Below, in pieces: positions 1-64,000 of a stretch of DNA of 64,000 bases (positions within the stretch are counted from its first letter, which is position 1; each line of letters begins with the position of its first letter). Origin of the DNA: Rikenellaceae bacterium (lineage in GTDB: Bacteria > Bacteroidota > Bacteroidia > Bacteroidales > Rikenellaceae); NCBI GenBank assembly GCA_902363575.1, contig CABJAJ010000002.1:558001-622000 (forward strand). The letters are read 5' to 3'. Position numbers and translations under genes: made by a program. The notes under the pieces were generated by a model. The model was not told where the DNA came from, ran no database searches, and worked only from the letters and a program-made list of their open reading frames with translations.

Positions 1-733
1 TGACCGACCCGCCCCGCAGTCCGTCGTTGTAACGCCCCACGTCGATCATGCCGCCCGTCGGGAAGTCGGGATAGAGCACGAACTCCTGTCCGCGCAGGTG
101 GGCGATCGCCGCGTTGATGAGCTCGTTGAAGTTGTGGGGCAGGATTTTGGAGGCGAGTCCGACGGCGATGCCGTCGGCCCCCTGCGCCAGCAGAAGCGGG
201 AACTTCACGGGCAGCGTGACGGGCTCCTCGTTACGGCCGTCGTAGGAGCGCATCCATTCGGTGGTCTTCTTGTTGAAAACCACGTCGAGCGCGAATTTCG
301 ACAGCCGCGCCTCGATGTATCGGCCGGCGGCGGCCTCGTCGCCCGTGAGGATATTTCCCCAGTTGCCCTGGCAGTCGATCAGCAGGTCTTTCTGCCCGAG
401 CTGCACCAGCGCGTCCTTGATAGAGGCGTCGCCGTGGGGATGGTACTGCATGGTCTGGCCCACGATGTTGGCCACCTTGTTGTAGCGTCCGTCGTCCACG
501 GCACGCATCGCATGGAGGATGCGCCGCTGCACGGGTTTCAGGCCGTCCTCCACATGGGGCACGGCCCGCTCGAGGATCACATAGGAGGCGTAATCCAGAA
601 ACCAGTTTTTATACATGCCCGTCAGCTTGCGCACGCCCCCCTCCTCCGAGGTGAGGCGGCTGTACTTGCCCGCTCTGCCCGGCGCGGGCTGTCCGACGGG
701 TTCCTGTTCGATGATATCGTTCTCTTCTGCCAT
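1..733 (-). CDS. parC: DNA topoisomerase IV subunit A (N-terminal part)
   Basis: This is the breakage-reunion subunit of a type IIA topoisomerase, which decatenates and relaxes DNA together with ParE. About 244 residues are visible and the gene runs off the left edge. The winged-helix segment HPHGDASIKD lies near residues 98-107 and the catalytic tyrosine is Tyr139 in AAAGRYIEARL. parE ends 15 bp upstream on the same strand, so the two are co-transcribed, which favours ParC over GyrA. The residue matching the quinolone-contact serine of GyrA/ParC is alanine (Ala103). The assignment to ParC rather than GyrA rests on the parE neighbour and the HPHGDASI motif. Confidence 0.93.
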   Translation of the reverse strand, partial: MAEENDIIEQEPVGQPAPGRAGKYSRLTSEEGGVRKLTGMYKNWFLDYASYVILERAVPHVEDGLKPVQRRILHAMRAVDDGRYNKVANIVGQTMQYHPHGDASIKDALVQLGQKDLLIDCQGNWGNILTGDEAAAGRYIEARLSKFALDVVFNKKTTEWMRSYDGRNEEPVTLPVKFPLLLAQGADGIAVGLASKILPHNFNELINAAIAHLRGQEFVLYPDFPTGGMIDVGRYNDGLRGGSV

Positions 734-748
734 AATCAATCCGGGTTA

Positions 749-2617
749 TCAGGACAGGGGGCCCAGATCTTCGGCCACGATGTCCTCCTCGATGCGCAGG
801 TTGTCGATGATGAAGCCCTGCCGCTCGTAGCTGTTCTTGCCCATGTAGAACTCCAGCATGTCGTGAATGGGATCGTCCTTCGTCAGACGCACCCGGTCAA
901 GACGCATCCCCTCGCCGATGAATTCGCGGAACTCGTCAGGAGAGATCTCTCCCAGGCCCTTGAAGCGGGTGATCTCGGGGTTGGCGCCCAGCCGTTTGAG
1001 CGCCCTTTGGCGCTCCTCCTCCGAATAGCAGTAAACCGTCTCCTTGCGGTTGCGCACGCGGAACAGCGGGGTCTGCAGCACGAACAGGTGGCCGCCCCGG
1101 ATCACGTCGGGGAAAAACTGGAGGAAAAAGGTCATCAGCAGCAGGCGGATGTGCATGCCGTCCACGTCGGCATCGGTGGCGATGACCACCTTGTTGTAGC
1201 GCAGGTTGTCCATGTCCTCCTCGATGTTGAGGGCGGCCTGCAGGAGATTGAACTCCTCGTTCTCATAGACGACCTTCTTGGTCAGCCCGAAGCAGTTGAG
1301 CGGCTTTCCGCGGAGCGAGAAGACGGCTTGCGTGCGCACGTCGCGGCTCTTGGTGATCGACCCGGAGGCCGAGTTGCCCTCCGTAATGAAGATCATCGAC
1401 TGCTCGGCATCGTCGCACCTGTCCGTGAGGTGGACTTTGCAGTCCCGCAGCTTGCGGTTGTTGAGCGAAACCTTTTTGGCCGTTTCGCGGGCCTTTTTCT
1501 GGATGCCCGAAATGGCCTTTCGCTCCTTCTCGTTCTCGACGATCTTGCGCTGGATGGTCTGGGCCGTGTCGGGATGCTTGTGCAGGTAATTGTCGAGCTG
1601 CTGACCGAGGAAATCGACCACGAAATTGCGCATCGAGACCCCCGGCTCGATCTCCTTCGACCCGAGCTTGATTTTGGTCTGCGACTCGAAAACCGGGTCG
1701 TTCACCTTGACCGAGATGGCCGCGATGATGGAGGTGCGGACGTCCGAAGGATCGTAGTCCTTGTGGTAAAACTCCTTGAGCGTCTTGGCGATCGCCTCGC
1801 GGAAAGCCGTCTGGTGGGTGCCTCCCTGCGAGGTGTACTGTCCGTTCACGAACGAGAAATAGCTCTCCCCGTAACCCGTTCCGTGGGTAATGGCCACCTC
1901 GATATCCGTGCCCGAGAGGTGGATCGGCGCATAGAGCGGCTCCTCGGTCATGTTCTCGTAGAGCAGGTCGAGCAGGCCGTTTTTCGAGACATAGGCATTG
2001 CCGTTGAACCGGAACGTGAGCCCCAGGTTGAGGTAGGTGTAGTTGCGGATCATCTGCTCGACGTACTCCGTATTGTAGGCGTAGTCGCCGAAGACCTCGC
2101 GATCGACGCGGAAGCGGATGAGCGTGCCGTTTTTCTCCTCCACGCCGCTCTCCCACCGGTCGCTCTGCTCGATGCCTTGCGAAAAGGTGACCGTGCGAGC
2201 CTCGCCGTCGCGCACCGAACGCGCTTCAAACAGGCTCGAAAGCATGTTCACCGCCTTGACGCCGACCCCGTTCAGACCCACCGTCTTTTTGAATGCCGAG
2301 CCGCCGTACTTGCCGCCCGTGTTCATCTCGCTCACCGCCGCGGCGAGCGACTTGAGGGGAATACCGCGCCCGTAGTCGCGCACCGAGACCACGTCGTCCT
2401 CGATCTTCACGTCGATCTGCCGCCCCGCCCCCATGATGAATTCATCGACCGAGTTGTCGATCACCTCCTTGACGAGCACGTAAATCCCGTCGTCCGCCTG
2501 CGAGCCGTCGCCCAGCTTGCCGATATACATGCCCGGCCTGAGGCGGATGTGCTCGCGCGGCGAAAGGGTGACGATCGCATCGTCGCCGTAATTGTCCGTA
2601 TGTAAAGTTTCTGCCAT
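749..2617 (-). CDS. parE: DNA topoisomerase IV subunit B
   Basis: This is the 622-residue ATPase subunit of topoisomerase IV. The GHKL ATPase region shows [15 protein letters not shown] and [11 protein letters not shown]. The transducer domain follows, then the TOPRIM domain with EGNSASG and DADVDGMH, and the RFKGLGE motif near the C-terminus. The length fits the compact ParE type rather than the longer GyrB. It lies 6 bp downstream of the acyltransferase gene and 15 bp upstream of parC, forming one operon. Confidence 0.96.
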
Positions 2618-2623
2618 AATTCG

Positions 2624-3349
2624 TCACTTGTTGCGGATCTGCCCCAAAGCCCGTACCATGCGGTCATGCACGCGGTCGCCGAGCAGTTTGGGGTCGCTCG
2701 CCGCCACTTCGTCGGCGCCCACGGGCGGCAGCACGCGCACGGTGATCCGGTTGCGCCAGTTGAACATCGCCTTCGGCCCGATCAGCGTCCGGGTGCCGTC
2801 CAGCACGACCGGGAGGATCGGCACGCCCGCTTCGCGGGCCAGCAGGAAAGCGCCCGCCTTGAAACGGTGAATCTCCCCGTCCTTCGAGCGGGTGCCCTCC
2901 GGAAAGATCGCCACCGAAGCCCCGCGGCCGATCCAGCGTTTGCCGTCGGCGAGCAGCTTCTCCATCGCCTCGCTCGCACGCCCCCGGTCGATGCAGATGT
3001 CGCCGTGAAGATGGAGGAACTGACCGAAAAACGGCACCTTGAACACCTCCCGTTTGGAGACCCAGCGGAAGTTGAGCGGCACGTAATAGAGCGCCGGGAT
3101 GTCGATCACCGTCGAATGGTTCAGCACGATCACATAGGCCTTGCCGCGCTCGATATGTTCCAGTCCCTCGACCCGCGTGCGCCACAGCGGGGGGATGAAG
3201 AAGAAAATGCGCACCAGCACACGCGACAGGTTGTGCACCACCCGCCGGCCCGGGTCGAACGGCCGGCAGACAACGAGGGCCACGGCCGAAAGAATCATGA
3301 AAAAGGTGCACAACAGCACCAGAAAGAGGTAGTAGATCGCGCTCAGCAT
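2624..3349 (-). CDS. plsC: 1-acyl-sn-glycerol-3-phosphate acyltransferase (PlsC family)
   Basis: This 241-residue membrane acyltransferase probably makes phosphatidic acid from lysophosphatidic acid. A hydrophobic N-terminal segment covers residues 1-27. The acyltransferase motif NHSTVID has His78 and Asp83, and the glycerophosphate-binding motif FPEGTRS lies near residues 149-155. It is the first gene of the plsC-parE-parC operon, behind a TAAATTTG box 36 bp upstream. Paralogues of this family can act on other acyl acceptors such as ornithine lipids, so the exact substrate is inferred. Confidence 0.85.
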   Translation of the reverse strand: MLSAIYYLFLVLLCTFFMILSAVALVVCRPFDPGRRVVHNLSRVLVRIFFFIPPLWRTRVEGLEHIERGKAYVIVLNHSTVIDIPALYYVPLNFRWVSKREVFKVPFFGQFLHLHGDICIDRGRASEAMEKLLADGKRWIGRGASVAIFPEGTRSKDGEIHRFKAGAFLLAREAGVPILPVVLDGTRTLIGPKAMFNWRNRITVRVLPPVGADEVAASDPKLLGDRVHDRMVRALGQIRNK

Positions 3350-3385
3350 ACCGGAAGGGGATAATCGTCCAAATTATTCAACCGG

Positions 3386-3393
3386 CAAATTTA
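3386..3393 (-). promoter_or_regulatory. -7 promoter box for plsC-parE-parC
   Basis: Read on the minus strand this is TAAATTTG, a full match to the Bacteroidetes -7 consensus TAnnTTTG, 36 bp before the plsC start. No clear -33 TTG is seen at the usual distance. Confidence 0.55.
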
Positions 3394-3879
3394 GCAATTA
3401 TTTCCGGGGATTCCTACCCCGCCGTCCGTGTAGTTTTCAACAAAATTTCCACTCGGCACCGGGCGGATCGGGCAAGCCCGCACGCGGACGACACGCACGG
3501 CGTCCCATACAACCCGATGCGCCGAACACCGCAACAGATCGAGGACGACGGCTGCCGGAGGGTACATTCGTGCGCAAAGCAACCTTCCCACCAGCCGGCC
3601 GGCCGTGCGCAGAAATCGACCGGCATAATCCTTCGACCGAAAACCAACAGAACCTACCCTCGCTTTGCCGCAACGATTCTGACTACCGTTCGATGGTCGA
3701 TTTCGTTCCGTGCAGCATACTTGCGACACAAAACGGAAGGCCACGCTTCGCGTTGCAGGAGATAAAGACAGGTTAAAAAATCCGGAATACCCGGCTCATC
3801 CGCTCCGATCCGGCACGGGGAAGCGGACATACGATTATTCTTCGCATCAAAATTCCAGGCATTATTTTAGTACTATGTA
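3394..3879. other. Intergenic region without a supported gene
   Basis: About 490 bp separate the divergent promoters of plsC and the outer-membrane receptor. Open frames of 60-117 codons exist on both strands, but none shows a recognisable domain, signal peptide or promoter of its own. AT content rises sharply at the right-hand end, where the receptor promoter lies. Confidence 0.5.
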
Positions 3880-3911
3880 TTGCAAAGTATAAATATTTAT
3901 ATATATCTTTG
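3880..3911 (+). promoter_or_regulatory. Promoter of the outer-membrane receptor gene
   Basis: TTG at 3880-3882 and TATCTTTG at 3904-3911 are spaced by 21 bp, matching the Bacteroidetes -33/-7 architecture. The box lies 58 bp before the ATG at 3970 in an AT-rich pocket. Confidence 0.7.
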
Positions 3912-3969
3912 CACCGTCAAGTACAAACCAAAACAAACAATTCGATTAATCATCCGATAACAACGGCTT

Positions 3970-6339
3970 ATGAAAAAAATGCTCCTCTTGTTTATGGCTT
4001 CGGCCCTCGTGCTGGAGAGCGCACGGGCGGCAAAACAATCCCCCGCCACCGGGCAGGTAATCGACGAGGCGGGTGCGCCGGTCGAATATGCCACCGTCGT
4101 GCTGACACGCGAAAAACGGCAGATCGCCGGCATGGCGACCGATACCGAAGGACGCTTCGCATTCAGCGTCCCCGCAGGCGATTATACGCTGCTGGTACAG
4201 TTTCTCGGCTACGAACCCCTTGCAAAGCAGGTGCGCGTCGCGGACGGCGCGTCCCTGGGGATTTTCACCCTTACGGCCTCACCGACCGAGATCGGCAGCG
4301 TGGTGGTCAAGACCCGACTGGTACGCCGCGAAGCCGACCGTTTCGTAGTGGACGTGGCCAATTCGCCGGCGGCGATCGGCAAGGACGGGATCGACCTTCT
4401 GCAGCAGTCTCCGGGGGTGTGGATCGACGACGAGAAAGTTTCCATCAACGGCTCCTCCGGCACGAAGGTTTACATCGACGACCGGGAGCTCCGCATGGAG
4501 AGCAGCCAACTGATGAGCTACCTTCGTGCGCTGCGGGCAGAGGATATCCGCAAGATCGAGGTGATCCCCTCGACGGGCGCCGACTACGACGCCGACGCCT
4601 CGGGCGGGGCGATCCGGATTTACCTCCGGCGCAAGCGCGACGACGGGCTGGACGGGAGCCTCGCATTCCACACCGTGCACAGCTCCATGCAGCACAACTA
4701 CAACCCGAGTTTCAACCTCAACTACCACCGCAGCAAACTCAACCTCTATGGCTCGGGCTGGGGATGGTTCGGCCGCACCCGCACCGTATCCGACGAACAG
4801 ACCGCCTACCGGTCGGGCACCACGGGCATCGTCGCCCACTCCGACCTGGGCGAAAAAGACCGCAACTTCGGCGTAAGCACAGGGGCCGTCTATGAATTCA
4901 GCGAGCGCAACAGCATCGGCGTGGAGTTCGAGTACTACCGAAATGCGGAATTCGGGCCCAACGATTCGCGCACCGACCTGACCGCCGACGGTGTGCTGAC
5001 CGCCAACCGGAGCGCCTACTATCTGGACGGCGAAAGGGGGCAATATACCGCCACGTTCAACTACATCCACCGGATCGACACCCTCGGCTCGACCTTCAAG
5101 GTACTCGCCGACTACACGGAGCGCAGCTCGGACAACCTGAACGACTATTTCAACCGCTCGGCGACGGGCGCCGTCTCGCGCGACTCCACCTACCGCGACC
5201 GCAACGACAGCCGCTATCGCATCACCACGGCGACCCTTGCGCTCGAAAAGCATTTCTCGCCCCGCATTACGTTCAGCGCGGGGCTGAAATACACCAATAA
5301 CGACATGCACAACAGTGCGCGTTACGAGTACCTGCGCAACGACGGATGGCACGACAACGCCGACTACGGATACCGGGTCGATTACACCGAACACATCGGC
5401 GCCGCTTATGCCATCCTCAACGCAAAATTCGGCCGTTTCGGCCTGACGGCCGGGCTCAGGGGCGAATTCACCTACGCCACGGGCAAAGGCGACTACGTCA
5501 CCCAGCGCTACATGAGCCTCTTCCCGAACGCCAACCTCTCGTGGGCGCTCGACAAGCAGGGGAGCTGGTCGCTCGTCGCCTCCTATGCCCGCACCATCGA
5601 GCGCCCCGGGTTCTGGGCCCTCGCACCCCAGCGCCTCCAGATCTCGGACTACACCTACCAGACGGGCAACCCTTCGCTGCGTCCCGCCTACTCCGACAAA
5701 GTATCCCTCACGCTGGTCGCCCGCTACAAATACAGCCTGAGCGTGGGCATGAACCTGCACTCCGATGCCATAGAGCAGCTCATGCAGGCCGACCCGTACA
5801 ACCCCGACAAGCTCTTCATCACATGGGAAAACTTCGACGACCTCGACAACTATTACGTCACCCTCAACCTCCCCTTCCAGTTTACCAAATGGTGGTCGCT
5901 CAACCTGAACCTCACCGGCATACGGCAGGGCCAGCGCATCGAGAACGGCGGTCGGCTTCAACATCGCAACTACCTCAGCGCCAACGCATCTACGACCTTC
6001 ACGCTGCCTGCCAGATTCTTCATCGACCTGGACTATTTCGGCATGAGCGGCATACTCGTGGGTAACGTGACCATCAATGCCCAGCACCACATGGGCGTCA
6101 GCCTCAAAAAACGGTTTTCAGGGGAGCGGCTCACCCTCTCGGCCTCGGTGAACAACCTGTTGAGCAGCCGTCAGGTCGTCACGGCCCGGTCGGAGGAGTT
6201 CGTCCGCACGGTGCGCATCCGTATGCCCTGGAACCGTGTCAGCTTCCGGATCGGACTGACCTATAACTTCAAAGCCGGCAAAGCGTTCCGCAGCCGCTCG
6301 GTCGAGAGCTCGGGTGCCGACGAAAAAGGACGGCTCTAA
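3970..6339 (+). CDS. Outer-membrane beta-barrel protein (TonB-receptor-like)
   Basis: This 789-residue protein begins with a signal peptide (residues 1-20). A carboxypeptidase-regulatory-like beta-sandwich follows at about 27-110 (TGQVIDEAGAPVEYATV, DTEGRFAFSVPAGDY). A plug-like region at about 115-215 includes VYIDDRELR and IEVIPSTGADYDADASGG. The remainder is a barrel of the OMP_b-brl_3 type. It is shorter than SusC proteins and there is no SusD beside it, so it resembles the small receptors used for siderophores, metals or peptides. The substrate is unknown. It is monocistronic, with its own promoter and a terminator 90 bp downstream. Confidence 0.85.
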   Translation: MKKMLLLFMASALVLESARAAKQSPATGQVIDEAGAPVEYATVVLTREKRQIAGMATDTEGRFAFSVPAGDYTLLVQFLGYEPLAKQVRVADGASLGIFTLTASPTEIGSVVVKTRLVRREADRFVVDVANSPAAIGKDGIDLLQQSPGVWIDDEKVSINGSSGTKVYIDDRELRMESSQLMSYLRALRAEDIRKIEVIPSTGADYDADASGGAIRIYLRRKRDDGLDGSLAFHTVHSSMQHNYNPSFNLNYHRSKLNLYGSGWGWFGRTRTVSDEQTAYRSGTTGIVAHSDLGEKDRNFGVSTGAVYEFSERNSIGVEFEYYRNAEFGPNDSRTDLTADGVLTANRSAYYLDGERGQYTATFNYIHRIDTLGSTFKVLADYTERSSDNLNDYFNRSATGAVSRDSTYRDRNDSRYRITTATLALEKHFSPRITFSAGLKYTNNDMHNSARYEYLRNDGWHDNADYGYRVDYTEHIGAAYAILNAKFGRFGLTAGLRGEFTYATGKGDYVTQRYMSLFPNANLSWALDKQGSWSLVASYARTIERPGFWALAPQRLQISDYTYQTGNPSLRPAYSDKVSLTLVARYKYSLSVGMNLHSDAIEQLMQADPYNPDKLFITWENFDDLDNYYVTLNLPFQFTKWWSLNLNLTGIRQGQRIENGGRLQHRNYLSANASTTFTLPARFFIDLDYFGMSGILVGNVTINAQHHMGVSLKKRFSGERLTLSASVNNLLSSRQVVTARSEEFVRTVRIRMPWNRVSFRIGLTYNFKAGKAFRSRSVESSGADEKGRL

Positions 6340-6428
6340 CCGGGAAAAGTTCACGGAGGCGGAATCCGGCGACGGTGAGGCGGCATGCCACCCGCTTGGC
6401 CGCCGAACAGACCGAACGCCGGTATGCG

Positions 6429-6460
6429 AATTGCGGTATCCGCGGGGTACCGCAATTTTT
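6429..6460 (+). terminator. Rho-independent terminator of the receptor gene
   Basis: Arms 6429-6438 and 6448-6457 form a perfect 10-bp stem around a 9-nt loop, running into a T tract at 6456-6460. The hairpin ends only 6 bp before the ATG of the next gene, an unusual position. Confidence 0.75.
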
Positions 6461-6466
6461 CATGCC

Positions 6467-7414
6467 ATGACCGCACTATCCGTCGTCTCCTGCCTCTTCG
6501 TCCTCTCGGGCCTCCTCTCTGCGCTCGTCATCGCCCTCGACCTCACACACCGTCCGCAGTCCATGCGCATCATGTATAGCGTCTGGATACTCACCGGCCT
6601 TTGGGCCGGGCTGCCCGGATTGTGGGCCTATTTCCGCTTCGGCCGCGGAACACGCCATAAGCGAAGCACGGGAGGCGAAACGGACCCTGCAGCCGGAACG
6701 GACGGCATGGAAGGAATGGAAGGAATGGAAGGAATGGAAGGAATGGGTAAAGCGGAAGGAATGACCGGTATGGCCGGTATGGCCGGTATGGCCGGTATGG
6801 CCGGGCGGATGACAGATCCGGCGAAGATGGCGGACGGCTCGAACCCGGCGGCAAAGACGAAGAGCGTGCCCGGCCGCGATCGCTCTATGCCCGATGCGGG
6901 CCTTGCAGGACACGCGAGCGCCAGCCGGCCGGCGAATGAAACGATGGGAATGGCCATGCCGCATCGTCCCCGCTGGCAGTCGGTCGTACTCTCGACCCTG
7001 CACTGCGGCGCGGGCTGCACGCTGGCCGATCTGATCGGGGAGTGGGCGCTCTTCCTGTTCCCGGTGGCTGTGGCCGGAAGCCGTCTGGCCGGGAGCTGGA
7101 CGATCGACTATGTGTTGGCGTTGATTCTGGGCGTCTGGTTCCAATACGCCGCCATCCGCAGCATGCGGCGCATCTCCCGCCGGAAAGCCCTCCTCGACGC
7201 ACTGAAAGCGGACTTCCTTTCGCTCACGGCCTGGCAGGTGGGCATGTACGCATGGATGGCATTCGTCCTGTTCGTCCTGCGCGACGGCGCGATGCTGCCG
7301 CGCACCTCATGGTCGTTCTGGTTCATGATGCAGTTGGCCATGTACTGCGGTTTCCTGTTCTCGCTCCCCATGAACGTGCTGCTTATCGACAAACACATCA
7401 AACACGCCATGTAA
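6467..7414 (+). CDS. DUF4396 membrane protein with Met-rich linker
   Basis: This 315-residue inner-membrane protein has two predicted spans at about 4-22 and 32-52. A hydrophilic linker follows, with 9-bp tandem repeats encoding MEG and MAG/MTG units (DNA 6707-6742 and 6761-6805). The C-terminal DUF4396-type domain has four further spans and begins with a conserved STLHCGAGC segment. The Met-x-x-Met spacing resembles Cu(I)/Ag(I)-binding segments, but a metal role is inference. I chose the ATG at 6467. An in-frame ATG at 6314 would read backwards through the terminator and into the previous gene. Confidence 0.7.
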   Translation: MTALSVVSCLFVLSGLLSALVIALDLTHRPQSMRIMYSVWILTGLWAGLPGLWAYFRFGRGTRHKRSTGGETDPAAGTDGMEGMEGMEGMEGMGKAEGMTGMAGMAGMAGMAGRMTDPAKMADGSNPAAKTKSVPGRDRSMPDAGLAGHASASRPANETMGMAMPHRPRWQSVVLSTLHCGAGCTLADLIGEWALFLFPVAVAGSRLAGSWTIDYVLALILGVWFQYAAIRSMRRISRRKALLDALKADFLSLTAWQVGMYAWMAFVLFVLRDGAMLPRTSWSFWFMMQLAMYCGFLFSLPMNVLLIDKHIKHAM

Positions 7415-7593
7415 CCCCCGCCTGCCAAACCGCTCGGCGTGAGGCTGCCGACAGGGAGGATTTCAGTCCGTCCCGTTGCGGAGGCTCTCAGTTCCCGTCC
7501 TACGGACCCACAAAAACGGGCAGGGCACGATATGCCCGCACGCTTCTGCAGCGCGGAACTGCATACCGAATGACGGGCCTGCCGGCGACCGGC

Positions 7594-8169
7594 TCAGAAG
7601 GTCACCGCGGGCGCCGCGGCGGACTGCTCGTCGGCCTCGAAATAGGGTTTGGGTCGGAAAGAGAACATCTTGGCGATCAGGTTGGCGGGGAAACGCCGGA
7701 TGGACATATTGTATTCGCGGGTCGCGGTGTTGAAATTGCTGCGAGCCACCGCGATACGGTTTTCCGTTCCCTCGAGCTGCGCCTGCAGCTCCAGGAAATT
7801 CTGGTTGGCTTTCAGGTCGGGATAGCTCTCCGAAATGGCGATCAGCCTCCCCAGGGCCGAGCGCACTTCGGACTGGGCACGCTGGAACTCGGCAAGGTTC
7901 TCGGGAGTCAGTTCATCGGCCGAAAGGTTGATCGAAGTGGCTTTGGCACGGGCTTCGACGACCTGTTCGAGCGTGGACTGCTCGTGCTGCGCATAGCCCT
8001 TGACCGTATTGACCAGATTGGGGATCAGGTCTGCACGCCGCTGGTACTGGGTTTCGACATTGGCCCAGGCCGCATTGACGGCCTCCTCGTTATTGACCAT
8101 CCTGTTGTAAGTCGAACACGAAGTAAGCCCCGAAAGGGCGAAGATGGCCAGTAAAATCAATCGTTTCAT
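7594..8169 (-). CDS. lemA: LemA family lipoprotein
   Basis: This 191-residue protein starts at the ATG beginning MKRLILL. A lipobox LTSC places the lipidated cysteine at Cys18. The rest is the LemA helical core (NLVNTVKGYAQHE, RAQSEVRSALGRL). LemA proteins are membrane-attached coiled proteins of uncertain function that are usually encoded with a TPM-domain protein, as here 63 bp upstream. The two probably share the promoter at 9162-9194. Confidence 0.9.
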   Translation of the reverse strand: MKRLILLAIFALSGLTSCSTYNRMVNNEEAVNAAWANVETQYQRRADLIPNLVNTVKGYAQHEQSTLEQVVEARAKATSINLSADELTPENLAEFQRAQSEVRSALGRLIAISESYPDLKANQNFLELQAQLEGTENRIAVARSNFNTATREYNMSIRRFPANLIAKMFSFRPKPYFEADEQSAAAPAVTF

Positions 8170-8232
8170 ATCGTTTCGTTTTTGGTTGTCCATTTCCATT
8201 TCGACCGGTTTGGGGGTCTCGCCGTGCCGGAT

Positions 8233-9156
8233 TTACCAGCGCGAGCCCGCTCCGCCGCCGCCGAAACTCCCGCCGCCGAAGCCGCCGCCCATGCTGCCGC
8301 CACCGCCCCGGAATCCCCGGCCGCCGCCGAGGATCATGCCGCCCCCGATACCCCGGCCGATGCCGCCCGAGCCGCCGCCTTTGGACCGGCGCACGCGTTT
8401 TTTGACCTCTTTGCCGCAGCGTCCGCAGCGATAGGTGTACTCCACCACATCGTAAGCGGGGTGTTTCTCGACGATGGCCACCGACTGCTGCCGCAGCGCA
8501 TAGGCATGGCAGCGCGGACAGCGGCGCATGCGCAGTATGCCGTAGAGGATCATCCCCAGCGGAAAGAGCGTCATGAGCAGGATGAAAAGGAGGATCTCGC
8601 CGGCCGACCAGCCCCGATCGACAGCCGCATAGTCGTCGTTGCCGCCCAGGTCGAGCTCGCTGCCCGTGAGCACGCCGGCCACGGCGCGCACCCCCTCGAC
8701 CATGCCCCGGCTGTAATCCCCTTCGCGGAACCAGGGAAGCATGTAGCGTGTCTGGATGCGTTTGGCGAGCGCGTCGGGCAAAACTCCTTCGAGGCCTCTG
8801 CCGGTAATGAACCGGATTTCACGCGCATCCTCCACAAACAGGATGCCCAGGCCGTTGTCGTTGTCCGCACGGCCCACGCCCCACGACGAGAAGAGCCGGT
8901 AGGCGAAGTCGAACACGTCGTCGGTGTCGATCGCCCGCACCGCCACCACCGCCACCTGTGCGATGGCGCGGTGCCGGAGGGCATAGCAGATCGAGTCGAT
9001 TTCGGCCACGGCCGCATCGGAAAGGATATGGTCGGGGTTGGAGGTGAAACGGTAGCGGTTTTCGGTCTGTACATTGGGCACGGTGCCCACGCCGTACGGA
9101 GCCGCGAGACCGGCCAGCGGACAGAGAGACAGCAACAAGAGCAAGAGGTGTTTCAT
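8233..9156 (-). CDS. TPM domain protein with Gly-rich tail
   Basis: This 307-residue exported protein has a signal peptide (residues 1-19) and a TPM domain at about 35-165 (DNDNGLGILFVEDAREIRF is part of it). A membrane span lies near 186-208. A zinc-ribbon-like pair CPRC...CGRC follows, then a C-terminal tail rich in Gly-Gly-Gly ending GSRW. TPM domains have been linked to phosphatase activity and photosystem or membrane-protein maintenance, and the role here is not known. It forms an operon with lemA. The ATG is only 5 bp past the -7 box, so the message may be leaderless. Confidence 0.88.
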   Translation of the reverse strand: MKHLLLLLLSLCPLAGLAAPYGVGTVPNVQTENRYRFTSNPDHILSDAAVAEIDSICYALRHRAIAQVAVVAVRAIDTDDVFDFAYRLFSSWGVGRADNDNGLGILFVEDAREIRFITGRGLEGVLPDALAKRIQTRYMLPWFREGDYSRGMVEGVRAVAGVLTGSELDLGGNDDYAAVDRGWSAGEILLFILLMTLFPLGMILYGILRMRRCPRCHAYALRQQSVAIVEKHPAYDVVEYTYRCGRCGKEVKKRVRRSKGGGSGGIGRGIGGGMILGGGRGFRGGGGSMGGGFGGGSFGGGGAGSRW

Positions 9157-9161
9157 ACCGG

Positions 9162-9194
9162 CAAACTTACGGTTTTTTTACGGTATTCGCAAAA
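9162..9194 (-). promoter_or_regulatory. Promoter of the TPM-lemA operon
   Basis: On the minus strand TTTTG (9190-9194) and TAAGTTTG (9162-9169) are separated by 20 bp, an exact fit to the Bacteroidetes consensus. The box ends 5 bp before the start codon. Confidence 0.78.
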
Positions 9195-9424
9195 GGAGTG
9201 CCCCGGATGACCCTCCCATGCGCAGCACGGATATTTTCGGATCGATTTCGCACCCCGCCTTACAACGAAGAGAGGCACGGGTTTCCGCCCGCGGCCTCTT
9301 CTGAGGTCTTCCGCTTCCGCGCGTCGCGGACACTTCTTGTCCGCCGCGTCCCGGGCCTCTGCGGAAATGCTGCTCCGGCTAAACAGCGCCCGGAAAGGCA
9401 GGCCGATCGCTGCGGCAGGATTCC

Positions 9425-10753
9425 CTACGGTTTCCGGTCAGGGTCGCTGGTCAGAATCCGGTAGCTCCATCCGGCCATCTCCCCCTCTACGTGTCCGGGC
9501 AGGTCGAAGCGCTCGCCCGTGAAGCCGTCGCGGTAAGCACCGGCATAGATTCCGGTCCGGTAATCGACCCGGATCGTATAGGGCGACAGGTTCATAATCG
9601 CCACCACGCGGTTGCCCGCGACCTCCCGCACGAAGGTCATCAGGCAGTCCTCAGCGTTGTTGCGGATCTCGATCGTCTCCCCGCCCCGCTCGCCGGCGGC
9701 CAGGGCCGGATTGGTGTGTTTCAGGGCGGCGAGGCGACGGTAAAACGCCGTATGGCCGTTGGGAGCGGTCGCGGGCAGCGGATCGCGGTCGAAAAAGCGG
9801 AAAGCGTGATCGTACCCCACCTCCTGCCCGGTATAGATGAGCGGCATCCCCTTTTCCAGCACGAACGTCAGCACGGCCATGATTTCCGCCGCGGCCCCCA
9901 TGCGGCGGAATTCGCTGCCGTTCCAGGAGTTTTCGTCGTGGTTGGAGGTGAACATCAGACGGATGGCCGAGCGGGGATAGCGCTGACGGTCGGCGTAGAG
10001 GTAGTCGCGGATGGCCGTCACCCGCTTGTCCTGCCGGGCGACGTCGTTCATCAGGTGGTGCAACTCCCAGGTGTAGCAGGCGTCGAAAGCCCCGTCGAAC
10101 AGGTAAGGCTCCTCGGCTTCGGCCAGCAGGAACAGGTCGGGGCGCACGCGGCCCAACTGCCGACGCACCTCCTGCCAGAATGCGATCGGCACGAGCATGG
10201 CCATGTCGCAGCGGAAGCCGTCGATACCGTGCTTTTCGAGCCAGAAACGCATGGCGTCGATCTGCCCCTGCCAGACGGCTCGGTTGCCGTAGTCGAGCTT
10301 CGCCGTGTCGTCCCATCCGTTGGGAACCACCGGCTCGCCCGCGGCATCGCGTTCGTACCAGTCGGCGGGCTTCTCCCGCAGCCAGCGGGCGTCGCGCGAA
10401 GTGTGGTTGGCGACCCAGTCCAGCAGCACCTTCATGCCGAGCGCATGGGCCCGTCCGACGAAGGCGTCGAAATCCTCCGCCGTCCCGAATTCGGGATTGA
10501 CCGCCTCATAATCCCGGACCGCATAGTAGGAGCCGAGCGAACCTTTGCGGTTCACCTCGCCGATCGGATAGACCGGCATCAGCCACACGGCATCGACACC
10601 CATCGCCCGCAACCCCTCCAGCCGTTCGGCCGCGGCCCGGAGCGTCCCTTCGGGGGTCTGCTGACGCAGATTCATTTCATAGAGTACCGCCCCGTAGCTC
10701 CACGGGGCATGCGTTCGTTCACTCTCCATCACTTTTTTCTGTTTTCGGACCAT
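9425..10753 (-). CDS. Alpha-amylase family glycoside hydrolase (GH13)
   Basis: This is a retaining alpha-glucan hydrolase or transglycosidase of 442 residues. All four GH13 regions are present: DWVANH (about residue 112), DGFRCDMA with the nucleophile Asp near 183, the acid/base Glu near 212 in LLAEAEE, and SNHDEN. A C-terminal beta domain follows. No signal peptide is visible, so it is probably cytoplasmic and acts on internalised or stored glucans. I favour the ATG at 10753, which is preceded by AGGAAAG. An internal ATG at 10729 is also possible. It sits beside the GH65 phosphorylase gene on the same strand, suggesting a shared maltodextrin-type pathway. Confidence 0.9.
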   Translation of the reverse strand: MVRKQKKVMESERTHAPWSYGAVLYEMNLRQQTPEGTLRAAAERLEGLRAMGVDAVWLMPVYPIGEVNRKGSLGSYYAVRDYEAVNPEFGTAEDFDAFVGRAHALGMKVLLDWVANHTSRDARWLREKPADWYERDAAGEPVVPNGWDDTAKLDYGNRAVWQGQIDAMRFWLEKHGIDGFRCDMAMLVPIAFWQEVRRQLGRVRPDLFLLAEAEEPYLFDGAFDACYTWELHHLMNDVARQDKRVTAIRDYLYADRQRYPRSAIRLMFTSNHDENSWNGSEFRRMGAAAEIMAVLTFVLEKGMPLIYTGQEVGYDHAFRFFDRDPLPATAPNGHTAFYRRLAALKHTNPALAAGERGGETIEIRNNAEDCLMTFVREVAGNRVVAIMNLSPYTIRVDYRTGIYAGAYRDGFTGERFDLPGHVEGEMAGWSYRILTSDPDRKP

Positions 10754-11137
10754 TCTTCTTTCCTGCCTGACCGACAAAATTTGATTTGCAGCCGGCCGTC
10801 CCTGTCCGCTGCCGCATACGCGCCGCCGCAACACTCATCGCCCACCCGTCGCATCCATGATCCGCGGTTGCCCGGGCAATACACGAGTCAGGGCAGCCGG
10901 GACACTGCGTCCCTCCATCCGTTCAAATTCCGTTCCGCCCGGTCGCAGACGACTCCTCAGGCGCCCCTCGTCCATCCGCAACCGGCCACGCACTCGGGAT
11001 TGCGCATCGGGAGCCTCCGTCCCCGGCCGGACAAATCGACAGGAGGGTCTTCGGCCCCTCTCGTTCGGGGCGGAAATCCGGCCGCTCCTGCTGCAGCGGC
11101 CACACCACGGAGGCAGCAGAAACAATACGACAGCCCC
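10754..11137. other. Intergenic region without a supported gene
   Basis: About 380 GC-rich bp between the GH13 and GH65 genes. I see no convincing promoter box, hairpin with a T tract, or protein with recognisable features. Confidence 0.45.
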
Positions 11138-14092
11138 TTACCGCATATGTACCGCACGGTCCGCCACCGTGTAACGGCATCCGTCGATGCCGATTTCGAC
11201 GGGCGCCCCTTCGTTGGTCACCTCGACCCGCCCGGCCTCGGCCCGCACGGTCAGCAGCCGCTCCCGGTAATTGACCCGGAACGTCAGCGAACGCCATCCG
11301 GCGGGAAGCACGGGAGCGAAATCGAGCACTCCGTCCCGCATGCGCATGCCGCCGAACCCCTCCACCACCGCGAGCCACGACCCGGCCATCGAGGTGACGT
11401 GCAGCCCCTCCTCGACCTCGCGGTTGTAGTCGTCCAGGTCCAGCCGCGCCGTGCGCAGGTACATTTCATAGGCCTTATCCATCTCCCCCAGCCGCGCCGC
11501 GAGAATGGCATGCACGCAGGGCGACAGGCTCGACTCGTGGACGGTGCGGGCTTCGTAAAAGTGGAAATTACGACGCACAGTCCCGGTATCGAAATGCTCC
11601 CCGAAGAAATAGAGCCCCTGAAGCACGTCGGCTTGCTTGATGAAACAGGAGCGCAGGATGCGATCCCAGCTCCAGGTCCGATTGAGGGGCCGTTCGCGCG
11701 GATCGAGGTCGCGCACGAGCCTCTGCTCTTTGTCCAGGTAGCCGTCCTGTTGCAGAAAGATGTCCCGTTCGGGGTCCTCGCCGAGGTACATGCGGTCGGC
11801 GATCTCCGTCCAGCGGGCGGTCTCGGCCGCTTCGTCGAAATGGCGCTTTGCGCAGATGCGGCGATAATCCTCCGGACGGTTTTCCCGCACCCAGCGAGCT
11901 GCTTCGGCCGCATAGCGCATCGACCAGCAGGCGATGTAGGAGGTGTACCAGTTGTTATCGACGTTGTTTTCGTATTCGTTGGGGCCGGTCACCCCGAGCA
12001 TGACATACTTCCCGCGCGCCTCGGACCAGGTGATGCGCTGCGCCCAGAAACGGGCGATCGAAAGCAGCACCTCCAGACCGCAACGGGCCAGATACTCCTG
12101 CTCGCCGGTGTAGCGGATGTAATTGTGGATGGCATAGGCGACGGCCCCATTGCGGTGAATCTCCTCGAAGGTGATCTCCCATTCGTTGTGGCACTCCTCG
12201 CCATTGACCGTGACCATCGGATAGAGCGCCGCGCCGTCGCGGAAACCCAGTTTGGCGGCGTTTTCGATCGCCTTGTCGAGCTGGTTGTAGCGGTAAACGA
12301 GCAACGCGCGGGCGACCTGCGCCCCGGCCGTCGCCAGATAGAAAGGCAGACAGTAGGCTTCGGTGTCCCAGTAGGTCACCCCGCCGTACTTTTCGCCCGT
12401 AAACCCCTTGGGGCCGATATTGAGGCGCGAATCCACCCCCGTATAGGTTTGCAGCAGCATAAAGATGCAGTAGCGGATGCCCTGCTGCGCCGCGGCATCG
12501 CCCTCGATCTCGACGTCGCAGCCGCGCCATTTGCCCTTCCACGCCCGGGCCTGCTCCCCCAGGAGCGTCCCGAATCCAGCGCGGATGCCCTCCCCGGCCA
12601 CGCTGCGGGCAGCGGGAATCAGCTCGTCGGGGGCGTGGTTGAGCGACGAACAGATGCCCACGCACTTGACGAGCTCCACCCGTTCGCCCCGCCCGGCCTC
12701 CACAACGGCACATTCCTGCACCCGCTCGCCCGCCGTTTCGGGACGGAGCGTCACCCCCGCGACCCGTGCGCACTGGGCCCATGCCGCCTCGAAACCGCTC
12801 TTTGCGGTGCGCATCCTCACGGCATCCCGCACGGTTTCGACATGCTCCCAGAATTTCTCGTCGTAATTGGCGTCGGCATTGCACACGTCGGCGTCCACGA
12901 ACGGACGCAGTTCGATGCGTGCGCCGCGGTCGAGCGGCGTGACGGCATAGCGCACCGCGCCCAGCTCGCGCCGCACGAGCGACAGGAACCGCTCGGCTTC
13001 GACGAGCACCTCCGCGCCCGATCCCATGCGTACCCGCGCGCGGCGACGCAGCACCCCGCGGCGCATGTCGAGCTCCCGGTAAAATTCGAGCGTTTCGACG
13101 CGGGCCAAATCGAGCTCCTCTCCGTCGATGCGTACCCCGACGCCGGGCCAAAAAGCCGCGTTGGGCACCTTGGCGAAATAATCCGGATAGCCGTTCTTCC
13201 ACCACCCCACACGGGTCTTGTCGGGATAGTAAACCCCGCCGATATAGTTCCCCTGCAGCGACGGCCCCGAGTAGCTCTCCTCGAAATTGGCGCGGCCTCC
13301 CATCACGCCGTTGCCGATCGCAAAGAGCGATTCGGACGCACGCACGCGCCCGGGGTCGAAACGGGTTTCGACGATTTTCCAGCCGTCGGTTGCGATGAAT
13401 CGGCTGTTTGTGCCCACGGCTCGTCCGCCGAACGTGTCGCGCAACTCCGCCGCGAGCCGGTCGAGGGTGAAACCCGCAAAGCCGGGAATCCGCAGATCCG
13501 CCGCCGCGAGCGAGTCCGAACAGCCCACTCCGACCGCTCGCATTCCCGCACGCCGGGCCGCCTCCACCCCCGCCGCCGCATCCTCGAAGACCACGCATTC
13601 GGCGGCGGGGAGCCCGACGGCTTCGGCGCCCCGGACAAAGACTTCGGGGTCGGGCTTGGCCCGCGTAACGAGCGTCCCGTCCACCACCGCGTCGAAAAGC
13701 GGACGCAGGGCGCAGCGGTCGAGGATCGCGCCGGCATTTTTCGACGACGAGCCGAGCACGACCTTCACTCCGCGGCCGCGCAGCTCCCCGAGGAACTCGC
13801 GCACGCCCGGCAGCACATCGGACGGGGTCATGGCGCCGATCAGCTCGAGGTAACGGGCGTTCTTGCGTTCGGCCAGGCGCTCCTTTTCCTCCGGGGTGAA
13901 GCGTTCCTGCATGCCACCCGCGGCAAGCACGATTTCGAGCGAAGCCATACGGCTCACCCCCCGGGTCGCCTCGCCCCGGGCGGGCGTGAAGTCGAAGCCC
14001 AGTCCGGCGGCCAGTTCCCTCCAGGCCAGGTAGTGATAACGGGCGGTATCGACGACCACCCCGTCCAGATCGAATATACAACAAGCAATCAT
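11138..14092 (-). CDS. Fused beta-phosphoglucomutase / GH65 disaccharide phosphorylase
   Basis: This 984-residue bifunctional enzyme has two parts. Residues 1 to about 215 are a HAD phosphoglucomutase: FDLDGVVVD with Asp8/Asp10, LGSSSKN, KPDPEVF and FEDAAAGV. From about 235 it is a GH65 phosphorylase: GNYIGGVYYPD near the start, the catalytic (alpha/alpha)6 barrel with GEECHNEWE (Glu639 in the region of the GH65 general acid), and GVTGPNEYENNV. GH65 enzymes cleave maltose, trehalose, kojibiose or nigerose with phosphate to beta-glucose 1-phosphate. The mutase then makes glucose 6-phosphate, so fusion couples the two steps. Which disaccharide is used cannot be read from the sequence. Confidence 0.93.
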   Translation of the reverse strand: MIACCIFDLDGVVVDTARYHYLAWRELAAGLGFDFTPARGEATRGVSRMASLEIVLAAGGMQERFTPEEKERLAERKNARYLELIGAMTPSDVLPGVREFLGELRGRGVKVVLGSSSKNAGAILDRCALRPLFDAVVDGTLVTRAKPDPEVFVRGAEAVGLPAAECVVFEDAAAGVEAARRAGMRAVGVGCSDSLAAADLRIPGFAGFTLDRLAAELRDTFGGRAVGTNSRFIATDGWKIVETRFDPGRVRASESLFAIGNGVMGGRANFEESYSGPSLQGNYIGGVYYPDKTRVGWWKNGYPDYFAKVPNAAFWPGVGVRIDGEELDLARVETLEFYRELDMRRGVLRRRARVRMGSGAEVLVEAERFLSLVRRELGAVRYAVTPLDRGARIELRPFVDADVCNADANYDEKFWEHVETVRDAVRMRTAKSGFEAAWAQCARVAGVTLRPETAGERVQECAVVEAGRGERVELVKCVGICSSLNHAPDELIPAARSVAGEGIRAGFGTLLGEQARAWKGKWRGCDVEIEGDAAAQQGIRYCIFMLLQTYTGVDSRLNIGPKGFTGEKYGGVTYWDTEAYCLPFYLATAGAQVARALLVYRYNQLDKAIENAAKLGFRDGAALYPMVTVNGEECHNEWEITFEEIHRNGAVAYAIHNYIRYTGEQEYLARCGLEVLLSIARFWAQRITWSEARGKYVMLGVTGPNEYENNVDNNWYTSYIACWSMRYAAEAARWVRENRPEDYRRICAKRHFDEAAETARWTEIADRMYLGEDPERDIFLQQDGYLDKEQRLVRDLDPRERPLNRTWSWDRILRSCFIKQADVLQGLYFFGEHFDTGTVRRNFHFYEARTVHESSLSPCVHAILAARLGEMDKAYEMYLRTARLDLDDYNREVEEGLHVTSMAGSWLAVVEGFGGMRMRDGVLDFAPVLPAGWRSLTFRVNYRERLLTVRAEAGRVEVTNEGAPVEIGIDGCRYTVADRAVHMR

Positions 14093-14794
14093 CGGTCGTT
14101 TCGGTTTATCGGATCATTCGTCTCCCGGCGTCCCCGGCGTTCGGCGACAGGCTGTCACGAGCGGGTCGGCGGCAACGCAGGCAGCGGTTTGCACATCCCG
14201 CACAGACAATCATGCAGTCGTTGCGGAGCCGAACCATCCTGTTTTCCGTCCACGCACCGCCGTCTTAAACAGTCCGGCAGGGGGGGGCGGTTTCGCATCA
14301 AGAACAGGGCCGGCCACGAAAAAACGGCACGGTGTCCCTAATAATAAAAGAACAGATCCGGTCGGAATGCCGTGCCAAAGGTACGGAAAAAGGATCGCCG
14401 GAAGAAATTTTTTGCCGGCCGATCGCAAAACGCCCATCCCGGGCACGAATAACCGACCGCCGACGGGTGCAGATCGGGCCGACGTCTGCGCGGCCGCGCT
14501 TTCGCGGTCGGCGTGCAGGCGACGGTCTCGGCAACCGCCGACTTAAGATCCGGACCGCTCTCAGCCGCGATTCGCCATGATCCGCGCGCGCAGCCGCCGG
14601 CCGTTGAGCCCACATCCAAATGACAAGCATCTGAACGACAGGATATAATACGCGCTTGCGCCCACACCGGACCTCGACATGACGGTCAGCCGAAGACGCA
14701 GCGCGGGCTCGGCGGACGGATGCGAAGAGCGAGGAGTGCCCAAAAACAATGCAGTTTCGCCGTAGGGGAACGATGATTTGTCCCCGGATTTTTT
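14093..14794. other. Intergenic region without a supported gene
   Basis: About 700 bp between the divergently oriented GH65 gene and the polysaccharide export operon. Open frames on the minus strand up to 172 codons have no start context or domain I can recognise. A G8 run at 14281-14288 is noticeable. The right end carries the promoter of the export operon. Confidence 0.45.
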
Positions 14795-14802
14795 TATCTT
14801 TG
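14795..14802 (+). promoter_or_regulatory. -7 promoter box of the polysaccharide export operon
   Basis: TATCTTTG follows a T tract, 25 bp before the ATG at 14828. A TTTG at 14777-14780 is too close (14 bp) to be a standard -33 element. Confidence 0.6.
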
Positions 14803-14827
14803 TCGCGAATTAGCAAACGCCCACACC

Positions 14828-15616
14828 ATGAGACGAATTTTTCTACTGACGGCAGCGGCCCTGTTGGCCTCCTGCGCTTCCCAGCGCCGGGTGGTTTATC
14901 TGCAGGACATTCAGCCCGGCGACCGGATTCCCGTTGCCGAAAGCTACCAGATACGCATCAAGCCCCTGGATCGGCTGACCGTGGTGGTCAACAGCCGTAA
15001 CCCGGAGCTCGCGGCCCCGTTCAACACCTCGTCCTCCTACACCTCGCTCAACGGCAGTCAGGCAAGCTCCTCCGCCGCAGGCGTCAATGCGCTCCAGGTG
15101 CGCACGGTCGATACCGAAGGCATGCTCGACATGCCCATTATCGGCCCCGTGCCCTGTGCGGGCAAAACACGGGAAGAGCTTGCCCGCGATATCGCCCGCA
15201 AGATCGAAGCCGGCGGCTACATCAGCGATCCGACCGTCAATATCCAGTTCGCCGACATGAAAATCTCAGTGATCGGCGAGGTGGCCCGTCCGGGCCAGTA
15301 CGACATCGTGAACGACCGCGTGTCGCTTTTCGACGCGCTGTCGATGGCGGGCGACCTGACCATCTACGGCGTGCGCGACGGCGTGGTCGTCATCCGAGAA
15401 GAGAACGGCGTTCGCACCTCCGCATCGCTCGACATGACGTCGCGGGAGATTTACGACTCGCCCTATTTTTACCTCCAGCAGAACGATGTGGTTTACGTCA
15501 AACCCAACAAATACAAGGCGCAGTCGGGTGAAATCAGCCAGAACCGCAATTTTTACCTTTCACTCGTCGGGACGGCCATTTCGGTAGCCACCCTGATCGT
15601 CACACTCACCAGATAG
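14828..15616 (+). CDS. Polysaccharide export outer-membrane lipoprotein (Wza-like)
   Basis: This 262-residue protein has a lipoprotein signal (LLASC, Cys17). A poly_export domain (YQIRIKPLDRLTVVV at about 38-52; DMPIIGPVPCAGKTREEL) is followed by an SLBB-type domain (GEVARPGQYDI). A hydrophobic segment at about 241-260 may serve as a C-terminal membrane span. It forms the outer-membrane exit of a capsule or exopolysaccharide system with the BY-kinase encoded 6 bp downstream. No glycosyltransferase locus follows, so the pair may serve a locus elsewhere. Confidence 0.92.
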   Translation: MRRIFLLTAAALLASCASQRRVVYLQDIQPGDRIPVAESYQIRIKPLDRLTVVVNSRNPELAAPFNTSSSYTSLNGSQASSSAAGVNALQVRTVDTEGMLDMPIIGPVPCAGKTREELARDIARKIEAGGYISDPTVNIQFADMKISVIGEVARPGQYDIVNDRVSLFDALSMAGDLTIYGVRDGVVVIREENGVRTSASLDMTSREIYDSPYFYLQQNDVVYVKPNKYKAQSGEISQNRNFYLSLVGTAISVATLIVTLTR

Positions 15617-15622
15617 GAAATC

Positions 15623-18088
15623 ATGGCAGGACAGCAAACTCCCAACTTCAACCAGCCCGGCGGCGCTCCCCAGAGCGACAACGTGTCGTTTTCGCTCCAC
15701 GACATCATCCAGCTGGTACTGGCCAACTGGTACTGGTTCGTGCTCTCGGTCGTCATCTGCGTGGCTTGCGGCTACGTCTATATCGCCCGCACGCCCAAGG
15801 TGTACAGCCGCACGGCCAACATTCTGGTCAAGGACAGCCGCAAAGGCGGCGACACCGACCTGGCGTCGTTCAGCGACCTGGCCGGCATCAGCGCCCGCCG
15901 CAATGTGGACAATGAAATCTACATCCTCCAGTCGCGGCGCCTGATGCGGGAGGTCGTCCGTCGGCTCGGGCTGACGGTCAGCTACTCCGTGGACGAAAAG
16001 TTCCGCGCACGCGACCTGTACGGCCAATCCCCGATCCACATCGATTTCATCAACGACAACGACGCACAAAACCTCTCGTTCGAGGTGACCCTGCTTCCCG
16101 ACAGCGCCATCCGGCTCGGGGCTTTCGACGCCGCTTTGCTGAGCAAGGAGGATACGCGCCGCAGCATCACCGCACGGTTGGGCGACACGGTCAGCACGCC
16201 CCTGGGACAGCTCATCGTCCGACCGACGCTCTACCTGTCGCCGGCCTACCTGTCCTCGACCATCCGGATCAGCAAGGGCAATCTGGACGCCGTAACCGAT
16301 GCCTACCGGGGAGCGGTCAAGAGCGTGGTGGCCAACAAGCAGGCTTCGATCATCACCATCTCGATGAACAACACCGTGCCCCGCCGGGCCGAGGACGTCA
16401 TCAATACGCTCATTGCGGTTTACGAGGAGGACGCCGTCGCCGACAAGCGGAGCATCGCGCAGAATACGAGCGAATTCATCGAAAACCGGCTTCAGGTGAT
16501 CGGCCGCGAACTCGGCATGGTCGATAAGAACATCGAGCGGTTCAAGCAGACCAACAGGATGTACGACATCACCACCGAGGCTGCCCGCACGCTGGCCGAA
16601 AGCACGAAATACAAAAACGAAGGGCTCTCGGTGGAAAATCAGATCCGGATGGCGGAGTTCCTCAAGGAATACCTGCTCGACGCATCCAAAATCAACGAGC
16701 TGATTCCGGCCACCGTCTCGATCGCCAACAGCGCGATCGCCGACCAGATCGCCTCCTACAACGAGGCAGTGCTCCGCCGCGCCAAGCTGATGACCGACAG
16801 TTCGGAAAACAACCCAGTCATCCTCGACCTGGACAACGGACTGGTGGCGGTGAGACGGGCCATCATCGCCTCGCTCGACTCCCACATCTCGACGCTGGGC
16901 ATCCAGCTCGACGCCATGCGCCGGGAGGAGGCCATGGCCAACCGCCGCATTTCGTCGGTGCCTTCGCAGGAGAAGGAGATTCTCGACATCACGCGCCAGC
17001 AGAAAATCAAGGAGGAGCTCTACCTGTACCTGCTCAACAAGCGCGAGGAGAACGCCCTCACGATGGTCATTACGGAGAGTAATTCCCGCACGATCGACAA
17101 TGCGTTCGGGTCGTCCAACCCCCTGTTCCCCAACAAATCGATGATCCTCGCGATCGCCATTCTGTTCGGGTTGGCCATTCCCTTCCTGATTATCTACATG
17201 CTCGAAATCCTCGACACGACCATCCGCGGCCGCAAAGACCTCGAGGATCGGCTGAGCATTCCTTTCCTGGGCGACATCCCGGAGTACACGGGCGCCATGC
17301 AGCGCGGAGGGGTCGTGGTGCGGGAAAACGGCCGCGACGCCGTGTCGGAAGCTTTCCGCATCCTGCGCTCGAACATGAGTTTTATGAACGTCAATTCGCG
17401 TCCGCAGCAGGTCATCATGGTCACCTCGTCCAACCCGCACGCCGGCAAGACGTTCGTCTCGACCAACCTGGCCATGACCCTCGCCCTGACCGGGAAACGG
17501 GTCATCCTGATCGACCTGGACCTGCGCCGCCGCACCTTCACCAAGCAGATGGGCCGCGCCGGAAACACGGTGGGGATCACCAATTACCTCTCGGGCAACA
17601 GTACGGCGGAGGAGATCGTGCACAAAAGCAGCCTCAACAACAACCTCGACATCATCTACTCGGGGCCGCAGCCGCCCAATCCGGGTGAGATGCTGCTGAG
17701 CGAACAGCTCGACAAGCTGATGGAACAACTGCGGGCCCGGTACGATTACGTGATTATCGACAGCGTGCCGGCCATGGCCGTTGCCGACGCCATGATTACC
17801 GACCGGCTCTCCGACCTCTGCATCTATGTCATCCGCGAAGGGCTTCTGGACCGCCGCCAACTTCCCGACATCGAGAGACTCTACCGGGAAAAGAAACTCC
17901 GCAACATGTGCACCGTGCTCAACGGCACCCGCATATCCCGCCACAACTACGGTTACGGATATGGATACGGGTACGGGTACAGCGGCTACGGATACGGTCT
18001 CTACAACGAGGACGAGGCGGCACAGCGCAAAAAGGGTTGGCGCAATCGAATCCGCAGCGTCTGGCACAAACTCACCCGCAAGCGATAA
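15623..18088 (+). CDS. Polysaccharide co-polymerase / tyrosine autokinase (Wzc-like)
   Basis: This 821-residue inner-membrane protein has a Wzz domain with spans at about 33-52 and 512-532 around a large periplasmic coiled region. The cytoplasmic BY-kinase domain has a Walker A at NPHAGKT (Lys609) and the kinase-specific second motif LIDLDLRR (631-636). A tyrosine cluster of alternating Tyr-Gly lies at about 776-796 and is the likely autophosphorylation site. Such kinases control polysaccharide chain length and assembly. The gene is coupled to the Wza-like gene upstream and lies 3 bp before a small HAD gene. Confidence 0.94.
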   Translation: MAGQQTPNFNQPGGAPQSDNVSFSLHDIIQLVLANWYWFVLSVVICVACGYVYIARTPKVYSRTANILVKDSRKGGDTDLASFSDLAGISARRNVDNEIYILQSRRLMREVVRRLGLTVSYSVDEKFRARDLYGQSPIHIDFINDNDAQNLSFEVTLLPDSAIRLGAFDAALLSKEDTRRSITARLGDTVSTPLGQLIVRPTLYLSPAYLSSTIRISKGNLDAVTDAYRGAVKSVVANKQASIITISMNNTVPRRAEDVINTLIAVYEEDAVADKRSIAQNTSEFIENRLQVIGRELGMVDKNIERFKQTNRMYDITTEAARTLAESTKYKNEGLSVENQIRMAEFLKEYLLDASKINELIPATVSIANSAIADQIASYNEAVLRRAKLMTDSSENNPVILDLDNGLVAVRRAIIASLDSHISTLGIQLDAMRREEAMANRRISSVPSQEKEILDITRQQKIKEELYLYLLNKREENALTMVITESNSRTIDNAFGSSNPLFPNKSMILAIAILFGLAIPFLIIYMLEILDTTIRGRKDLEDRLSIPFLGDIPEYTGAMQRGGVVVRENGRDAVSEAFRILRSNMSFMNVNSRPQQVIMVTSSNPHAGKTFVSTNLAMTLALTGKRVILIDLDLRRRTFTKQMGRAGNTVGITNYLSGNSTAEEIVHKSSLNNNLDIIYSGPQPPNPGEMLLSEQLDKLMEQLRARYDYVIIDSVPAMAVADAMITDRLSDLCIYVIREGLLDRRQLPDIERLYREKKLRNMCTVLNGTRISRHNYGYGYGYGYGYSGYGYGLYNEDEAAQRKKGWRNRIRSVWHKLTRKR

Positions 18089-18091
18089 ACC

Positions 18092-18481
18092 ATGGCGGTA
18101 AGAAACGCAACCATCGCGGTGGATTTCGACGGCACGGTAGTCACCCATGCCTATCCCCACATCGGTATGGACGCAGGTGCCGTCCCCGTGCTGCGGGAGC
18201 TCGTGCGGAACGACTGCCGCCTGATCCTGCTGACCATGCGCAGCGGACACCTGCTTGACGACGCGGTGCGCTGGTTCCGCGAGCGGGATATTCCGCTCTA
18301 CGCCGTCAATGACAATCCGACACAACATGCCTGGAGTTCGTCGCCCAAGGTACATGCCGATCTGTATATCGACGACAGCGCGCTGGGCTGCCCGACCCGT
18401 TTCATGGAGGGGGTAAGTCGGGCCGTCGCCGACTGGCAGGAGATCCGGCGGCAACTGGTCCGGGACGGATACCTCGACTGA
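18092..18481 (+). CDS. Small HAD-type hydrolase (BT0820-like)
   Basis: This 129-residue protein has the HAD nucleophile motif DFDGT at residues 11-15, a threonine motif (LLTMRSG) and a C-terminal acidic motif (DLYIDDSALG). It has no cap domain and matches the small Bacteroidetes phosphatases of unknown substrate. The 3-bp spacing from the kinase gene implies co-transcription, possibly a link to sugar-phosphate metabolism, but that is inference. Confidence 0.75.
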   Translation: MAVRNATIAVDFDGTVVTHAYPHIGMDAGAVPVLRELVRNDCRLILLTMRSGHLLDDAVRWFRERDIPLYAVNDNPTQHAWSSSPKVHADLYIDDSALGCPTRFMEGVSRAVADWQEIRRQLVRDGYLD

Positions 18482-18747
18482 CCCGACGGAGTGACGATGC
18501 GCAGCGCATCGTCACTGCCCTGTTTTCGGTCGCCGCCTGACAAAAAGCGGGCCGGCGCTCTCATGGCACCCCGACGCCGGGGGTTTATCCATCGTCTGTC
18601 CCCGGTCATTCTGAGCGGAAAAACGACCGACCGCTGCCGAGCGGACTGCAGCCGTCTCTCTTCCCCGCCCGATCCGCCCGATCGCCGTCGGCGTGTTTCG
18701 ATCCGCCGAAAACCGTCACGGCCATTCCGGTCAGTGGGGACAACACG
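18482..18747. other. Intergenic region between convergent genes
   Basis: No gene is supported in this stretch. Together with the terminator to its right it separates the export operon from the convergent nucleotidyltransferase gene. Confidence 0.45.
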
Positions 18748-18788
18748 AAAAAACAAACCGGAACCGATCTTCGGATCAGTTCCGGTTT
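18748..18788 (-). terminator. Terminator of the nucleotidyltransferase gene
   Basis: A perfect 10-bp stem (18755-18764 with 18779-18788) is extended inside by GATC/GATC. On the minus strand it runs into a T6 tract (18753-18748). It lies between convergent genes and may stop transcription from both sides. Confidence 0.72.
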
Positions 18789-18907
18789 ATCTGTTATCTG
18801 CCCGGGGTTATCCGCCCGGCCGCCCCCCGCCATCCGGCGCCGGCCGCAAGCTCCGGAATTCCGGGCACGCACAGCCGATCAGCCGCAATGCCGCAGGCCG
18901 TGACGGC

Positions 18908-19819
18908 CTACTTCCAAAGGTATTCGGGATAGACGCCCTCGTCGATCAGCCGCCGCAGATTGGTCACCAACGACGGGCGATCCTCCTTGTAGGTCACCCC
19001 GAACCAGCGTGCCGAGGAGCGAAGCACCCGCATCTCGGCCGTGCCGTCGGCGATCAGCTTATTGACCATCGAGGGAATGTAAAACTCCGCCCTGGGGTTG
19101 TCGCCGTTTTCCCGCAGAAAGGTGCGGAACCAGGATTCCGACCACGCGAAATAGTCGGGTGTGAATCCGAAGAGATTCATCGACACAGGGGTGTCGGGCG
19201 CAAGCTCCAGGTCGGCACCGCCGTCGTGATAGACGATCCGTCCGTCCGCAAGCCGTTCGATCTGCGTCCGCTCGACCATGCCGCAAAGCCGTTGCCGCCC
19301 GTCCACCGTGCAGACGCCACGCGAGACGGTTCCGTTTTCCGAAAGCGTCTTGTCCAGCTCGTAGGCGACCATGCAGTAGTTGCCGCGCGACTCCCCGAGA
19401 CCCGAGAGGTACTCGCCGATGGTACGGTAGGCGTCGGCCCCGTAAAAGTCGTCGGCATTGATGACCGCAAATGGGGTGTCGATCACCCCGGCGGCCATCA
19501 TCACGGCGTGGTTGGTGCCCCAGGGTTTCACGCGGCCCTCCGGCACCGGGAAACCTTCGGGAAGCATGTCGAGCTCCTGATAGACGTATTCCACTGCGAT
19601 CCGGCCGCCGAAACGGGCCGGTGTGAACACCTCGCGGAACTCCTCCGCGAAGCTGTGGCGGATGACGAAAACCACCTTGCCGAATCCGGCGCGGATGGCA
19701 TCGTAAACCGAGTAGTCGATGATGGCTTCACCGCCCGGACCCACGCCGTCCATCTGCTTGAGAGAGCCGTAGCGCGAGCCCATGCCGGCCGCCAGAACCA
19801 ATAATGCAGGCTTTACCAT
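18908..19819 (-). CDS. Sugar-nucleotide-type nucleotidyltransferase
   Basis: This 303-residue protein has the nucleotidyltransferase signature LAAGMGSRYGSLKQ near the N-terminus and an acidic metal-binding segment (INADDFYGADAY). It transfers a nucleotide to a phosphorylated substrate, typically a sugar 1-phosphate, but the substrate is not evident. The ATG at 19819 places the signature at residues 7-20 as in the family. The gene has a TACCTTTG box 38 bp upstream that is divergent from the LytM-dxr operon. Confidence 0.82.
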   Translation of the reverse strand: MVKPALLVLAAGMGSRYGSLKQMDGVGPGGEAIIDYSVYDAIRAGFGKVVFVIRHSFAEEFREVFTPARFGGRIAVEYVYQELDMLPEGFPVPEGRVKPWGTNHAVMMAAGVIDTPFAVINADDFYGADAYRTIGEYLSGLGESRGNYCMVAYELDKTLSENGTVSRGVCTVDGRQRLCGMVERTQIERLADGRIVYHDGGADLELAPDTPVSMNLFGFTPDYFAWSESWFRTFLRENGDNPRAEFYIPSMVNKLIADGTAEMRVLRSSARWFGVTYKEDRPSLVTNLRRLIDEGVYPEYLWK

Positions 19820-19857
19820 AATATTCGGGTTATTTGAACGTTCGGAACAAGTGACCC

Positions 19858-19915
19858 CAAAGGTAAAAAAAACGAGACGAAATACCAAGAAATCGCCCGC
19901 TTTTGGTTACCTTTG
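19858..19915. promoter_or_regulatory. Divergent promoter pair
   Basis: Two copies of TACCTTTG face away from each other: minus strand at 19858-19865 for the nucleotidyltransferase, and plus strand at 19908-19915 for the LytM-dxr-rseP operon. Only 42 bp separate them, so the two promoters may influence each other. Confidence 0.65.
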
Positions 19916-19942
19916 CACTACTTGTCAAACCGCCCGATAAGC

Positions 19943-20821
19943 ATGAGAAATTCATTCCGTTGGATCGCCGACCGGTGGCGCAGCTTCTTCCGCAAGCGCC
20001 GCCTGAGCATGCGCAATGCGACCGACAACCAGGAGGAGTGGCATACCCACATCTCCCCGGCCGGCATCTTCGCCGCGTTCGTCGCATTCGTGCTGCTGAT
20101 CTTCGTGCTGGTGCTGACCTTCGTAGCCTACTCGCCCGTGCTGGAGCTGCTGCCGGGCTACCGTTCGGAAGCCGACAAATCGCGCGAAAACATCATCCGC
20201 AACATCATGCGGCTGGACTCGATGGAACGCATGATGAACGACATGCTGACCTACAACCACAACATCGCCCTCATCATGGAGGGCAAAACCCCCGTGGTCG
20301 CGTCCCGTACCCAGAGCGACAGCCTGCGCATCGACAAACGGCTGGTCGCCCCCAATGCGGAGGATTCGGTGCTGCGGGCCCAGATGGAGGGGGACGGCGC
20401 GTACAGCCTCGAGCGTTCGGTGAACGCCCGGCCTCCGATGCGCGAAGCGATCGAAATGGCAACCCCGGTCGAGGGAATCATCACCGAGCGGTTCGACCTC
20501 AAGCAGGGGCGGTTCGGCATCAGCATCGCCGCCGCGCCCGAGGCGCAGGTCGCCTCGGCAGACGAAGGGACGGTCGTGCTGAGCCTGTGGACGCCCGAAA
20601 CCGGGTACATCATCGAGGTACAGCACGCCGGCAACCTGCTCTCCGTCTATCGCAACCTGTCGCAGTCGCTCGTCACGCCGGGCCAGCGCGTGCGCCGGGG
20701 CGAGGTCATCGGCACCAACACCGAAGCGCTCGCCGACGCCGGCGATGCCAAAATCCTCACGTTTGAACTTTGGAACAACGGCAAGCCGGTGGACCCCGAG
20801 GGGTACATCGTCTTCCGGTAA
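19943..20821 (+). CDS. Membrane-anchored degenerate M23 (LytM-like) protein
   Basis: This 292-residue protein has a basic cytoplasmic N-terminus, one span at about 41-63, a periplasmic linker and a C-terminal M23/LytM fold at about 185-290 (VEGIITERF, GIIEVQHAGNLLSVYRNLS-like core, GQRVRRGEVIG). The zinc ligands of active M23 peptidases seem lost: the usual HxGxDI reads RFGISI, YAHLS reads YRNLS, and HLHFE reads ILTFEL. It is therefore probably a non-catalytic activator of a cell-wall amidase, like EnvC or NlpD, but this is inferred. dxr starts 7 bp downstream. Confidence 0.8.
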   Translation: MRNSFRWIADRWRSFFRKRRLSMRNATDNQEEWHTHISPAGIFAAFVAFVLLIFVLVLTFVAYSPVLELLPGYRSEADKSRENIIRNIMRLDSMERMMNDMLTYNHNIALIMEGKTPVVASRTQSDSLRIDKRLVAPNAEDSVLRAQMEGDGAYSLERSVNARPPMREAIEMATPVEGIITERFDLKQGRFGISIAAAPEAQVASADEGTVVLSLWTPETGYIIEVQHAGNLLSVYRNLSQSLVTPGQRVRRGEVIGTNTEALADAGDAKILTFELWNNGKPVDPEGYIVFR

Positions 20822-20828
20822 ACTGCGC

Positions 20829-21980
20829 ATGAAACAAAAATTAGCCATACTGGGTTCGACCGGATCGATCGGCGTGCAGACGCTCGACATCGTGCGCGAG
20901 CACCCCGACCGTTTCGAGGTTTCCGTACTCACGGCCCGAAGAAACTGGGAAATGCTGGCACGTCAGGCCATCGCCTGCGACGCCGCAAGCGTGGTGATCG
21001 CCGACACGGATTGCTACCCCCGGCTCAAAGAGGCGCTCGCCGCCCACCCGATCAAGGTCTATGCGGGCGCCGAAGCCATCGCACAGGTCGTGCAGGGCGA
21101 CGACGTGGACGTCGTGGTCAATGCGCTGGTGGGATACGCCGGACTTTCGCCGACGGTCGCGGCCCTCGAAGCCGGCAAGAAAGTGGCCCTTGCCAACAAG
21201 GAGTCGCTGGTGGTCGGAGGCCGCAACGTGATGCGTCTTTCGGCCGAAAAGCACGCTCCGATCCTGCCGATCGACTCCGAACATTCGGCCATCTTCCAAT
21301 GCCTGGTCGGAGAGGTCGCCCCGGTGCGGCGGCTGATTCTCACCTGCAGCGGCGGGGCGCTGCGCGACCTGACCCGGGAAGAGCTCGCGGCCGTCACGGT
21401 CGAACAGGCCCTCCGCCACCCCCAGTGGGAGATGGGAGCCAAAATCACCATCGACTCCGCCACGCTGGTCAATAAGGGTTTCGAGGTGATCGAGGCGCAC
21501 TGGCTGTTCGGCGTGCCGGCCGATCGGATCGAGGTGGTCATCCATCCCCAGTCCATCGTCCACTCGCTCGTCGAATTCGGGGACGGAGCCCTCAAGGCGC
21601 AGCTCGGCGCCCCCGACATGCGCACGCCGATCAGCTATGCCCTCACCTTTCCCGATCGGGCGCCGCGTTCGCAGGAGACTTTCCGGCTCACCGACCACCC
21701 GGTTCTCGCCTTTGCCGAGGTCGATCGGACGAAATACCCGGCGCTGGATCTGGCGTACGACTGCCTCGCACGGGGCGGTACGGCCGCCTGCACGATGAAC
21801 GGCGCGAACGAAGTGGCCGTGGAGGCCTTCCTGACACGCAAATGCGGCTACCCCGACATCGTCGGCAGCATAGAATTTGCCCTTCGCAGGGCCGGATTCG
21901 TCGCCGAACCCACGCTCGACGACTACGCCGCCGCCGACGGGGAGGCACGCGCGCTGGCCCGTCAATACCTCGCTTTATAA
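20829..21980 (+). CDS. dxr: 1-deoxy-D-xylulose-5-phosphate reductoisomerase
   Basis: This is the second enzyme of the MEP isoprenoid pathway, making 2-C-methyl-D-erythritol 4-phosphate with NADPH. The 383-residue length is typical. The NADPH loop GSTGSIG is near residues 9-15, followed by LANKESLV, PIDSEHSAIFQ and the substrate-binding stretch LTCSGGALRD. The start is set by the ATG at 20829, directly after the LytM gene. rseP follows after 16 bp, a pairing also common in other bacteria. Confidence 0.97.
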   Translation: MKQKLAILGSTGSIGVQTLDIVREHPDRFEVSVLTARRNWEMLARQAIACDAASVVIADTDCYPRLKEALAAHPIKVYAGAEAIAQVVQGDDVDVVVNALVGYAGLSPTVAALEAGKKVALANKESLVVGGRNVMRLSAEKHAPILPIDSEHSAIFQCLVGEVAPVRRLILTCSGGALRDLTREELAAVTVEQALRHPQWEMGAKITIDSATLVNKGFEVIEAHWLFGVPADRIEVVIHPQSIVHSLVEFGDGALKAQLGAPDMRTPISYALTFPDRAPRSQETFRLTDHPVLAFAEVDRTKYPALDLAYDCLARGGTAACTMNGANEVAVEAFLTRKCGYPDIVGSIEFALRRAGFVAEPTLDDYAAADGEARALARQYLAL

Positions 21981-21996
21981 CCAAACAACGATTCGG

Positions 21997-23319
21997 ATGG
22001 ATATTCTTATCAAAGTCATACAGCTCTTTTTATGCTTCACCCTGCTCGTGGGCATCCACGAACTGGGTCATTTCTTCATGGCGCGTGCGTTCAAAATCCG
22101 CGTCGAGAAATTCTATATCTTCTTCAATCCCTGGTTTTCGCTCTTCAAATTCCGCCGCAACGGAACCGAATACGGCCTGGGCTGGCTTCCGCTGGGCGGC
22201 TATGTCAAGATTGCAGGCATGGTCGATGAGAGCATGGACAAGGAGCAGTTGAAACAGCCCGTCAAGCCCGATGAATTCCGGGCCAAACCCGCCTGGCAGC
22301 GCTTTCTGGTGATGATTGCCGGCGTGACGATGAACCTGCTGCTGGCCGTAGTCATCTACATCGGCATCTGCTACACCTGGGGCGACTCCTATTTCTCGAA
22401 CAACGACGCCCGCTGGGGCTACAACTTCAACGATGCGGGGCACGAAATGGGTTTCCGCGACGGCGACCGCTTCGTGACCATCGACGGCGAACCCGTCGAT
22501 AACATCCGCACGCTGCTCAACGACCTGCTCATCACCGAGAGCGGACGCACGGTGGTGGTCGAACGCGGCGGCGAGCAGGTGGCGATCCGCATTCCGCTCG
22601 AGACGCTGATCCGTATGCGGCAGGAGAAAGCCTACGACGGGCTTTTCACCCTTCCCGCGCCTTTTATCGTGGACAGCGTTGCCTCCGCAGCGGCCCGGGA
22701 CGCCGGATTGCAGCCGGGCGACCGGATCGCCGGGCTCGACGGCCGGACCATCACCGACTTCGCTTCCATCCGCGAAGCGCTCGCGGAGGTCAAAGGCCAG
22801 ACGACGATGCTCACCGTCATCCGGGACACCGACACCCTTTCGCTCGCCGCAGCCGTGGACGGGCAGGGCAAGCTGGGCGTGCTGGCACTCGCATCCCCCT
22901 ACACGATGCGCACCCGCCACTACACCTTCGGTGAATCCATACCCGCCGGAATCCGCAAAACGGGCGAGGTCGTTTCGGACTACTGGCAGCAGCTCAAGCT
23001 GATCGTGCAGCCCAAAACCCGCATGTACGAAGAGGTGGGCGGCTTCGTGGCCATCGGCAGCATCTTTCCCGGCGAGTGGGACTGGCAGGACTTCTGGTTC
23101 AAGACCGCCTTTCTGTCGATCATCCTGGCGATCATGAACCTCCTCCCGATCCCCGTGCTGGACGGGGGACACGCCCTGTTCACCCTCTGGGAGATGATTA
23201 CCCGCCGCAAGCCGAGCGAAAAATTCCTCGAACGGGCGCAGTACGTCGGATTCCTGATCCTCATGGCGCTGCTGATCTACGCCAACGGGAACGACATTTA
23301 CCGCTTTTTCATCAAGTGA
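21997..23319 (+). CDS. rseP: RIP metalloprotease RseP (site-2 protease)
   Basis: This 440-residue intramembrane zinc protease has HELGH at residues 21-25 in the first span and NLLPIPVLDGGH in a late span providing the third metal ligand. Two PDZ-like regions lie between them (PGDRIAGLDGRTI in the second). It cleaves anti-sigma factors and signal-peptide remnants within the membrane. It is co-transcribed with dxr and the small gene that follows 2 bp downstream. Confidence 0.95.
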   Translation: MDILIKVIQLFLCFTLLVGIHELGHFFMARAFKIRVEKFYIFFNPWFSLFKFRRNGTEYGLGWLPLGGYVKIAGMVDESMDKEQLKQPVKPDEFRAKPAWQRFLVMIAGVTMNLLLAVVIYIGICYTWGDSYFSNNDARWGYNFNDAGHEMGFRDGDRFVTIDGEPVDNIRTLLNDLLITESGRTVVVERGGEQVAIRIPLETLIRMRQEKAYDGLFTLPAPFIVDSVASAAARDAGLQPGDRIAGLDGRTITDFASIREALAEVKGQTTMLTVIRDTDTLSLAAAVDGQGKLGVLALASPYTMRTRHYTFGESIPAGIRKTGEVVSDYWQQLKLIVQPKTRMYEEVGGFVAIGSIFPGEWDWQDFWFKTAFLSIILAIMNLLPIPVLDGGHALFTLWEMITRRKPSEKFLERAQYVGFLILMALLIYANGNDIYRFFIK

Positions 23320-23321
23320 CG

Positions 23322-23612
23322 ATGAGCTTCGCAGGGCATGTGTTCGATATGATCCGACGCTCCGAGGCCAACCGGGCGCTGGTCAAAGCCTCCCGCGACA
23401 AAGCCGCCGGGTTGCGGATGCGCTATATCGGCACGCCCGCCGACTCGCGGCCGACGGCGGAAAAACAGATAGCCCCCGAGCGGCTCGCCGGCGAGTTGCG
23501 GCACATCCGGATGCGGGCGCGTGACGAACGCCGGAGGCTTGCGATCGTGGGCGGCATCCTCTGCGCGGCGGGCCTGGCGGCACTGATCGGGCTGACCTGG
23601 CTTTTTCTGTAA
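23322..23612 (+). CDS. Small membrane protein of unknown function
   Basis: This 96-residue protein has a basic N-terminal two thirds and one predicted C-terminal span at about 72-94 ending WLFL. It looks tail-anchored with the basic part in the cytoplasm. The ATG lies 2 bp after the rseP stop. I recognise no family. Its position suggests work alongside RseP or envelope maintenance. Confidence 0.65.
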   Translation: MSFAGHVFDMIRRSEANRALVKASRDKAAGLRMRYIGTPADSRPTAEKQIAPERLAGELRHIRMRARDERRRLAIVGGILCAAGLAALIGLTWLFL

Positions 23613-23657
23613 GCTGCCCCGCACCCCAATATAAAGGATACCTTGAACGGAAGCAAT

Positions 23658-24287
23658 ATGAACCCTACGCTTGAAACCTGTGCCGCAGCGCTGCGCCGCA
23701 ACCGCTTCGACGTGCGCGTGGTCGCAACGAGCGAAGAGGCGCTCGCCGCGATGAAAACGATCGTGGAGGCCGAGCGGCCCGAAGTCGTCTCGTTCGGGGA
23801 TTCGATGACCATGCGCGCTACCGGAGTGATCGAATGGCTGCGCGGCGACCGACGCTTCCGCCTGCTCGACGGCTTCGATCCCTCGATGCCGCGGAGCGAG
23901 CGGCTCGAAATACGTCGGCAAGCCCTGCTGTGCGACCTGTTCATCACGGGGATCAACGCCGTGACCGCCGTCGGGACCCTTCACTGGCTCGACATGGTCG
24001 GCAACCGCATTGCGCCCGTCGCCTTCGGCCCCCGCAAGGTCATTCTGGTCGCCGGACGCAAAAAGGTCGTCGCCTCGCGCGAGGAGGCCGAGGAGCGCAT
24101 CCGCCGCATTGCCGCTCCGCAGAACGTGGCCCGCCATCCCGGGTTCCGCACCCCATGCGCGATAACGGGCGTCTGCTCCGACTGCAACTCGCCCGACCGC
24201 ATCTGCAACACCCGCATGGAGATGCTGCGCTGCCACCCCGCTGGCCGTGTGACGGTCATCCTGATCGACGAGGATTCGGGCCTGTAA
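23658..24287 (+). CDS. LUD domain protein (LutC/YkgG-like)
   Basis: This 209-residue protein has the LUD fold of the lactate-utilisation proteins (SFGDSMTMRATGVIEWL, LFITGINAVTAVGTLHWLDM, VAFGPRKVILVAGRKKV). A C-terminal cluster of four cysteines (PCAITGVCSDCNSPDRIC) could bind a metal or an Fe-S centre. lutA and lutB partners are absent, so this is the stand-alone form. I prefer the ATG at 23658 over an upstream TTG at 23643. Confidence 0.82.
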   Translation: MNPTLETCAAALRRNRFDVRVVATSEEALAAMKTIVEAERPEVVSFGDSMTMRATGVIEWLRGDRRFRLLDGFDPSMPRSERLEIRRQALLCDLFITGINAVTAVGTLHWLDMVGNRIAPVAFGPRKVILVAGRKKVVASREEAEERIRRIAAPQNVARHPGFRTPCAITGVCSDCNSPDRICNTRMEMLRCHPAGRVTVILIDEDSGL

Positions 24288-24363
24288 CGGGCGGTGAACG
24301 GCGGCGCAGCAATACGAAGGATATGAGACGTCCGGCGACGGACGCACAACCCAAGAGGAACAC

Positions 24364-25728
24364 ATGGCAAAGGTCAAAAAGGCATTTTTCTGCAAGAGCT
24401 GCGGTTTTGAAGCGCCCCAATGGTACGGCAAATGCCCGTCGTGCGGCGAATGGAACACTTTCACCGAGGAGGTCATAGCACGCGAAAACGGCGGCGGCAC
24501 GGCGGCGCTCGCCGACCTGCCCGCAGCGCGCCCGCAGCGCATCCTCGAAATCCGGCAGAACGAACGGCGGCGCATCGACCTGGGCAACCGCGAGGTCAAT
24601 CGCGTGCTGGGCGGCGGCCTGGTGCCGGGCTCGCTCGTGCTGCTCGGCGGCGAGCCGGGGATCGGCAAATCGACCCTCAGCCTCCAGATCGCACTGGCCG
24701 CCAACGGCCTGAAAACGCTCTATGTCTCGGGCGAGGAGTCGGCCGAGCAGATCCGCATGCGCGCCAACCGGCTGGGGATCGGCAACGAGGAGTGTCTGGT
24801 CTATGCGGAAACGCTGCTCGAAAACATCCTCCTTCAGATCGGCGAGCAGAAACCCGACCTGGTGATCGTCGATTCGATCCAGACCATCTACACCAACCTG
24901 CTGGACTCCTCCGCCGGAAGCGTCTCGCAAATCCGGGAATGTGCCTCCTCGCTGCTCAAATACGCCAAGAGCAGCGGTACATCCGTCTTCATCATCGGCC
25001 ACATCACCAAGGACGGCACCATCGCAGGGCCCAAGGTGCTCGAACATATCGTGGACGTGGTGCTCCAGTTCGAGGGGGACAACAACCAAATCTACCGCAT
25101 CCTGCGGGGGATCAAAAACCGGTTCGGAGCGACGTTCGAGATCGGGGTTTTCGAGATGCTCGACGCCGGTCTGCGCGAGGTGGACAACCCCTCGGAGATC
25201 CTGCTCACCCACTACGACCAACCGCTGAGCGGCATCGCCGTGGGCGCCTCGGTGGACGGCATACGCCCCTACCTGATCGAAGTGCAGGCACTGGTCTCGG
25301 GCGCAGCCTACGGCACCCCGCAGCGTTCGGCCACGGGGTACGACAGCCGCCGCATGAACATGCTGCTGGCCGTATTGGAAAAGCGCGTGGGGATGAAAAT
25401 GTTCCAGAAAGACGTATTCCTCAACTTCGCGGGAGGCTTCAAGGTCGCCGATCCGGGTCTGGACCTCGCGGTCGTCGCGGCCGTGATCTCCTCCTACTAC
25501 GACCGCCCCATCGCCGAGGGGGTCTGCTGCGCCGGAGAGATCGGACTCTCGGGCGAAGTGCGGCCCGCCCCGCGCAGCGAGCAGCGCATCAGCGAAGCCT
25601 CGCGGCTCGGGTTCCGCCGCATCGTGGTTTCGGGCTACCTGCCCAAAAACGCCAAGCGGCCCAGAGGGATCGAAGTGGTCGCAATCAACCGGATCGACGA
25701 ACTTCCCCGCGCCCTGTTCGTCGAATAG
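24364..25728 (+). CDS. radA: DNA repair protein RadA/Sms
   Basis: This 454-residue RecA-related helicase drives branch migration in recombination. The N-terminal zinc finger uses Cys10, Cys13, Cys24 and Cys27. Walker A is GGEPGIGKST with Lys100, and the RadA-specific KNRFG motif is at 251-255. The C-terminal third is the Lon-protease-like domain. It ends the operon that starts at the LytM gene, or may be partly independent because of a 76-bp gap upstream. Confidence 0.97.
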   Translation: MAKVKKAFFCKSCGFEAPQWYGKCPSCGEWNTFTEEVIARENGGGTAALADLPAARPQRILEIRQNERRRIDLGNREVNRVLGGGLVPGSLVLLGGEPGIGKSTLSLQIALAANGLKTLYVSGEESAEQIRMRANRLGIGNEECLVYAETLLENILLQIGEQKPDLVIVDSIQTIYTNLLDSSAGSVSQIRECASSLLKYAKSSGTSVFIIGHITKDGTIAGPKVLEHIVDVVLQFEGDNNQIYRILRGIKNRFGATFEIGVFEMLDAGLREVDNPSEILLTHYDQPLSGIAVGASVDGIRPYLIEVQALVSGAAYGTPQRSATGYDSRRMNMLLAVLEKRVGMKMFQKDVFLNFAGGFKVADPGLDLAVVAAVISSYYDRPIAEGVCCAGEIGLSGEVRPAPRSEQRISEASRLGFRRIVVSGYLPKNAKRPRGIEVVAINRIDELPRALFVE

Positions 25729-25759
25729 CGCTCCGAGCCGAAAATATTTCCGGCCGATC

Positions 25760-25783
25760 GCCCCGCCCCGTCCCGGGCGGGGC
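25760..25783 (+). terminator. Possible terminator after radA
   Basis: GC-rich arms 25760-25768 and 25775-25783 form a perfect 9-bp stem with a 6-nt loop. There is no T tract (ATAGTCTTTG follows), so function as a terminator is uncertain. Confidence 0.4.
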
Positions 25784-25822
25784 ATAGTCTTTGAAAGGAT
25801 ATCCGGCAAAAAGGTAGAAACT

Positions 25823-26791
25823 ATGCAAAAAAGAGCCGTCATACTGGGAGGAGTGGGCCTCATCGGCACGCACCTCTGCCTCAGGCTGCTCGGCGAGGGA
25901 TACGAGGTCTTCTGCGTGGATATCCGCGATGTGAGCGACTCGCCGCTGCTCAGGGAGGTCAAAGGCATCGCGGGCTTCCGGTACGTGCATCACAACATCA
26001 CCAATCCGTTCGGCATCCGCTGCGACGAAATCTACAACCTGGCGACCCCCACCATGCTCCGCTACGACAAGGCGCTGCCGGTGGAGACGCTCAAGGTAAA
26101 CCTCCAGGGCTCGATCAATGCCCTCGAAACCGCCCGCACGGAGTTCGCACGCATCCTCTATGCCTCCTCGGGCGATGTGTACGGCACCATGCTGCGGGAG
26201 AGCTTCGCCGAGGAGGGCTTCAGCAACGCATCCGGGCGGGCGCTCGCCGAAGGCAAGCGGGCCGCCGAAGTGCTCCATGCAGCTTACCACGACGAATACG
26301 GCGTGGACGCCCGCATCGCCCGCATCTTCAACACCTACGGGCCGGGCGCCGATCCGAGCGACCAGCGCGTGGTGATGAAGATGATCGTGGCGGCGCTGCA
26401 AAACCGCGACATCACCATTTACGGCAGCGGCGAGCAGATGCGCTCCTTCTGCTGGGTGGGCGACGTGGTGGACGGATTGGTCCGCCTGATGCACGCGCCG
26501 CAGGCCGACGGAGCACGCACGGTCAATCTCGGCAGCGACCACGAGGTCTCCATCCGCGCGCTGGCCGAGAAGATCGTCGAGCTGACCGGCAGCCGCTCGC
26601 GCATCAACCACGTCGAAGCGCGACGCGACGACCCCCGCCGCCGTATGCCCGACATCGCCGCAGCCCGGCGCGAACTCGACTGGACACCCCGCACGCCGCT
26701 GGCCGAGGGGCTGCGCCGCACGATCGAATATGCGGAGAAAGAGCTCGCCGGCGCCCGGCAATGCACCCCTACATGGGTCGAAATCCATTGA
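25823..26791 (+). CDS. UDP-glucuronate decarboxylase-like SDR lacking the catalytic Tyr
   Basis: This 322-residue extended SDR resembles UDP-xylose synthase. It has the nucleotide-binding GxxGxxG at Gly9-Gly12-Gly15, the segment ASSGDVYG at 114-121, and RIFNTYGPG. The active-site YxxxK reads Leu141-Ala-Glu-Gly-Lys145 (codon CTC at 26243-26245), so the tyrosine that acts as base is missing while the lysine and the rest of the fold are kept. It may be inactive, regulatory, or use another residue. It is followed 19 bp later by a thioredoxin gene. Confidence 0.8.
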   Translation: MQKRAVILGGVGLIGTHLCLRLLGEGYEVFCVDIRDVSDSPLLREVKGIAGFRYVHHNITNPFGIRCDEIYNLATPTMLRYDKALPVETLKVNLQGSINALETARTEFARILYASSGDVYGTMLRESFAEEGFSNASGRALAEGKRAAEVLHAAYHDEYGVDARIARIFNTYGPGADPSDQRVVMKMIVAALQNRDITIYGSGEQMRSFCWVGDVVDGLVRLMHAPQADGARTVNLGSDHEVSIRALAEKIVELTGSRSRINHVEARRDDPRRRMPDIAAARRELDWTPRTPLAEGLRRTIEYAEKELAGARQCTPTWVEIH

Positions 26792-26810
26792 TATACGCAG
26801 CAATAAAAAT

Positions 26811-27140
26811 ATGAAGGATTTTGAAAAGGTAATCTGGCGGCAATCGCTCGTGCTGGTCGATTTCTTCGCCACGTGGTGCGGCCCCTGTCAGATGATGCAC
26901 CCCGTGCTCGACCGTTTCAGGGAGCAGATGGTGGGGCGCGTGGATGTCTTCAAGATCGACATCGACTCCCTCGAAGATGCCGAAACGATTCGCCGCTACA
27001 ACATTCAGGCGGTGCCGACGCTCATCTTTTTCCGGCGCGGTCGCGTCCTGTGGCGTGCAAGCGGCCGCCTGAGCCTGGAACAGCTCAAAGAGGTGGTCGA
27101 ACGGATCGAAGAGAAAGAGTACGCCGGTTGCAACATCTAA
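26811..27140 (+). CDS. trxA: Thioredoxin
   Basis: This 109-residue cytoplasmic disulfide reductase has the active site WCGPC (Cys23, Cys26) and the cis-proline segment AVPTLIFF. I chose the ATG at 26811, which gives the usual length. Its stop codon overlaps the stop of the convergent AlkD-like gene by 3 bp (27137-27140). Confidence 0.92.
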   Translation: MKDFEKVIWRQSLVLVDFFATWCGPCQMMHPVLDRFREQMVGRVDVFKIDIDSLEDAETIRRYNIQAVPTLIFFRRGRVLWRASGRLSLEQLKEVVERIEEKEYAGCNI

Positions 27141-27787
27141 CCGTCCAGACGCCACGCCATCTGCTCGCGGATATGGTCGGCGGCGGCGGTATGCGGCAAC
27201 GTGCCGACGACACGCAGAACGGCGTCGCGCCCCTCTGGGCGATCCGTTCCCACGGAAGCCAGCAATGCGACGACTCCGTCGGCAAGCAGCAGGTCTTCGG
27301 GAAAATCCGCCGCAAGAGCGGGCAGGGGCGCCAATGCCTCCCGCACCGGTACGGAACGGCTGCGGGCGGCCGACAACAGCGCCGCATAGCGCAGCAAGGG
27401 ATCGGTCGCAGCCATCCATGCGGCATAGAGTTCGCGCACGCACTCCGTGCGGCTCAACAGGGCGAAAGCCGCCTCCTCGGCAACTTCCGAATTGACGATC
27501 CCCGCGCCCCAGGCGTCGAATTCGGCAGCCACGACCCGCCGGGGCTCGGCGAGGGTGAGGGCGGCCAGTCGCAGTTCGCGCACATCCTGCAAAAAGAGGT
27601 AGCGGGCAAAAGCGTGATCGGGTGGGCAGGAGCGTGCGATCGCGCGAATCGTCGGCAGGCTCACGCCATAGTTGAGACCATAGGGACGTCCCCGCACACG
27701 CATCGAATCGGCAACCGCGCCGTTCATCTCCCGCCGCAGCCGCCCCAGCAACTCAACCATGCGGGAGGTCAGGTCCGTCGCGCCCAT
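27137..27787 (-). CDS. DNA alkylation repair (AlkD-like, HEAT-repeat) protein
   Basis: This 216-residue all-helical protein (RLRREMNGAVADSMRVRG, GVSLPTIRAIA, QDVRELRLAAL) resembles the HEAT-repeat proteins of Bacteroidetes annotated as DNA alkylation repair enzymes. AlkD members remove cationic alkylated bases without base flipping. Catalytic residues are not obvious by eye, so glycosylase activity is inferred from the family. It begins 1 bp after the DUF4831 gene. Confidence 0.7.
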   Translation of the reverse strand: MGATDLTSRMVELLGRLRREMNGAVADSMRVRGRPYGLNYGVSLPTIRAIARSCPPDHAFARYLFLQDVRELRLAALTLAEPRRVVAAEFDAWGAGIVNSEVAEEAAFALLSRTECVRELYAAWMAATDPLLRYAALLSAARSRSVPVREALAPLPALAADFPEDLLLADGVVALLASVGTDRPEGRDAVLRVVGTLPHTAAADHIREQMAWRLDG

Positions 27788-27788
27788 G

Positions 27789-28688
27789 CTACCTTCTCCG
27801 CGGCACGGCCACTTCGACCGAGCGGCCCAACTCGAACACCGGAAGAATCGTCCGGGCCAGCTCTCGGTTCCCCGCCATAAGGGTGCAGACGGTGGAGGCC
27901 GCAACCCGGAACGTTTCCCGATTGGTCTGTTTCGGACCGGCGGGCGTTACGGCAGCCGCATCCCCCTCGGGTTCCAGCCGCAGCGACACCAGATCGCCCG
28001 ACAGGTCGTCCTCGGGCAGCAGTCCGTCCTGCGGGCTGAAGCGGCATACGACATATTGCTGCTTACCCTCTTGCGGCACGACGATGTAGCGACGCGTCTG
28101 TACGCTCACGACCTGCCTTCCGAGGAAGAGTTCGAGATAGCTCTGCTCCAGGCGGTCGATACGCTCCAATGCCGATTCGAGACCCGCCCCGAAGACGTTT
28201 TCGCCCGCTTCGCCCGTGATAAGCTCCTGGCGGTGACGCCGCAGCGAGAAGATCGTGGCGGCAGCTTCGCGGGCCGCCTCTTCGAGCGGGAGCATCGTCG
28301 CACTCGTCCGGTCGGGGGCCAGGCGGGCGAACCGGTCGCCCTCGCTTCGGAAGCTCTCCACCCGCTGCTCCGCTGCGGGCAGCTCCGCCGGAGCCATCAG
28401 CCGGGCGTCGTCGGCCAGAGCGATGCGGGCCCCGACCAGCGCATAGGAGCTCTTGTCCGTAAGCGGCGCGCGCACGCCGAGGTATTTCTGCGCATAGCGG
28501 GCATAGGGGCCGCAGACGATCTGCTCGCGCTCCTGGGTGATGTCCACGGCAAGCGTGGTCCGGGGCTGCCCCACCGTAAGCCGGCCGTCCTGTTCATAGG
28601 CGCCCAGGCGGGCGATCCGGGGGTTCTCCTGCGCCGCCGCACCGACGGCCAGGCAAAGCAATGCCGCAAGAAAAAGGTTGCGTTTCAT
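27789..28688 (-). CDS. DUF4831 family exported protein
   Basis: This 299-residue protein has a clear signal peptide (residues 1-19, ending AAAQ). It matches the Bacteroidales DUF4831 family by overall pattern. Function is unknown and it is probably periplasmic or surface exposed. It has its own strong promoter inside the end of trmN6 and is coupled to the AlkD-like gene. Confidence 0.7.
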   Translation of the reverse strand: MKRNLFLAALLCLAVGAAAQENPRIARLGAYEQDGRLTVGQPRTTLAVDITQEREQIVCGPYARYAQKYLGVRAPLTDKSSYALVGARIALADDARLMAPAELPAAEQRVESFRSEGDRFARLAPDRTSATMLPLEEAAREAAATIFSLRRHRQELITGEAGENVFGAGLESALERIDRLEQSYLELFLGRQVVSVQTRRYIVVPQEGKQQYVVCRFSPQDGLLPEDDLSGDLVSLRLEPEGDAAAVTPAGPKQTNRETFRVAASTVCTLMAGNRELARTILPVFELGRSVEVAVPRRR

Positions 28689-28710
28689 AGGTTTCGTTTT
28701 TGCTCGTCCA

Positions 28711-28742
28711 CAAATTTAGCCGATTTTCCGGCTCTGTCAAAA
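28711..28742 (-). promoter_or_regulatory. Promoter of the DUF4831-alkD pair
   Basis: Minus-strand TTTTG (28738-28742) and TAAATTTG (28711-28718) are 19 bp apart. The -33 box overlaps the stop codon of trmN6. A short inverted repeat (AGCCG/CGGCT) lies in the spacer. Confidence 0.75.
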
Positions 28743-29438
28743 TTTCAGGTAGAAATCCCGCGTCAGGCGCCGGTATTCGGGAGTGTAATCCATCGCTCCG
28801 TCTCCCGAAGCGATCGTCAGGCTACCCTTCTCCGGGGCCTCGCAGGGGCGGGGCGTGAGCTCCAGCAGGCAGCGACGAACACCCCGCGCGGGGGTCGGGC
28901 AGACCTCCGTGCAGCGGCTCACGAAGAGCCGTCCCGCCGCCACGCCGATGAAGCGGGCAGCCTCCTGCGGCGGCAGGATAAGGCAGAAACGTCCGTCGGG
29001 CGCGAGCAGCCGCAGCACCGCGTCGCGCAGTTCCGCGAAAGGAAGCGTCTCCGCATGGCGGGCGCGCGAACGCCCCCGGTCGGGGCAGGTGAGGGAATCG
29101 ACGTAAAACGGAGGATTCGAGACGATCAGCCCGAACCGACGGCCGGGATCGAACGCTTGCACGGAGGAGCAGACCACCTCCATCCGCTCGCCCCAGGGCG
29201 AAGCGTCGGCATTCTCCCGCGCCTGCGACGCGCTTCCGGGATCGATCTCGACCGCCGTGACCCGTGCCGCAGAGCGCTGCGCCAGCATCAGGGCGATCAG
29301 TCCGGTGCCCGTGCCGATATCGAGAATACGTTCATCCTGCGGCTCCACGCGGGCCCAGGCGCCGAGCAGCACACCGTCTGTGCCGACCTTCATCGGGCAG
29401 CGATCCTGCCTTACCGCGAATGCTTTGAACCGGAACAT
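28737..29438 (-). CDS. trmN6: tRNA1(Val) (adenine37-N6)-methyltransferase-like
   Basis: This 233-residue Rossmann methyltransferase has the SAM-binding motif DIGTGTGLIALML and the N6-adenine signature SNPPFY. The N-terminus MFRFKAFAVRQDRCPMKVGTDGVLLGAW-like pattern is typical of YfiC/TrmN6. The start at 29438 gives family length. It lies 8 bp after the TIGR02757 gene. Confidence 0.88.
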   Translation of the reverse strand: MFRFKAFAVRQDRCPMKVGTDGVLLGAWARVEPQDERILDIGTGTGLIALMLAQRSAARVTAVEIDPGSASQARENADASPWGERMEVVCSSVQAFDPGRRFGLIVSNPPFYVDSLTCPDRGRSRARHAETLPFAELRDAVLRLLAPDGRFCLILPPQEAARFIGVAAGRLFVSRCTEVCPTPARGVRRCLLELTPRPCEAPEKGSLTIASGDGAMDYTPEYRRLTRDFYLKF

Positions 29439-29446
29439 GGCTGCAA

Positions 29447-30235
29447 TCAGGCGAATCCGTCCATACCGGCCCCGAACAGGGCGAAGTCGTACCGCACGGG
29501 ATCGCAGGCATCCAGCGTGCGGAGCGCTGCCGTCACCTCCTCCACCGCCCGCCAGTCGTTCTGGCGACGCCGGAGCAGCCCCAGTGCGCGGGCGACCTCC
29601 CCCGTATGGACATCGAGCGGCAGGTAGAGCGCTGACATGGGGATCGAGGGCCACAGGCCGAAATCCACGCCCCTCGCGTCGCGGCGCACCATCCACCGCA
29701 GGTACATGTTGAGCCGTTTGCAGGCCGCCCCCCGCTCGATCGAGGAGAGGTGCTTTTCGCAATGGGGGTTGTGGTCGCCGCGCAACAGCTCGCGCCGGAA
29801 TTCGGCCAGCGTGAGGCGCAGATCGCCCGTGCGGGCAAAGGATTGCCCGAAGAATTCCCCGATACCGCCGCAGGAGGCATAGAGCGAACGGATCGCCAGC
29901 ACGTAATCCCGCAGATCGCCGCCGTTGAACGTGCGGTGCACGAATCCCTCGAGTCCGCGCAGCTCCTGCCCGGAGGCATGGCGGACGAAATCGGCCGGTG
30001 CATTGTCCATGAGCTGCATCATGCGGCAGGCGTTGCGCACGATGGAGCGGCGGTTGCCCCAGGCGATCGTCGCGGCGAAGAAACCGGCGACCTCCCGGTC
30101 ATGGGGGTCGGTGAAACGATGCGGCACGCTGACGGGGTCGGCTTCGATGAATTCGGGCCGGTTATAGCGGTCGTACCACCGCTCGAGCAGTTCGCGCAGC
30201 TCGCCGCCTAACGCCTCAGCCGATGATGCGTCCAT
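29447..30235 (-). CDS. TIGR02757/DUF2400 family protein
   Basis: This 262-residue protein matches the DUF2400 family ([49 protein letters not shown]). The C-terminal part is helical like an HhH-GPD glycosylase, but no activity is established. It overlaps the end of lolD by 20 bp, implying translational coupling. Confidence 0.85.
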
Positions 30236-30869
30236 CGCTCATGGCTATTCGGCGGTCGGCCATGGCAGCCAGCCCCTCGTCGTGCGTCACGATGACGACG
30301 GTTTGGCCCAGCCGGTCGCGCAATTCAAAAAACAGGCGGTGGATCTCCTCCTTGTTATGCGTGTCGAGATTGCCCGAGGGCTCGTCGGCCAGCAGCACCG
30401 AGGGGGAGTTCACGATGGCGCGGGCGATGGCCACGCGCTGCTGCTCCCCGCCCGAAAGCTCGCTCGGCTTATGCCCGCCGCGGGCTTCGAGTCCCATCAT
30501 GGCGAGCAGTTCCGTCGCCCGCCGTTCCGCCTCGGCGCGGCTGCGGCGGCCGATCAGAGCGGGGATACATATGTTTTCAAAGGCCGTGAATTCGGGAAGC
30601 AGGTGATGGAACTGGAAAACGAAGCCGATATGGGCGTTGCGGAAGCGCGAGAGCGCCCGATCGCCCAACGACGAAACATCCTGTCCGTCGATCTCGACCC
30701 GCCCCCCGTCGGGCCGCGAGAGGGTCCCCATGATTTGCAGCAGCGTGGTTTTGCCCGCGCCGCTGGCGCCGACGATCGACACGACTTCGCCCTGGGCGAC
30801 CTCCAGCGAGACCCCCTTGAGCACCTCCAGGTCGCCGTAGCGCTTGTGAATATCGGTAACTCGAATCAT
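30216..30869 (-). CDS. lolD: Lipoprotein-release-type ABC transporter ATPase (LolD-like)
   Basis: This 217-residue ABC ATPase has Walker [10 protein letters not shown], the Q-loop, signature LSGGEQQR, Walker [13 protein letters not shown] and an H-loop. The DEPSGNLD form and length fit the LolD/MacB subfamily, which extracts lipoproteins from the inner membrane. The permease LolC/E is not in this window. The ATG overlaps the stop of the upstream membrane-protein gene (ATGA). Confidence 0.88.
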
Positions 30870-31666
30870 TGGAAGCGGTATTTTTCGTTGATGGCGGCAA
30901 CGGTTTTCCGGCAATCGCCAATATCGCCTGTCAGGTAGTCGTCGTCGTAACTGAAATAGTTTATCATCATGCCGATGAAACTGACGCACATCGGGTCGGC
31001 AAGCATCAGCCGCCAAGCCTCCCGGTACCCCAGTGCGGAGAAGCGACTCAGCAATTCCGGCGGCGTATTGGCCTGAAAATGATTCATGGCCTCCTGTTTC
31101 TGCCGATTGTAGCTATCCACATCGCGGCCGAACTCCTCCAGGGAGCGGTAACATCCGAGTATTTGCATCAACAGCCCGTTGTCGTTCACCGACTGGATGG
31201 CACCCGACGTCTTGAGCACTTCGAGGGCATCGCTGCGGGGTTCAAACTCCTGCGTGGTACCCAGCAAGGACATGTAACGTTCCAGCGAATCCTCGGGAAT
31301 CAGATCGACATTCTTCCCATACCGTTCAAACATCAGCATCCCCTGCCGATCGCGGTTCAGCCACGCACAGTAACAATCCAGTTTTTCACGGTTGGCATTG
31401 AGCTCCTCCACGACCAGTCGCATGATCGTCCGCACCTGTCGCTGGTGCGACCAGCGTGCGATCAGATCCGAACCCGCAAAAGTGACCACGATACCGATAA
31501 TGACCACCGACAACTGCAGCCCGTAATCGCCCCAGCTTCGGCGGCGGGGGCCGTTTTCTCCCGCCGTCTTACGTCCCGGGCGGCCCGGACGGTGTCGGCG
31601 GCGACGCGCTGCGGGTTTATCGCCCGCAGCGTCCGCAGACTTCGGCGCAGCTCCCTCTTTTGCCAT
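30866..31666 (-). CDS. Single-span membrane protein, DUF6090-like
   Basis: This 266-residue protein has a very basic N-terminus rich in Arg and Pro, one span at about 48-66 and a helical remainder. The layout resembles DUF6090-type proteins but I cannot confirm the family. It sits between folP (2 bp) and lolD (4-bp overlap), so it is firmly in the operon. Function is unknown. Confidence 0.6.
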
Positions 31667-31668
31667 AC

Positions 31669-32505
31669 TTATCCCAGGTTACGCGTGTAAGTTTCAAACA
31701 GTTTTACCGTATCGACCGCCTCCTGCACGTCGTGCACCCGCAGGATCGAAGCCCCCTGTCTCAGACACTCCCAGCCGAGCGCCACCGTGCCGGCCAACGC
31801 CCGGTCGGGAGTCGTGCCGAGGAGCCGGTAGATCATCGACTTGCGGGAAACGCCCGCCAGCAGCGGATAGCCCAGCGCACGGATACGGTTCAGACCCGCG
31901 AGCAGTTCGTAGTTCTGTTCGAGCGTCTTGGCGAAGCCGAAACCGGGATCGAGCACGATCCGGTCCCGCCGCACGCCCGCCGCCTCCAATGCGGCGGTTT
32001 TCTCACGGAAGTACTCCGCCACCTCCTCAGCCACATTGCGGTAGGCGGTCATCTCCTGCATCGAGGCGGGCGTGCCCCGCATATGCATCGCCACATAGGG
32101 CAGGCCGTGCCGGGCGACCACTGCGCACATCCGCGGATCGAGCTCCCCGGCCGAAATATCATTGACGATCACCGCGCCGAAGCGTTCGACGACCCGCTCG
32201 ACGACCTCGCTGCGGAATGTATCGACCGAAACCGCCATGCCCGGCGCGAGGCGGCGGACGGTCGCAACGCCCCGCTCCACGCGGAGCCACTCCTGCTCGG
32301 GGGGAACCTCCGCCGCACCGGAACGCGACGAATAGCCGCCCACGTCGATGATCGAGCAGCCGGCATCGACCGCCTCCTTCACCTGCCGCGCAATCGCATC
32401 CTCGTCCGCCGTCCGGCTTCCGGCGAAGAAAGAATCGGGCGTGACGTTGAGAATCGCCATGACCTGACGCCGGCGCAGGTCGATATCAACAGCGGAAGGC
32501 TTCAT
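31669..32505 (-). CDS. folP: Dihydropteroate synthase
   Basis: This 278-residue folate enzyme joins p-aminobenzoate to the pterin diphosphate and is the sulfonamide target. Motifs are NVTPDSFF, GGYSSRSGA, VNDISAG, DPGFGFAK and GVSRKSM. The sequence is complete. It overlaps coaE by 20 bp. In many Bacteroidetes folP precedes cdaA; here cdaA is 14 kb away. Confidence 0.96.
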   Translation of the reverse strand: MKPSAVDIDLRRRQVMAILNVTPDSFFAGSRTADEDAIARQVKEAVDAGCSIIDVGGYSSRSGAAEVPPEQEWLRVERGVATVRRLAPGMAVSVDTFRSEVVERVVERFGAVIVNDISAGELDPRMCAVVARHGLPYVAMHMRGTPASMQEMTAYRNVAEEVAEYFREKTAALEAAGVRRDRIVLDPGFGFAKTLEQNYELLAGLNRIRALGYPLLAGVSRKSMIYRLLGTTPDRALAGTVALGWECLRQGASILRVHDVQEAVDTVKLFETYTRNLG

Positions 32506-33079
32506 CGCGGAAAATAAGGTCGAGTTTGGCCACGTCCTGTCTCAGGTCGTCCACCGAAAGATTCACAATCGTATAATCCGCCCGCGCAAGCATTTCGTCG
32601 TCCGACAACTGCGTGGCGGCACGGCGGCGAACCGCCTCCTCGGTCGCTCCGTCGCGCTCGACGGCACGCCGGATGCACACCTCGCGGGGCGCCATGACCG
32701 CCAGCGTCCTGTCCACGCGGCGCACCAGGCCGGCACTGAAGAGGATGGCGCTCTCCAGCATCACATAGGGATGGCTCTGCTCCCGGGCCCAACGGTCGAA
32801 ATCCTCCATCACGGCCGGATGAACGATGCCGTTGAGTGCGGCGAGGGCCGCGGCATCGTGAAAAACCCGGTCGGCGAGGAACTGCCGATCGAGCCGGTCG
32901 CCGACGTAAGCGGCCTCCCCGAAACGTTCACGGATGGCGCCGCGCACCGCCGGATCGCGTTCCATAAGCCGTTTGGCCTCGACGTCCGAATTGTAAACGG
33001 GCACGCCCCGCTCCGCAAAAAGGCGGCAAACCGTCGTCTTGCCGCTGCCGATTCCGCCGGTCACCCCCACCTTCATCAT
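32486..33079 (-). CDS. coaE: Dephospho-CoA kinase
   Basis: This 197-residue P-loop kinase carries out the last step of coenzyme A synthesis. Walker A is TGGIGSGKTT at residues 8-17, with YNSDVEAKRLM and the lid segment following. The tandem ATGATG start overlaps the stop of the YbbR-like gene. Confidence 0.95.
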   Translation of the reverse strand: MMKVGVTGGIGSGKTTVCRLFAERGVPVYNSDVEAKRLMERDPAVRGAIRERFGEAAYVGDRLDRQFLADRVFHDAAALAALNGIVHPAVMEDFDRWAREQSHPYVMLESAILFSAGLVRRVDRTLAVMAPREVCIRRAVERDGATEEAVRRRAATQLSDDEMLARADYTIVNLSVDDLRQDVAKLDLIFRDEAFRC

Positions 33080-33471
33080 GGCTCCACGGGTTTTTCGATT
33101 TCGGGGATAGCACCCAACGAGATCACCTTGATATCGCTGAACCGAACGGACAGGGCGCTTTGCAGCGACTGGGGGTCGATAGCGATCATCCCCTCATGTC
33201 CCTCCTCGTGCACGGGCTTGTATTTGAGCTCCGAAAGGGGGATACGCACCCGCTTGTTCATATAGACCCGGTAGCCGAACAGGTTGGTACCGACGCCCTC
33301 CACCACGCAGGTGACCCGGAACTCCTGGCCGTCCACATTGACGCGCACATGTTGCTCCGTGGTATAGGTATAGCTCAGCTTGGCGATATACCACAGGATG
33401 AACGACGCGACCAGCAGCGCCAGGAAAACGGCCGAGACATAGCGTCGCAGCCAGTTTACGATACTCTCCAT
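33076..33471 (-). CDS. Short YbbR-like membrane protein
   Basis: This 131-residue protein has one N-terminal span at about 12-30 and a single YbbR-like beta domain (VNVDGQEFRVTCVVEGVG). Bacteroides homologues next to coaE are usually about 330 residues, so this version appears cut down, though no frameshift is visible. The ATG at 33471 is preferred: an in-frame ATG at 33483 would lie almost on the transcription start given the TAACTTTG box at 33492-33499. Confidence 0.68.
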   Translation of the reverse strand: MESIVNWLRRYVSAVFLALLVASFILWYIAKLSYTYTTEQHVRVNVDGQEFRVTCVVEGVGTNLFGYRVYMNKRVRIPLSELKYKPVHEEGHEGMIAIDPQSLQSALSVRFSDIKVISLGAIPEIEKPVEP

Positions 33472-33491
33472 ACGATTCAGCATTTCACGGA

Positions 33492-33499
33492 CAAAGTTA
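33492..33499 (-). promoter_or_regulatory. -7 promoter box of the ybbR-coaE-folP operon
   Basis: Minus-strand TAACTTTG directly follows the T tract of the secDF terminator, so termination of one unit and initiation of the next are nearly superimposed. Confidence 0.68.
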
Positions 33500-33536
33500 A
33501 AAAAAAATGGACTGCGCCATACGCCGCAGTCCATTT
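33499..33536 (-). terminator. Rho-independent terminator of secDF
   Basis: A perfect 12-bp stem (33505-33516 with 33525-33536) with an 8-nt loop is followed on the minus strand by a run of T at 33507-33499. Confidence 0.88.
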
Positions 33537-33556
33537 ATTTTCGGAGAGGGAACCGG

Positions 33557-36500
33557 CTACCTGGCGGCCTTCCGCTGCCCCTTGACCAGATCGTATGCGA
33601 TCGGCGTGGCCACGAACAGCGTGGACAGCGTACCGATCACCACGCCCAGCAGCAGAGCGAAGATGAAGCCCCGGATCGTCTCGCCGCCGAAGAAGAAGAT
33701 CGCAAGCAGCGTCACCAGCGTCGTGCCCGAGGTGTTCAGCGTACGCGACAGCGTCGAGTTGATGGCGTTGTTCACATTCTCCTTCAGATCGCGCTTAGGA
33801 TAGAGCTTCAGGTACTCGCGGATACGGTCGAACACCACCACCGTGTCGTTGATCGAATAACCGATGATCGTCAGGATCGCGGCGATGAACGCCTGATTCA
33901 CCTCCAGGTTGAAAGGCAGCAATCCGTAGAGCAGCGAGAAAATACCGATCACCAGCAGGGCGTTGAAGGCCAGCGCAGCCGTTGCGCCGGTGGCCCACTG
34001 CCACTTCTTGAACCGGAACGTGATATACAGTCCGATGGCCAGGAGCGAGAAGAGCACGGCCAGAATCGCGCTGCGGGTCATGTCCTTGGCGATCGAGGGG
34101 CCGATCTTGTCGGCCGTGACGATGCCGTTCACGTCCTCCTGCGTATTGCGGAAGTTATCGAAAGTAATGTCGTACTGGTAGAGTCCCCTGAGCGAGTTGT
34201 AGAGGATTTCGTCCACCTCGGTGGTCGCCTCGTCCGACGTGTCGTCGTACTTGTACTGCGTCACGATGCGCATCTGGTTCTCGTTGCCATACTGTTTTAC
34301 CTCGAAGCTGACGTTGGCCGCATCGGCATAAGAGGCGAACGACTTGTCGAGGTTCTGGCGCACGTCCTCGGCCGAAACCGGATGGTCGAAACGCACCACA
34401 TAAGCGCGGCCGCCGGTGAATTCGGCACCCATGTTCAGGCCGCGCACGAAGAACGAAACGATGGAGACCAGGATCACGACCAGCGCGAAGATATAGGCTG
34501 CCTTACGCTTGCCGATGAAGTCGAAATGCACGTTGTAGAGCAGGTTCTCCGACCATTTGCGCGAGAACGAGATGCGGCCCCACTTGCCGACGATCCACTC
34601 GATGAGCAGGCGGGTAATGAAGATCGAGCAGAAGAGCGAGGTCAGGATACCGATAATCAGCGTGGTGGCGAAGCCCTGTACCGGGCCGTTGCCGAAGACG
34701 AAGAGCACGATACCGGTGATAAGCGTGGTCACGTTACCGTCGATGATGGCGGAATAGGCGTTCGAGAAACCGTCCTTGATCGAGAGGGCGAGCCCCTTGC
34801 CGCCGCGCAGCTCCTCCTTGATGCGTTCGTAGATAATCACGTTGGCATCGACGGCCATACCCATCGTCAGCACGATACCGGCGATACCGGGCAGCGTCAG
34901 TACGGCGCCGAACGACACCAGCACGCCCATGAGCAGAAAGACGTTCGAGATGAGTGCGATATCCGACATCCATCCCGCCGTCTTGTAATAGAGCCCCATG
35001 TAGAGCAGCACCAGAATAAAGGCGAGCAGGAACGAGAGCATACCCGCGTTGATCGACTCCTGGCCGAGCGAAGGGCCGACCACCGTATCCTGGATGATGC
35101 GGGCGGGAGCGGGCACCTTACCCGACTTGAGGACGTTCGCGAGGTCCTTGGCCTCCTGGATCGTGAAACCGCCGGAAATCTCGGAATTGCCGCCCTCGAT
35201 TTTCTGACGGACCACAGGGGCCGAATAGACGTACCCGTCGAGCACGATGGCGATGCAGCGACCGATGTTGTCGCCTGTCAGACGACCCCATTCCTGCACG
35301 CCGACCGAGTTCATCGACATCGAAACCTTGGCTTCCGCGCCTCGCTCGGCATAGGTCTCGCGGGCGTCGGTAACCACGCTGCCGTCCAGCGGCGCCTTGC
35401 CGTCGGGCGTATCGACCTTGATGGCGTAGAGCTGGAAACGGCCCTCCATCGCGGGATCGCCCTTGATGCCCCACTTGAAGACAACATCGGCCGGCAGCAG
35501 GTCGCGCACGGCGTCGATACGCAGGTAGCGGTTGATCGTGGCGGTATCGGCAGCGGAGGCAGCGCCTACCACGGCGCCTCCGGCATAGTCGGGATTAAGC
35601 AGTGCGAAGAGCGGGTTCTGCGCCCGGTCGAAGCGGGAGGCAATCGCCTCGGGCTGCTCGGCAGCGGCGTCGGCCGTGCCGACCTCGGCAATCAGCCCCT
35701 CGGCACCGTTTCCTGCAGTTTCGGCGACGACCGTTTCGGTCTCGCCGTCCGCGGTCTCGGTCTCGGCGACGGCAGTCTCCGTCTCGCCGTCAGGGCCTAT
35801 CTCTTCGGCAAACTGCGTGCGGATCAACTGGTCGGCGCGCGAGAGGGCCGGCAGCACTTCGTTGGCGTTATAAGTCGTCCAGAACTCGAGCGACGCGGTG
35901 CCCTGCAACAGCTTGCGCACCCGTTCGGGTTCCTTGACGCCCGGCAGCTCGACCAGGATGCGGTGCGAGTTGGGCAGGCGTTGGATGTTGGGCTGCGTCA
36001 CCCCGAAATGGTCGATACGGCTGCGCAGGATATTGAACGAAGCGCCGATGGCGTCGTCGGTCTCCTTGCGCAGAATCTTCTCCACGTCGGCATCCGAGCT
36101 GTTGGGGGTGATATCCTTGCGGTCGGGGCTCACGAAGAGCGCGGCCAGCGGTGCGCCTCCCGATGCCTCGCGGTACGCCTTCACGAACTCGCCGATATAG
36201 TCGTTGCTCCCCTTGCGAAGCGCCTCGTTCGCGCTGTCGATCGCTTGCTGGAAGGCAGGATCCTTCGCACTGTCGCCGGCAAGCGCCTTGATGACGTCCT
36301 CCACCTGCACCTCGAGCATGACGTTCATGCCGCCCTTCAGGTCGAGGCCCAGGTTGATCTCCTTCTCCTTGACCTCCTTATAGGTGAATGCCTTGAATCC
36401 CAGGTTGTAAACCGGCTGGTTCTGGACCGAGTCGAGGTAGTACTGCTCCATGACAGCCTGCTCGCCGGGCTCGAACGCTGCGGCGTACCGGGCCGCATTC

Positions 36501-36598
36501 TTCTCTACGTTCCGCGCCTTGAAGGTGAACGAAAGCTGGTAGATACAAGCAATCGCCAGCAGGATTGCGAGTAGTTTGATAGCACCTTTACTTTGCAT
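33557..36598 (-). CDS. secDF: Fused protein translocase subunit SecDF
   Basis: This 1013-residue protein fuses SecD and SecF, as in most Bacteroidetes. The SecD half has a large periplasmic P1 domain (GLDLKGGMNVMLEV, FGVTQPNIQRLPNSHRILVELPG) and six spans including GMAVDANVIIYERI. The SecF half follows from about residue 680 (FTGGRAYVVRF, DTVVVFDRIRE). It uses the proton gradient to help pull proteins through SecYEG. A low-complexity Glu/Thr/Ala insertion at about 270-318 within P1 is unusual. Confidence 0.96.
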   Translation of the reverse strand: MQSKGAIKLLAILLAIACIYQLSFTFKARNVEKNAARYAAAFEPGEQAVMEQYYLDSVQNQPVYNLGFKAFTYKEVKEKEINLGLDLKGGMNVMLEVQVEDVIKALAGDSAKDPAFQQAIDSANEALRKGSNDYIGEFVKAYREASGGAPLAALFVSPDRKDITPNSSDADVEKILRKETDDAIGASFNILRSRIDHFGVTQPNIQRLPNSHRILVELPGVKEPERVRKLLQGTASLEFWTTYNANEVLPALSRADQLIRTQFAEEIGPDGETETAVAETETADGETETVVAETAGNGAEGLIAEVGTADAAAEQPEAIASRFDRAQNPLFALLNPDYAGGAVVGAASAADTATINRYLRIDAVRDLLPADVVFKWGIKGDPAMEGRFQLYAIKVDTPDGKAPLDGSVVTDARETYAERGAEAKVSMSMNSVGVQEWGRLTGDNIGRCIAIVLDGYVYSAPVVRQKIEGGNSEISGGFTIQEAKDLANVLKSGKVPAPARIIQDTVVGPSLGQESINAGMLSFLLAFILVLLYMGLYYKTAGWMSDIALISNVFLLMGVLVSFGAVLTLPGIAGIVLTMGMAVDANVIIYERIKEELRGGKGLALSIKDGFSNAYSAIIDGNVTTLITGIVLFVFGNGPVQGFATTLIIGILTSLFCSIFITRLLIEWIVGKWGRISFSRKWSENLLYNVHFDFIGKRKAAYIFALVVILVSIVSFFVRGLNMGAEFTGGRAYVVRFDHPVSAEDVRQNLDKSFASYADAANVSFEVKQYGNENQMRIVTQYKYDDTSDEATTEVDEILYNSLRGLYQYDITFDNFRNTQEDVNGIVTADKIGPSIAKDMTRSAILAVLFSLLAIGLYITFRFKKWQWATGATAALAFNALLVIGIFSLLYGLLPFNLEVNQAFIAAILTIIGYSINDTVVVFDRIREYLKLYPKRDLKENVNNAINSTLSRTLNTSGTTLVTLLAIFFFGGETIRGFIFALLLGVVIGTLSTLFVATPIAYDLVKGQRKAAR

Positions 36599-36662
36599 TT
36601 GAGTTAAAAGAATTTGTTATGTTTTTCGTCGTATCTAAAGTCAATATGCACAATAGCACGCA

Positions 36663-36670
36663 AAGATAGA
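36663..36670 (-). promoter_or_regulatory. -7 promoter box of secDF
   Basis: Minus-strand TATCTTTG, 64 bp upstream of the secDF ATG, in an AT-rich stretch. Confidence 0.65.
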
Positions 36671-36790
36671 AAAAAATAAGCGAACGGCGAAACACTGCGG
36701 GCAAAAAGTTTCCGCCGTACGCATCCGCAGCGCCCCGAACGTCAGGTATGACGGCGCAGCCGGCGGACGCGGAAACCCGGGCGGCACAAC

Positions 36791-36823
36791 AAAAAAGGAA
36801 CGCACCCGCGCTGGGTGCGTTCC
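36791..36823 (-). terminator. Rho-independent terminator of dnaK
   Basis: A perfect 11-bp stem (36797-36807 with 36813-36823) with a 5-nt loop, followed on the minus strand by T6 (36796-36791). Confidence 0.88.
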
Positions 36824-36865
36824 TCCGATCTTCCGTACAGCGGCCGTCCTTGCGCCGCTGCCGCG

Positions 36866-38785
36866 TTATTTCACCTCCTCGAACTCCACGTCCTCGGGCT
36901 GGCCGTCGTTCGGTGCGCCCTGCTGCGGGCCGGCATTGTGCTGCGACTGTCCGGCGTCGGCGCCGGGCTGTGCGCCCTGGGCCTGCTGCTGCGCGTAGAT
37001 GTCCTGCGAAGCGGCCTGCCATGCGGCGTTGAGCTCCGCAAGGGCCGTGTCGATGGCGGCTACGTCGGCGTTCTTGTGCGCCTCCTTGAGCTTGGCCAAC
37101 GCTCCCTCGATGGCCGACTTCTTGTCGGCAGGCAGCTTGTCGCCGTACTCCTTGAGCTGTTTCTCGGTCGCGAAGATGTTGGAATCGGCCGCATTGACCT
37201 TGTCGATGCGCTCCTTCTCCTCGCGGTCTTTGGCTTCGTTGGCCTTGGCCTCGTCGCGCATGCGCTGGATCTCCTGCTCGGTCAGGCCGCTTGAGGCCTC
37301 GATGCGGATTTTCTGCTCCTTACCCGTGCCCTTGTCCTTGGCCGACACGTTCAGGATGCCGTTGGCGTCGATGTCGAACGTCACCTCGATCTGCGGCACG
37401 CCGCGCGGAGCGGCGGGGATGCCGTCGAGGTGGAAGCGACCGATCGACTTGTTGTCGCGGGCCAGCGGACGCTCGCCCTGCACGACGTTGATCTCCACCG
37501 AAGGCTGGTTGTCGGCGGCTGTCGAGAACACCTCGCTCTTGCGGGTCGGGATGGTGGTGTTGGCGTCGATCAGCTTGGTCATCACGCCGCCCAGCGTCTC
37601 GATACCCAGCGACAGCGGGGTCACGTCGAGCAGCAGCACGTCCTTCACCTCGCCCGTCAGTACGCCGCCCTGAATCGCAGCGCCGATGGCCACCACTTCG
37701 TCGGGATTGACCGACTTGTTGGGCGCCTTGCCGAAGAACTCTTCCACGATTTTCTGAATGGCGGGGATACGGGTCGAGCCGCCTACCAGGATCACTTCGT
37801 CGATCTGGCCGGCCTGCAGCCCGGCGTCGCGCAGCGCGAGTTTGCAGGGCTCGACGGTCCGACGGATCAGGTGGTCGCACAACTGCTCGAACTTGGCGCG
37901 CGTGAGCGTCATCACCAGGTGCTGCGGAATCCCGTCGATGGGCATGATGTAGGGCAGGTTGATCTCCGTCGAAGTGGAGGACGAAAGCTCGATCTTGGCT
38001 TTCTCGGCAGCCTCCTTCAGACGTTGCAAGGCCATCGGGTCCTTCCTCAGATCGACGTTGTGCTCGGCCTTGAACGCCTCGGCCATGTAGTCGATCAGCA
38101 CGTGGTCGAAGTCGTCGCCGCCGAGGTGGGTGTCGCCGTTGGTGGACTTCACCTCGAAAACGCCGTCGCCAAGCTCCAGGATCGAAATATCGAACGTACC
38201 GCCGCCCAGGTCATAGACGGCGATCTTCATGTCGCGGTTCTTCTTGTCCATGCCGTAGGCCAGAGCCGCGGCGGTGGGCTCGTTGATGATCCGGCGCACC
38301 TTGAGACCCGCGATTTCGCCGGCCTCCTTGGTGGCCTGGCGCTGGGAGTCGGAGAAATAGGCGGGCACGGTGATTACGGCCTCCGAAACCTCCGTTCCGA
38401 GGTAATCCTCAGCCGTCTTTTTCATCTTCTGGAGGATCATCGCCGAAATCTCCTGCGGCGTGTACATCCGCCCGTCGATATCCACGCGCGGCGTGTCGTT
38501 CTCGCCGCGGACGACCTTATAGGGGGCGCGCTCGGCGTCGGCCTTCACCTGGTCGAACGTCTCGCCCATGAAACGCTTGATCGAAAAGACCGTGCGCTTG
38601 GGGTTGGTGATCGCCTGACGCTTGGCCGGGTCGCCCACCTTGCGTTCGCCGTTCTCGGTAAAAGCCACCACGGAGGGCGTGGTGCGGTGTCCCTCGGAGT
38701 TGGGAATCACGACCGGCTCGTTGCCTTCCATCACGGCCACACACGAGTTCGTCGTACCTAAGTCAATACCAATAATCTTTGCCAT
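36866..38785 (-). CDS. dnaK: Chaperone DnaK (Hsp70)
   Basis: This 639-residue chaperone has the ATPase domain with GIDLGTTNS at residues 5-13, DLGGGTFD and GGSTRIP, and the substrate-binding domain with the linker [13 protein letters not shown]. The C-terminus ends EFEEVK, typical of DnaK. It appears monocistronic here, without grpE or dnaJ beside it. Confidence 0.98.
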
Positions 38786-38878
38786 AATCCTATTTTGAGT
38801 TTAATTGTCGTTCTGTTCGTCTTTACGGACCGGGCCGTCGGACGGATCCGGGTCGCCCGGCGGACGAACCGAATCGAA

Positions 38879-38911
38879 CAAAGGTTGTACCAAACGACGA
38901 ATTCTGCCAAA
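38879..38911 (-). promoter_or_regulatory. Promoter of dnaK
   Basis: Minus-strand TTTG (38908-38911) and AACCTTTG (38879-38886, one mismatch to TAnnTTTG) are 21 bp apart, about 93 bp upstream of the ATG. I see no CIRCE palindrome in the leader. Confidence 0.55.
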
Positions 38912-39050
38912 TTGTCAGTGAGATGGCAGCGAGGACCCCCAAAGCGGGCAGGAGCGTGATATTTTGGCAGGGATATGGCCGCTCGCCACCGGTCGGATTC
39001 CGCCCGTCGGCGGCCCGCATCGTCGAATTTGAGCCCACGTGCCGGGAAAG

Positions 39051-39076
39051 AAAAAACCCCGGATCGCTCCGGGGTT
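39051..39076 (-). terminator. Terminator of the small HTH gene
   Basis: A 9-bp stem (39055-39063 with 39068-39076) and 4-nt loop, followed on the minus strand by T6 (39056-39051). Confidence 0.82.
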
Positions 39077-39095
39077 GTCTTTGCGCGCAGGGCGC

Positions 39096-39338
39096 CTATT
39101 TTTCATTGAGAATCCGCATCGCCGCATCGAGAATGGCCGTATCGTCGAGGGTGACGACGCCGCCGTCGGGGCCCTGCTCGAAATGCACGCCCACGCCCTC
39201 CTTGGCCTCGGGATGCCGCCCTCCGAAATAGTTACGGACAGCTTCGACAGAGATACCCAGTTCATCTGCAATACGTTGGGAGCTCCCGCTCGGCAGTCGG
39301 TCCTTGATGCGACGCAGCTCGTTGAATGTAATAATCAT
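39096..39338 (-). CDS. Small helix-turn-helix DNA-binding protein
   Basis: This 80-residue protein has an N-terminal HTH (SQRIADELGISVEAVRNYFGG at about 20-40) and a C-terminal segment GPDGGVVTLDDTAILDAA. It resembles a small conserved Bacteroidetes family annotated as DNA-binding. It has its own terminator. A TGTCA-N6-TGACA palindrome 70 bp upstream could be an operator, but that is a guess. Confidence 0.75.
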   Translation of the reverse strand: MIITFNELRRIKDRLPSGSSQRIADELGISVEAVRNYFGGRHPEAKEGVGVHFEQGPDGGVVTLDDTAILDAAMRILNEK

Positions 39339-39407
39339 ATCGGTATGTTTTAAATTGATTGATTCTCCACACTAAAATACGACAATTTTACGGAACTGCA
39401 AAATTTA

Positions 39408-39423
39408 TGTCAAAAAAATGACA
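39408..39423. promoter_or_regulatory. Palindrome TGTCA-N6-TGACA
   Basis: Arms 39408-39412 and 39419-39423 flank an A/T run between the Pit transporter stop and the HTH gene. It could be an operator for the HTH protein or a weak terminator for the transporter. Confidence 0.35.
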
Positions 39424-39434
39424 CGCCCGCAGGT

Positions 39435-41660
39435 TTATTTTCCCGGACGGAGCTGGGTATGCTCGAGGAAATAGCGCTGCGACTTGACCAGATTGCGGGC
39501 CTGGAGCACCATTGTCTTGGTTTCGTTGAGGATCGTGAGATAGAGCAGGCTGGCTCTGGTCGAGGTCTCGCGGTTCTTGATCCGGCGAAGCTGCTGCTTG
39601 ACCGCCTCGGCGATCGACTCGAAAAGCTCGTCCCGCAGTTCGAGGATCAGTTCGATATCGGCGAAATCGTGGTTGCGCAGCATGACGTTGATGCGGTTGA
39701 AGATCACCTCCACGTCGTCGCCGATGCGAACCAGATCGTCGATCTGCTCGCGCGTCATCCCTTCGTGGTTGTTGTCGATATGCTCGAACGAAGGCCGCGT
39801 AATGTGAACGAGCGACTTGGTCACCTCGTTCATGTAATCGACGATCTGCACGTAGTAGTGCCCCGTATCGATCTCGCTGTCCTGGAGCTTCTGCAACATC
39901 GGCATGACGGCGTACTTGCGTTCGCGCGAGCGGTAGAACAGGTCGTTGGATTGCTGCACCATGTCGCGCAGCACCTTGCGGTTCTCCTTGAACACGGCGA
40001 TCAGCGTGCGGTCGTAGATGCGCGTCACCTGCCCCATGGCCTCCCCCACCTCCGAGAGACACTCGGTCACCACATCCTCCGTACTGGTGGTCCGGGGCCG
40101 CTCCTCCTGCTGCACGGCGGCCTGCCGGTTCTTGCGGCGGTTGCTGCGCACGAGCATCCAGCCGCACAGCACCGCCACCGCGACGATGGCCGCATTTCCG
40201 CCGTACATGAGGGCCAGCCCGACGATGAAGGCGATCGTGAAGGCCCCGAATCCGGTCACGAACCAGCCGGATACGACCGTCAGCACCCCCGTAATGCGAT
40301 AGACGGCGCTCTCGCGACCCCATGCGCGGTCGGCCAGCGACGAGCCCATCGAGACCATGAAACAGACGTATGTGGTCGAAAGGGGCAACTTCATCGAGGT
40401 GGCGATCGAGATGAGGATGGAGGCGGTCGTCAGATTGACCGTCGCACGGATCAGGTCATAGGCCCCGCCCTCGCGCTCCTCCTCCGAGAGCTTGTCGAAG
40501 CGGCGGGCAAGCCGGGCGCGCAGGCGGCCGGGCACCACCCGCTCGTAAGCCGTGCTCATGTTCATGGCCACCCGCACCAGACCGCGCGAGACGGCCGACG
40601 AGCCGTAACGTTCCTCGCCCTCGTTCTGGCTCGAGAGCGACAGTTCGGTCTTGCTGACCGAGAGGGCCCGACGCGAAGTCCACAGCGTAACGATCATGAT
40701 AAGCCCCGCGCCGAGCAGCAGGAACATATTGGCCGACACGTCGCCCGCCAGCGCCCCCATCTTCATGGTCATGTCTCCCGTCCCGCGAGCCATCATGTAG
40801 GAGTCGTAGCCCGCAACCGGCACGCCGATGAAATTCACCAGGTCGTTGCCTGCAAACGCGAGCGCCAGCGAGAAAGTGCCGGCCAGGATATTGGCTTTCA
40901 GGATATTGACGCGGAACATCTGGAGGAAATGGAGCAGCACCGAAGCGACGGCCCAGATCGCCGCAAGCGACAGCAGCAGGTGCGAATCCACGAAGTCCAT
41001 GAAAGCGGTGCCCCCCAGCGACGAGCGCAGTCCCTTGAACAGCGCGAAATAGAGGATCGCCGTAAACGAGGCGCCGCACCAGACGGCTCCCAGGCGGGCG
41101 AACATCCGGTGGTAGCGGAACGAAAAGAGAGCCCGCGAGACGTACATGACCGCCGTGCCGCACGTAAAGGCGAGAATCACCGACAGCAGGATGCCCGCCA
41201 TGATAGCCAGCGCCCGCGTGGAGTTGATGTACCGCCCGATCTCGGCGAGCGAGACCGACTCGTTGGAGGTGATGACCACAATCGAAACGGCCAGCGCCGA
41301 ACCGAGCAGGCAGAAGATCAGGGCCACGGTGGTCGAAGTCGGCAGCCCCATGGTATTATAGACGTCCAGCAGGATGATGTTGGCGAGCATCACCGCAAAG
41401 TAGAGGATCATCACTTCGCGGAACGAGAAGAGCGCGGGGTCGAACATGCCGCTGCGTGCAACCTCCATCATGCCCGTCGATGTGACCGTACCGATGACGA
41501 TACCCAACGAGGCGACGGCCATGATGACCTTCAGGGGCGCCACCCGGGAACCGATCGCCGAATTGAGGAAATTGGCCGCGTCGTTCATCACGCCGATAAA
41601 AAGGCCCGTGATGGCAAGAACGGCCATGACGATCAGCATAAAAGTATAGATCGGCTCCAT
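39435..41660 (-). CDS. Inorganic phosphate transporter (Pit family) with PhoU-like tail
   Basis: This 741-residue inner-membrane protein has two Pit signature repeats: GVMNDAANFLNSAIGS in the first half and LAFAGNDLVNFIGVP in the second. There are about ten to twelve spans with a cytoplasmic loop. A C-terminal cytoplasmic region of about 200 residues is helical and PhoU/DUF47-like. This fused arrangement is known in Bacteroidetes. It imports phosphate with a cation, and the tail may gate transport. I use the ATG at 41660; a longer frame upstream lacks support. Confidence 0.9.
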   Translation of the reverse strand: MEPIYTFMLIVMAVLAITGLFIGVMNDAANFLNSAIGSRVAPLKVIMAVASLGIVIGTVTSTGMMEVARSGMFDPALFSFREVMILYFAVMLANIILLDVYNTMGLPTSTTVALIFCLLGSALAVSIVVITSNESVSLAEIGRYINSTRALAIMAGILLSVILAFTCGTAVMYVSRALFSFRYHRMFARLGAVWCGASFTAILYFALFKGLRSSLGGTAFMDFVDSHLLLSLAAIWAVASVLLHFLQMFRVNILKANILAGTFSLALAFAGNDLVNFIGVPVAGYDSYMMARGTGDMTMKMGALAGDVSANMFLLLGAGLIMIVTLWTSRRALSVSKTELSLSSQNEGEERYGSSAVSRGLVRVAMNMSTAYERVVPGRLRARLARRFDKLSEEEREGGAYDLIRATVNLTTASILISIATSMKLPLSTTYVCFMVSMGSSLADRAWGRESAVYRITGVLTVVSGWFVTGFGAFTIAFIVGLALMYGGNAAIVAVAVLCGWMLVRSNRRKNRQAAVQQEERPRTTSTEDVVTECLSEVGEAMGQVTRIYDRTLIAVFKENRKVLRDMVQQSNDLFYRSRERKYAVMPMLQKLQDSEIDTGHYYVQIVDYMNEVTKSLVHITRPSFEHIDNNHEGMTREQIDDLVRIGDDVEVIFNRINVMLRNHDFADIELILELRDELFESIAEAVKQQLRRIKNRETSTRASLLYLTILNETKTMVLQARNLVKSQRYFLEHTQLRPGK

Positions 41661-41864
41661 GATTCGGTCGGAATTGGGCCATAAAAATAGCCACAAAGCG
41701 GCGTTTGTAACCTCTTTGTCACACAGAGTTAACACAAACTTAACACGCGTGTCGCGACGCAAACGCGCACAACACCCTGTTTTTCACGCGGCATGCACCG
41801 TTCCGGACGCGGCCGAAGCAGGAACCTGCCGGCCCGAGCCGGACAAACCGAACGCACGGGATGC

Positions 41865-41895
41865 AAAAAACCGGGGCGGCCGACCGGCCGCCCCG
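41865..41895 (-). terminator. Terminator of the FKBP-lipoprotein operon
   Basis: A perfect 11-bp GC stem (41872-41882 with 41885-41895) with a minimal loop, followed on the minus strand by T6 (41870-41865). Confidence 0.85.
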
Positions 41896-41972
41896 ATTAT
41901 CGTATCCGCAACGAAGTCGCCGACGGGCCCGAGCCCGATGGACGGGCGAAGGCGCACCGGCTTCGCGTCGCA

Positions 41973-43454
41973 TCAATCCGCCTCGGGCTCGATGTAGATT
42001 TGGAAGAGCAACGGGGTGAAGGCCTGAATCTCGGTGGTCACCGTAGTCGTGGTGGTCGTGGTCTGATCGGTGGTCGTCGGATAATAATTGCCATAGTAAC
42101 CGCCCATGTAATTGCCGTAATAGCCGTTGTAATAGCCGCCGTAGTAGCTGTTCCCGTAATAACTGTTGTAGTAGTTATACATGTTGAGCATACTGGAGTA
42201 ATTGGCTCCCGACGAGGAGGAACTGGTATTCGTCTTGCCCGCCACTCCGGTCGTACCGTAAGCATTGGTCGAGGTGGTCAGCAGCGCGGCCCACTGGCCG
42301 AAGCGCAGATTGGGAATCGCATAGTACCAGGCCTGGATATTGTCGCCGCGGTCGTTCTCGGGCGAATAAGAGTAAACCGATCCCTTCTTCACCACTTCGC
42401 CATAGACGATCTTCTTCACCTCGTCGATATTGGTGTCCACGACGAAGCCGTCGAGAAAACGGCAGATGTACCAGATTTTGGCCCTGCCCTCCAGCTCGAC
42501 CGCATTGCCCATGAGCGTACCCACCCCGAAACGTTCGAGCAGAGCTTCGTTGATCCTGCGGTCGATCTCCTGCGTCTTGGCCTCGTCCGTGAAATAGGGG
42601 TCGGCATAGCGGAAAAGCGAATCCGTGCGCGTGCTGGGGAAATAAGTGCGGTAAACATAGAGCTGGGGAATCGTATCGGCCACAGACTGCCATGCGTATC
42701 CGGCATCGCCGAGGCCATCCCCGTCACGGCCCGCGCCGTGCCGCGCCATCCGGTCCGATGCGCCGACACCCACGGGCGGCAGCAGTCCGCCGTTGTCCCG
42801 GGCGAACGCATCCACCTTTTCGCCCTCGGCCTCGAGGGGGTTTTTGACCATGCCCGTCACCTTCATCCGAGCCATCAGCGGACGGTTGGCATCGAGCGAA
42901 TACTGCCCCTCGTAACCGCCCGTCCCGACGAGCGAGCCGACTACGGTCGAAGGCATGTACAACATCACCTCCGTCCCCAGCCGCATTTCGACCGTGGTGG
43001 GGTATCCGTGCTCGCGGGCATACTCCTCGCCGAGCGTCAGCGGGTTGCGCATGGCCAGATAGGAGCCCTCGACGATGCTCTGGTTCACCTCTCCGCAATA
43101 GCGGAAGAACGGCACATAGTGGGTGTAGGGCGTGAAGGTTCCCTGCTGCAGCGCGTAGAGGGAGTCGCGGGTGAGGCACACCTCGCCCGCGATGGTGCGG
43201 CCCGTAAACTCGAAGCTCACCCAGTAAATCGTATCGCGGATCGGCGCGCTGTCCGGATCGCCGAGCGAAAGCACGTCCACATAATACGCCCCGTCGGACT
43301 GGTAGTTCTCCACTAATTTCGGGCGGTGCAGCTTCATCCACTCCCGCAGCGAGCGGTATTCCACCCCCTCGGCGGAGTCGGAGTGATCCTCGGCACAGGC
43401 GAAAAGCCCGGCCAGGCAGACGAGCGACATGCTCCAGCGTACAATTCGATTCAT
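41973..43454 (-). CDS. Lipoprotein with two FKBP-like domains and a Tyr-rich flap insertion
   Basis: This 493-residue lipoprotein (FAC lipobox, Cys20) shows two FKBP-type patterns. The first, about 55-235, is degenerate (FEFTGRTIAGEV, SIVEGSYLAM, LYMPSTVVG). The second, about 335-491, keeps DGFVVDTN, the IQAWYYAI segment with the pocket Trp, AYG at 398-400 and FTPLLFQI with the pocket Phe. Between AYG and FTPLLF, where FKBPs have a few residues, about 70 are inserted. They are Ser-rich, then Tyr/Asn/Gly-rich at 418-458 (DNA 42081-42203), then Thr-rich. The next gene upstream encodes a third FKBP-like domain. Domain calls are by pattern reading only. Confidence 0.72.
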   Translation of the reverse strand: MNRIVRWSMSLVCLAGLFACAEDHSDSAEGVEYRSLREWMKLHRPKLVENYQSDGAYYVDVLSLGDPDSAPIRDTIYWVSFEFTGRTIAGEVCLTRDSLYALQQGTFTPYTHYVPFFRYCGEVNQSIVEGSYLAMRNPLTLGEEYAREHGYPTTVEMRLGTEVMLYMPSTVVGSLVGTGGYEGQYSLDANRPLMARMKVTGMVKNPLEAEGEKVDAFARDNGGLLPPVGVGASDRMARHGAGRDGDGLGDAGYAWQSVADTIPQLYVYRTYFPSTRTDSLFRYADPYFTDEAKTQEIDRRINEALLERFGVGTLMGNAVELEGRAKIWYICRFLDGFVVDTNIDEVKKIVYGEVVKKGSVYSYSPENDRGDNIQAWYYAIPNLRFGQWAALLTTSTNAYGTTGVAGKTNTSSSSSGANYSSMLNMYNYYNSYYGNSYYGGYYNGYYGNYMGGYYGNYYPTTTDQTTTTTTTVTTEIQAFTPLLFQIYIEPEAD

Positions 43455-43461
43455 ATATCTG

Positions 43462-44112
43462 TCAATCTGTTTTTTCCACTTTGTCGATCGATACGAACCA
43501 CGCCACCGGACTGCGGTAGGGCACCACGCCGATCATCTCGTCGCCGTAGGCCATCGTATAGGTCATGTAGAGCTCCACCGTGTCGCGTTCGCGGCAGCCG
43601 GCGAGCGACTGGTCCAGTCCGGGTGCGGTCGTCCCGTCTCCCACGCGGAACGTGCGGGCCTCGAACGGCCAGTATTCGGTATTGAGTCCCGCCGCCTGGA
43701 GGATCCGCTCCCAGCGGGGTTCGTTGGTAAAGTAGGGCAGGTCGATGGTGCGCTTGCGTTCGATCATCTCCATCACCTGATCGTACTCGAAAGTAATGTT
43801 CTTAAATGCGAACTCGTAGCACCAGAGCGTGACGCTCACCCGATCGCCCCAATCGACCAGCACACGATCCTGCCGCTCGACATCGTAATAATGGCGGATG
43901 TAGCGGTAGGCCGTGTTGCCGAAAGCGGTGTAAAACTGAGGCTCCGTCTCAAGCGACGCCTCCGCCTCCTCTTCCGTCATCAGCCGGGGCTGATGGGTGC
44001 CCGAGAGATAGGAGGCCATTTTGCTTTGCTGACCGGGCAGTACGTCCTCTTCCGCACAGCCGCCGGCCATGCAGAGCGCACACAACGCTATGACGAACAA
44101 TCCGTATTTCAT
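43462..44112 (-). CDS. FKBP-like lipoprotein
   Basis: This 216-residue lipoprotein (lipobox AGGC, Cys19) ends in an FKBP-type pattern: WGDRVSVTLWCYEF, TFRVGDGTTAPGLDQSLAG, VELYMTYTMAYGDEMIG and SPVAWFVSIDKVEK. The pocket Trp is replaced by Leu in APGLDQSL, so isomerase activity may be weak or absent. The layout recalls GldI-type lipoproteins of Bacteroidetes. It is the first gene of a two-gene operon behind a good promoter. The ATG at 44112 is set by the signal peptide and the promoter 16 bp upstream. Confidence 0.72.
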   Translation of the reverse strand: MKYGLFVIALCALCMAGGCAEEDVLPGQQSKMASYLSGTHQPRLMTEEEAEASLETEPQFYTAFGNTAYRYIRHYYDVERQDRVLVDWGDRVSVTLWCYEFAFKNITFEYDQVMEMIERKRTIDLPYFTNEPRWERILQAAGLNTEYWPFEARTFRVGDGTTAPGLDQSLAGCRERDTVELYMTYTMAYGDEMIGVVPYRSPVAWFVSIDKVEKTD

Positions 44113-44127
44113 GGGTGTATAATCGTG

Positions 44128-44158
44128 CAAATTTAAACAAAACCGCCCACACTTGCAA
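44128..44158 (-). promoter_or_regulatory. Promoter of the FKBP-lipoprotein operon
   Basis: Minus-strand TTG (44156-44158) and TAAATTTG (44128-44135) are separated by 20 bp, 15 bp upstream of the ATG. Confidence 0.75.
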
Positions 44159-44280
44159 GATTTCTTCCCTATCATTACGAAGGCGGTTCCGTTTTATTGT
44201 TCCTGTTCCCGAAATAATCGTGCCCGTGTCCGTCGGATTCGGGCGGGAAGTGCTTCGCGTTCCCTTCGACCGCCGGACGA

Positions 44281-44316
44281 CAAAAACAACCGGGGATACG
44301 ACTCTGTATCCCCGGT
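44281..44316 (-). terminator. Terminator of small membrane protein gene 1
   Basis: A perfect 11-bp stem (44289-44299 with 44306-44316) and 6-nt loop, followed on the minus strand by TTGTTTTTG. The only coding unit it can serve is the 43-codon gene upstream, which supports that gene. Confidence 0.82.
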
Positions 44317-44392
44317 CACACTCTATCCCAAACGTAGTGCGCCGCTTCCGGCGGAAGCAGCGACAACGCCACAGAGCGTTTGTCCTTCCGCG

Positions 44393-44524
44393 TTACGCGC
44401 GACGGTTGCCGTCCTGAAGCCTGTTGCGCCGACAGGCGCGGACAAGGTGCACGAGCAGCGTGATTCCGACCGCCAGCAGGCCGGCAGCAAACATGTAGAG
44501 GATAAAATCCATGTAATCGGTCAT
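44393..44524 (-). CDS. 43-residue single-span membrane protein 1
   Basis: This tiny protein begins MTDYMDFILYMF, has one hydrophobic span at about 5-26 and a basic cytoplasmic tail with RRNRLQDG. It aligns without gaps to the 43-residue protein at 44937-45068 (16 of 36 positions identical, including YM-acid-F, a central GL and RLQDG). It has a strong terminator 77 bp downstream and lies behind a structured RNA candidate. Function is unknown. The shared pattern makes a chance frame unlikely. Confidence 0.68.
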   Translation of the reverse strand: MTDYMDFILYMFAAGLLAVGITLLVHLVRACRRNRLQDGNRRA

Positions 44525-44607
44525 TTCCACAGGGTTTGATTCGTACGGGTGTGGGACCGGACCGCGCGGAGCAATGCAAATGAAAGGCGCGGACCAAATC
44601 CATGATC

Positions 44608-44799
44608 GTACCTGAGGTCTTAGACTACCTTTTACCCAATTATGGAAATAAGCCCGCGCCGCAACGACGCGAGCGCAAGATCTATTCCATGGGGGTAAAT
44701 GTGAAAGTGTCTAAGTTTCAGGTACCCGAAATAAATTTACGCTTTGTTGTACAAAGTATGTGTGCTTGACTTTAGGTCATGGGCATATGCTTTTTGTAC
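44608..44799 (-). ncRNA. Structured RNA candidate (6S-like rod)
   Basis: Four stacked helices form a rod: 44608-44615 with 44718-44725, 44619-44625 with 44709-44715, 44631-44637 with 44693-44699, and 44642-44647 with 44685-44690, capped by a GC-rich apical region. An internal loop of 5 and 9 nt lies in the middle. A 5' helix (44749-44755 with 44793-44799) precedes it when read on the minus strand. A promoter at 44802-44832 would start the transcript near 44797. The roughly 118-nt rod with a central bubble resembles 6S-Flavo RNA of Bacteroidetes. It could instead be a leader for the 43-codon gene downstream. Confidence 0.5.
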
Positions 44800-44801
44800 C
44801 G

Positions 44802-44832
44802 CAAAAGTAGGAATATTCCGGACAATCCGCAA
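44802..44832 (-). promoter_or_regulatory. Promoter of the structured RNA / small gene 1
   Basis: Minus-strand TTG (44830-44832) and TACTTTTG (44802-44809) are 20 bp apart, with no protein start in the following 190 bp. Confidence 0.7.
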
Positions 44833-44885
44833 CTTCCGGCCCCTAAAACTCGCAGGCTGACAGCGGAAACGGGCCCTGCGGCCAT

Positions 44886-44908
44886 AAAAAAAGCAGCCCG
44901 GAAGCTGC
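44886..44908 (-). terminator. Terminator of the ruvA-small protein 2 unit
   Basis: A short 5-bp GC stem (44893-44897 with 44904-44908) and 6-nt loop is followed on the minus strand by T7 (44892-44886). Confidence 0.72.
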
Positions 44909-44936
44909 CTGGATTGGTTCGTACATCGCATACGGA

Positions 44937-45068
44937 TCACTCTCCGCGTCCGTCCTGCAGCCGGCTGCGCCGGCGTTCGGTCAGCATGTGGCGCACCAGC
45001 ACCACCACCACGACCGCCAGGCCGCCCAGAAAGAGCATGGCCGAAAATTCCATATAAGACATTGCCAT
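44937..45068 (-). CDS. 43-residue single-span membrane protein 2
   Basis: This tiny protein begins MAMSYMEFSAML, has one span at about 8-26 and a basic tail ERRRSRLQDG. It is a paralogue of the 43-residue protein at 44393-44524 and has exactly the same length. It lies 80 bp after the ruvA stop, with a terminator 28 bp beyond its own stop, so it is probably the last gene of the ruvA transcript. A second in-frame ATG at 45062 would shorten it by two residues. Confidence 0.68.
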   Translation of the reverse strand: MAMSYMEFSAMLFLGGLAVVVVVLVRHMLTERRRSRLQDGRGE

Positions 45069-45148
45069 CGGATTCGTTTTTTGCCGGTGGCCTGCAAATA
45101 GTCTGCCGAATTATGCCGCTGCAGGCAGAAGGGACGCTGCGGAGGATA

Positions 45149-45730
45149 TCAAAGCCTTTTGAGCGCGGCACGCACCGCCTGCTCCACCGTGGCGGCGGGA
45201 TCGTCGCGCAGTACGGCGCAGACCGCCTTGTCCGCCGCCGACCGCTGGAAGCCCAGCATCACCAGCGCCGCCATGGTCTCCTCGTACACGGCCGAACCGG
45301 CGACGGGACCGGCGCCCGGCCGCTGTGCGACGGGTGTCACCTTGCCGTTGAGCTCGACGATGATCTTCTGCGCGGTTTTCAGCCCGAGGCCCTTCACGTT
45401 CTTGAGCAGGACGGCGTTTTCCGTGGCGATGATCTGTTGCAGGTCGTAGGGGGAAAAGGTCGAGAGGATCATGCGCGCGGTGTTGCCGCCCACCCCCGAA
45501 ACGCTGATGAGCTGCCGGAAAAGCTCGCGTTCGGTTTTCGAGGCGAAGCCGTAGAGCAACTGGGCATCCTCCCGAACCACCTGATGCACGTAGAGCTTCA
45601 CCCGCTCGCTGTGCTCGATCTGCGAAAAGGTCTCCAGCGAGATGAAGAGCAGGTACCCTACCCCGCCGGTTTCGACGACCGCCTGGGTGGGCGTGAGCTC
45701 TGCAAGCGTTCCGGTGATATATTCGTACAT
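45149..45730 (-). CDS. ruvA: Holliday junction branch migration protein RuvA
   Basis: This 193-residue protein tetramerises on Holliday junctions and recruits the RuvB motor. It has the N-terminal OB fold (MYEYITGTLAELTP), the helix-hairpin-helix motifs (LISVSGVGGNTARMIL, LKNVKGLGLKTAQKII) and a C-terminal RuvB-binding domain. ruvB and ruvC are not in the window. Confidence 0.97.
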   Translation of the reverse strand: MYEYITGTLAELTPTQAVVETGGVGYLLFISLETFSQIEHSERVKLYVHQVVREDAQLLYGFASKTERELFRQLISVSGVGGNTARMILSTFSPYDLQQIIATENAVLLKNVKGLGLKTAQKIIVELNGKVTPVAQRPGAGPVAGSAVYEETMAALVMLGFQRSAADKAVCAVLRDDPAATVEQAVRAALKRL

Positions 45731-45756
45731 GGTTTGATTTTGTGATTGGTCGCAGA

Positions 45757-45784
45757 CAAAAGTAAAGAAATTTTTTTACCTTTG
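45757..45784. promoter_or_regulatory. Divergent promoter boxes of ruvA and ompH
   Basis: Minus-strand TACTTTTG at 45757-45764 serves ruvA. Plus-strand TACCTTTG at 45777-45784 serves ompH. The boxes are only 12 bp apart, so RNA polymerase probably cannot occupy both at once. Confidence 0.65.
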
Positions 45785-45824
45785 TGACTCAAAGCGAATT
45801 TTTAACCAAAACAGAAAACCGGAC

Positions 45825-46415
45825 ATGAAAAAAATTCTTTTCACGGCATTGGTTGCAACCCTCACCCTCGCCGGCTGCGCAGACAGGCAGGCAGCCTCCG
45901 CACCCGTCGAATCCGAAACACCCGAGGCATACCCGGCCGGGAGCGGGGAGATCGCCTACGTGCAGGTGGAAGCCGTGCTGGCCCAGAGCGACCTCTACCT
46001 CAACGAGGGGGCGGCCTTGCAGCAAAAGACCGAAAAGGCGCAGAAGAGCTGGGCCCAGAAAGAGAAGAATCTCCAATACGAAGCGGCTCAGCTGCAGGAG
46101 AAATACCAGAAAGGACTCATCACCACGGCCGACGCACAGGCCACGCAGAAGAGCATCGAGCAGCGCGTAGCCGCCTACCAGAACTCCGCGCAGAAAGAGG
46201 CCCAGACGCTCGAAGAGGAGAATTACGTCTTTACCAACCGGGCCCAGGATTTGTTGCAGCGGGCTGTGCAGGCGATCAACGGCGACAAGCGCTATAAACT
46301 CATCATCAACGCCAGCGCCCTGATCGATGCGGATACGACGCTCAACATCACCCCGGCCGTGCTGGCCGAGGTAAACCGCCTCTATGCCGAGGACAGGAAA
46401 GCCGATAAAAAATAG
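45825..46415 (+). CDS. OmpH/Skp-family lipoprotein chaperone
   Basis: This 196-residue protein has a lipobox LAGC (Cys18) and a long helical OmpH domain from about residue 40 (IAYVQVEAVLAQSDLY, with coiled-coil helices to about 150). Skp-type chaperones hold unfolded outer-membrane proteins in the periplasm. A lipidated form is usual in Bacteroidetes. It is monocistronic, with its own promoter and terminator. Confidence 0.88.
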   Translation: MKKILFTALVATLTLAGCADRQAASAPVESETPEAYPAGSGEIAYVQVEAVLAQSDLYLNEGAALQQKTEKAQKSWAQKEKNLQYEAAQLQEKYQKGLITTADAQATQKSIEQRVAAYQNSAQKEAQTLEEENYVFTNRAQDLLQRAVQAINGDKRYKLIINASALIDADTTLNITPAVLAEVNRLYAEDRKADKK

Positions 46416-46435
46416 TGCGGGAGTCTCCGCACCGA

Positions 46436-46464
46436 AACCGTCCCGTACACCGGGGCGGTTTTTT
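46436..46464 (+). terminator. Rho-independent terminator of ompH
   Basis: A 9-bp stem with one G-U pair (46436-46444 with 46452-46460) followed by T6 (46459-46464), 20 bp after the stop codon. Confidence 0.85.
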
Positions 46465-46618
46465 GCATCCCGGAAAACGCACCGGGCCCTTTTCGCAGGC
46501 AGATCGGCCCATTCCGGGAATCGCCGTCCTCGCGTCCGCCGTAATTCCCGGCCGGACATCCGCCTGCGCGGGCGGCAAGAAATAACGGCCGGGATAGGTG
46601 AAACCCGGTAATTTTTTA

Positions 46619-46626
46619 TACATTTG
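46619..46626 (+). promoter_or_regulatory. -7 promoter box of cdaA
   Basis: TACATTTG after an AT-rich stretch, 30 bp before the ATG at 46657. No good -33 box is visible. Confidence 0.6.
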
Positions 46627-46656
46627 TGAGCAGATTTCATTAACCGTACAGACCCT

Positions 46657-47454
46657 ATGGGATTCGTTCCGTTCACATTCATCGACTTCATCGACATCAT
46701 TCTGGTGGCCGCCATCATGTATTGGATTTACCGCGCCACCAAAGGGACGAACGCCCCCTACATCATCACGGGGATCATCGTGATCTATCTGCTCTGGGTA
46801 GTGGTGCGCACCCTGAATATGGAGCTGCTCTCGACCATCCTCGGACAGTTCGTGAGCGTCGGGGTGATCGCCCTGATTATCGTTTTCCAACCCGAAATCC
46901 GGCGGTTCCTCCAGATGATCGGAATGCGGCAGAAACGCTTCAACTTCATCACCCGCATCTTCGCCCGCGAGGACGACAAGAGCGCCAACATCCTGCCGAT
47001 CGTGACGGCCTGCCGCGAAATGGCCGAGACCAAAACCGGGGCCCTGATCGTGATCGGCCAGCAGAGCGACCTGACCCTGATTATCGAGGGCGGCATCGCC
47101 CTCGACGCCCGAATCTCGACGCCGCTCATCCGGAACATCTTTTTCAAGAACGCACCCCTGCACGACGGCGCCGCGGTGATCGTGGGCGACCGCATCGTAG
47201 CCGCCAAATGCATCCTGCCCGTTACCCAGAGCGACGTCCCCAAATCCTACGGCACGCGGCACCGGGCGGCGATCGGCATGAGCGAAATCTCGGACGCCAT
47301 CATCATCGTCGTCTCCGAAGAGACGGGCGGCATCTCGCTCGCACAGGGCGGGCAGCTGCGTCGGGACGTGGATCCCCAACGCCTGACCCAAATTCTGCAA
47401 CGCTATCTGAACGTAAACCGCAAGAAGCCGCGTTCATCCGAAGTCGCGGAGTAG
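46657..47454 (+). CDS. cdaA: Diadenylate cyclase CdaA
   Basis: This 265-residue enzyme makes cyclic di-AMP from two ATP. Three N-terminal spans lie at about 10-28, 36-54 and 62-80. The DAC domain has the catalytic motifs LHDGAAVI and GTRHRAAIG. c-di-AMP usually controls potassium, osmotic balance and wall homeostasis. It stands alone, without folP or a CdaR gene next to it. Confidence 0.95.
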   Translation: MGFVPFTFIDFIDIILVAAIMYWIYRATKGTNAPYIITGIIVIYLLWVVVRTLNMELLSTILGQFVSVGVIALIIVFQPEIRRFLQMIGMRQKRFNFITRIFAREDDKSANILPIVTACREMAETKTGALIVIGQQSDLTLIIEGGIALDARISTPLIRNIFFKNAPLHDGAAVIVGDRIVAAKCILPVTQSDVPKSYGTRHRAAIGMSEISDAIIIVVSEETGGISLAQGGQLRRDVDPQRLTQILQRYLNVNRKKPRSSEVAE

Positions 47455-47961
47455 GCGCAGCAACGGAACAGGGAAACCCGCCGCGGCTACCCTACCGGTC
47501 ACGTTCTCGCCGCTTAACGCACCTCTTTCCGCCCACGCAATCCGCACCCTTTTCCCACGGAAGGCGAGTCGCCCCCTTTCCGAACGGTCATGCGCTTTCC
47601 GCCGGCCCGCTTACCCATTCATCCGTTGTCCGGCTACTGCTCCCCCGACAACATCGTATTCCGATTCGCGTCCCCGTTTCATCCTCTCGGCAGAGGACTC
47701 CTGCCGCTGCAAACCAATTCCTCCGCGGCAGCCGATGGGATCATTCCCTACGGATTGCTTTTCCAGCTACACCCGGCAATCGACCCCAATGCCGCAACCG
47801 GCCACCCCGACGCCCAACCCGACCGACACACACCCGTCACCAAGGCACACCGGACAACGGACGGCATAGCAACGCAGGCGACAAAGGGGAGCTGAAGACA
47901 GAGAAAGCAGGCAGCAGTAGAAGCTGGCGACAAAGCCCTTCCCGCAGGCGGCAGAGGGCAC
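47455..47961. other. Intergenic region without a supported gene
   Basis: About 500 bp between the convergent cdaA and secG units. Frames on both strands lack start context and domains. The secG terminator bounds it on the right. No clear terminator for cdaA was found. Confidence 0.45.
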
Positions 47962-47990
47962 AAAAAACCCGCGCCTTGAAAGGACGCGGG
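47962..47990 (-). terminator. Terminator of the lptE-secG operon
   Basis: A GC stem (47968-47973 with 47985-47990, extended by CCT/AGG with a bulge) followed on the minus strand by T6 (47967-47962). It lies about 105 bp past the secG stop. Confidence 0.75.
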
Positions 47991-48094
47991 CTGACTCATA
48001 ATTATCGACACTCTGCTGAATCACCGACACTTTGCCATACCAATCCGAAGAGCGGCATCGGGTGCCGCGGGTATCGCATCGGCGAAAAACCCGG

Positions 48095-48451
48095 CTATTC
48101 GGCAGGGGTCTCGGCGGGTGCTTCGGCAGGCAGTTCCGCCTGGGGAATCGCAACGGGTGCTTCGACGGTCTTTTCGAGCAGGGCGTTGGCATCGCGCGAA
48201 ATTTCGGCATTGCTCTCGGCCACACGCGAACGGTCCATCGCAAGGGTGGCGAGCAGGCTCAGCGCAACGATGGCGATGGCCATGGTCCAGGTGAATTTCT
48301 CCAGAAAATCCGAGGTCTGGCGCACGCCCATGACCTGATTCGAGACGCCGAAATTGGCCGCCATACCGCTTTTGGGATTCTGAGCCAGCACAGCAAGGAT
48401 CACGAATATGCTCGCGATACAGATCAGAATCATAATAATGGTGTATAACAT
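48095..48451 (-). CDS. secG: Preprotein translocase subunit SecG
   Basis: This 118-residue protein has two spans (about 1-22 and 54-72), the conserved AQNPKSGM and GVRQTSDFLEKFTW segments between them, and an Ala/Pro/Glu-rich tail of about 35 residues. It assists SecYEG-mediated export. It is the last gene of the sigma-54 activator-lptE-TPR-secG cluster. Confidence 0.92.
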   Translation of the reverse strand: MLYTIIMILICIASIFVILAVLAQNPKSGMAANFGVSNQVMGVRQTSDFLEKFTWTMAIAIVALSLLATLAMDRSRVAESNAEISRDANALLEKTVEAPVAIPQAELPAEAPAETPAE

Positions 48452-48462
48452 GTCGCTATCGT

Positions 48463-48951
48463 TTATAATTTTTGTTCTTCCATTTTGCGGATAAGCTCGG
48501 CAAAGTAAACACTTTTTTCCGGATTTCGCAAACTTAATTTGCGATAAATGTCGGCCGCCTCAGCGCGAAGTCCCTGTGCGACGTAAATTTCGGCGAGCTC
48601 CTCGCTCACCACGTCGTCCTCCTCGTCCAGCTCCGCCTCGGTGCGGATCTCTTCCTCGACTTCGCCCGGCTGCGCCACGATGCGGTGGTCGCCCTGCAGC
48701 AGAAACCGTTCGATCCGGTCCTCGGCCGTCACCTCGCGCAGCGCACGGGCATCCACCCGGCGAAGCCACAGCGAGGAGGGCAGGCGGCCCGGAGCGCCGA
48801 CCGCCGACAGGGGATCATCCGTCCCCGCATGCCAGGCCCGCACGATGCGGGCCGCCAGGAACCACGGCCAGCGGGCGACGAGCGCATCGAGCCGTTCGTC
48901 CGAAAGCGTCCCGGCCTCTTCGCCGGCGACGTATCGCAGGAAATCTTCCAT
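48463..48951 (-). CDS. TPR-like protein between lptE and secG
   Basis: This 162-residue cytoplasmic protein has an acidic middle (EVEEEIRTEAELDEEDD) and a C-terminal TPR-like unit (ELAEIYVAQGLRAEAADIYRKLSLRNP). A gene of this kind sits between lptE and secG in other Bacteroidales, so the position is conserved. Function is unknown. It is 2 bp from lptE and 11 bp from secG. Confidence 0.7.
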   Translation of the reverse strand: MEDFLRYVAGEEAGTLSDERLDALVARWPWFLAARIVRAWHAGTDDPLSAVGAPGRLPSSLWLRRVDARALREVTAEDRIERFLLQGDHRIVAQPGEVEEEIRTEAELDEEDDVVSEELAEIYVAQGLRAEAADIYRKLSLRNPEKSVYFAELIRKMEEQKL

Positions 48952-48953
48952 GA

Positions 48954-49490
48954 CTACCAGTCGGATGCGGAGGCCTGGAAGATGTCGGTCACCAGCTTAT
49001 CCACGATCAGCGGGATAAGCTCCCCTTCGGCGTCGGTCAGCAGCCGCTCGGAGTTGTAATCCTCGAACGCGGAGAAAGTTCTGTTCCACGAAGCGTTGGG
49101 GTCATCGCTCACCGCGTTGGTGAAGCGCACCATCACGGTGATGGTCAGGCGGTTCATCTGAGCGTGCGACACACCGTCGTCGCCGCCCGCCGCAACCGAA
49201 GCCGTCGTGGAGGTGTAACCGGTGATCTCCCCCTCGAAGGCGAAATCGCCCCCCTCCTCGACCTGCGTCAGTCGTGTCTGGCGCGTGAACTTGTCCTGCA
49301 GCGCTTCCGTGAGCGTAGAACTCAGGATCGGGGCGACCATCGTTGCGTTATTGGGGAAATAGGCCACGCTGAACGTCTTGGCGTCGGGCGGGATCGAGGC
49401 CCCGGACAGCGAATACTTGACCGTCATGCCGCAGCCGGCCGCGAGCAGCGCAACGCCGGCACATGCGAAAAATAGGATTTTCTTCATCAT
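48954..49490 (-). CDS. lptE: LptE-family lipoprotein
   Basis: This 178-residue lipoprotein (lipobox AAGC, Cys20) has the Bacteroidetes LptE pattern (FSVAYFPNNATMVAPILSSTLTEALQDKF, seen in part). It plugs the LptD barrel that delivers lipopolysaccharide to the cell surface. The start has two consecutive ATG codons at 49490 and 49487. Confidence 0.88.
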   Translation of the reverse strand: MMKKILFFACAGVALLAAGCGMTVKYSLSGASIPPDAKTFSVAYFPNNATMVAPILSSTLTEALQDKFTRQTRLTQVEEGGDFAFEGEITGYTSTTASVAAGGDDGVSHAQMNRLTITVMVRFTNAVSDDPNASWNRTFSAFEDYNSERLLTDAEGELIPLIVDKLVTDIFQASASDW

Positions 49491-49564
49491 CGTTCTATTC
49501 AAATTCAATCCGCCGGTTCGCCGACCGACGAGCCCGTCCCGCTCCTGCGGGAAGCCGGCGCCGG

Positions 49565-50758
49565 TCACAGGCGTTCGTCGATACCCAGCTCCTTGATCTT
49601 GCGGTAGAGCGTGCGTTCCGACATGAAAAGCTCCGCGGCCGCATCCTTGCGCCTGCCGTTGTGACGGCGCAGGGCCTTGATGATCGACTCCCGCTGCACG
49701 TCGGCCTTGGTAAGCTCGCGGCGCGACTCCTCGACGACCTCTTCGCTCTCGGCGTAATCGGCCGCGGGAGCACCCGCCGTCACGGGCAGCAGGCCGGCGA
49801 TATCTTTCGCTGGCCCGGGATGCGGGAAGCCGTGCAGCAGTTCGGTCATCATGCGTCGCAGCTCGTTGATGTCGCCGCGCATATCGAACAGCACCTTGTA
49901 GAGCAGTTCCCGTTCGCTGGTCATGCGGTCGTCGTCGGGACGTCCCGCGCTGGCCAGCGCCGTCTGTCCCGGCGCCTGGGCCGGAAGGTAGCGGGCGAGG
50001 ATTTCGGGCGTAATAACCCGGGCCTCCTCGATGGCGGATATCTGTTCTGCAACGTTTTTGAGCTGGCGGATATTGCCCCTCCAGCCGTAATTCTCGAGCA
50101 GACGCCGGGCCTCCCCGTCGAGCGTGATGACCGGCATGCGGTATTGTGTGGCCACGTCCGATGCGAACTTGCGGAAGAGCATGAAAATATCCCCGCGCCG
50201 CTCCCTGAGCGGCGGCACCGTGATAGGCACCGTGCTGAGCCGGTAGTAGAGGTCTTCGCGGAAACGGCCCGAGGCGATGGCCTCCTGCAGATCGGTGTTC
50301 GTGGCCGCCACGACCCGGACATTGGTTTTCTGCACGCGGGCCGAGCCGACGCGCAGGTACTCCCCGGTCTGGAGCACACGCAGCAGCCGCACCTGGGTCG
50401 AATGGGGCAGCTCGGCCACCTCGTCCAGGAAGATCGTGCCGCCGTCGGCCTCCTCGAAATAGCCCTTGCGGGCATCGATCGCGCCGGTGAACGACCCCTT
50501 TTCGTGTCCGAAGAGCTCGGAATCGATCGTCCCCTCGGGGATGGCGCCGCAATTGACGGCGATATACTTATTGTGCTTGCGGGCCGAGCAGGCATGAATC
50601 ACCTGTGGAAAAAACTCCTTGCCCACGCCGCTCTCGCCCGTAACGAGCACCGACAGATCGGTGGGTGCGACCCGGATCGCCACCTCCAGCGCACGGTCGA
50701 GCGCCGGGGAGTTTCCGATGATCCCGAAACGGTTTTTTATGGAGGTTAAATCGGTCAT
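49565..50758 (-). CDS. Sigma-54-dependent activator without receiver domain
   Basis: This 397-residue protein has an AAA+ domain from residue 10 with Walker A GESGVGKE, the sigma-54 contact loop reading GSFTGA instead of GAFTGA, and Walker B GGTIFLDEVAELP. A C-terminal Fis-type HTH (KDAAAELFMSERTLYRKIKELG) follows. It lacks an N-terminal sensory or receiver domain, like PspF. The lptE gene follows 74 bp downstream, which suggests envelope-stress control, but target promoters are not evident here. Confidence 0.9.
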   Translation of the reverse strand: MTDLTSIKNRFGIIGNSPALDRALEVAIRVAPTDLSVLVTGESGVGKEFFPQVIHACSARKHNKYIAVNCGAIPEGTIDSELFGHEKGSFTGAIDARKGYFEEADGGTIFLDEVAELPHSTQVRLLRVLQTGEYLRVGSARVQKTNVRVVAATNTDLQEAIASGRFREDLYYRLSTVPITVPPLRERRGDIFMLFRKFASDVATQYRMPVITLDGEARRLLENYGWRGNIRQLKNVAEQISAIEEARVITPEILARYLPAQAPGQTALASAGRPDDDRMTSERELLYKVLFDMRGDINELRRMMTELLHGFPHPGPAKDIAGLLPVTAGAPAADYAESEEVVEESRRELTKADVQRESIIKALRRHNGRRKDAAAELFMSERTLYRKIKELGIDERL

Positions 50759-51074
50759 TTATTCTAAGTCGTTTTCGTTTTGCCGCTCGCCAATTCGCCG
50801 CCGCACGCCGGCTTTCCGGCTTCCGGCCCGGCAGGGACGGCTTCGGTTCTCGCATGGCCGGTCATCATTTCCCCGGCACCCCTCCCGGATTCCCGGAATC
50901 CCTTATGCAACATCCTTTGCACGGCCCATAAAAGGCCTCGAACGGACGCTCCGATCGAGCGCGCTTGCCTGCCCCACCTTTCCGGACACTTGACAACGCT
51001 TCCTGCCGCTTGCCTGACATGCGGCAACCTTACCGCCCTGTCCGGCCATTGCCGGACGGACACGCGGCAGCGCG
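50759..51074. other. Intergenic region without a supported gene
   Basis: About 315 bp upstream of the sigma-54 activator gene. No consensus -7 box, hairpin with T tract or credible small gene was seen. Confidence 0.4.
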
Positions 51075-51830
51075 TCACTCCTGCGCCGGGTCCGCAGCGT
51101 CAGCCGCTCCCGCGGTTTCTGCGTCCGGCACGAGCTGTTCGATATACTGTCGCTCCTGCTGCTCGACCCGGCGTTCCCGCAGGTAGCCGTAAAGAATCGC
51201 CGCGAGCGCTACCAGAGCCGCCGCGACAGCCAGCATCATAAATTTGTCGAACCGACGTGGCGGCCGGCCGTTCACATAGGTATAGGCATCGGTCGTCCGG
51301 AGCGGTTTGCCGTATCGGAGTCCCTTCACACAGGGCTCGGGGCTGCACTTGGGCGACACGGAAACATGCGGCGCTCCATCCTGTTCCGGCTTCCCCGGAA
51401 CCGCGGAACCGGCGTCGCCCCGGCGTACCGCCTGCTGCTCCCGCTCCGCTTTCGGGCCGCCGACGGCGGGCGGCGCTATGCGCTCCCCCTCTTCTTCCGA
51501 AGCGGGAACCGGCTCATAGCGGAACGCCAACCGGCCTTCACCGGCCGACGCGAAGCTGCCCAGTCCGGGGATCGGGTACCGGCGTCCCTGCTGGAGCGCC
51601 AGCCGCACCTCGAAGACGAAGCGATCGACGGCCCCGGCAGCTTCCAGGTCGCTCATGCCCCGCTGTGCGACCAGCAGCCCGCGCAGCACGCCGTCGTCCC
51701 GGCGCATGAGTTCCGAGAAAACCACCTCATCCCCCTGCTGTCTGCGGATGAAAGCACCCAACTGGGGTACGACCAGACGACGGTGCGTCTGCAGGTATTG
51801 CGCAATGATCCGATCCACTTCGAGGCACAA
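51075..51830 (-). CDS. HU-domain membrane protein (CCDC81-like)
   Basis: This 251-residue protein starts with an HU-like domain in two parts (RRLVVPQLGAFI at about 17-28; GRRYPIPGLGSFASAGEGRLAFRYEPV at about 82-108, read in pieces). A disordered linker and a span at about 203-221 follow, with a coiled, acidic C-terminus. Bacteroidetes use such proteins at the membrane, some with SPOR domains; none is visible here. No ATG starts the frame: the likely start is TTG at 51830, or GTG at 51818. Confidence 0.72.
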   Translation of the reverse strand: MCLEVDRIIAQYLQTHRRLVVPQLGAFIRRQQGDEVVFSELMRRDDGVLRGLLVAQRGMSDLEAAGAVDRFVFEVRLALQQGRRYPIPGLGSFASAGEGRLAFRYEPVPASEEEGERIAPPAVGGPKAEREQQAVRRGDAGSAVPGKPEQDGAPHVSVSPKCSPEPCVKGLRYGKPLRTTDAYTYVNGRPPRRFDKFMMLAVAAALVALAAILYGYLRERRVEQQERQYIEQLVPDAETAGAADAADPAQE

Positions 51831-51841
51831 AAGATTTCGGA

Positions 51842-51875
51842 CAAAATTACACTTTTTCCAGAGAAAAAACCAAAA
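51842..51875 (-). promoter_or_regulatory. Promoter of the HU-domain gene
   Basis: Minus-strand TTTTTG (at 51871-51876) and TAATTTTG (51842-51849) are 21 bp apart, 11 bp before the TTG start codon. Confidence 0.7.
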
Positions 51876-51935
51876 ACACGGGGTTTCATTTCAAAATAAT
51901 AGGCCAAAGCGTTGCCGGTCTCGAAAATAATCGCC

Positions 51936-51999
51936 TACTTTGCATCCTCGCTCAAATAAAAATCCGGGCGAGCTACTTTGCTCCGGAATTTGCAAAGTA
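51936..51999 (+). promoter_or_regulatory. Triple TACTTTGC element upstream of the PLP decarboxylase
   Basis: TACTTTGC occurs at 51936-51943 and 51974-51981, and inverted (GCAAAGTA) at 51992-51999. The last two form a perfect 8-bp inverted repeat with a 10-nt gap, 36 bp upstream of the gene. Each copy is one base short of the -7 consensus, so they may be promoter variants or an operator. Confidence 0.45.
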
Positions 52000-52035
52000 A
52001 CCGAGACGGATTAGGAATAGGGACAAAACCGGATT

Positions 52036-53430
52036 ATGAAGGATAAGTACATCAACCTGATCGAACAATCGTTCGATTTCCCCCAGGACGAATTCAGCGT
52101 CGAGGACAACGAGCTGAACTTTCACGACATTCCGCTCATGGAACTAATCAAGCAGTACGGCACGCCGCTCAAGATCACCTACCTGCCGAAGATCTCCCAG
52201 CAGATCAACCGGGCCAAGCGGATGTTCAACGTCGCGATGGCCAAAGTGGATTACAAGGGATCGTACAACTACTGCTACTGCACCAAGTCGAGCCACTTCT
52301 CGTTCGTGCTGGAGGAGGCCATGAAGAACGACATCCATCTGGAGACCTCCTCGGCCTACGACATCCACATCATCAACTCGCTCTACGACAGCGGCATCGT
52401 GGACAAGGACCGCTATATCATCTGCAATGGCTTCAAGCGGCCCCAATACGTCGAGAACATCGCCCAACTGATCGCCGACGGCTTCGAGAATACCATTCCC
52501 GTGATCGACAACAAGGAGGAGATCGACCTGCTGGATGGAGCCATCGACAAGAAATGCAGCGTCGGCATCCGCATCGCCTGCGAGGAGGAGCCCAAATTCG
52601 ATTTCTACACCTCCCGGCTGGGTATCCGGTACAACGACATCGTGGATTTCTACAAGGCCAAAATCCAGAAAAACAAAAAATTCCGGCTCAAGATGCTGCA
52701 TTTCTTCATCAACACCGGGATCAAGGACACGGCCTACTACTGGAACGAGTTGTCGAAGTGCATGAACGTGTACTGCGAGCTCAAGGCGATCTGCCCGGAG
52801 CTCGACAGCCTCAACATCGGCGGCGGTTTCCCGATCAAAAACACGCTCAACTTCGAGTACGACTACGAGTACCTGACCGAAGAGATCGTGGCCCAGATCA
52901 AGAACATCTGCTCCCGTGCGGAGATCGAGGAACCCAACATCTTCACCGAGTTCGGCTCGTTCACCGTCGGCGAAAGCGGCGCGGCGCTCTACTCGATCGT
53001 CAATCAGAAGCAGCAGAACGACCGTGAGAACTGGTATATGATCGACAGCTCCTTCATCACCACTTTACCCGATACGTGGGGGATCAACCAACGCTACATC
53101 ATGCTCGCGGTAAACAACTGGGACAAGGAGTACCAGCGGGTTTTCCTCGGCGGCCTCACCTGCGACAGCGAGGATTTCTACAACGTGGAGTGCCACACCA
53201 ACGCCATCTTCCTGCCCAAGCTCGAAGCGGGGAACACCCAGTACATCGGATTCTTCCACACAGGAGCCTACCAGGAGGCGCTGGGCGGTTTCGGAGGCAT
53301 TCAGCACTGCCTGATCCCTGCGCCGAAGCATATCATCATCGACCGGGACAAAGACGACAACGAATATTACACGCGCCTTTTCGCCAAGGAACAGTCCTAC
53401 CGTTCGATGCTCCGCATCCTGGGGTACTGA
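52036..53430 (+). CDS. Fold-III PLP decarboxylase, arginine decarboxylase-like
   Basis: This 464-residue enzyme has the alanine-racemase-type barrel with a likely PLP lysine in YCTKSSHFSF (about residues 81-90), the glycine loop LNIGGGFP and a C-terminal GLTCDSEDFYN resembling the CDSxD loop of biosynthetic arginine decarboxylases. It is shorter than SpeA (about 630 residues) and may act on arginine or a related diamino acid for polyamine synthesis. The substrate is inferred. AT content is higher than in its neighbours. Confidence 0.78.
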   Translation: MKDKYINLIEQSFDFPQDEFSVEDNELNFHDIPLMELIKQYGTPLKITYLPKISQQINRAKRMFNVAMAKVDYKGSYNYCYCTKSSHFSFVLEEAMKNDIHLETSSAYDIHIINSLYDSGIVDKDRYIICNGFKRPQYVENIAQLIADGFENTIPVIDNKEEIDLLDGAIDKKCSVGIRIACEEEPKFDFYTSRLGIRYNDIVDFYKAKIQKNKKFRLKMLHFFINTGIKDTAYYWNELSKCMNVYCELKAICPELDSLNIGGGFPIKNTLNFEYDYEYLTEEIVAQIKNICSRAEIEEPNIFTEFGSFTVGESGAALYSIVNQKQQNDRENWYMIDSSFITTLPDTWGINQRYIMLAVNNWDKEYQRVFLGGLTCDSEDFYNVECHTNAIFLPKLEAGNTQYIGFFHTGAYQEALGGFGGIQHCLIPAPKHIIIDRDKDDNEYYTRLFAKEQSYRSMLRILGY

Positions 53431-53445
53431 CCACCCCGCTACCGG

Positions 53446-53484
53446 AAAAAAGCGTCCGGGCAGGCGATCGACCTGTCCGGACGC
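53446..53484 (-). terminator. Terminator between convergent genes
   Basis: A long stem (53452-53464 with 53472-53484, one G-U pair) followed on the minus strand by T6 (53451-53446). It stops the acylase gene and may also act on the decarboxylase transcript. Confidence 0.82.
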
Positions 53485-53502
53485 AGCTTGACCGGGGCGC
53501 CG

Positions 53503-54540
53503 CTATGCCTCGAACAGAAACGTCAGCGATCCATCGACCAGATGCGCCGAAGCCTCGCCGGTATAGACCTGCCCGTCGCTCAGGGGGAGCTTCCGCACCG
53601 GGGTACCGGGACGCAGGTCGAGCCGCGAAAGGTCGATCCAGAAAATCGAGGGGACGAGCGTGGCTTCGTAGTAGTAAATACGCTGCTTCTGGTCTGCGAT
53701 CGAACGCCAGCGGGTCGAAGCGATATAGGGTTTATCGGGGGTCGAGATGCCGAAAGGGACCGAGACGCTGCGCATGACGCTGAACACCGTTGCGACGGCC
53801 ACCGACGGATCGGCCGTCTGCTCGACCGCGTCGATGTAGAACGAGGCCCGCACGAAGCGGTCCGACGAGCGGTTGGTGCCCGGCAGCATCACCAGACCGC
53901 CGATCTCTTTCCAATAGGCATTGACGGCCAACTGTTTGTCGAAAGCGGGCGAATTGGTGAGCACCTGGTAAGCGGGACTGTGGTAAATACGAAGGTGGCC
54001 GTCGATGTATTCAAAAATCGCGCTATCGCCCGAAGCGTCCGAGACGGCCAGATGGAGCCGCGACCTGACCCCGCCCGGCAGGTCGGGCGCGTCGATGCGG
54101 AAGCGCTCCTTCCGGAGTTCCTCGACCGCTTCGTCCACGGTGGCGAAGTTGTCGAGCACATACTGCGTCCAGATGCTCAGCCCCAGCACGGGTCGGTTGT
54201 CGCCGGGCCGCTCGTAGGAGGATTCGGGCAGGAACAGCAGGTTGGCGACGAGCCCCTTTTCGTTCATCCCGTCGGCGATACCGATATCGTATCCGGCGGC
54301 TCCGATGCTGCCGTAACGGGAAGTCCAGCGCACGACGTTGTCGCCATTGCCGCCCCGGCGTTCGATGCCCCGGGGAAAGACGTAAAGATTGGTATGAAGC
54401 TCCTCCTTCCAGTCCATCGTGCGGCCCGTGACGGTCATGCCGTCGGGTCCGCGATAGACCGCGCGTGTGCAGGCATCGCCCGAAGCAGGGAAGAGAGTGG
54501 CGGCCACCACGAGGGCGGCCAGGGATTCAAGGATTTTCAT
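53503..54540 (-). CDS. Choloylglycine hydrolase-family linear amide hydrolase
   Basis: This 345-residue Ntn hydrolase has a signal peptide ending near residue 22 and the catalytic Cys24 in DACTRAVY. Spacing to Arg40 and Asp43 (GRTMDW) equals that of Cys2-Arg18-Asp21 in bile salt hydrolase. LTNSP and the downstream DRFVR arginine also match. The position of the bile-salt-hydrolase Asn82 seems to be a hydrophobic residue (GLVANLLFLP). It may be a periplasmic bile salt hydrolase, penicillin V acylase or N-acyl amide hydrolase. Confidence 0.85.
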   Translation of the reverse strand: MKILESLAALVVAATLFPASGDACTRAVYRGPDGMTVTGRTMDWKEELHTNLYVFPRGIERRGGNGDNVVRWTSRYGSIGAAGYDIGIADGMNEKGLVANLLFLPESSYERPGDNRPVLGLSIWTQYVLDNFATVDEAVEELRKERFRIDAPDLPGGVRSRLHLAVSDASGDSAIFEYIDGHLRIYHSPAYQVLTNSPAFDKQLAVNAYWKEIGGLVMLPGTNRSSDRFVRASFYIDAVEQTADPSVAVATVFSVMRSVSVPFGISTPDKPYIASTRWRSIADQKQRIYYYEATLVPSIFWIDLSRLDLRPGTPVRKLPLSDGQVYTGEASAHLVDGSLTFLFEA

Positions 54541-54822
54541 GGCGCGGTTTTCAAGGTTTCCCGTCCCGCTGCAAAACCCGTGCAACCGCAGCACTTACGC
54601 CTGAAAAGAAGGTGACCTGCCTGCATGGAATCCCGTCCGACGGATCGTTTTTCCATCGTCCTTTCGCCGGGTCTGGCGATTCGTTCTCCGAACAGGTAAA
54701 AAGCGCACTTTTGCTTAGCTATCCGGCATCCGTGCCGCATGGTACGCAGTCCGGCGGCGCCCCGAACGTCGGGGCCAACCCGCACCCATTCGCGCGACAA
54801 GAAGGTCAAGCGGCAACAACAC

Positions 54823-55095
54823 GGGCCTGTCCGCCTCTTTTGGCTGCGATAGGAGATTCGCAACGCGATCGGCCTCGGCGGAACCGGCCTTGCGGCAACA
54901 ACACGGGCCTGTCCGCCCTTTGTGGCTGGGATAAGAGAATCGGACGCTATCTGCCCGCAGCAGAACCGGCCTTGCGGCAACCTACCGGGCCTGTCCGCCC
55001 TTGTGGCTGCGACAAGAGATTCGCAACGCGATCGGCCCCGGCAGAACAGGCCTCTTGCGGCAACCTACCGGGCCTGTCCGCCCCCTTTGGCTGCG
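54823..55095. repeat. 82-bp tandem repeat, about 3.3 copies
   Basis: The core GGGCCTGTCCGCC recurs at 54823, 54905, 54987 and 55070, giving a period of 82-83 bp. Flanking matches include GCGGCAAC, GATTCGCAACGCGATCGGCC and CAGAACCGGCC. The last copy overlaps the 3' end of the pyrophosphohydrolase gene. The rest of the 524-bp gap 54541-55064 holds no supported gene. Confidence 0.85.
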
Positions 55096-55475
55096 ATCAC
55101 GGAATCGATGTAGGCCCGGATTTTCGGCTCGGGGTCTTCCCACCCGGCGGGTTTGATGACCTTGCCGTCCTTGGGATTGTAGTGCGGCTTGCCGTCGGGC
55201 CACAGCTTGGCCATGTTGGCCCGCTGCACGATATCGAACAGCTCATCGGCCTCGAGCCCCATCTCGACCAGGGTGCCCAGGGCGAAATACATCAGGTCGA
55301 TCATGGCGTCGGCCTGCTCGTAAATGGTATCCGCGACCAGAAACTCGGCCACCTCCTCGTTCATCCACTTGCCGCGGCTCAGGGCCCGCTGCTTATCCAC
55401 CATCCGGGGCTTGTGAGCTACCGGATGGCCGAACTTGTCGTGAAATTCACGCACGTCGTTCCACTCCTTCTTCAT
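55065..55475 (-). CDS. MazG-like nucleotide pyrophosphohydrolase family protein
   Basis: This 136-residue protein has the all-alpha NTP pyrophosphohydrolase pattern: an EExxE-like segment (NEEVAEFL) and a later DAMIDLMYFALG helix with metal-binding acids. It resembles the phosphoribosyl-ATP pyrophosphohydrolase-like family. The substrate is unknown. The final residues AAKGGGQAR are encoded by the last unit of the 82-bp repeat, so the native C-terminus may have been replaced. Confidence 0.75.
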   Translation of the reverse strand: MKKEWNDVREFHDKFGHPVAHKPRMVDKQRALSRGKWMNEEVAEFLVADTIYEQADAMIDLMYFALGTLVEMGLEADELFDIVQRANMAKLWPDGKPHYNPKDGKVIKPAGWEDPEPKIRAYIDSVIAAKGGGQAR

Positions 55476-55497
55476 AATCGGGTCGTTTTTGCAAAGA

Positions 55498-55557
55498 CAA
55501 ATGTAGCGTTTTTTTCGGCGACCCGGCCGCTGCGACCGAATTTGTTTCGTATCTTTG
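55498..55557. promoter_or_regulatory. Divergent promoter boxes of the pyrophosphohydrolase and engB
   Basis: Minus-strand TACATTTG at 55498-55505 lies 22 bp before the pyrophosphohydrolase ATG. Plus-strand TATCTTTG at 55550-55557 lies 38 bp before the engB ATG. Confidence 0.65.
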
Positions 55558-55595
55558 CGTCGCAGGACGGCGTCGTCCGCAAAAACCGGTCAGGC

Positions 55596-56195
55596 ATGCA
55601 GATCCACAAGGCACAGTTCCGTTGCAGTTCCCAGCGCACGTCGCAGGTTCCCGCCGACGCGCTGCGCGACATCGCCTTCATCGGGCGCAGCAACGTGGGC
55701 AAATCGTCGCTCATCAACATGCTCACGGGCCACGCGGGGCTGGCCAAAGTCTCCGGCACGCCGGGCAAAACGCGGCTCATCAACCACTTTCTGATCGACG
55801 ACCGCTGGTATCTGGTCGATCTGCCGGGTTACGGCTACGCGAGGGCATCCCGCTCGGTGCGCAACGAATTTTCCAGACTCATCCTCGACTATGTGCTTCG
55901 CTGCGAGAAGATGCACTTCCTCTACGTTCTGGTCGATGCACGGCTGGAGCCCCAGCGCATCGACCTGGATTTCTTCGGGCTGCTCGGACGCGAAGGGGTG
56001 CCTTTCGGCATCGTCTTTACCAAGATCGACAAGCTTTCGGCCGCACAGTTGCGGCGCAACCTGGATCGCTACCGCTCGACGCTGCTCGAACAGTGGGAGG
56101 AGTTGCCTCCGATCTTCTGCGTCTCGAGCGCCGACCGCCGCGGACGGGAGGAGATTCTGGCCCATATCGAAAAATGTTTGACCGATTGTTCATAA
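55596..56195 (+). CDS. engB: Ribosome biogenesis GTPase YihA/YsxC (EngB)
   Basis: This 199-residue GTPase aids large ribosomal subunit assembly. The G motifs are GRSNVGKSS (G1), GTPGKT (G2), DLPGYG (G3) and TKIDK (G4). The ATG at 55596 follows its promoter by 38 bp. A frame extending far upstream is not used. Confidence 0.95.
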   Translation: MQIHKAQFRCSSQRTSQVPADALRDIAFIGRSNVGKSSLINMLTGHAGLAKVSGTPGKTRLINHFLIDDRWYLVDLPGYGYARASRSVRNEFSRLILDYVLRCEKMHFLYVLVDARLEPQRIDLDFFGLLGREGVPFGIVFTKIDKLSAAQLRRNLDRYRSTLLEQWEELPPIFCVSSADRRGREEILAHIEKCLTDCS

Positions 56196-56198
56196 ATG

Positions 56199-56222
56199 AC
56201 GGACCCGCAGGTCCGTTTTTTT
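56199..56222 (+). terminator. Rho-independent terminator of engB
   Basis: A perfect 7-bp stem (56199-56205 with 56210-56216), 4-nt loop and T7 (56216-56222), 3 bp after the stop codon. Confidence 0.88.
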
Positions 56223-56234
56223 CATCCCTTATGC

Positions 56235-56242
56235 TATCTTTG
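56235..56242 (+). promoter_or_regulatory. -7 promoter box of prs
   Basis: TATCTTTG lies 23 bp before the prs ATG and 12 bp after the engB terminator T tract. Confidence 0.68.
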
Positions 56243-56265
56243 TCGCACCAAACGCTCCAAATACC

Positions 56266-57207
56266 ATGGCCATCCACAAAATCAAATTCTTCACCGGTCG
56301 CAACTCGCAGTACCTCGCCGAAAAAATCGTCGCCAGCTACGGCACCTCGCTCGGCAAGTCGGAAGTACTCCAGTTCAGCGACGGCGAATTCCAGCCCTGC
56401 TACAACGAATCCATCCGCGGCTGCACGGTCTTTATCATCCAATCGACGTTTCCGCCGCTGGACAACCTCATGGAACTGCTGATGATGGTCGATGCCGCCC
56501 GCCGCGCCTCGGCCTACAAAGTCATCGCCGTCATGCCCTATTTCGGGTGGGCGCGGCAGGACCGCAAGGACCGACCCCGCGTGCCGATCGGCGCGAAGCT
56601 GGTGGCCAACATGCTCGTCGCGGCGGGCGTGGACCGCGTGATGACCATGGATCTGCACGCCGACCAGATTCAGGGTTTCTTCGACGTGCCGGTGGACACG
56701 CTCTACGCCAGCGGCATCTTCATCCCCTACATCCGTTCGCTCGGCATCGAGGACCTCTCGATCGCCGCCCCCGACATGGGCGGGGCGAAGCGGGCTAACA
56801 CCTACGCCAAATGGCTCGAGACGCCCATCATCATCTCCCACAAGGAGCGGGCGAAAGCCAACGTAGTCGGTAAGATGACCGCCATCGGCGAGGTCGAAGG
56901 GCGCAACATCATCATCGTGGACGACATGATCGACACGGCCGGCACGATCTGCATGGCCGCCGACATGCTCATGGCCCGCGGCGCCAAAAGCGTCCGCGCC
57001 GCCATCACCCACCCCATCCTCTCGGGCGAGGCCTACGAGAAGATCGCCGCCAGCGCCCTGCAGGAGGTGATCGTAACGGACACCATTCCTCTGCGCGAAG
57101 GCAAGGACCTGAGCAAGTTCACCGTCCTCTCGGTGGCCGACCTGTTTGCCGACGTGATCGAGCGGGTGCACAACTACAAAGAGATTTCGTCGATCTTCTT
57201 CAAATAG
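56266..57207 (+). CDS. prs: Ribose-phosphate pyrophosphokinase
   Basis: This 313-residue enzyme makes PRPP from ribose 5-phosphate and ATP. Motifs are FSDGEFQPCYNESIRG, YFGWARQDRKDRPRVPI (ATP-binding flexible loop), DLHADQIQGFF and the PRPP-binding IIIVDDMIDTAGT. It is complete and monocistronic. Confidence 0.97.
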   Translation: MAIHKIKFFTGRNSQYLAEKIVASYGTSLGKSEVLQFSDGEFQPCYNESIRGCTVFIIQSTFPPLDNLMELLMMVDAARRASAYKVIAVMPYFGWARQDRKDRPRVPIGAKLVANMLVAAGVDRVMTMDLHADQIQGFFDVPVDTLYASGIFIPYIRSLGIEDLSIAAPDMGGAKRANTYAKWLETPIIISHKERAKANVVGKMTAIGEVEGRNIIIVDDMIDTAGTICMAADMLMARGAKSVRAAITHPILSGEAYEKIAASALQEVIVTDTIPLREGKDLSKFTVLSVADLFADVIERVHNYKEISSIFFK

Positions 57208-57269
57208 CGACCGCCCGTTTCCTGTCACCGGGGCAGCGGATTCCCGCAGGCGTGCACGGCTGAAAACCG

Positions 57270-57360
57270 CCGGGCATGACAGAAAGCCGGGCATGACAGA
57301 AAGCCGGGCATGGCAGAAAGCCGGGCGTGGCAGAAAGCCGGGCATGGCAGAAAGCCGGGC
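57270..57360. repeat. 17-bp tandem repeat, 5.4 copies
   Basis: The unit CCGGGCATGGCAGAAAG repeats at 57270, 57287, 57304, 57321 and 57338, with a partial copy at 57355. Units differ only by A/G changes. It lies in the 380-bp gap between the convergent prs and SDR genes, and no gene is supported in that gap. Confidence 0.9.
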
Positions 57361-57536
57361 CGCAAGAAGAGGCGGGACACGATGTCAAGGCGGGAGAGAA
57401 TCGGGGTGCATCGTCGGGGAGACGTCGGCGGCGAAGACGGCCGGCGCACGAACGAACCGTGCAGCAACCCGGCACGGCAGAGAACTCGACCGTATCCCGG
57501 GATGCGAAACCGGCACCGCGCCAAGCCGATGAGAAC

Positions 57537-57570
57537 GAACGCTCCCCGCAGCAAGCGGCGGGGAGCGTTC
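57537..57570. terminator. Hairpin between convergent prs and SDR genes
   Basis: A perfect 13-bp GC-rich stem (57537-57549 with 57558-57570) and 8-nt loop, 18 bp after the SDR stop on the minus strand. T tracts are weak on both sides, so it may be a bidirectional or Rho-assisted terminator. Confidence 0.6.
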
Positions 57571-57587
57571 CTGTTTCGGGCGGAACC

Positions 57588-58403
57588 CTATTTCAGCGGA
57601 CTGTCCGGCTCACGCGACATGACCAGATAGAACATGCGGTCGAGGAATGCCGGAGCGAATTTCTTTACGAAATGGGTCGCGCGGCCTTCGCTCTCCATCA
57701 GACAGAGGCGTTTGCGGCGCAGAATACCCCGTGCGACGATGCGGGCCACCTGGTCGGCGGTCATCATCTTCCCCTCGTTGCGGGGGGTTTCGCCCTGGCT
57801 CGAACCGTCGGCGGTGAGGGCGGCGAATCGAACGTTCGACGCCGTGAATCCCGGGCAGGCGATCATTACGTGGAGTCCTTTTTTGAGGTTTTCGATGCGC
57901 ACGGTCTCGAGGAACCCCGTCATGGCGAATTTCGATGCCGAGTACCCCGTGCGGCCGGGGAGACCGTGGAGCCCCGCCACCGAGGAGATGCCCACCAGCG
58001 AACCCTTTGCCCGCTGCAAATAGGGCAGCGCGTATTTCGTACAGTAAACCGTTCCCCAGAAATTGACGTCCATCAGCCGGTGCAGCACGGCGAGATCCAC
58101 CTCGTCGAAGAGCGCACGCATCGAAAGCCCTGCGTTGCAGACAAGCACATCCACCCCGCCGAAAGCCCGGACGGTCGTCTCGACCAACTCGCGGCACTCC
58201 TGCTCGCTCGTCACGTCGGTCGCGCAATATTCGGCCACGCCGCCCGTCTGCCGGATCGAGCCGGCGACGAGCTGCAATTTCTGCAAGCTGCGGGCCGCGA
58301 GCATCACCCGGGCTCCGCAGGCCGCAAAGTGGCGGGCCAGCGCCTCTCCGATCCCCGACGAAGCGCCGGTGACGATCACCGCTTTATCCCTGAAATCCTT
58401 CAT
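57588..58403 (-). CDS. Short-chain dehydrogenase/reductase
   Basis: This 271-residue classical SDR has the cofactor motif TGASSGIG, NAG (VCNAGLS), the catalytic Ser in GISSVAG and YSASK. A C-terminal extension with a hydrophobic region may bind membranes. The substrate is unknown; related proteins act on lipids or ketones. Its ATG overlaps the stop of the MBL hydrolase gene (ATGA). Confidence 0.88.
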   Translation of the reverse strand: MKDFRDKAVIVTGASSGIGEALARHFAACGARVMLAARSLQKLQLVAGSIRQTGGVAEYCATDVTSEQECRELVETTVRAFGGVDVLVCNAGLSMRALFDEVDLAVLHRLMDVNFWGTVYCTKYALPYLQRAKGSLVGISSVAGLHGLPGRTGYSASKFAMTGFLETVRIENLKKGLHVMIACPGFTASNVRFAALTADGSSQGETPRNEGKMMTADQVARIVARGILRRKRLCLMESEGRATHFVKKFAPAFLDRMFYLVMSREPDSPLK

Positions 58404-59188
58404 CTATCTTCGTTTATGGTTACTTCGAGCATATCGTAGGCCAGATGCACCCCCGGCGGCAGCGCAGGCTCCGTCTCGGCATAGAGGCCGATTTCGTGGG
58501 ACATGTGCGTCAGGTAGGCTTCGCGAGGGGCGACGCGGCGGATAAGCTCCAACGCCTCGGCGACGTTGAAGTGGGAGTAGTGCGGCTCGAAACGCAGCGC
58601 ATTGACCACCAGCACCTCGACGCCACGCAGCTTTTCGACCTCCGCGTCGGCGATGGTCTTGAAGTCGGTCAGGTAGGCCAGCTTGCCGATCCGGAAGCCC
58701 GTCACCTCGAACCGCTCGGAGTGGTGCCCCGACACGGGGACCACCTCCACTCCCTTGACCCGAAAAGGCTTTCCCGGCACGATCGTGCGGAGCTCGATTT
58801 CGGGTACGCCGCGGTATTTGTCGGCCGCGAAAGCGTAGTCGAAATCCTTGCGCACGCAGGCCAGCACGTGTTCCGTGCCGTAGAGGTCGATCCGGTGGAT
58901 GACGGGAAAATCCACGAAGTTGAACGCCCTGACGTCGTCCAAACCTCCGATATGGTCCTTGTGCTCGTGCGTGAGCAGGATGGCGTCGATATGTCGCACG
59001 CCCGTGCGGAGCATCTGGTAGCGGAAATCGGGTCCCGCATCAATGACGAGCCTCACCTCCCCGCACTCGATCATGGCCGAGGTGCGCAGGCGCCGGTCCC
59101 GCCGGTCGGCGGAGGTGCAGACCCGGCAGCGGCAGCCGATGATGGGCACGCCCTGCGAGGTGCCCGTTCCGAGGAAGGTGAGTTTCAT
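58400..59188 (-). CDS. PhnP-like metallo-beta-lactamase-fold hydrolase
   Basis: This 262-residue protein begins MKLTFLGTGTSQGVP, typical of the PhnP/RNase Z branch. A Cys pair (GCRCRVC) after the first strand may bind structural zinc. The metal site HEHKDH, GHHSERFE and HMSHE follow. A phosphodiesterase role is probable but the substrate is unknown. The ATG is 5 bp beyond its -7 box, pointing to a leaderless message. Confidence 0.88.
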   Translation of the reverse strand: MKLTFLGTGTSQGVPIIGCRCRVCTSADRRDRRLRTSAMIECGEVRLVIDAGPDFRYQMLRTGVRHIDAILLTHEHKDHIGGLDDVRAFNFVDFPVIHRIDLYGTEHVLACVRKDFDYAFAADKYRGVPEIELRTIVPGKPFRVKGVEVVPVSGHHSERFEVTGFRIGKLAYLTDFKTIADAEVEKLRGVEVLVVNALRFEPHYSHFNVAEALELIRRVAPREAYLTHMSHEIGLYAETEPALPPGVHLAYDMLEVTINEDR

Positions 59189-59193
59189 GTGCG

Positions 59194-59201
59194 CAAATGT
59201 A
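59194..59201 (-). promoter_or_regulatory. -7 promoter box of the MBL-SDR operon
   Basis: Minus-strand TACATTTG ends 5 bp before the ATG at 59188. It follows the terminator of the efflux operon. Confidence 0.65.
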
Positions 59202-59243
59202 ACAAAAATCCCGCTACATCGGGATGCGAAATGCTGACAAACC

Positions 59244-59277
59244 GGCGGCCGGACACCGTTTCCTGTGTCCGGCCGCC
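59244..59277 (-). terminator. Terminator of the RND efflux operon
   Basis: A perfect 13-bp stem (59244-59256 with 59265-59277) with an 8-nt loop, 33 bp after the PII-like gene stop. Only a short T-rich stretch follows on the minus strand. Confidence 0.68.
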
Positions 59278-59309
59278 GCAAGCCACATAGGAAGCCGCCG
59301 GTTAGACGG

Positions 59310-59603
59310 CTACATGCCGCACTCGACGTTCCAGACGAAGGCCCGGGAACCCTGCATCCGCGTGGCCGCATCCATCTCGCGGAACGCATCGAGCAGCCCC
59401 GCAACCTGGTCGTCCTCGACCACGGCGAGGATCGACGCATTCATCGATGGCCACGCATGCGTGCCGTAATGGGGTTCGCCGTCCACCGAGCCGCGCCCTT
59501 CGGTGAGGGCCCAGCGGGTGAAGCCACGGATGCCCCGCTCGTCCAGAATTCCGTTCACCCGGTCCGTCAATGCCTGGTTGTAGGATAAGAATACCGCTTT
59601 CAT
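59310..59603 (-). CDS. PII-like protein encoded with an RND pump
   Basis: This 97-residue protein has a ferredoxin-like PII/CutA-type pattern (MKAVFLSYNQALTDRV, ASILAVVEDDQVAGLLDAF) and a conserved TEGRGSVDGEPHYGTHAWPSMN segment. It lies 4 bp after the RND permease gene, a link kept in other Bacteroidales. It may sense a small ligand or metal and regulate the pump; this is inferred from context and fold. Confidence 0.72.
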   Translation of the reverse strand: MKAVFLSYNQALTDRVNGILDERGIRGFTRWALTEGRGSVDGEPHYGTHAWPSMNASILAVVEDDQVAGLLDAFREMDAATRMQGSRAFVWNVECGM

Positions 59604-59607
59604 ACCA

Positions 59608-62600
59608 TTATTTATTGAAATTATCGGCCTGGTGACTGGCCTGAAGTTTTGCGATGCGCTGGCGCTCCTTGCGCTGCGAACGATTGACCATCACCGAATA
59701 GAGAGCCGGCACGATGAACAGCGTGAGGATCGTCGAGCAGGTGAGGCCGCCGATCACGGCGATACCCATGGGCTGCCAGGTCTCCGACCCGGCCCCCGTA
59801 CCGATCGCCAGCGGCACCATGCCGAGGATGGTCGTAAAGGAGGTCATCAGCACCGGACGCAGACGGCTCTTGCCGCCGGCGATCACGGCGTCGAAAACGC
59901 CTGCCCCGCGCTCGATCAGCAGGTTCATGTAGTCCACCATCACGATACCGTTCTTGGTGACGATGCCCACCAGCATGATCGCGCCGATCAGGGCGATGAG
60001 CGACAGGGGCGTCGAAGTCATCCAGAGGGCCACGAAGACGCCCGTGAAGGCGAACGGGATGGTGAACATGATGATGAACGGGAACTTGAGCGACTCGAAC
60101 TGCGTGGCCATGACGATATAGACCAGAATCACGATCAGGCCGAAGAGCATCAGCAGGTCGGAGAAGGCGTCGCCCTGATCCTCGACCGTGCCGCCCACCT
60201 CGAGATCGACCCCTTCGGGTGTCGGGTACTCGTCGATGAGCTGCTGCGCCTGGGCCACAACTTCGCCCAGGGCGACGCCGGCGCCCAGCGACGACTTGAC
60301 GGTAATCACGCGCTGGCGGTTTTCGCGCTCGATGGTCGGGGCGGCGTACTCCTCCTGCACGAAGCCGACCTCGCGCAGTTTGACGGGCCTGCCGGCCCCA
60401 TTGTAGAGCGTAATGTTCTCCACGTCCTCGATGCTCGTGCGGAAAGGCTCGCCGTAGCGCACCACGATGTCGTACTCGTCGCCGTCCTCCCGGTATTTGG
60501 AGGCCACCAACCCGTCGATGCGGTTGCGGACGAACTGCGAAGCCGTGGAGCTGTTCATCCCGTAATAGGAGAGGCGGTCGCGGTCGAACACCACGTTGAA
60601 CTCGGGCCGCAGGTCGTCGCGCGAAAGCTGCACGTCGCGCGTGCCGGGAATCGCCGCCATCTTGGCCTTGAGGTCGTTCGCCACCGTGTTGGTCTCCTCC
60701 ATATCATAGCCGAAGACCTTGATATCGACCGTGCTTGTGCCGCTCATACTTCCGGTCTGTCCGCCGGGAGTGACCGTGTACTGCCGCACTTCGGGAATCC
60801 GGTCGAGCTCCTCGCGCAGCAGGTCGGAAATCCGGTAGATCGAACGCTCGCGTTCGGTCGAGCGGGGCAGGCGCAGGTTGTAGTTGATGATATGCGAACC
60901 GGTCGTCTGCATCGCCGCGAAAGCGTTGTCCGAGGAGTTGGCGCCCGACGAGGCGGAAACGAGCACGATCTCGGGGAATTTCTCGTAGATGATGCTGTCG
61001 ATCTGCCGCGCGACGCGGGCCGTGTATTCCACCGAAACGTTCTGCTCCAGTTCGACCGTGGCCGAAATGCGGCCGTTGTCAGAAGGCGGGAAAAACTCCG
61101 TCGGCACCCGCGTGAGCAGCAGCAGCGAGACCACAAAGAGTCCCATCATGGAGAAGATCGTGATGCGACGGTGGTGAACCACCCAGTCGAGCGCACGCCC
61201 GTAGGCGTTATCGAGCCACATGAGCGCCTTGTCGATCGGCTTGTAAACTATGCCGAGGCCTTTGTAGTCATGCTCCCCGCCCTCCAGTTTGAGGATATAG
61301 GCCGACATCATCGGGGTGAGCGAAATGGCGGCGAGCGTCGAGACGCAGACCACGATCGAAACGATCCACCCCAGCTCGCGGAACAGGATACCCGCCATGC
61401 CCGGCACCATCGTCAGGGGCAGGAACACCGCTACGACCACCAGCGTAGTGGCGATGACCGACAGCCACACTTCATTGGTCGCGTAAATGGCCGCCTCCTT
61501 GGGCGAAGAGCCCCGCTCGATGTGGGTCGTGATATTCTCCAGCACCACGATCGCGTCGTCCACGACCATACCGATAGCGATCGAGAGCGACGAAAGGGAG
61601 ATGATATTGAGCGTCGATCCGGTGGCGAACAGGTAGATGAACGAACAGATGAGCGAGACGGGGATGGTCATGCAGATGATGAAAGTCGCCCGCCAACGCC
61701 CCAGGAAGGCCATCACCACCAGCACCACGAAGATGAAAGCGAACATGATGGTCTCGGAAAGCGAGCGGATGGAGTCCGTAATCTCCTGCGAGCCCTCGAA
61801 GATCAGCTCCATCTTCACGTCTTTGGGCAGCGTTTTGGCGATCTGCGGCAGCCGCCGTCCGATCTCCTTGACGATATTGACCGTATTGGAACCCGACTGC
61901 TTCTGGATCATCACGCGCACGCCCAACTGCCCGTTTACGCGCTCGTCCATGGTGGCCTTCTCGAGCGTGTCGCGGATTTGGGCCACGTCGCTGAGCATCA
62001 CCGTACGGCCCCCGGCATTGGATATGACCACCCGGCGCAGGTCGTCCTCGCTCGAGGTGAACTCGCCGTCGGCCTTGATGTTGAACGTGTTGTTGCCGAT
62101 GTCGATCGTGCCGCTGGGAATATTGACGTTTTCGGCGGCGATGATATTGCCCAACTGCTCGACCGTCAGGTTGTAGGCTTCGAGCTTCTTGGGATCGACG
62201 TTTACCTGCACCTCCCGCTCGGGAGCGCCCATGATGGTCACGGCGCCCACGCCGTCCACGCGGTTGAGCACATTGACGAGCTTGTCGTCCAGGATTTTAT
62301 TGAGCGCCGGATAGCTCTCGTCGGCGGTGATGGCGAGCATCATCACCGGAATCATCGAGGTCGAGAACTTGAAAATGGTCGGATACTCCACGTCGTCGGG
62401 CAGCATCGAGAGGCTTCGGCTCACCACGTCGCGTATCTCATTGGCCCCTTCGTCCAGGTCGGAGCCGTACTCGAACTCCACGGTGATGAGCGACACGTTG
62501 TCCTGCGACTTGGAGGTGAGCTTCTTCAGGTTGCTCACCGTGTTGAGGTTATCCTCGAGCACACGGGTGATGTTGGTCTCGATATCCGCGGCATTGGCGC

Positions 62601-62757
62601 CCGGATAGGTCGTAATGACGCTGATCTGCGGAATCTCGATCTCCGGGTACTGGTCCACGGCCAGGTTGCTCAGCGAGAAGAGTCCGAAGACCATCAGGCC
62701 GACAAATATGAGGACGGTCGAAATGGGCTTCCGTACCGCGCTTTCGTAAATCTTCAT
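59608..62757 (-). CDS. RND efflux permease (HAE1/AcrB family)
   Basis: This 1049-residue inner-membrane antiporter has twelve expected spans and two large periplasmic regions. It starts MKIYESAVRKPIST. The proton-relay aspartates are in the span around SIAIGMVVDDAIVVLEN. It has the GxxGxxxG-like C-terminal half typical of HAE1 drug pumps. It works with the adaptor upstream (12-bp gap) and the TolC-type channel. Substrates are unknown, probably drugs, bile salts or other amphiphiles. Confidence 0.95.
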   Translation of the reverse strand: MKIYESAVRKPISTVLIFVGLMVFGLFSLSNLAVDQYPEIEIPQISVITTYPGANAADIETNITRVLEDNLNTVSNLKKLTSKSQDNVSLITVEFEYGSDLDEGANEIRDVVSRSLSMLPDDVEYPTIFKFSTSMIPVMMLAITADESYPALNKILDDKLVNVLNRVDGVGAVTIMGAPEREVQVNVDPKKLEAYNLTVEQLGNIIAAENVNIPSGTIDIGNNTFNIKADGEFTSSEDDLRRVVISNAGGRTVMLSDVAQIRDTLEKATMDERVNGQLGVRVMIQKQSGSNTVNIVKEIGRRLPQIAKTLPKDVKMELIFEGSQEITDSIRSLSETIMFAFIFVVLVVMAFLGRWRATFIICMTIPVSLICSFIYLFATGSTLNIISLSSLSIAIGMVVDDAIVVLENITTHIERGSSPKEAAIYATNEVWLSVIATTLVVVAVFLPLTMVPGMAGILFRELGWIVSIVVCVSTLAAISLTPMMSAYILKLEGGEHDYKGLGIVYKPIDKALMWLDNAYGRALDWVVHHRRITIFSMMGLFVVSLLLLTRVPTEFFPPSDNGRISATVELEQNVSVEYTARVARQIDSIIYEKFPEIVLVSASSGANSSDNAFAAMQTTGSHIINYNLRLPRSTERERSIYRISDLLREELDRIPEVRQYTVTPGGQTGSMSGTSTVDIKVFGYDMEETNTVANDLKAKMAAIPGTRDVQLSRDDLRPEFNVVFDRDRLSYYGMNSSTASQFVRNRIDGLVASKYREDGDEYDIVVRYGEPFRTSIEDVENITLYNGAGRPVKLREVGFVQEEYAAPTIERENRQRVITVKSSLGAGVALGEVVAQAQQLIDEYPTPEGVDLEVGGTVEDQGDAFSDLLMLFGLIVILVYIVMATQFESLKFPFIIMFTIPFAFTGVFVALWMTSTPLSLIALIGAIMLVGIVTKNGIVMVDYMNLLIERGAGVFDAVIAGGKSRLRPVLMTSFTTILGMVPLAIGTGAGSETWQPMGIAVIGGLTCSTILTLFIVPALYSVMVNRSQRKERQRIAKLQASHQADNFNK

Positions 62758-62769
62758 CGTTTCGGATCG

Positions 62770-63783
62770 TTAGTTTTCCTTCACTTCCACCTGCACGCCG
62801 TCGCTCAGCTTCGACAGGGCCGTGACGGCCACCTGCTCGCCGGGTTCCAGCCCCGTGAGGATATCCACTTCGTCCCCCACCTGGCGGCCGACCTTCACGG
62901 CACGCCGCTCGGCCACGCCGTCACGGACCACATAGAGGTACTTTTCGGACGATCCCACCTGCTTCTGCACGGCCACGTCGGGCACCAACACGCCCTGCTT
63001 GCGGCCCATGTCGAAAGTCGTGCGGGCGTACATGCCCGGACGCAGCGTTTCGGCGTCGTTGGGAACCTTCACCTCGACGGTAAAGGTGCGGGTTGCGGGA
63101 TCCAGTGCCGGATAGATCAGCGACACCGTGCCCCTGAACTCCCGGTCGGGGAAGAGCTCCACATGCAGATCGACCGGCATGCCGACTTTCACGTCACGGA
63201 AATACTGTTCCGATACGTTGGCGATCACCTTGAGCGGATTGATCTGCATGACGTGCAGGATGGGGGTATTGGTAAACAGGTCGCCCGGCTCGTTGTTGCG
63301 GGCCGTCACCACCCCCGTCAGGGGCGAGCGCACCTCGATATTCTTCATCAGGTTGCCGACCACCTCGCGTTGCACGTCCAACGTGGCCTTGGCCTGCTCG
63401 ATCTGCTGCGTCGAGATCCCGCCCGCCTCATAGACCGGCAACAGGCGGTTGTAGTCGTCCTCGAGCGTGCGCAACTGCACCATCTGCTGGTTGTACTGCG
63501 TGGGGTCGAGCGTGAGGAGCAGCTGGCCCTCCCTGACTTTGGAGCCGACATCGACCAGGATGCGGTCGATGTGCACGCCCGATGCAGCCGGGGTGATGTC
63601 GTTCTCCTTGTAGGGCTGTATCTCGGAGGTATAGACCTCCGACAGGACGATTTCGGCCGAGCGCGCCGGAACGGTTTTGGTGAGCACGCCGGCCGGAGCC
63701 TGCGTTTCGACGACATTCCTGCCCTTACCCGAGCATCCGGCCAAAGCAGCTGCCACGGCCATGAATACGAAAACTCTTTTCAT
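62770..63783 (-). CDS. RND efflux periplasmic adaptor (MFP) lipoprotein
   Basis: This 337-residue protein has a lipobox LAGC (Cys17). A lipoyl-like half (VDVGSKVREGQLLLTLDP), a short alpha hairpin, the second lipoyl half (VRSPLTGVVTARNNEPGDLF), a beta-barrel and a membrane-proximal domain follow. It joins the permease to the outer-membrane channel. Confidence 0.94.
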   Translation of the reverse strand: MKRVFVFMAVAAALAGCSGKGRNVVETQAPAGVLTKTVPARSAEIVLSEVYTSEIQPYKENDITPAASGVHIDRILVDVGSKVREGQLLLTLDPTQYNQQMVQLRTLEDDYNRLLPVYEAGGISTQQIEQAKATLDVQREVVGNLMKNIEVRSPLTGVVTARNNEPGDLFTNTPILHVMQINPLKVIANVSEQYFRDVKVGMPVDLHVELFPDREFRGTVSLIYPALDPATRTFTVEVKVPNDAETLRPGMYARTTFDMGRKQGVLVPDVAVQKQVGSSEKYLYVVRDGVAERRAVKVGRQVGDEVDILTGLEPGEQVAVTALSKLSDGVQVEVKEN

Positions 63784-63813
63784 ACGTTCTTTCTATTTCT
63801 ATTCTTTGCTTTC

Positions 63814-64000
63814 TTAGTTGCGTGTCCCGGAACGCCATTCGCGGCCCATGATCCGGTCGTATTCGGCCTTGGCCGACAGGTAGTCGTAGATGGCCTGCGA
63901 GAAGTTGAGCTGGGCCTGCGTCTGGGCGAGCTGCGCGGTGTTGAGCTCCAGGATCGTCCCGGCACCGGCGCGGTAGCGCGTGTCGGAAATCGAGTAGGCC
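63814..64000 (-). CDS. TolC-family outer-membrane efflux protein (C-terminal end)
   Basis: Only the last 61 residues are inside the window; the gene continues past the right edge. The segment RYRAGAGTILELNTAQLAQ followed by a helix ending SAKAEYDRIMG is characteristic of the last coiled-coil repeat of TolC proteins. It is the first gene of the efflux operon, 30 bp upstream of the adaptor gene. Confidence 0.88.
   Translation of the reverse strand, partial: AYSISDTRYRAGAGTILELNTAQLAQTQAQLNFSQAIYDYLSAKAEYDRIMGREWRSGTRN

What the first reader, a model, noticed from the sequence alone, without database searches (positions are those of the whole stretch)
41973..43454. Double FKBP-like lipoprotein with a Tyr/Asn/Gly-rich insertion in its flap
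Seen: the second domain keeps FKBP pocket-type residues (DGFVVDTN, a Trp in IQAWYYAI, AYG at 398-400, Phe in FTPLLF), yet about 70 residues sit between AYG and FTPLLF where FKBPs have about five. Of these, 418-458 are almost only Tyr, Asn, Gly and Ser, then a Thr run follows. Known: flap loops of FKBPs carry chaperone or partner domains (IF domain of SlyD). Inference: a prion-like, adhesive or substrate-holding insertion on a periplasm- or surface-exposed isomerase.
Basis: partly seen in the sequence, partly recalled or inferred. Interest (0 to 1): 0.72.

Follow-up and report, generated by a model that had tools for sequence, protein, structure and literature searches.

The report
Surface isomerase with tyrosine-rich pocket flap
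A gut bacterium's probably surface-anchored protein-folding enzyme carries, right beside its active pocket, a floppy but strongly conserved tyrosine-rich loop that resembles a loop of unknown function on the outer-membrane assembly machine of related bacteria, which suggests a shared and testable job.

Summary
Minus strand 43454..41973 encodes a 493-aa lipoprotein with two FKBP folds. Domain 2 keeps the FKBP pocket, but its flap (between AYG and LxF) is 81 residues against 13 in FKBP12; residues 418-458 are 90% Tyr/Asn/Gly/Ser. The flap is 72-96 residues in all 111 aligned rows (window plus 110 homologues). Its Tyr-rich core differs between relatives about as little as the folded body and is far above shuffled controls; it is modelled as disordered. 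In 800 kb sampled from two relatives no other ORF exceeds 10 Tyr in 40 residues. The family matches 171 of 180 genomes of the Alistipes genus and carries a surface-export signal. Published Bacteroides and Porphyromonas BAM complexes have surface PPIases facing a dome into which a disordered Tyr/Gly/Asn-rich BamA loop (EL3) probably projects. In 27 of 27 Rikenellaceae examined that loop is short; in 19 of them the Tyr-rich stretch sits on the FKBP flap. No genome of 69 has both; many have neither. I read the protein as an insert-in-flap surface isomerase that most likely acts in outer-membrane protein assembly. BAM association is inferred, not shown.

The parts
41973..43454 (-). Whole gene: 493-aa double-FKBP lipoprotein with Tyr/Asn/Gly-rich flap
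   Evidence: ORF; homologues; model m4d5e6bc4abf4, mean pLDDT 81, pTM 0.80
43395..43454 (-). Signal peptide and lipobox, residues 1-20 (FAC; Cys20 invariant)
   Evidence: Cys20 invariant in the 111 rows of A1
43377..43394 (-). Residues 21-26 (AEDHSD) after the lipid Cys, three of them acidic, matching the lipoprotein export signal criterion
   Evidence: 99 of 112 homologues with a recognised lipobox (of 118 full-length ones) have two or more acidic residues in the six after Cys; criterion from PMC12578637 (passage)
42843..43304 (-). Domain 1, residues ~51-204: FKBP fold with degenerate pocket
41976..42692 (-). Domain 2, residues ~255-493: FKBP fold with kept pocket
42012..42254 (-). Expanded flap, residues 401-481 between AYG and LxF
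   Evidence: Length 72-96, median 84 in the 111 rows of A1; residues 406-428 and 430-468 have pLDDT under 50
42081..42203 (-). Tyr/Asn/Gly core of the flap, residues 418-458
   Evidence: 17 Tyr of 41, 10 of them in the 11 columns that are Tyr in 90% or more of 111 rows; the window has Met at the eleventh, 425
42033..42077 (-). Thr-rich linker, residues 460-474, returning to the FKBP strand
   Evidence: Sequence
43462..44112 (-). Small single-FKBP lipoprotein directly upstream, same strand (216 aa from the inner ATG; longest ORF to 44175)
   Evidence: PF00254 E 2.2e-4 for the longest ORF; model mfd6e30081731 mean pLDDT 91.5; a small FKBP-like ORF lies directly upstream of the double FKBP in most loci looked at

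Best explanation
A probably surface-displayed FKBP lipoprotein of Rikenellaceae whose second, pocket-bearing FKBP domain carries a Tyr/Asn/Gly loop, modelled as disordered but strongly conserved, in place of its flap. Shown by computation: the fold, the insertion site, conservation, constraint and near-universality in the genus. Inferred: the loop acts like the insert-in-flap domain of SlyD, as a flexible aromatic brush that holds unfolded chains next to the prolyl-isomerase pocket. Inferred further: the place of action is outer-membrane protein and surface-lipoprotein assembly, as a PPIase associated with the BAM dome, and the loop does in trans what the Tyr/Gly/Asn-rich EL3 loop of BamA does in Bacteroides and Porphyromonas.
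For: FKBP fold twice. Pocket kept in domain 2 and lost in domain 1. Insertion exactly between AYG and LxF. The Tyr core differs between relatives by 0.28 of residues, against 0.26 for the folded body and 0.45 for the adjacent Ser/Thr linker, over 160 pairs; core identity is 0.72 against 0.28 when each core is shuffled. 171 of 180 genus genomes match the family. Surface-lipoprotein signal in 99 of 112. Published BAM of B. thetaiotaomicron and P. gingivalis has two surface PPIases, BamJ and BamK, whose putative active sites face a dome into which a Tyr-rich, also Gly/Asn-enriched, unresolved BamA EL3 probably projects (PMC12578637). BamA EL3 is 15-19 aa with 1-3 Tyr in 27 of 27 Rikenellaceae, while 4 of 42 other Bacteroidales have 42-50 aa with 9-15 Tyr and 2 more have 5 Tyr. 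Of these six, five have no match to the double-FKBP profile and one has two weak ones. Flap Tyr-rich in 19 of 27 Rikenellaceae. In 800 kb sampled from two insert-bearing genomes no other ORF exceeds 10 Tyr in 40. DUF4827, the family of the BamK chain, is over threshold in 3 of the 5 Tyr-EL3 genomes tested and in 0 of 22 Rikenellaceae (see against).
Against: No physical or genetic link to BAM is shown, and no bam gene was seen beside it in the stretches read. Profile searches do not place the protein closer to BamJ or BamK than to FKBPs in general: 9his_I matched an insert-less relative at E 3.4e-4, behind 53 other sequences. 8 of 27 Rikenellaceae have neither loop, and 36 of 42 other Bacteroidales lack a Tyr-rich EL3 with no Tyr-rich flap seen, so the loop is not required for BAM. 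The exclusion rests on few independent events (the tree needs at least 2 changes of the flap state, and 1 is not ruled out). The DUF4827 search also missed the control genome Bacteroides ihuae, where a BamK would be expected, so its silence in Rikenellaceae is weak evidence. In the core, codon position 2 changes more than in the body (0.22 against 0.12). The window's own genome is not held, so its BamA was not seen. Low complexity alone can look alike by convergence.
Confidence: 0.4

Rival explanations
1. A stand-alone SlyD/FkpA-like folding catalyst of the cell envelope: the flap loop holds general clients, with no tie to BAM.
For: The insertion site equals that of SlyD's IF domain. FkpA, MIP and other FKBP folds match. 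Other Bacteroidales carry clusters of FKBP lipoproteins.
Against: Does not explain why the only similar loop met in the DNA fetched here is BamA EL3 and why the two were not found together.
Confidence: 0.31
2. An adhesive, matrix or phase-separating surface tract with little link to the isomerase.
For: Tyr/Gly/Asn-rich sequence modelled as disordered on a predicted surface lipoprotein.
Against: Sits in the flap next to the pocket in all 111 rows, its length is bounded at 72-96, and Tyr positions are in register; adhesive tracts usually vary in repeat number (recalled).
Confidence: 0.12
3. PPIase subunit of the type 9 secretion translocon.
Against: SprA (TIGR04189) is found in 0 of 12 Rikenellaceae against 15 of 15 other Bacteroidales in the same search, and in 0 of 61 genus genomes (a search without a positive control of its own). 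The window's own genome could not be searched.
Confidence: 0.02
4. Neutral low-complexity expansion without function.
For: Modelled disorder and biased composition.
Against: Conserved Tyr register (0.72 identity against 0.28 shuffled), divergence near that of the folded body, present in all 111 aligned rows.
Confidence: 0.05

Closest known systems
SlyD / SlpA insert-in-flap FKBPs
   Same: Insertion between AYG and LxF of an FKBP domain, next to the active pocket
   Different: SlyD's IF is a folded chaperone domain with a hydrophobic groove (PMC5034536, passages); here the insert is Tyr/Asn/Gly-rich and modelled as disordered, on a double-FKBP lipoprotein with a surface signal
BamJ (Bt3612) and BamK (Bt3949), PPIases of the Bacteroidota BAM dome; taken here as PDB chains 9his_I (196 aa, 'peptidyl-prolyl isomerase') and 9his_J (214 aa, 'DUF4827 domain-containing protein'), by elimination
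   Same: PPI fold, surface-lipoprotein signal, Bacteroidota. Profiles of the small partner and of the double FKBP both align with DUF4827 (hhalign 95.4%, E 1.7e-8; 94.9%, E 4.3e-8), with a weak DUF4827 profile of 3 sequences and the signal peptide included
   Different: Chain lengths fit one PPI fold each; no flap insertion described in the sections read; no specific sequence kinship shown
BamA extracellular loop EL3 of Bacteroides/Porphyromonas
   Same: 38-39 residues with 12-13 Tyr, enriched also in Gly and Asn, no cryo-EM density, thought to project into the BAM dome (PMC12578637)
   Different: Sits in a beta-barrel loop, not in an isomerase flap; no homology claimed, only composition and pattern
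BamM of F. johnsoniae and the T9SS translocon PPI (6h3i_B)
   Same: PPI fold in subunits of outer-membrane machines (PMC12611786, PMC10994853, passages)
   Different: No Tyr-rich flap mentioned in the passages read; full-length BamM homologues only in Flavobacterium (PMC12611786); SprA not found in Rikenellaceae

Membership tests
FKBP-type PPIase | FKBP fold | tested here: met
FKBP-type PPIase | Pocket residues equivalent to Y26, D37, W59, Y82, F99 (list recalled, equivalences by eye) | tested here: met
   Domain 2: Y 110/111, D 103/111, W 81 or F 30 of 111, Y 111/111, F 102/111. Not met in domain 1
FKBP-type PPIase | Sequence kinship to known FKBPs | tested here: met
   Through relatives: the A1 profile matches solved FKBPs from E 0.0019; 21 of 21 relatives in A3 match PF00254. 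The window protein alone gives no Pfam match at E up to 10
FKBP-type PPIase | Prolyl-isomerase activity | not testable with these tools
   Needs an assay
Insert-in-flap (SlyD type) | Insertion between AYG and LxF | tested here: met
   Residues 401-481; 72-96 residues in 111 rows; landmarks
Insert-in-flap (SlyD type) | Insert is a folded IF chaperone domain | tested here: inconclusive
   pLDDT under 50 for 406-428 and 430-468; a low score does not prove disorder
BAM dome PPIase (BamJ/BamK) | Surface-lipoprotein export signal (two or more acidic residues in six after Cys) | tested here: met
   AEDHSD in the window protein; 99 of 112 homologues
BAM dome PPIase (BamJ/BamK) | BamK identity: DUF4827 match | tested here: not met
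   No PF16109 hit at E up to 10 for the window protein or its small partner. Genome search: 0 of 22 Rikenellaceae, but the control Bacteroides ihuae did not ring either
BAM dome PPIase (BamJ/BamK) | BamJ kinship closer than to other FKBPs | tested here: inconclusive
   9his_I at E 3.4e-4 behind 53 other sequences; not in the rows shown
BAM dome PPIase (BamJ/BamK) | Physical association with BamA/BamG/BamH | not testable with these tools
   Needs pull-down or cryo-EM
T9SS translocon PPI | SprA present in the same genomes | tested here: not met
   0 of 12 Rikenellaceae against 15 of 15 others; 0 of 61 in the genus. Relatives only; the window's genome is not held

The most novel reading that the evidence does not exclude
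The Tyr/Asn/Gly-rich loop of the Bacteroidota BAM dome is a movable functional module, an aromatic brush for nascent outer-membrane strands or surface lipoproteins. Bacteroides and Porphyromonas carry it on BamA EL3, while Rikenellaceae carry it on the flap of a dome-associated prolyl isomerase, directly coupling client holding to proline isomerisation.
Probability: 0.28. Interest if true: 0.85.

Novelty: new variant of a known kind. Interest (0 to 1): 0.6.

Why it matters
The 2025 BtBAM/PgBAM paper calls the function of the Tyr-rich EL3 loop unclear and the dome's mechanism unknown. A lineage in which a loop of the same composition sits on an isomerase, and BamA lacks it, is a natural experiment: deleting or swapping the loop would test what it does. 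It would also be a flap insertion of a new type, constrained though apparently disordered, extending the insert-in-flap principle beyond folded chaperone domains. My literature searches found no paper describing it: 0 papers, 3 listed, only the BAM paper, and none among the 10 shown of 359. The library is open-access only.

Tried and rejected
T9SS translocon PPI: rejected, because SprA was not found in Rikenellaceae while the same search finds it in 15 of 15 other Bacteroidales.

Identity with BamK: rejected, no DUF4827 match of the protein or its partner. The genome search for DUF4827 is weaker, since it also missed the control Bacteroides ihuae; its two sub-threshold hits were G323 (E 0.0047) and G462 (E 0.0030, lying inside that genome's double FKBP). 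Identity with BamJ: not decided. Structural searches of both models returned FKBPs in general; no BtBAM or PgBAM chain was among the 50 rows shown, which excludes nothing.

Perfect complementarity of the two loops: rejected. They exclude each other in this sample (0 of 69 with both), but 8 Rikenellaceae have neither, and 36 of the 42 others lack a Tyr-rich EL3; I did not read every FKBP flap of those 36. The authors' logo of EL3 from 861 BlastP hits shows Tyr/Gly/Asn enrichment, so my sample, chosen partly by FKBP matches, may be poorer in Tyr-rich EL3 than theirs. G279 and G494 were searched for BamA but gave only weak hits to other parts of the family and were dropped.

Neutral low-complexity drift and assembly artefact: rejected on conservation.

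Loop detection by regular expression was unreliable and was replaced by alignment columns. The regular expression found both flap anchors in 93 of 121 proteins; the 28 others (among them the fragments P0005, P0006) were dropped there, and the alignment A1 was used instead: the window plus 110 of the 120 listed homologues (of 723 found), leaving out fragments and near-duplicates. In one search the codon test used the 20 of 23 sequences in which both anchors were found, and kept the 160 pairs with at most 35% body difference. In one search the upstream partner ORF was picked automatically and was wrong or missing for ten loci (L001, L002, L004, L008, L019, L027, L040, L075, L096, L097). In one search the automatic flap labels were wrong or missing for some rows and I set the groups by reading the sequences before the tree; five rows (L009, L094, L096, L099, L102) were left out of the tree.

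After a recheck I lowered the main confidence from 0.42 to 0.40 and the novel case from 0.30 to 0.28, because of the silent DUF4827 control.

Full report
WHAT IS THERE. The gene runs on the minus strand from 43454 to 41973 (493 aa). It starts with a signal peptide and lipobox (Cys20, invariant in the 111 rows of alignment A1, which are the window and 110 homologues) followed by AEDHSD. Two or more acidic residues within six of the Cys is the criterion that Silale et al. use for surface-exposed lipoproteins (PMC12578637, passage); 99 of 112 homologues with a recognised lipobox meet it. Neither Pfam nor NCBIfam names the protein at E up to 10, but 21 of 21 relatives in alignment A3 match FKBP_C. 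The nearest named homologues are Alistipes MAGs, and the tree puts the window among members of that genus; its own genome is not held.

THE FLAP. Zoldak et al. place the flap or insert-in-flap region between the conserved AYG (81-83) and LxF (97-99) of FKBP12 (PMC11013033, passages). Here AYG is 398-400 and LLF is 482-484, so the flap is 81 residues instead of 13. In the 111 rows it is 72-96 residues long (median 84) with 9-28 Tyr (median 21) and 1% Lys plus Arg. The Tyr are in register: 11 columns of the core (419, 425, 428, 432, 433, 438, 441, 442, 445, 446, 454) are Tyr in 90% or more of rows; the window has Tyr at 10 of them and Met at 425. From 432 on, Tyr pairs recur about every four residues with Gly/Asn/Ser/Asp varying between them. 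Over 160 pairs of loci with at most 35% body divergence, amino-acid differences are 0.28 in the core, 0.26 in the folded body and 0.45 in the Ser/Thr linker; codon positions 1, 2, 3 differ by 0.24, 0.22, 0.42 in the core and 0.21, 0.12, 0.38 in the body. Core identity is 0.72, against 0.28 when residues are shuffled within each core. This is constraint, not drift, although the core is somewhat freer than the body at codon position 2.

HOW UNUSUAL. In the window the next Tyr-dense stretch has 9 Tyr in 40, against 17 here. In 800 kb drawn from two insert-bearing genomes (2,872 ORFs of 100 aa or more, including spurious ones), only the two copies of this gene exceed 10 (16 and 22). One of these stretches was chosen to include the gene, the other included it by spacing. 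Among all loci fetched, an ORF with 12 or more Tyr in 40 occurred only in double-FKBP loci of Tyr-flap Rikenellaceae and in three BamA loci (L131, L137, L142); the loci were chosen around such genes.

DISTRIBUTION AND HISTORY. 171 of 180 genomes of the genus of G001 (an Alistipes MAG) match the family at E 0.001 or better, and 140 of 150 of its family, many only distantly. Outside, full double FKBPs occur in some other Bacteroidales; those read have no Tyr-rich flap. Among 27 Rikenellaceae genomes examined in detail the flap is Tyr-rich in 19, short in 7 and longer but not Tyr-dense in 1 (G216). A tree of 69 rows, with the flaps cut out, groups 41 of the 43 Tyr-flap rows (support 91/86) and places two (G249, G266) apart in an unresolved fork; at least two changes are needed, but one origin is not ruled out. 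A small FKBP-like lipoprotein lies directly upstream in most loci looked at and in the window (43462..44112). Its model is a confident FKBP (pLDDT 91.5), and it aligns with the N-terminal part of the double-FKBP profile (hhalign 99%, E 5.5e-20, signal peptide included).

THE LINK TO BAM. Cryo-EM of B. thetaiotaomicron and P. gingivalis BAM shows an extracellular dome of surface lipoproteins that includes two PPIases, BamJ and BamK, with putative active sites facing inward. BamA there has a 38-39 residue extracellular loop EL3 with 12-13 Tyr, also enriched in Gly and Asn, without density and of unclear function, probably projecting into the dome (PMC12578637: outline with abstract, passages, and the sections on BtBAM, PgBAM, discussion, extended-data legends and data availability). 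F. johnsoniae BAM has another PPI-fold surface lipoprotein, BamM (PMC12611786, passages). I collected BamA from 69 genomes and cut EL3 by alignment columns. In 27 of 27 Rikenellaceae EL3 is 15-19 residues with 1-3 Tyr. In 42 other Bacteroidales, chosen partly for having or lacking FKBP matches, four have 42-50 residues with 9-15 Tyr (G296, G293, G289, G287), two have 5 Tyr (G297, G323) and 36 have 0-4. Of the six Tyr-bearing genomes, five have no match to the double-FKBP profile A2 and G297 has two weak ones, the listed one in a 183-aa ORF. So Tyr-rich flap and Tyr-rich EL3 were not found together in any of 69; 19 have the first, 4 to 6 the second; in the rest neither was seen, though not every FKBP flap outside Rikenellaceae was read. 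Examples of the shared grammar: flap in locus L018, SYMGGYYNPYYGYGGYGYGYGYG; EL3 in G293, YYNNNWYNPYMYGGYGYGYGYG. I take BamK to be the DUF4827 chain of 9his/9hj3 and 9hjm, by elimination. DUF4827 is over threshold in 3 of 32 genomes, all three with a Tyr-rich EL3, and in 0 of 22 Rikenellaceae; but the control Bacteroides ihuae did not ring either, so the silence is weak evidence.

LIMITS. This is a correlation over few independent events. Neither the double FKBP nor its partner is shown to be closer in sequence to BamJ/BamK than to FKBPs in general; the profile matches of the small partner and of the double FKBP to DUF4827 (95.4% and 94.9%) rest on three DUF4827 sequences and include the signal peptide.

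MECHANISM PROPOSED. Shown: a lipoprotein with a surface signal; a degenerate FKBP domain, then a pocket-bearing one; a constrained Tyr loop in the flap. Inferred: the loop, tethered at both sides next to the pocket, binds exposed beta-strand segments weakly through many Tyr side chains and raises their local concentration at the isomerase, as IF domains do for unfolded chains in SlyD (PMC5034536, passages). Inferred with less certainty: the clients are outer-membrane barrels and surface lipoproteins emerging at BamA. The T9SS alternative fails because SprA was not found in Rikenellaceae (0 of 12 against 15 of 15 in the same search; 0 of 61).

VERDICT. The protein is a new variant of a known kind (insert-in-flap FKBP), with a specific, testable and unproven link to the Bacteroidota BAM dome.

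Noticed in passing
window 15623..18088 (+), C-terminal end about 17948-18067: Wzz/GNVR/AAA_31 protein, likely a polysaccharide-chain-length tyrosine kinase, with a short Tyr/Gly-rich tail (YGYGYGYGYGYSGYGYG); next most Tyr-dense stretch of the window
   Followed up: no
window 41793..43316 (+): A 507-aa ORF runs antisense through most of the gene; probably an effect of 62% GC, not a gene
   Followed up: no
L040, L041, L042, L226, L227: These Rikenellaceae double FKBPs with short flaps carry an extra C-terminal part of roughly 120-150 residues (for example VWITGYVVG in L042) that the Tyr-flap members read here lack
   Followed up: no
L028 (G222), C-terminal part of the 571-aa ORF: One Tyr-flap member has an added C-terminal part of about 110 residues (VGQWRLTNRE...), perhaps lipocalin-like (by eye only)
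   Followed up: no
L077, L078, L080, L082, L085-L091: Other Bacteroidales have two or three adjacent FKBP lipoprotein genes, several of them double FKBPs
   Followed up: partly
e.g. G056, G078, G032, G059: Several genus members show one in-frame stop inside or at the edge of the match; not checked whether it is just the match running past the end
   Followed up: no
L152 (G287), 1453..2061 (-): A DUF4827 (BamK-family) protein of a genome with Tyr-rich EL3 also has a small Tyr cluster (ESYYNTDYSYYYQEYMF)
   Followed up: no
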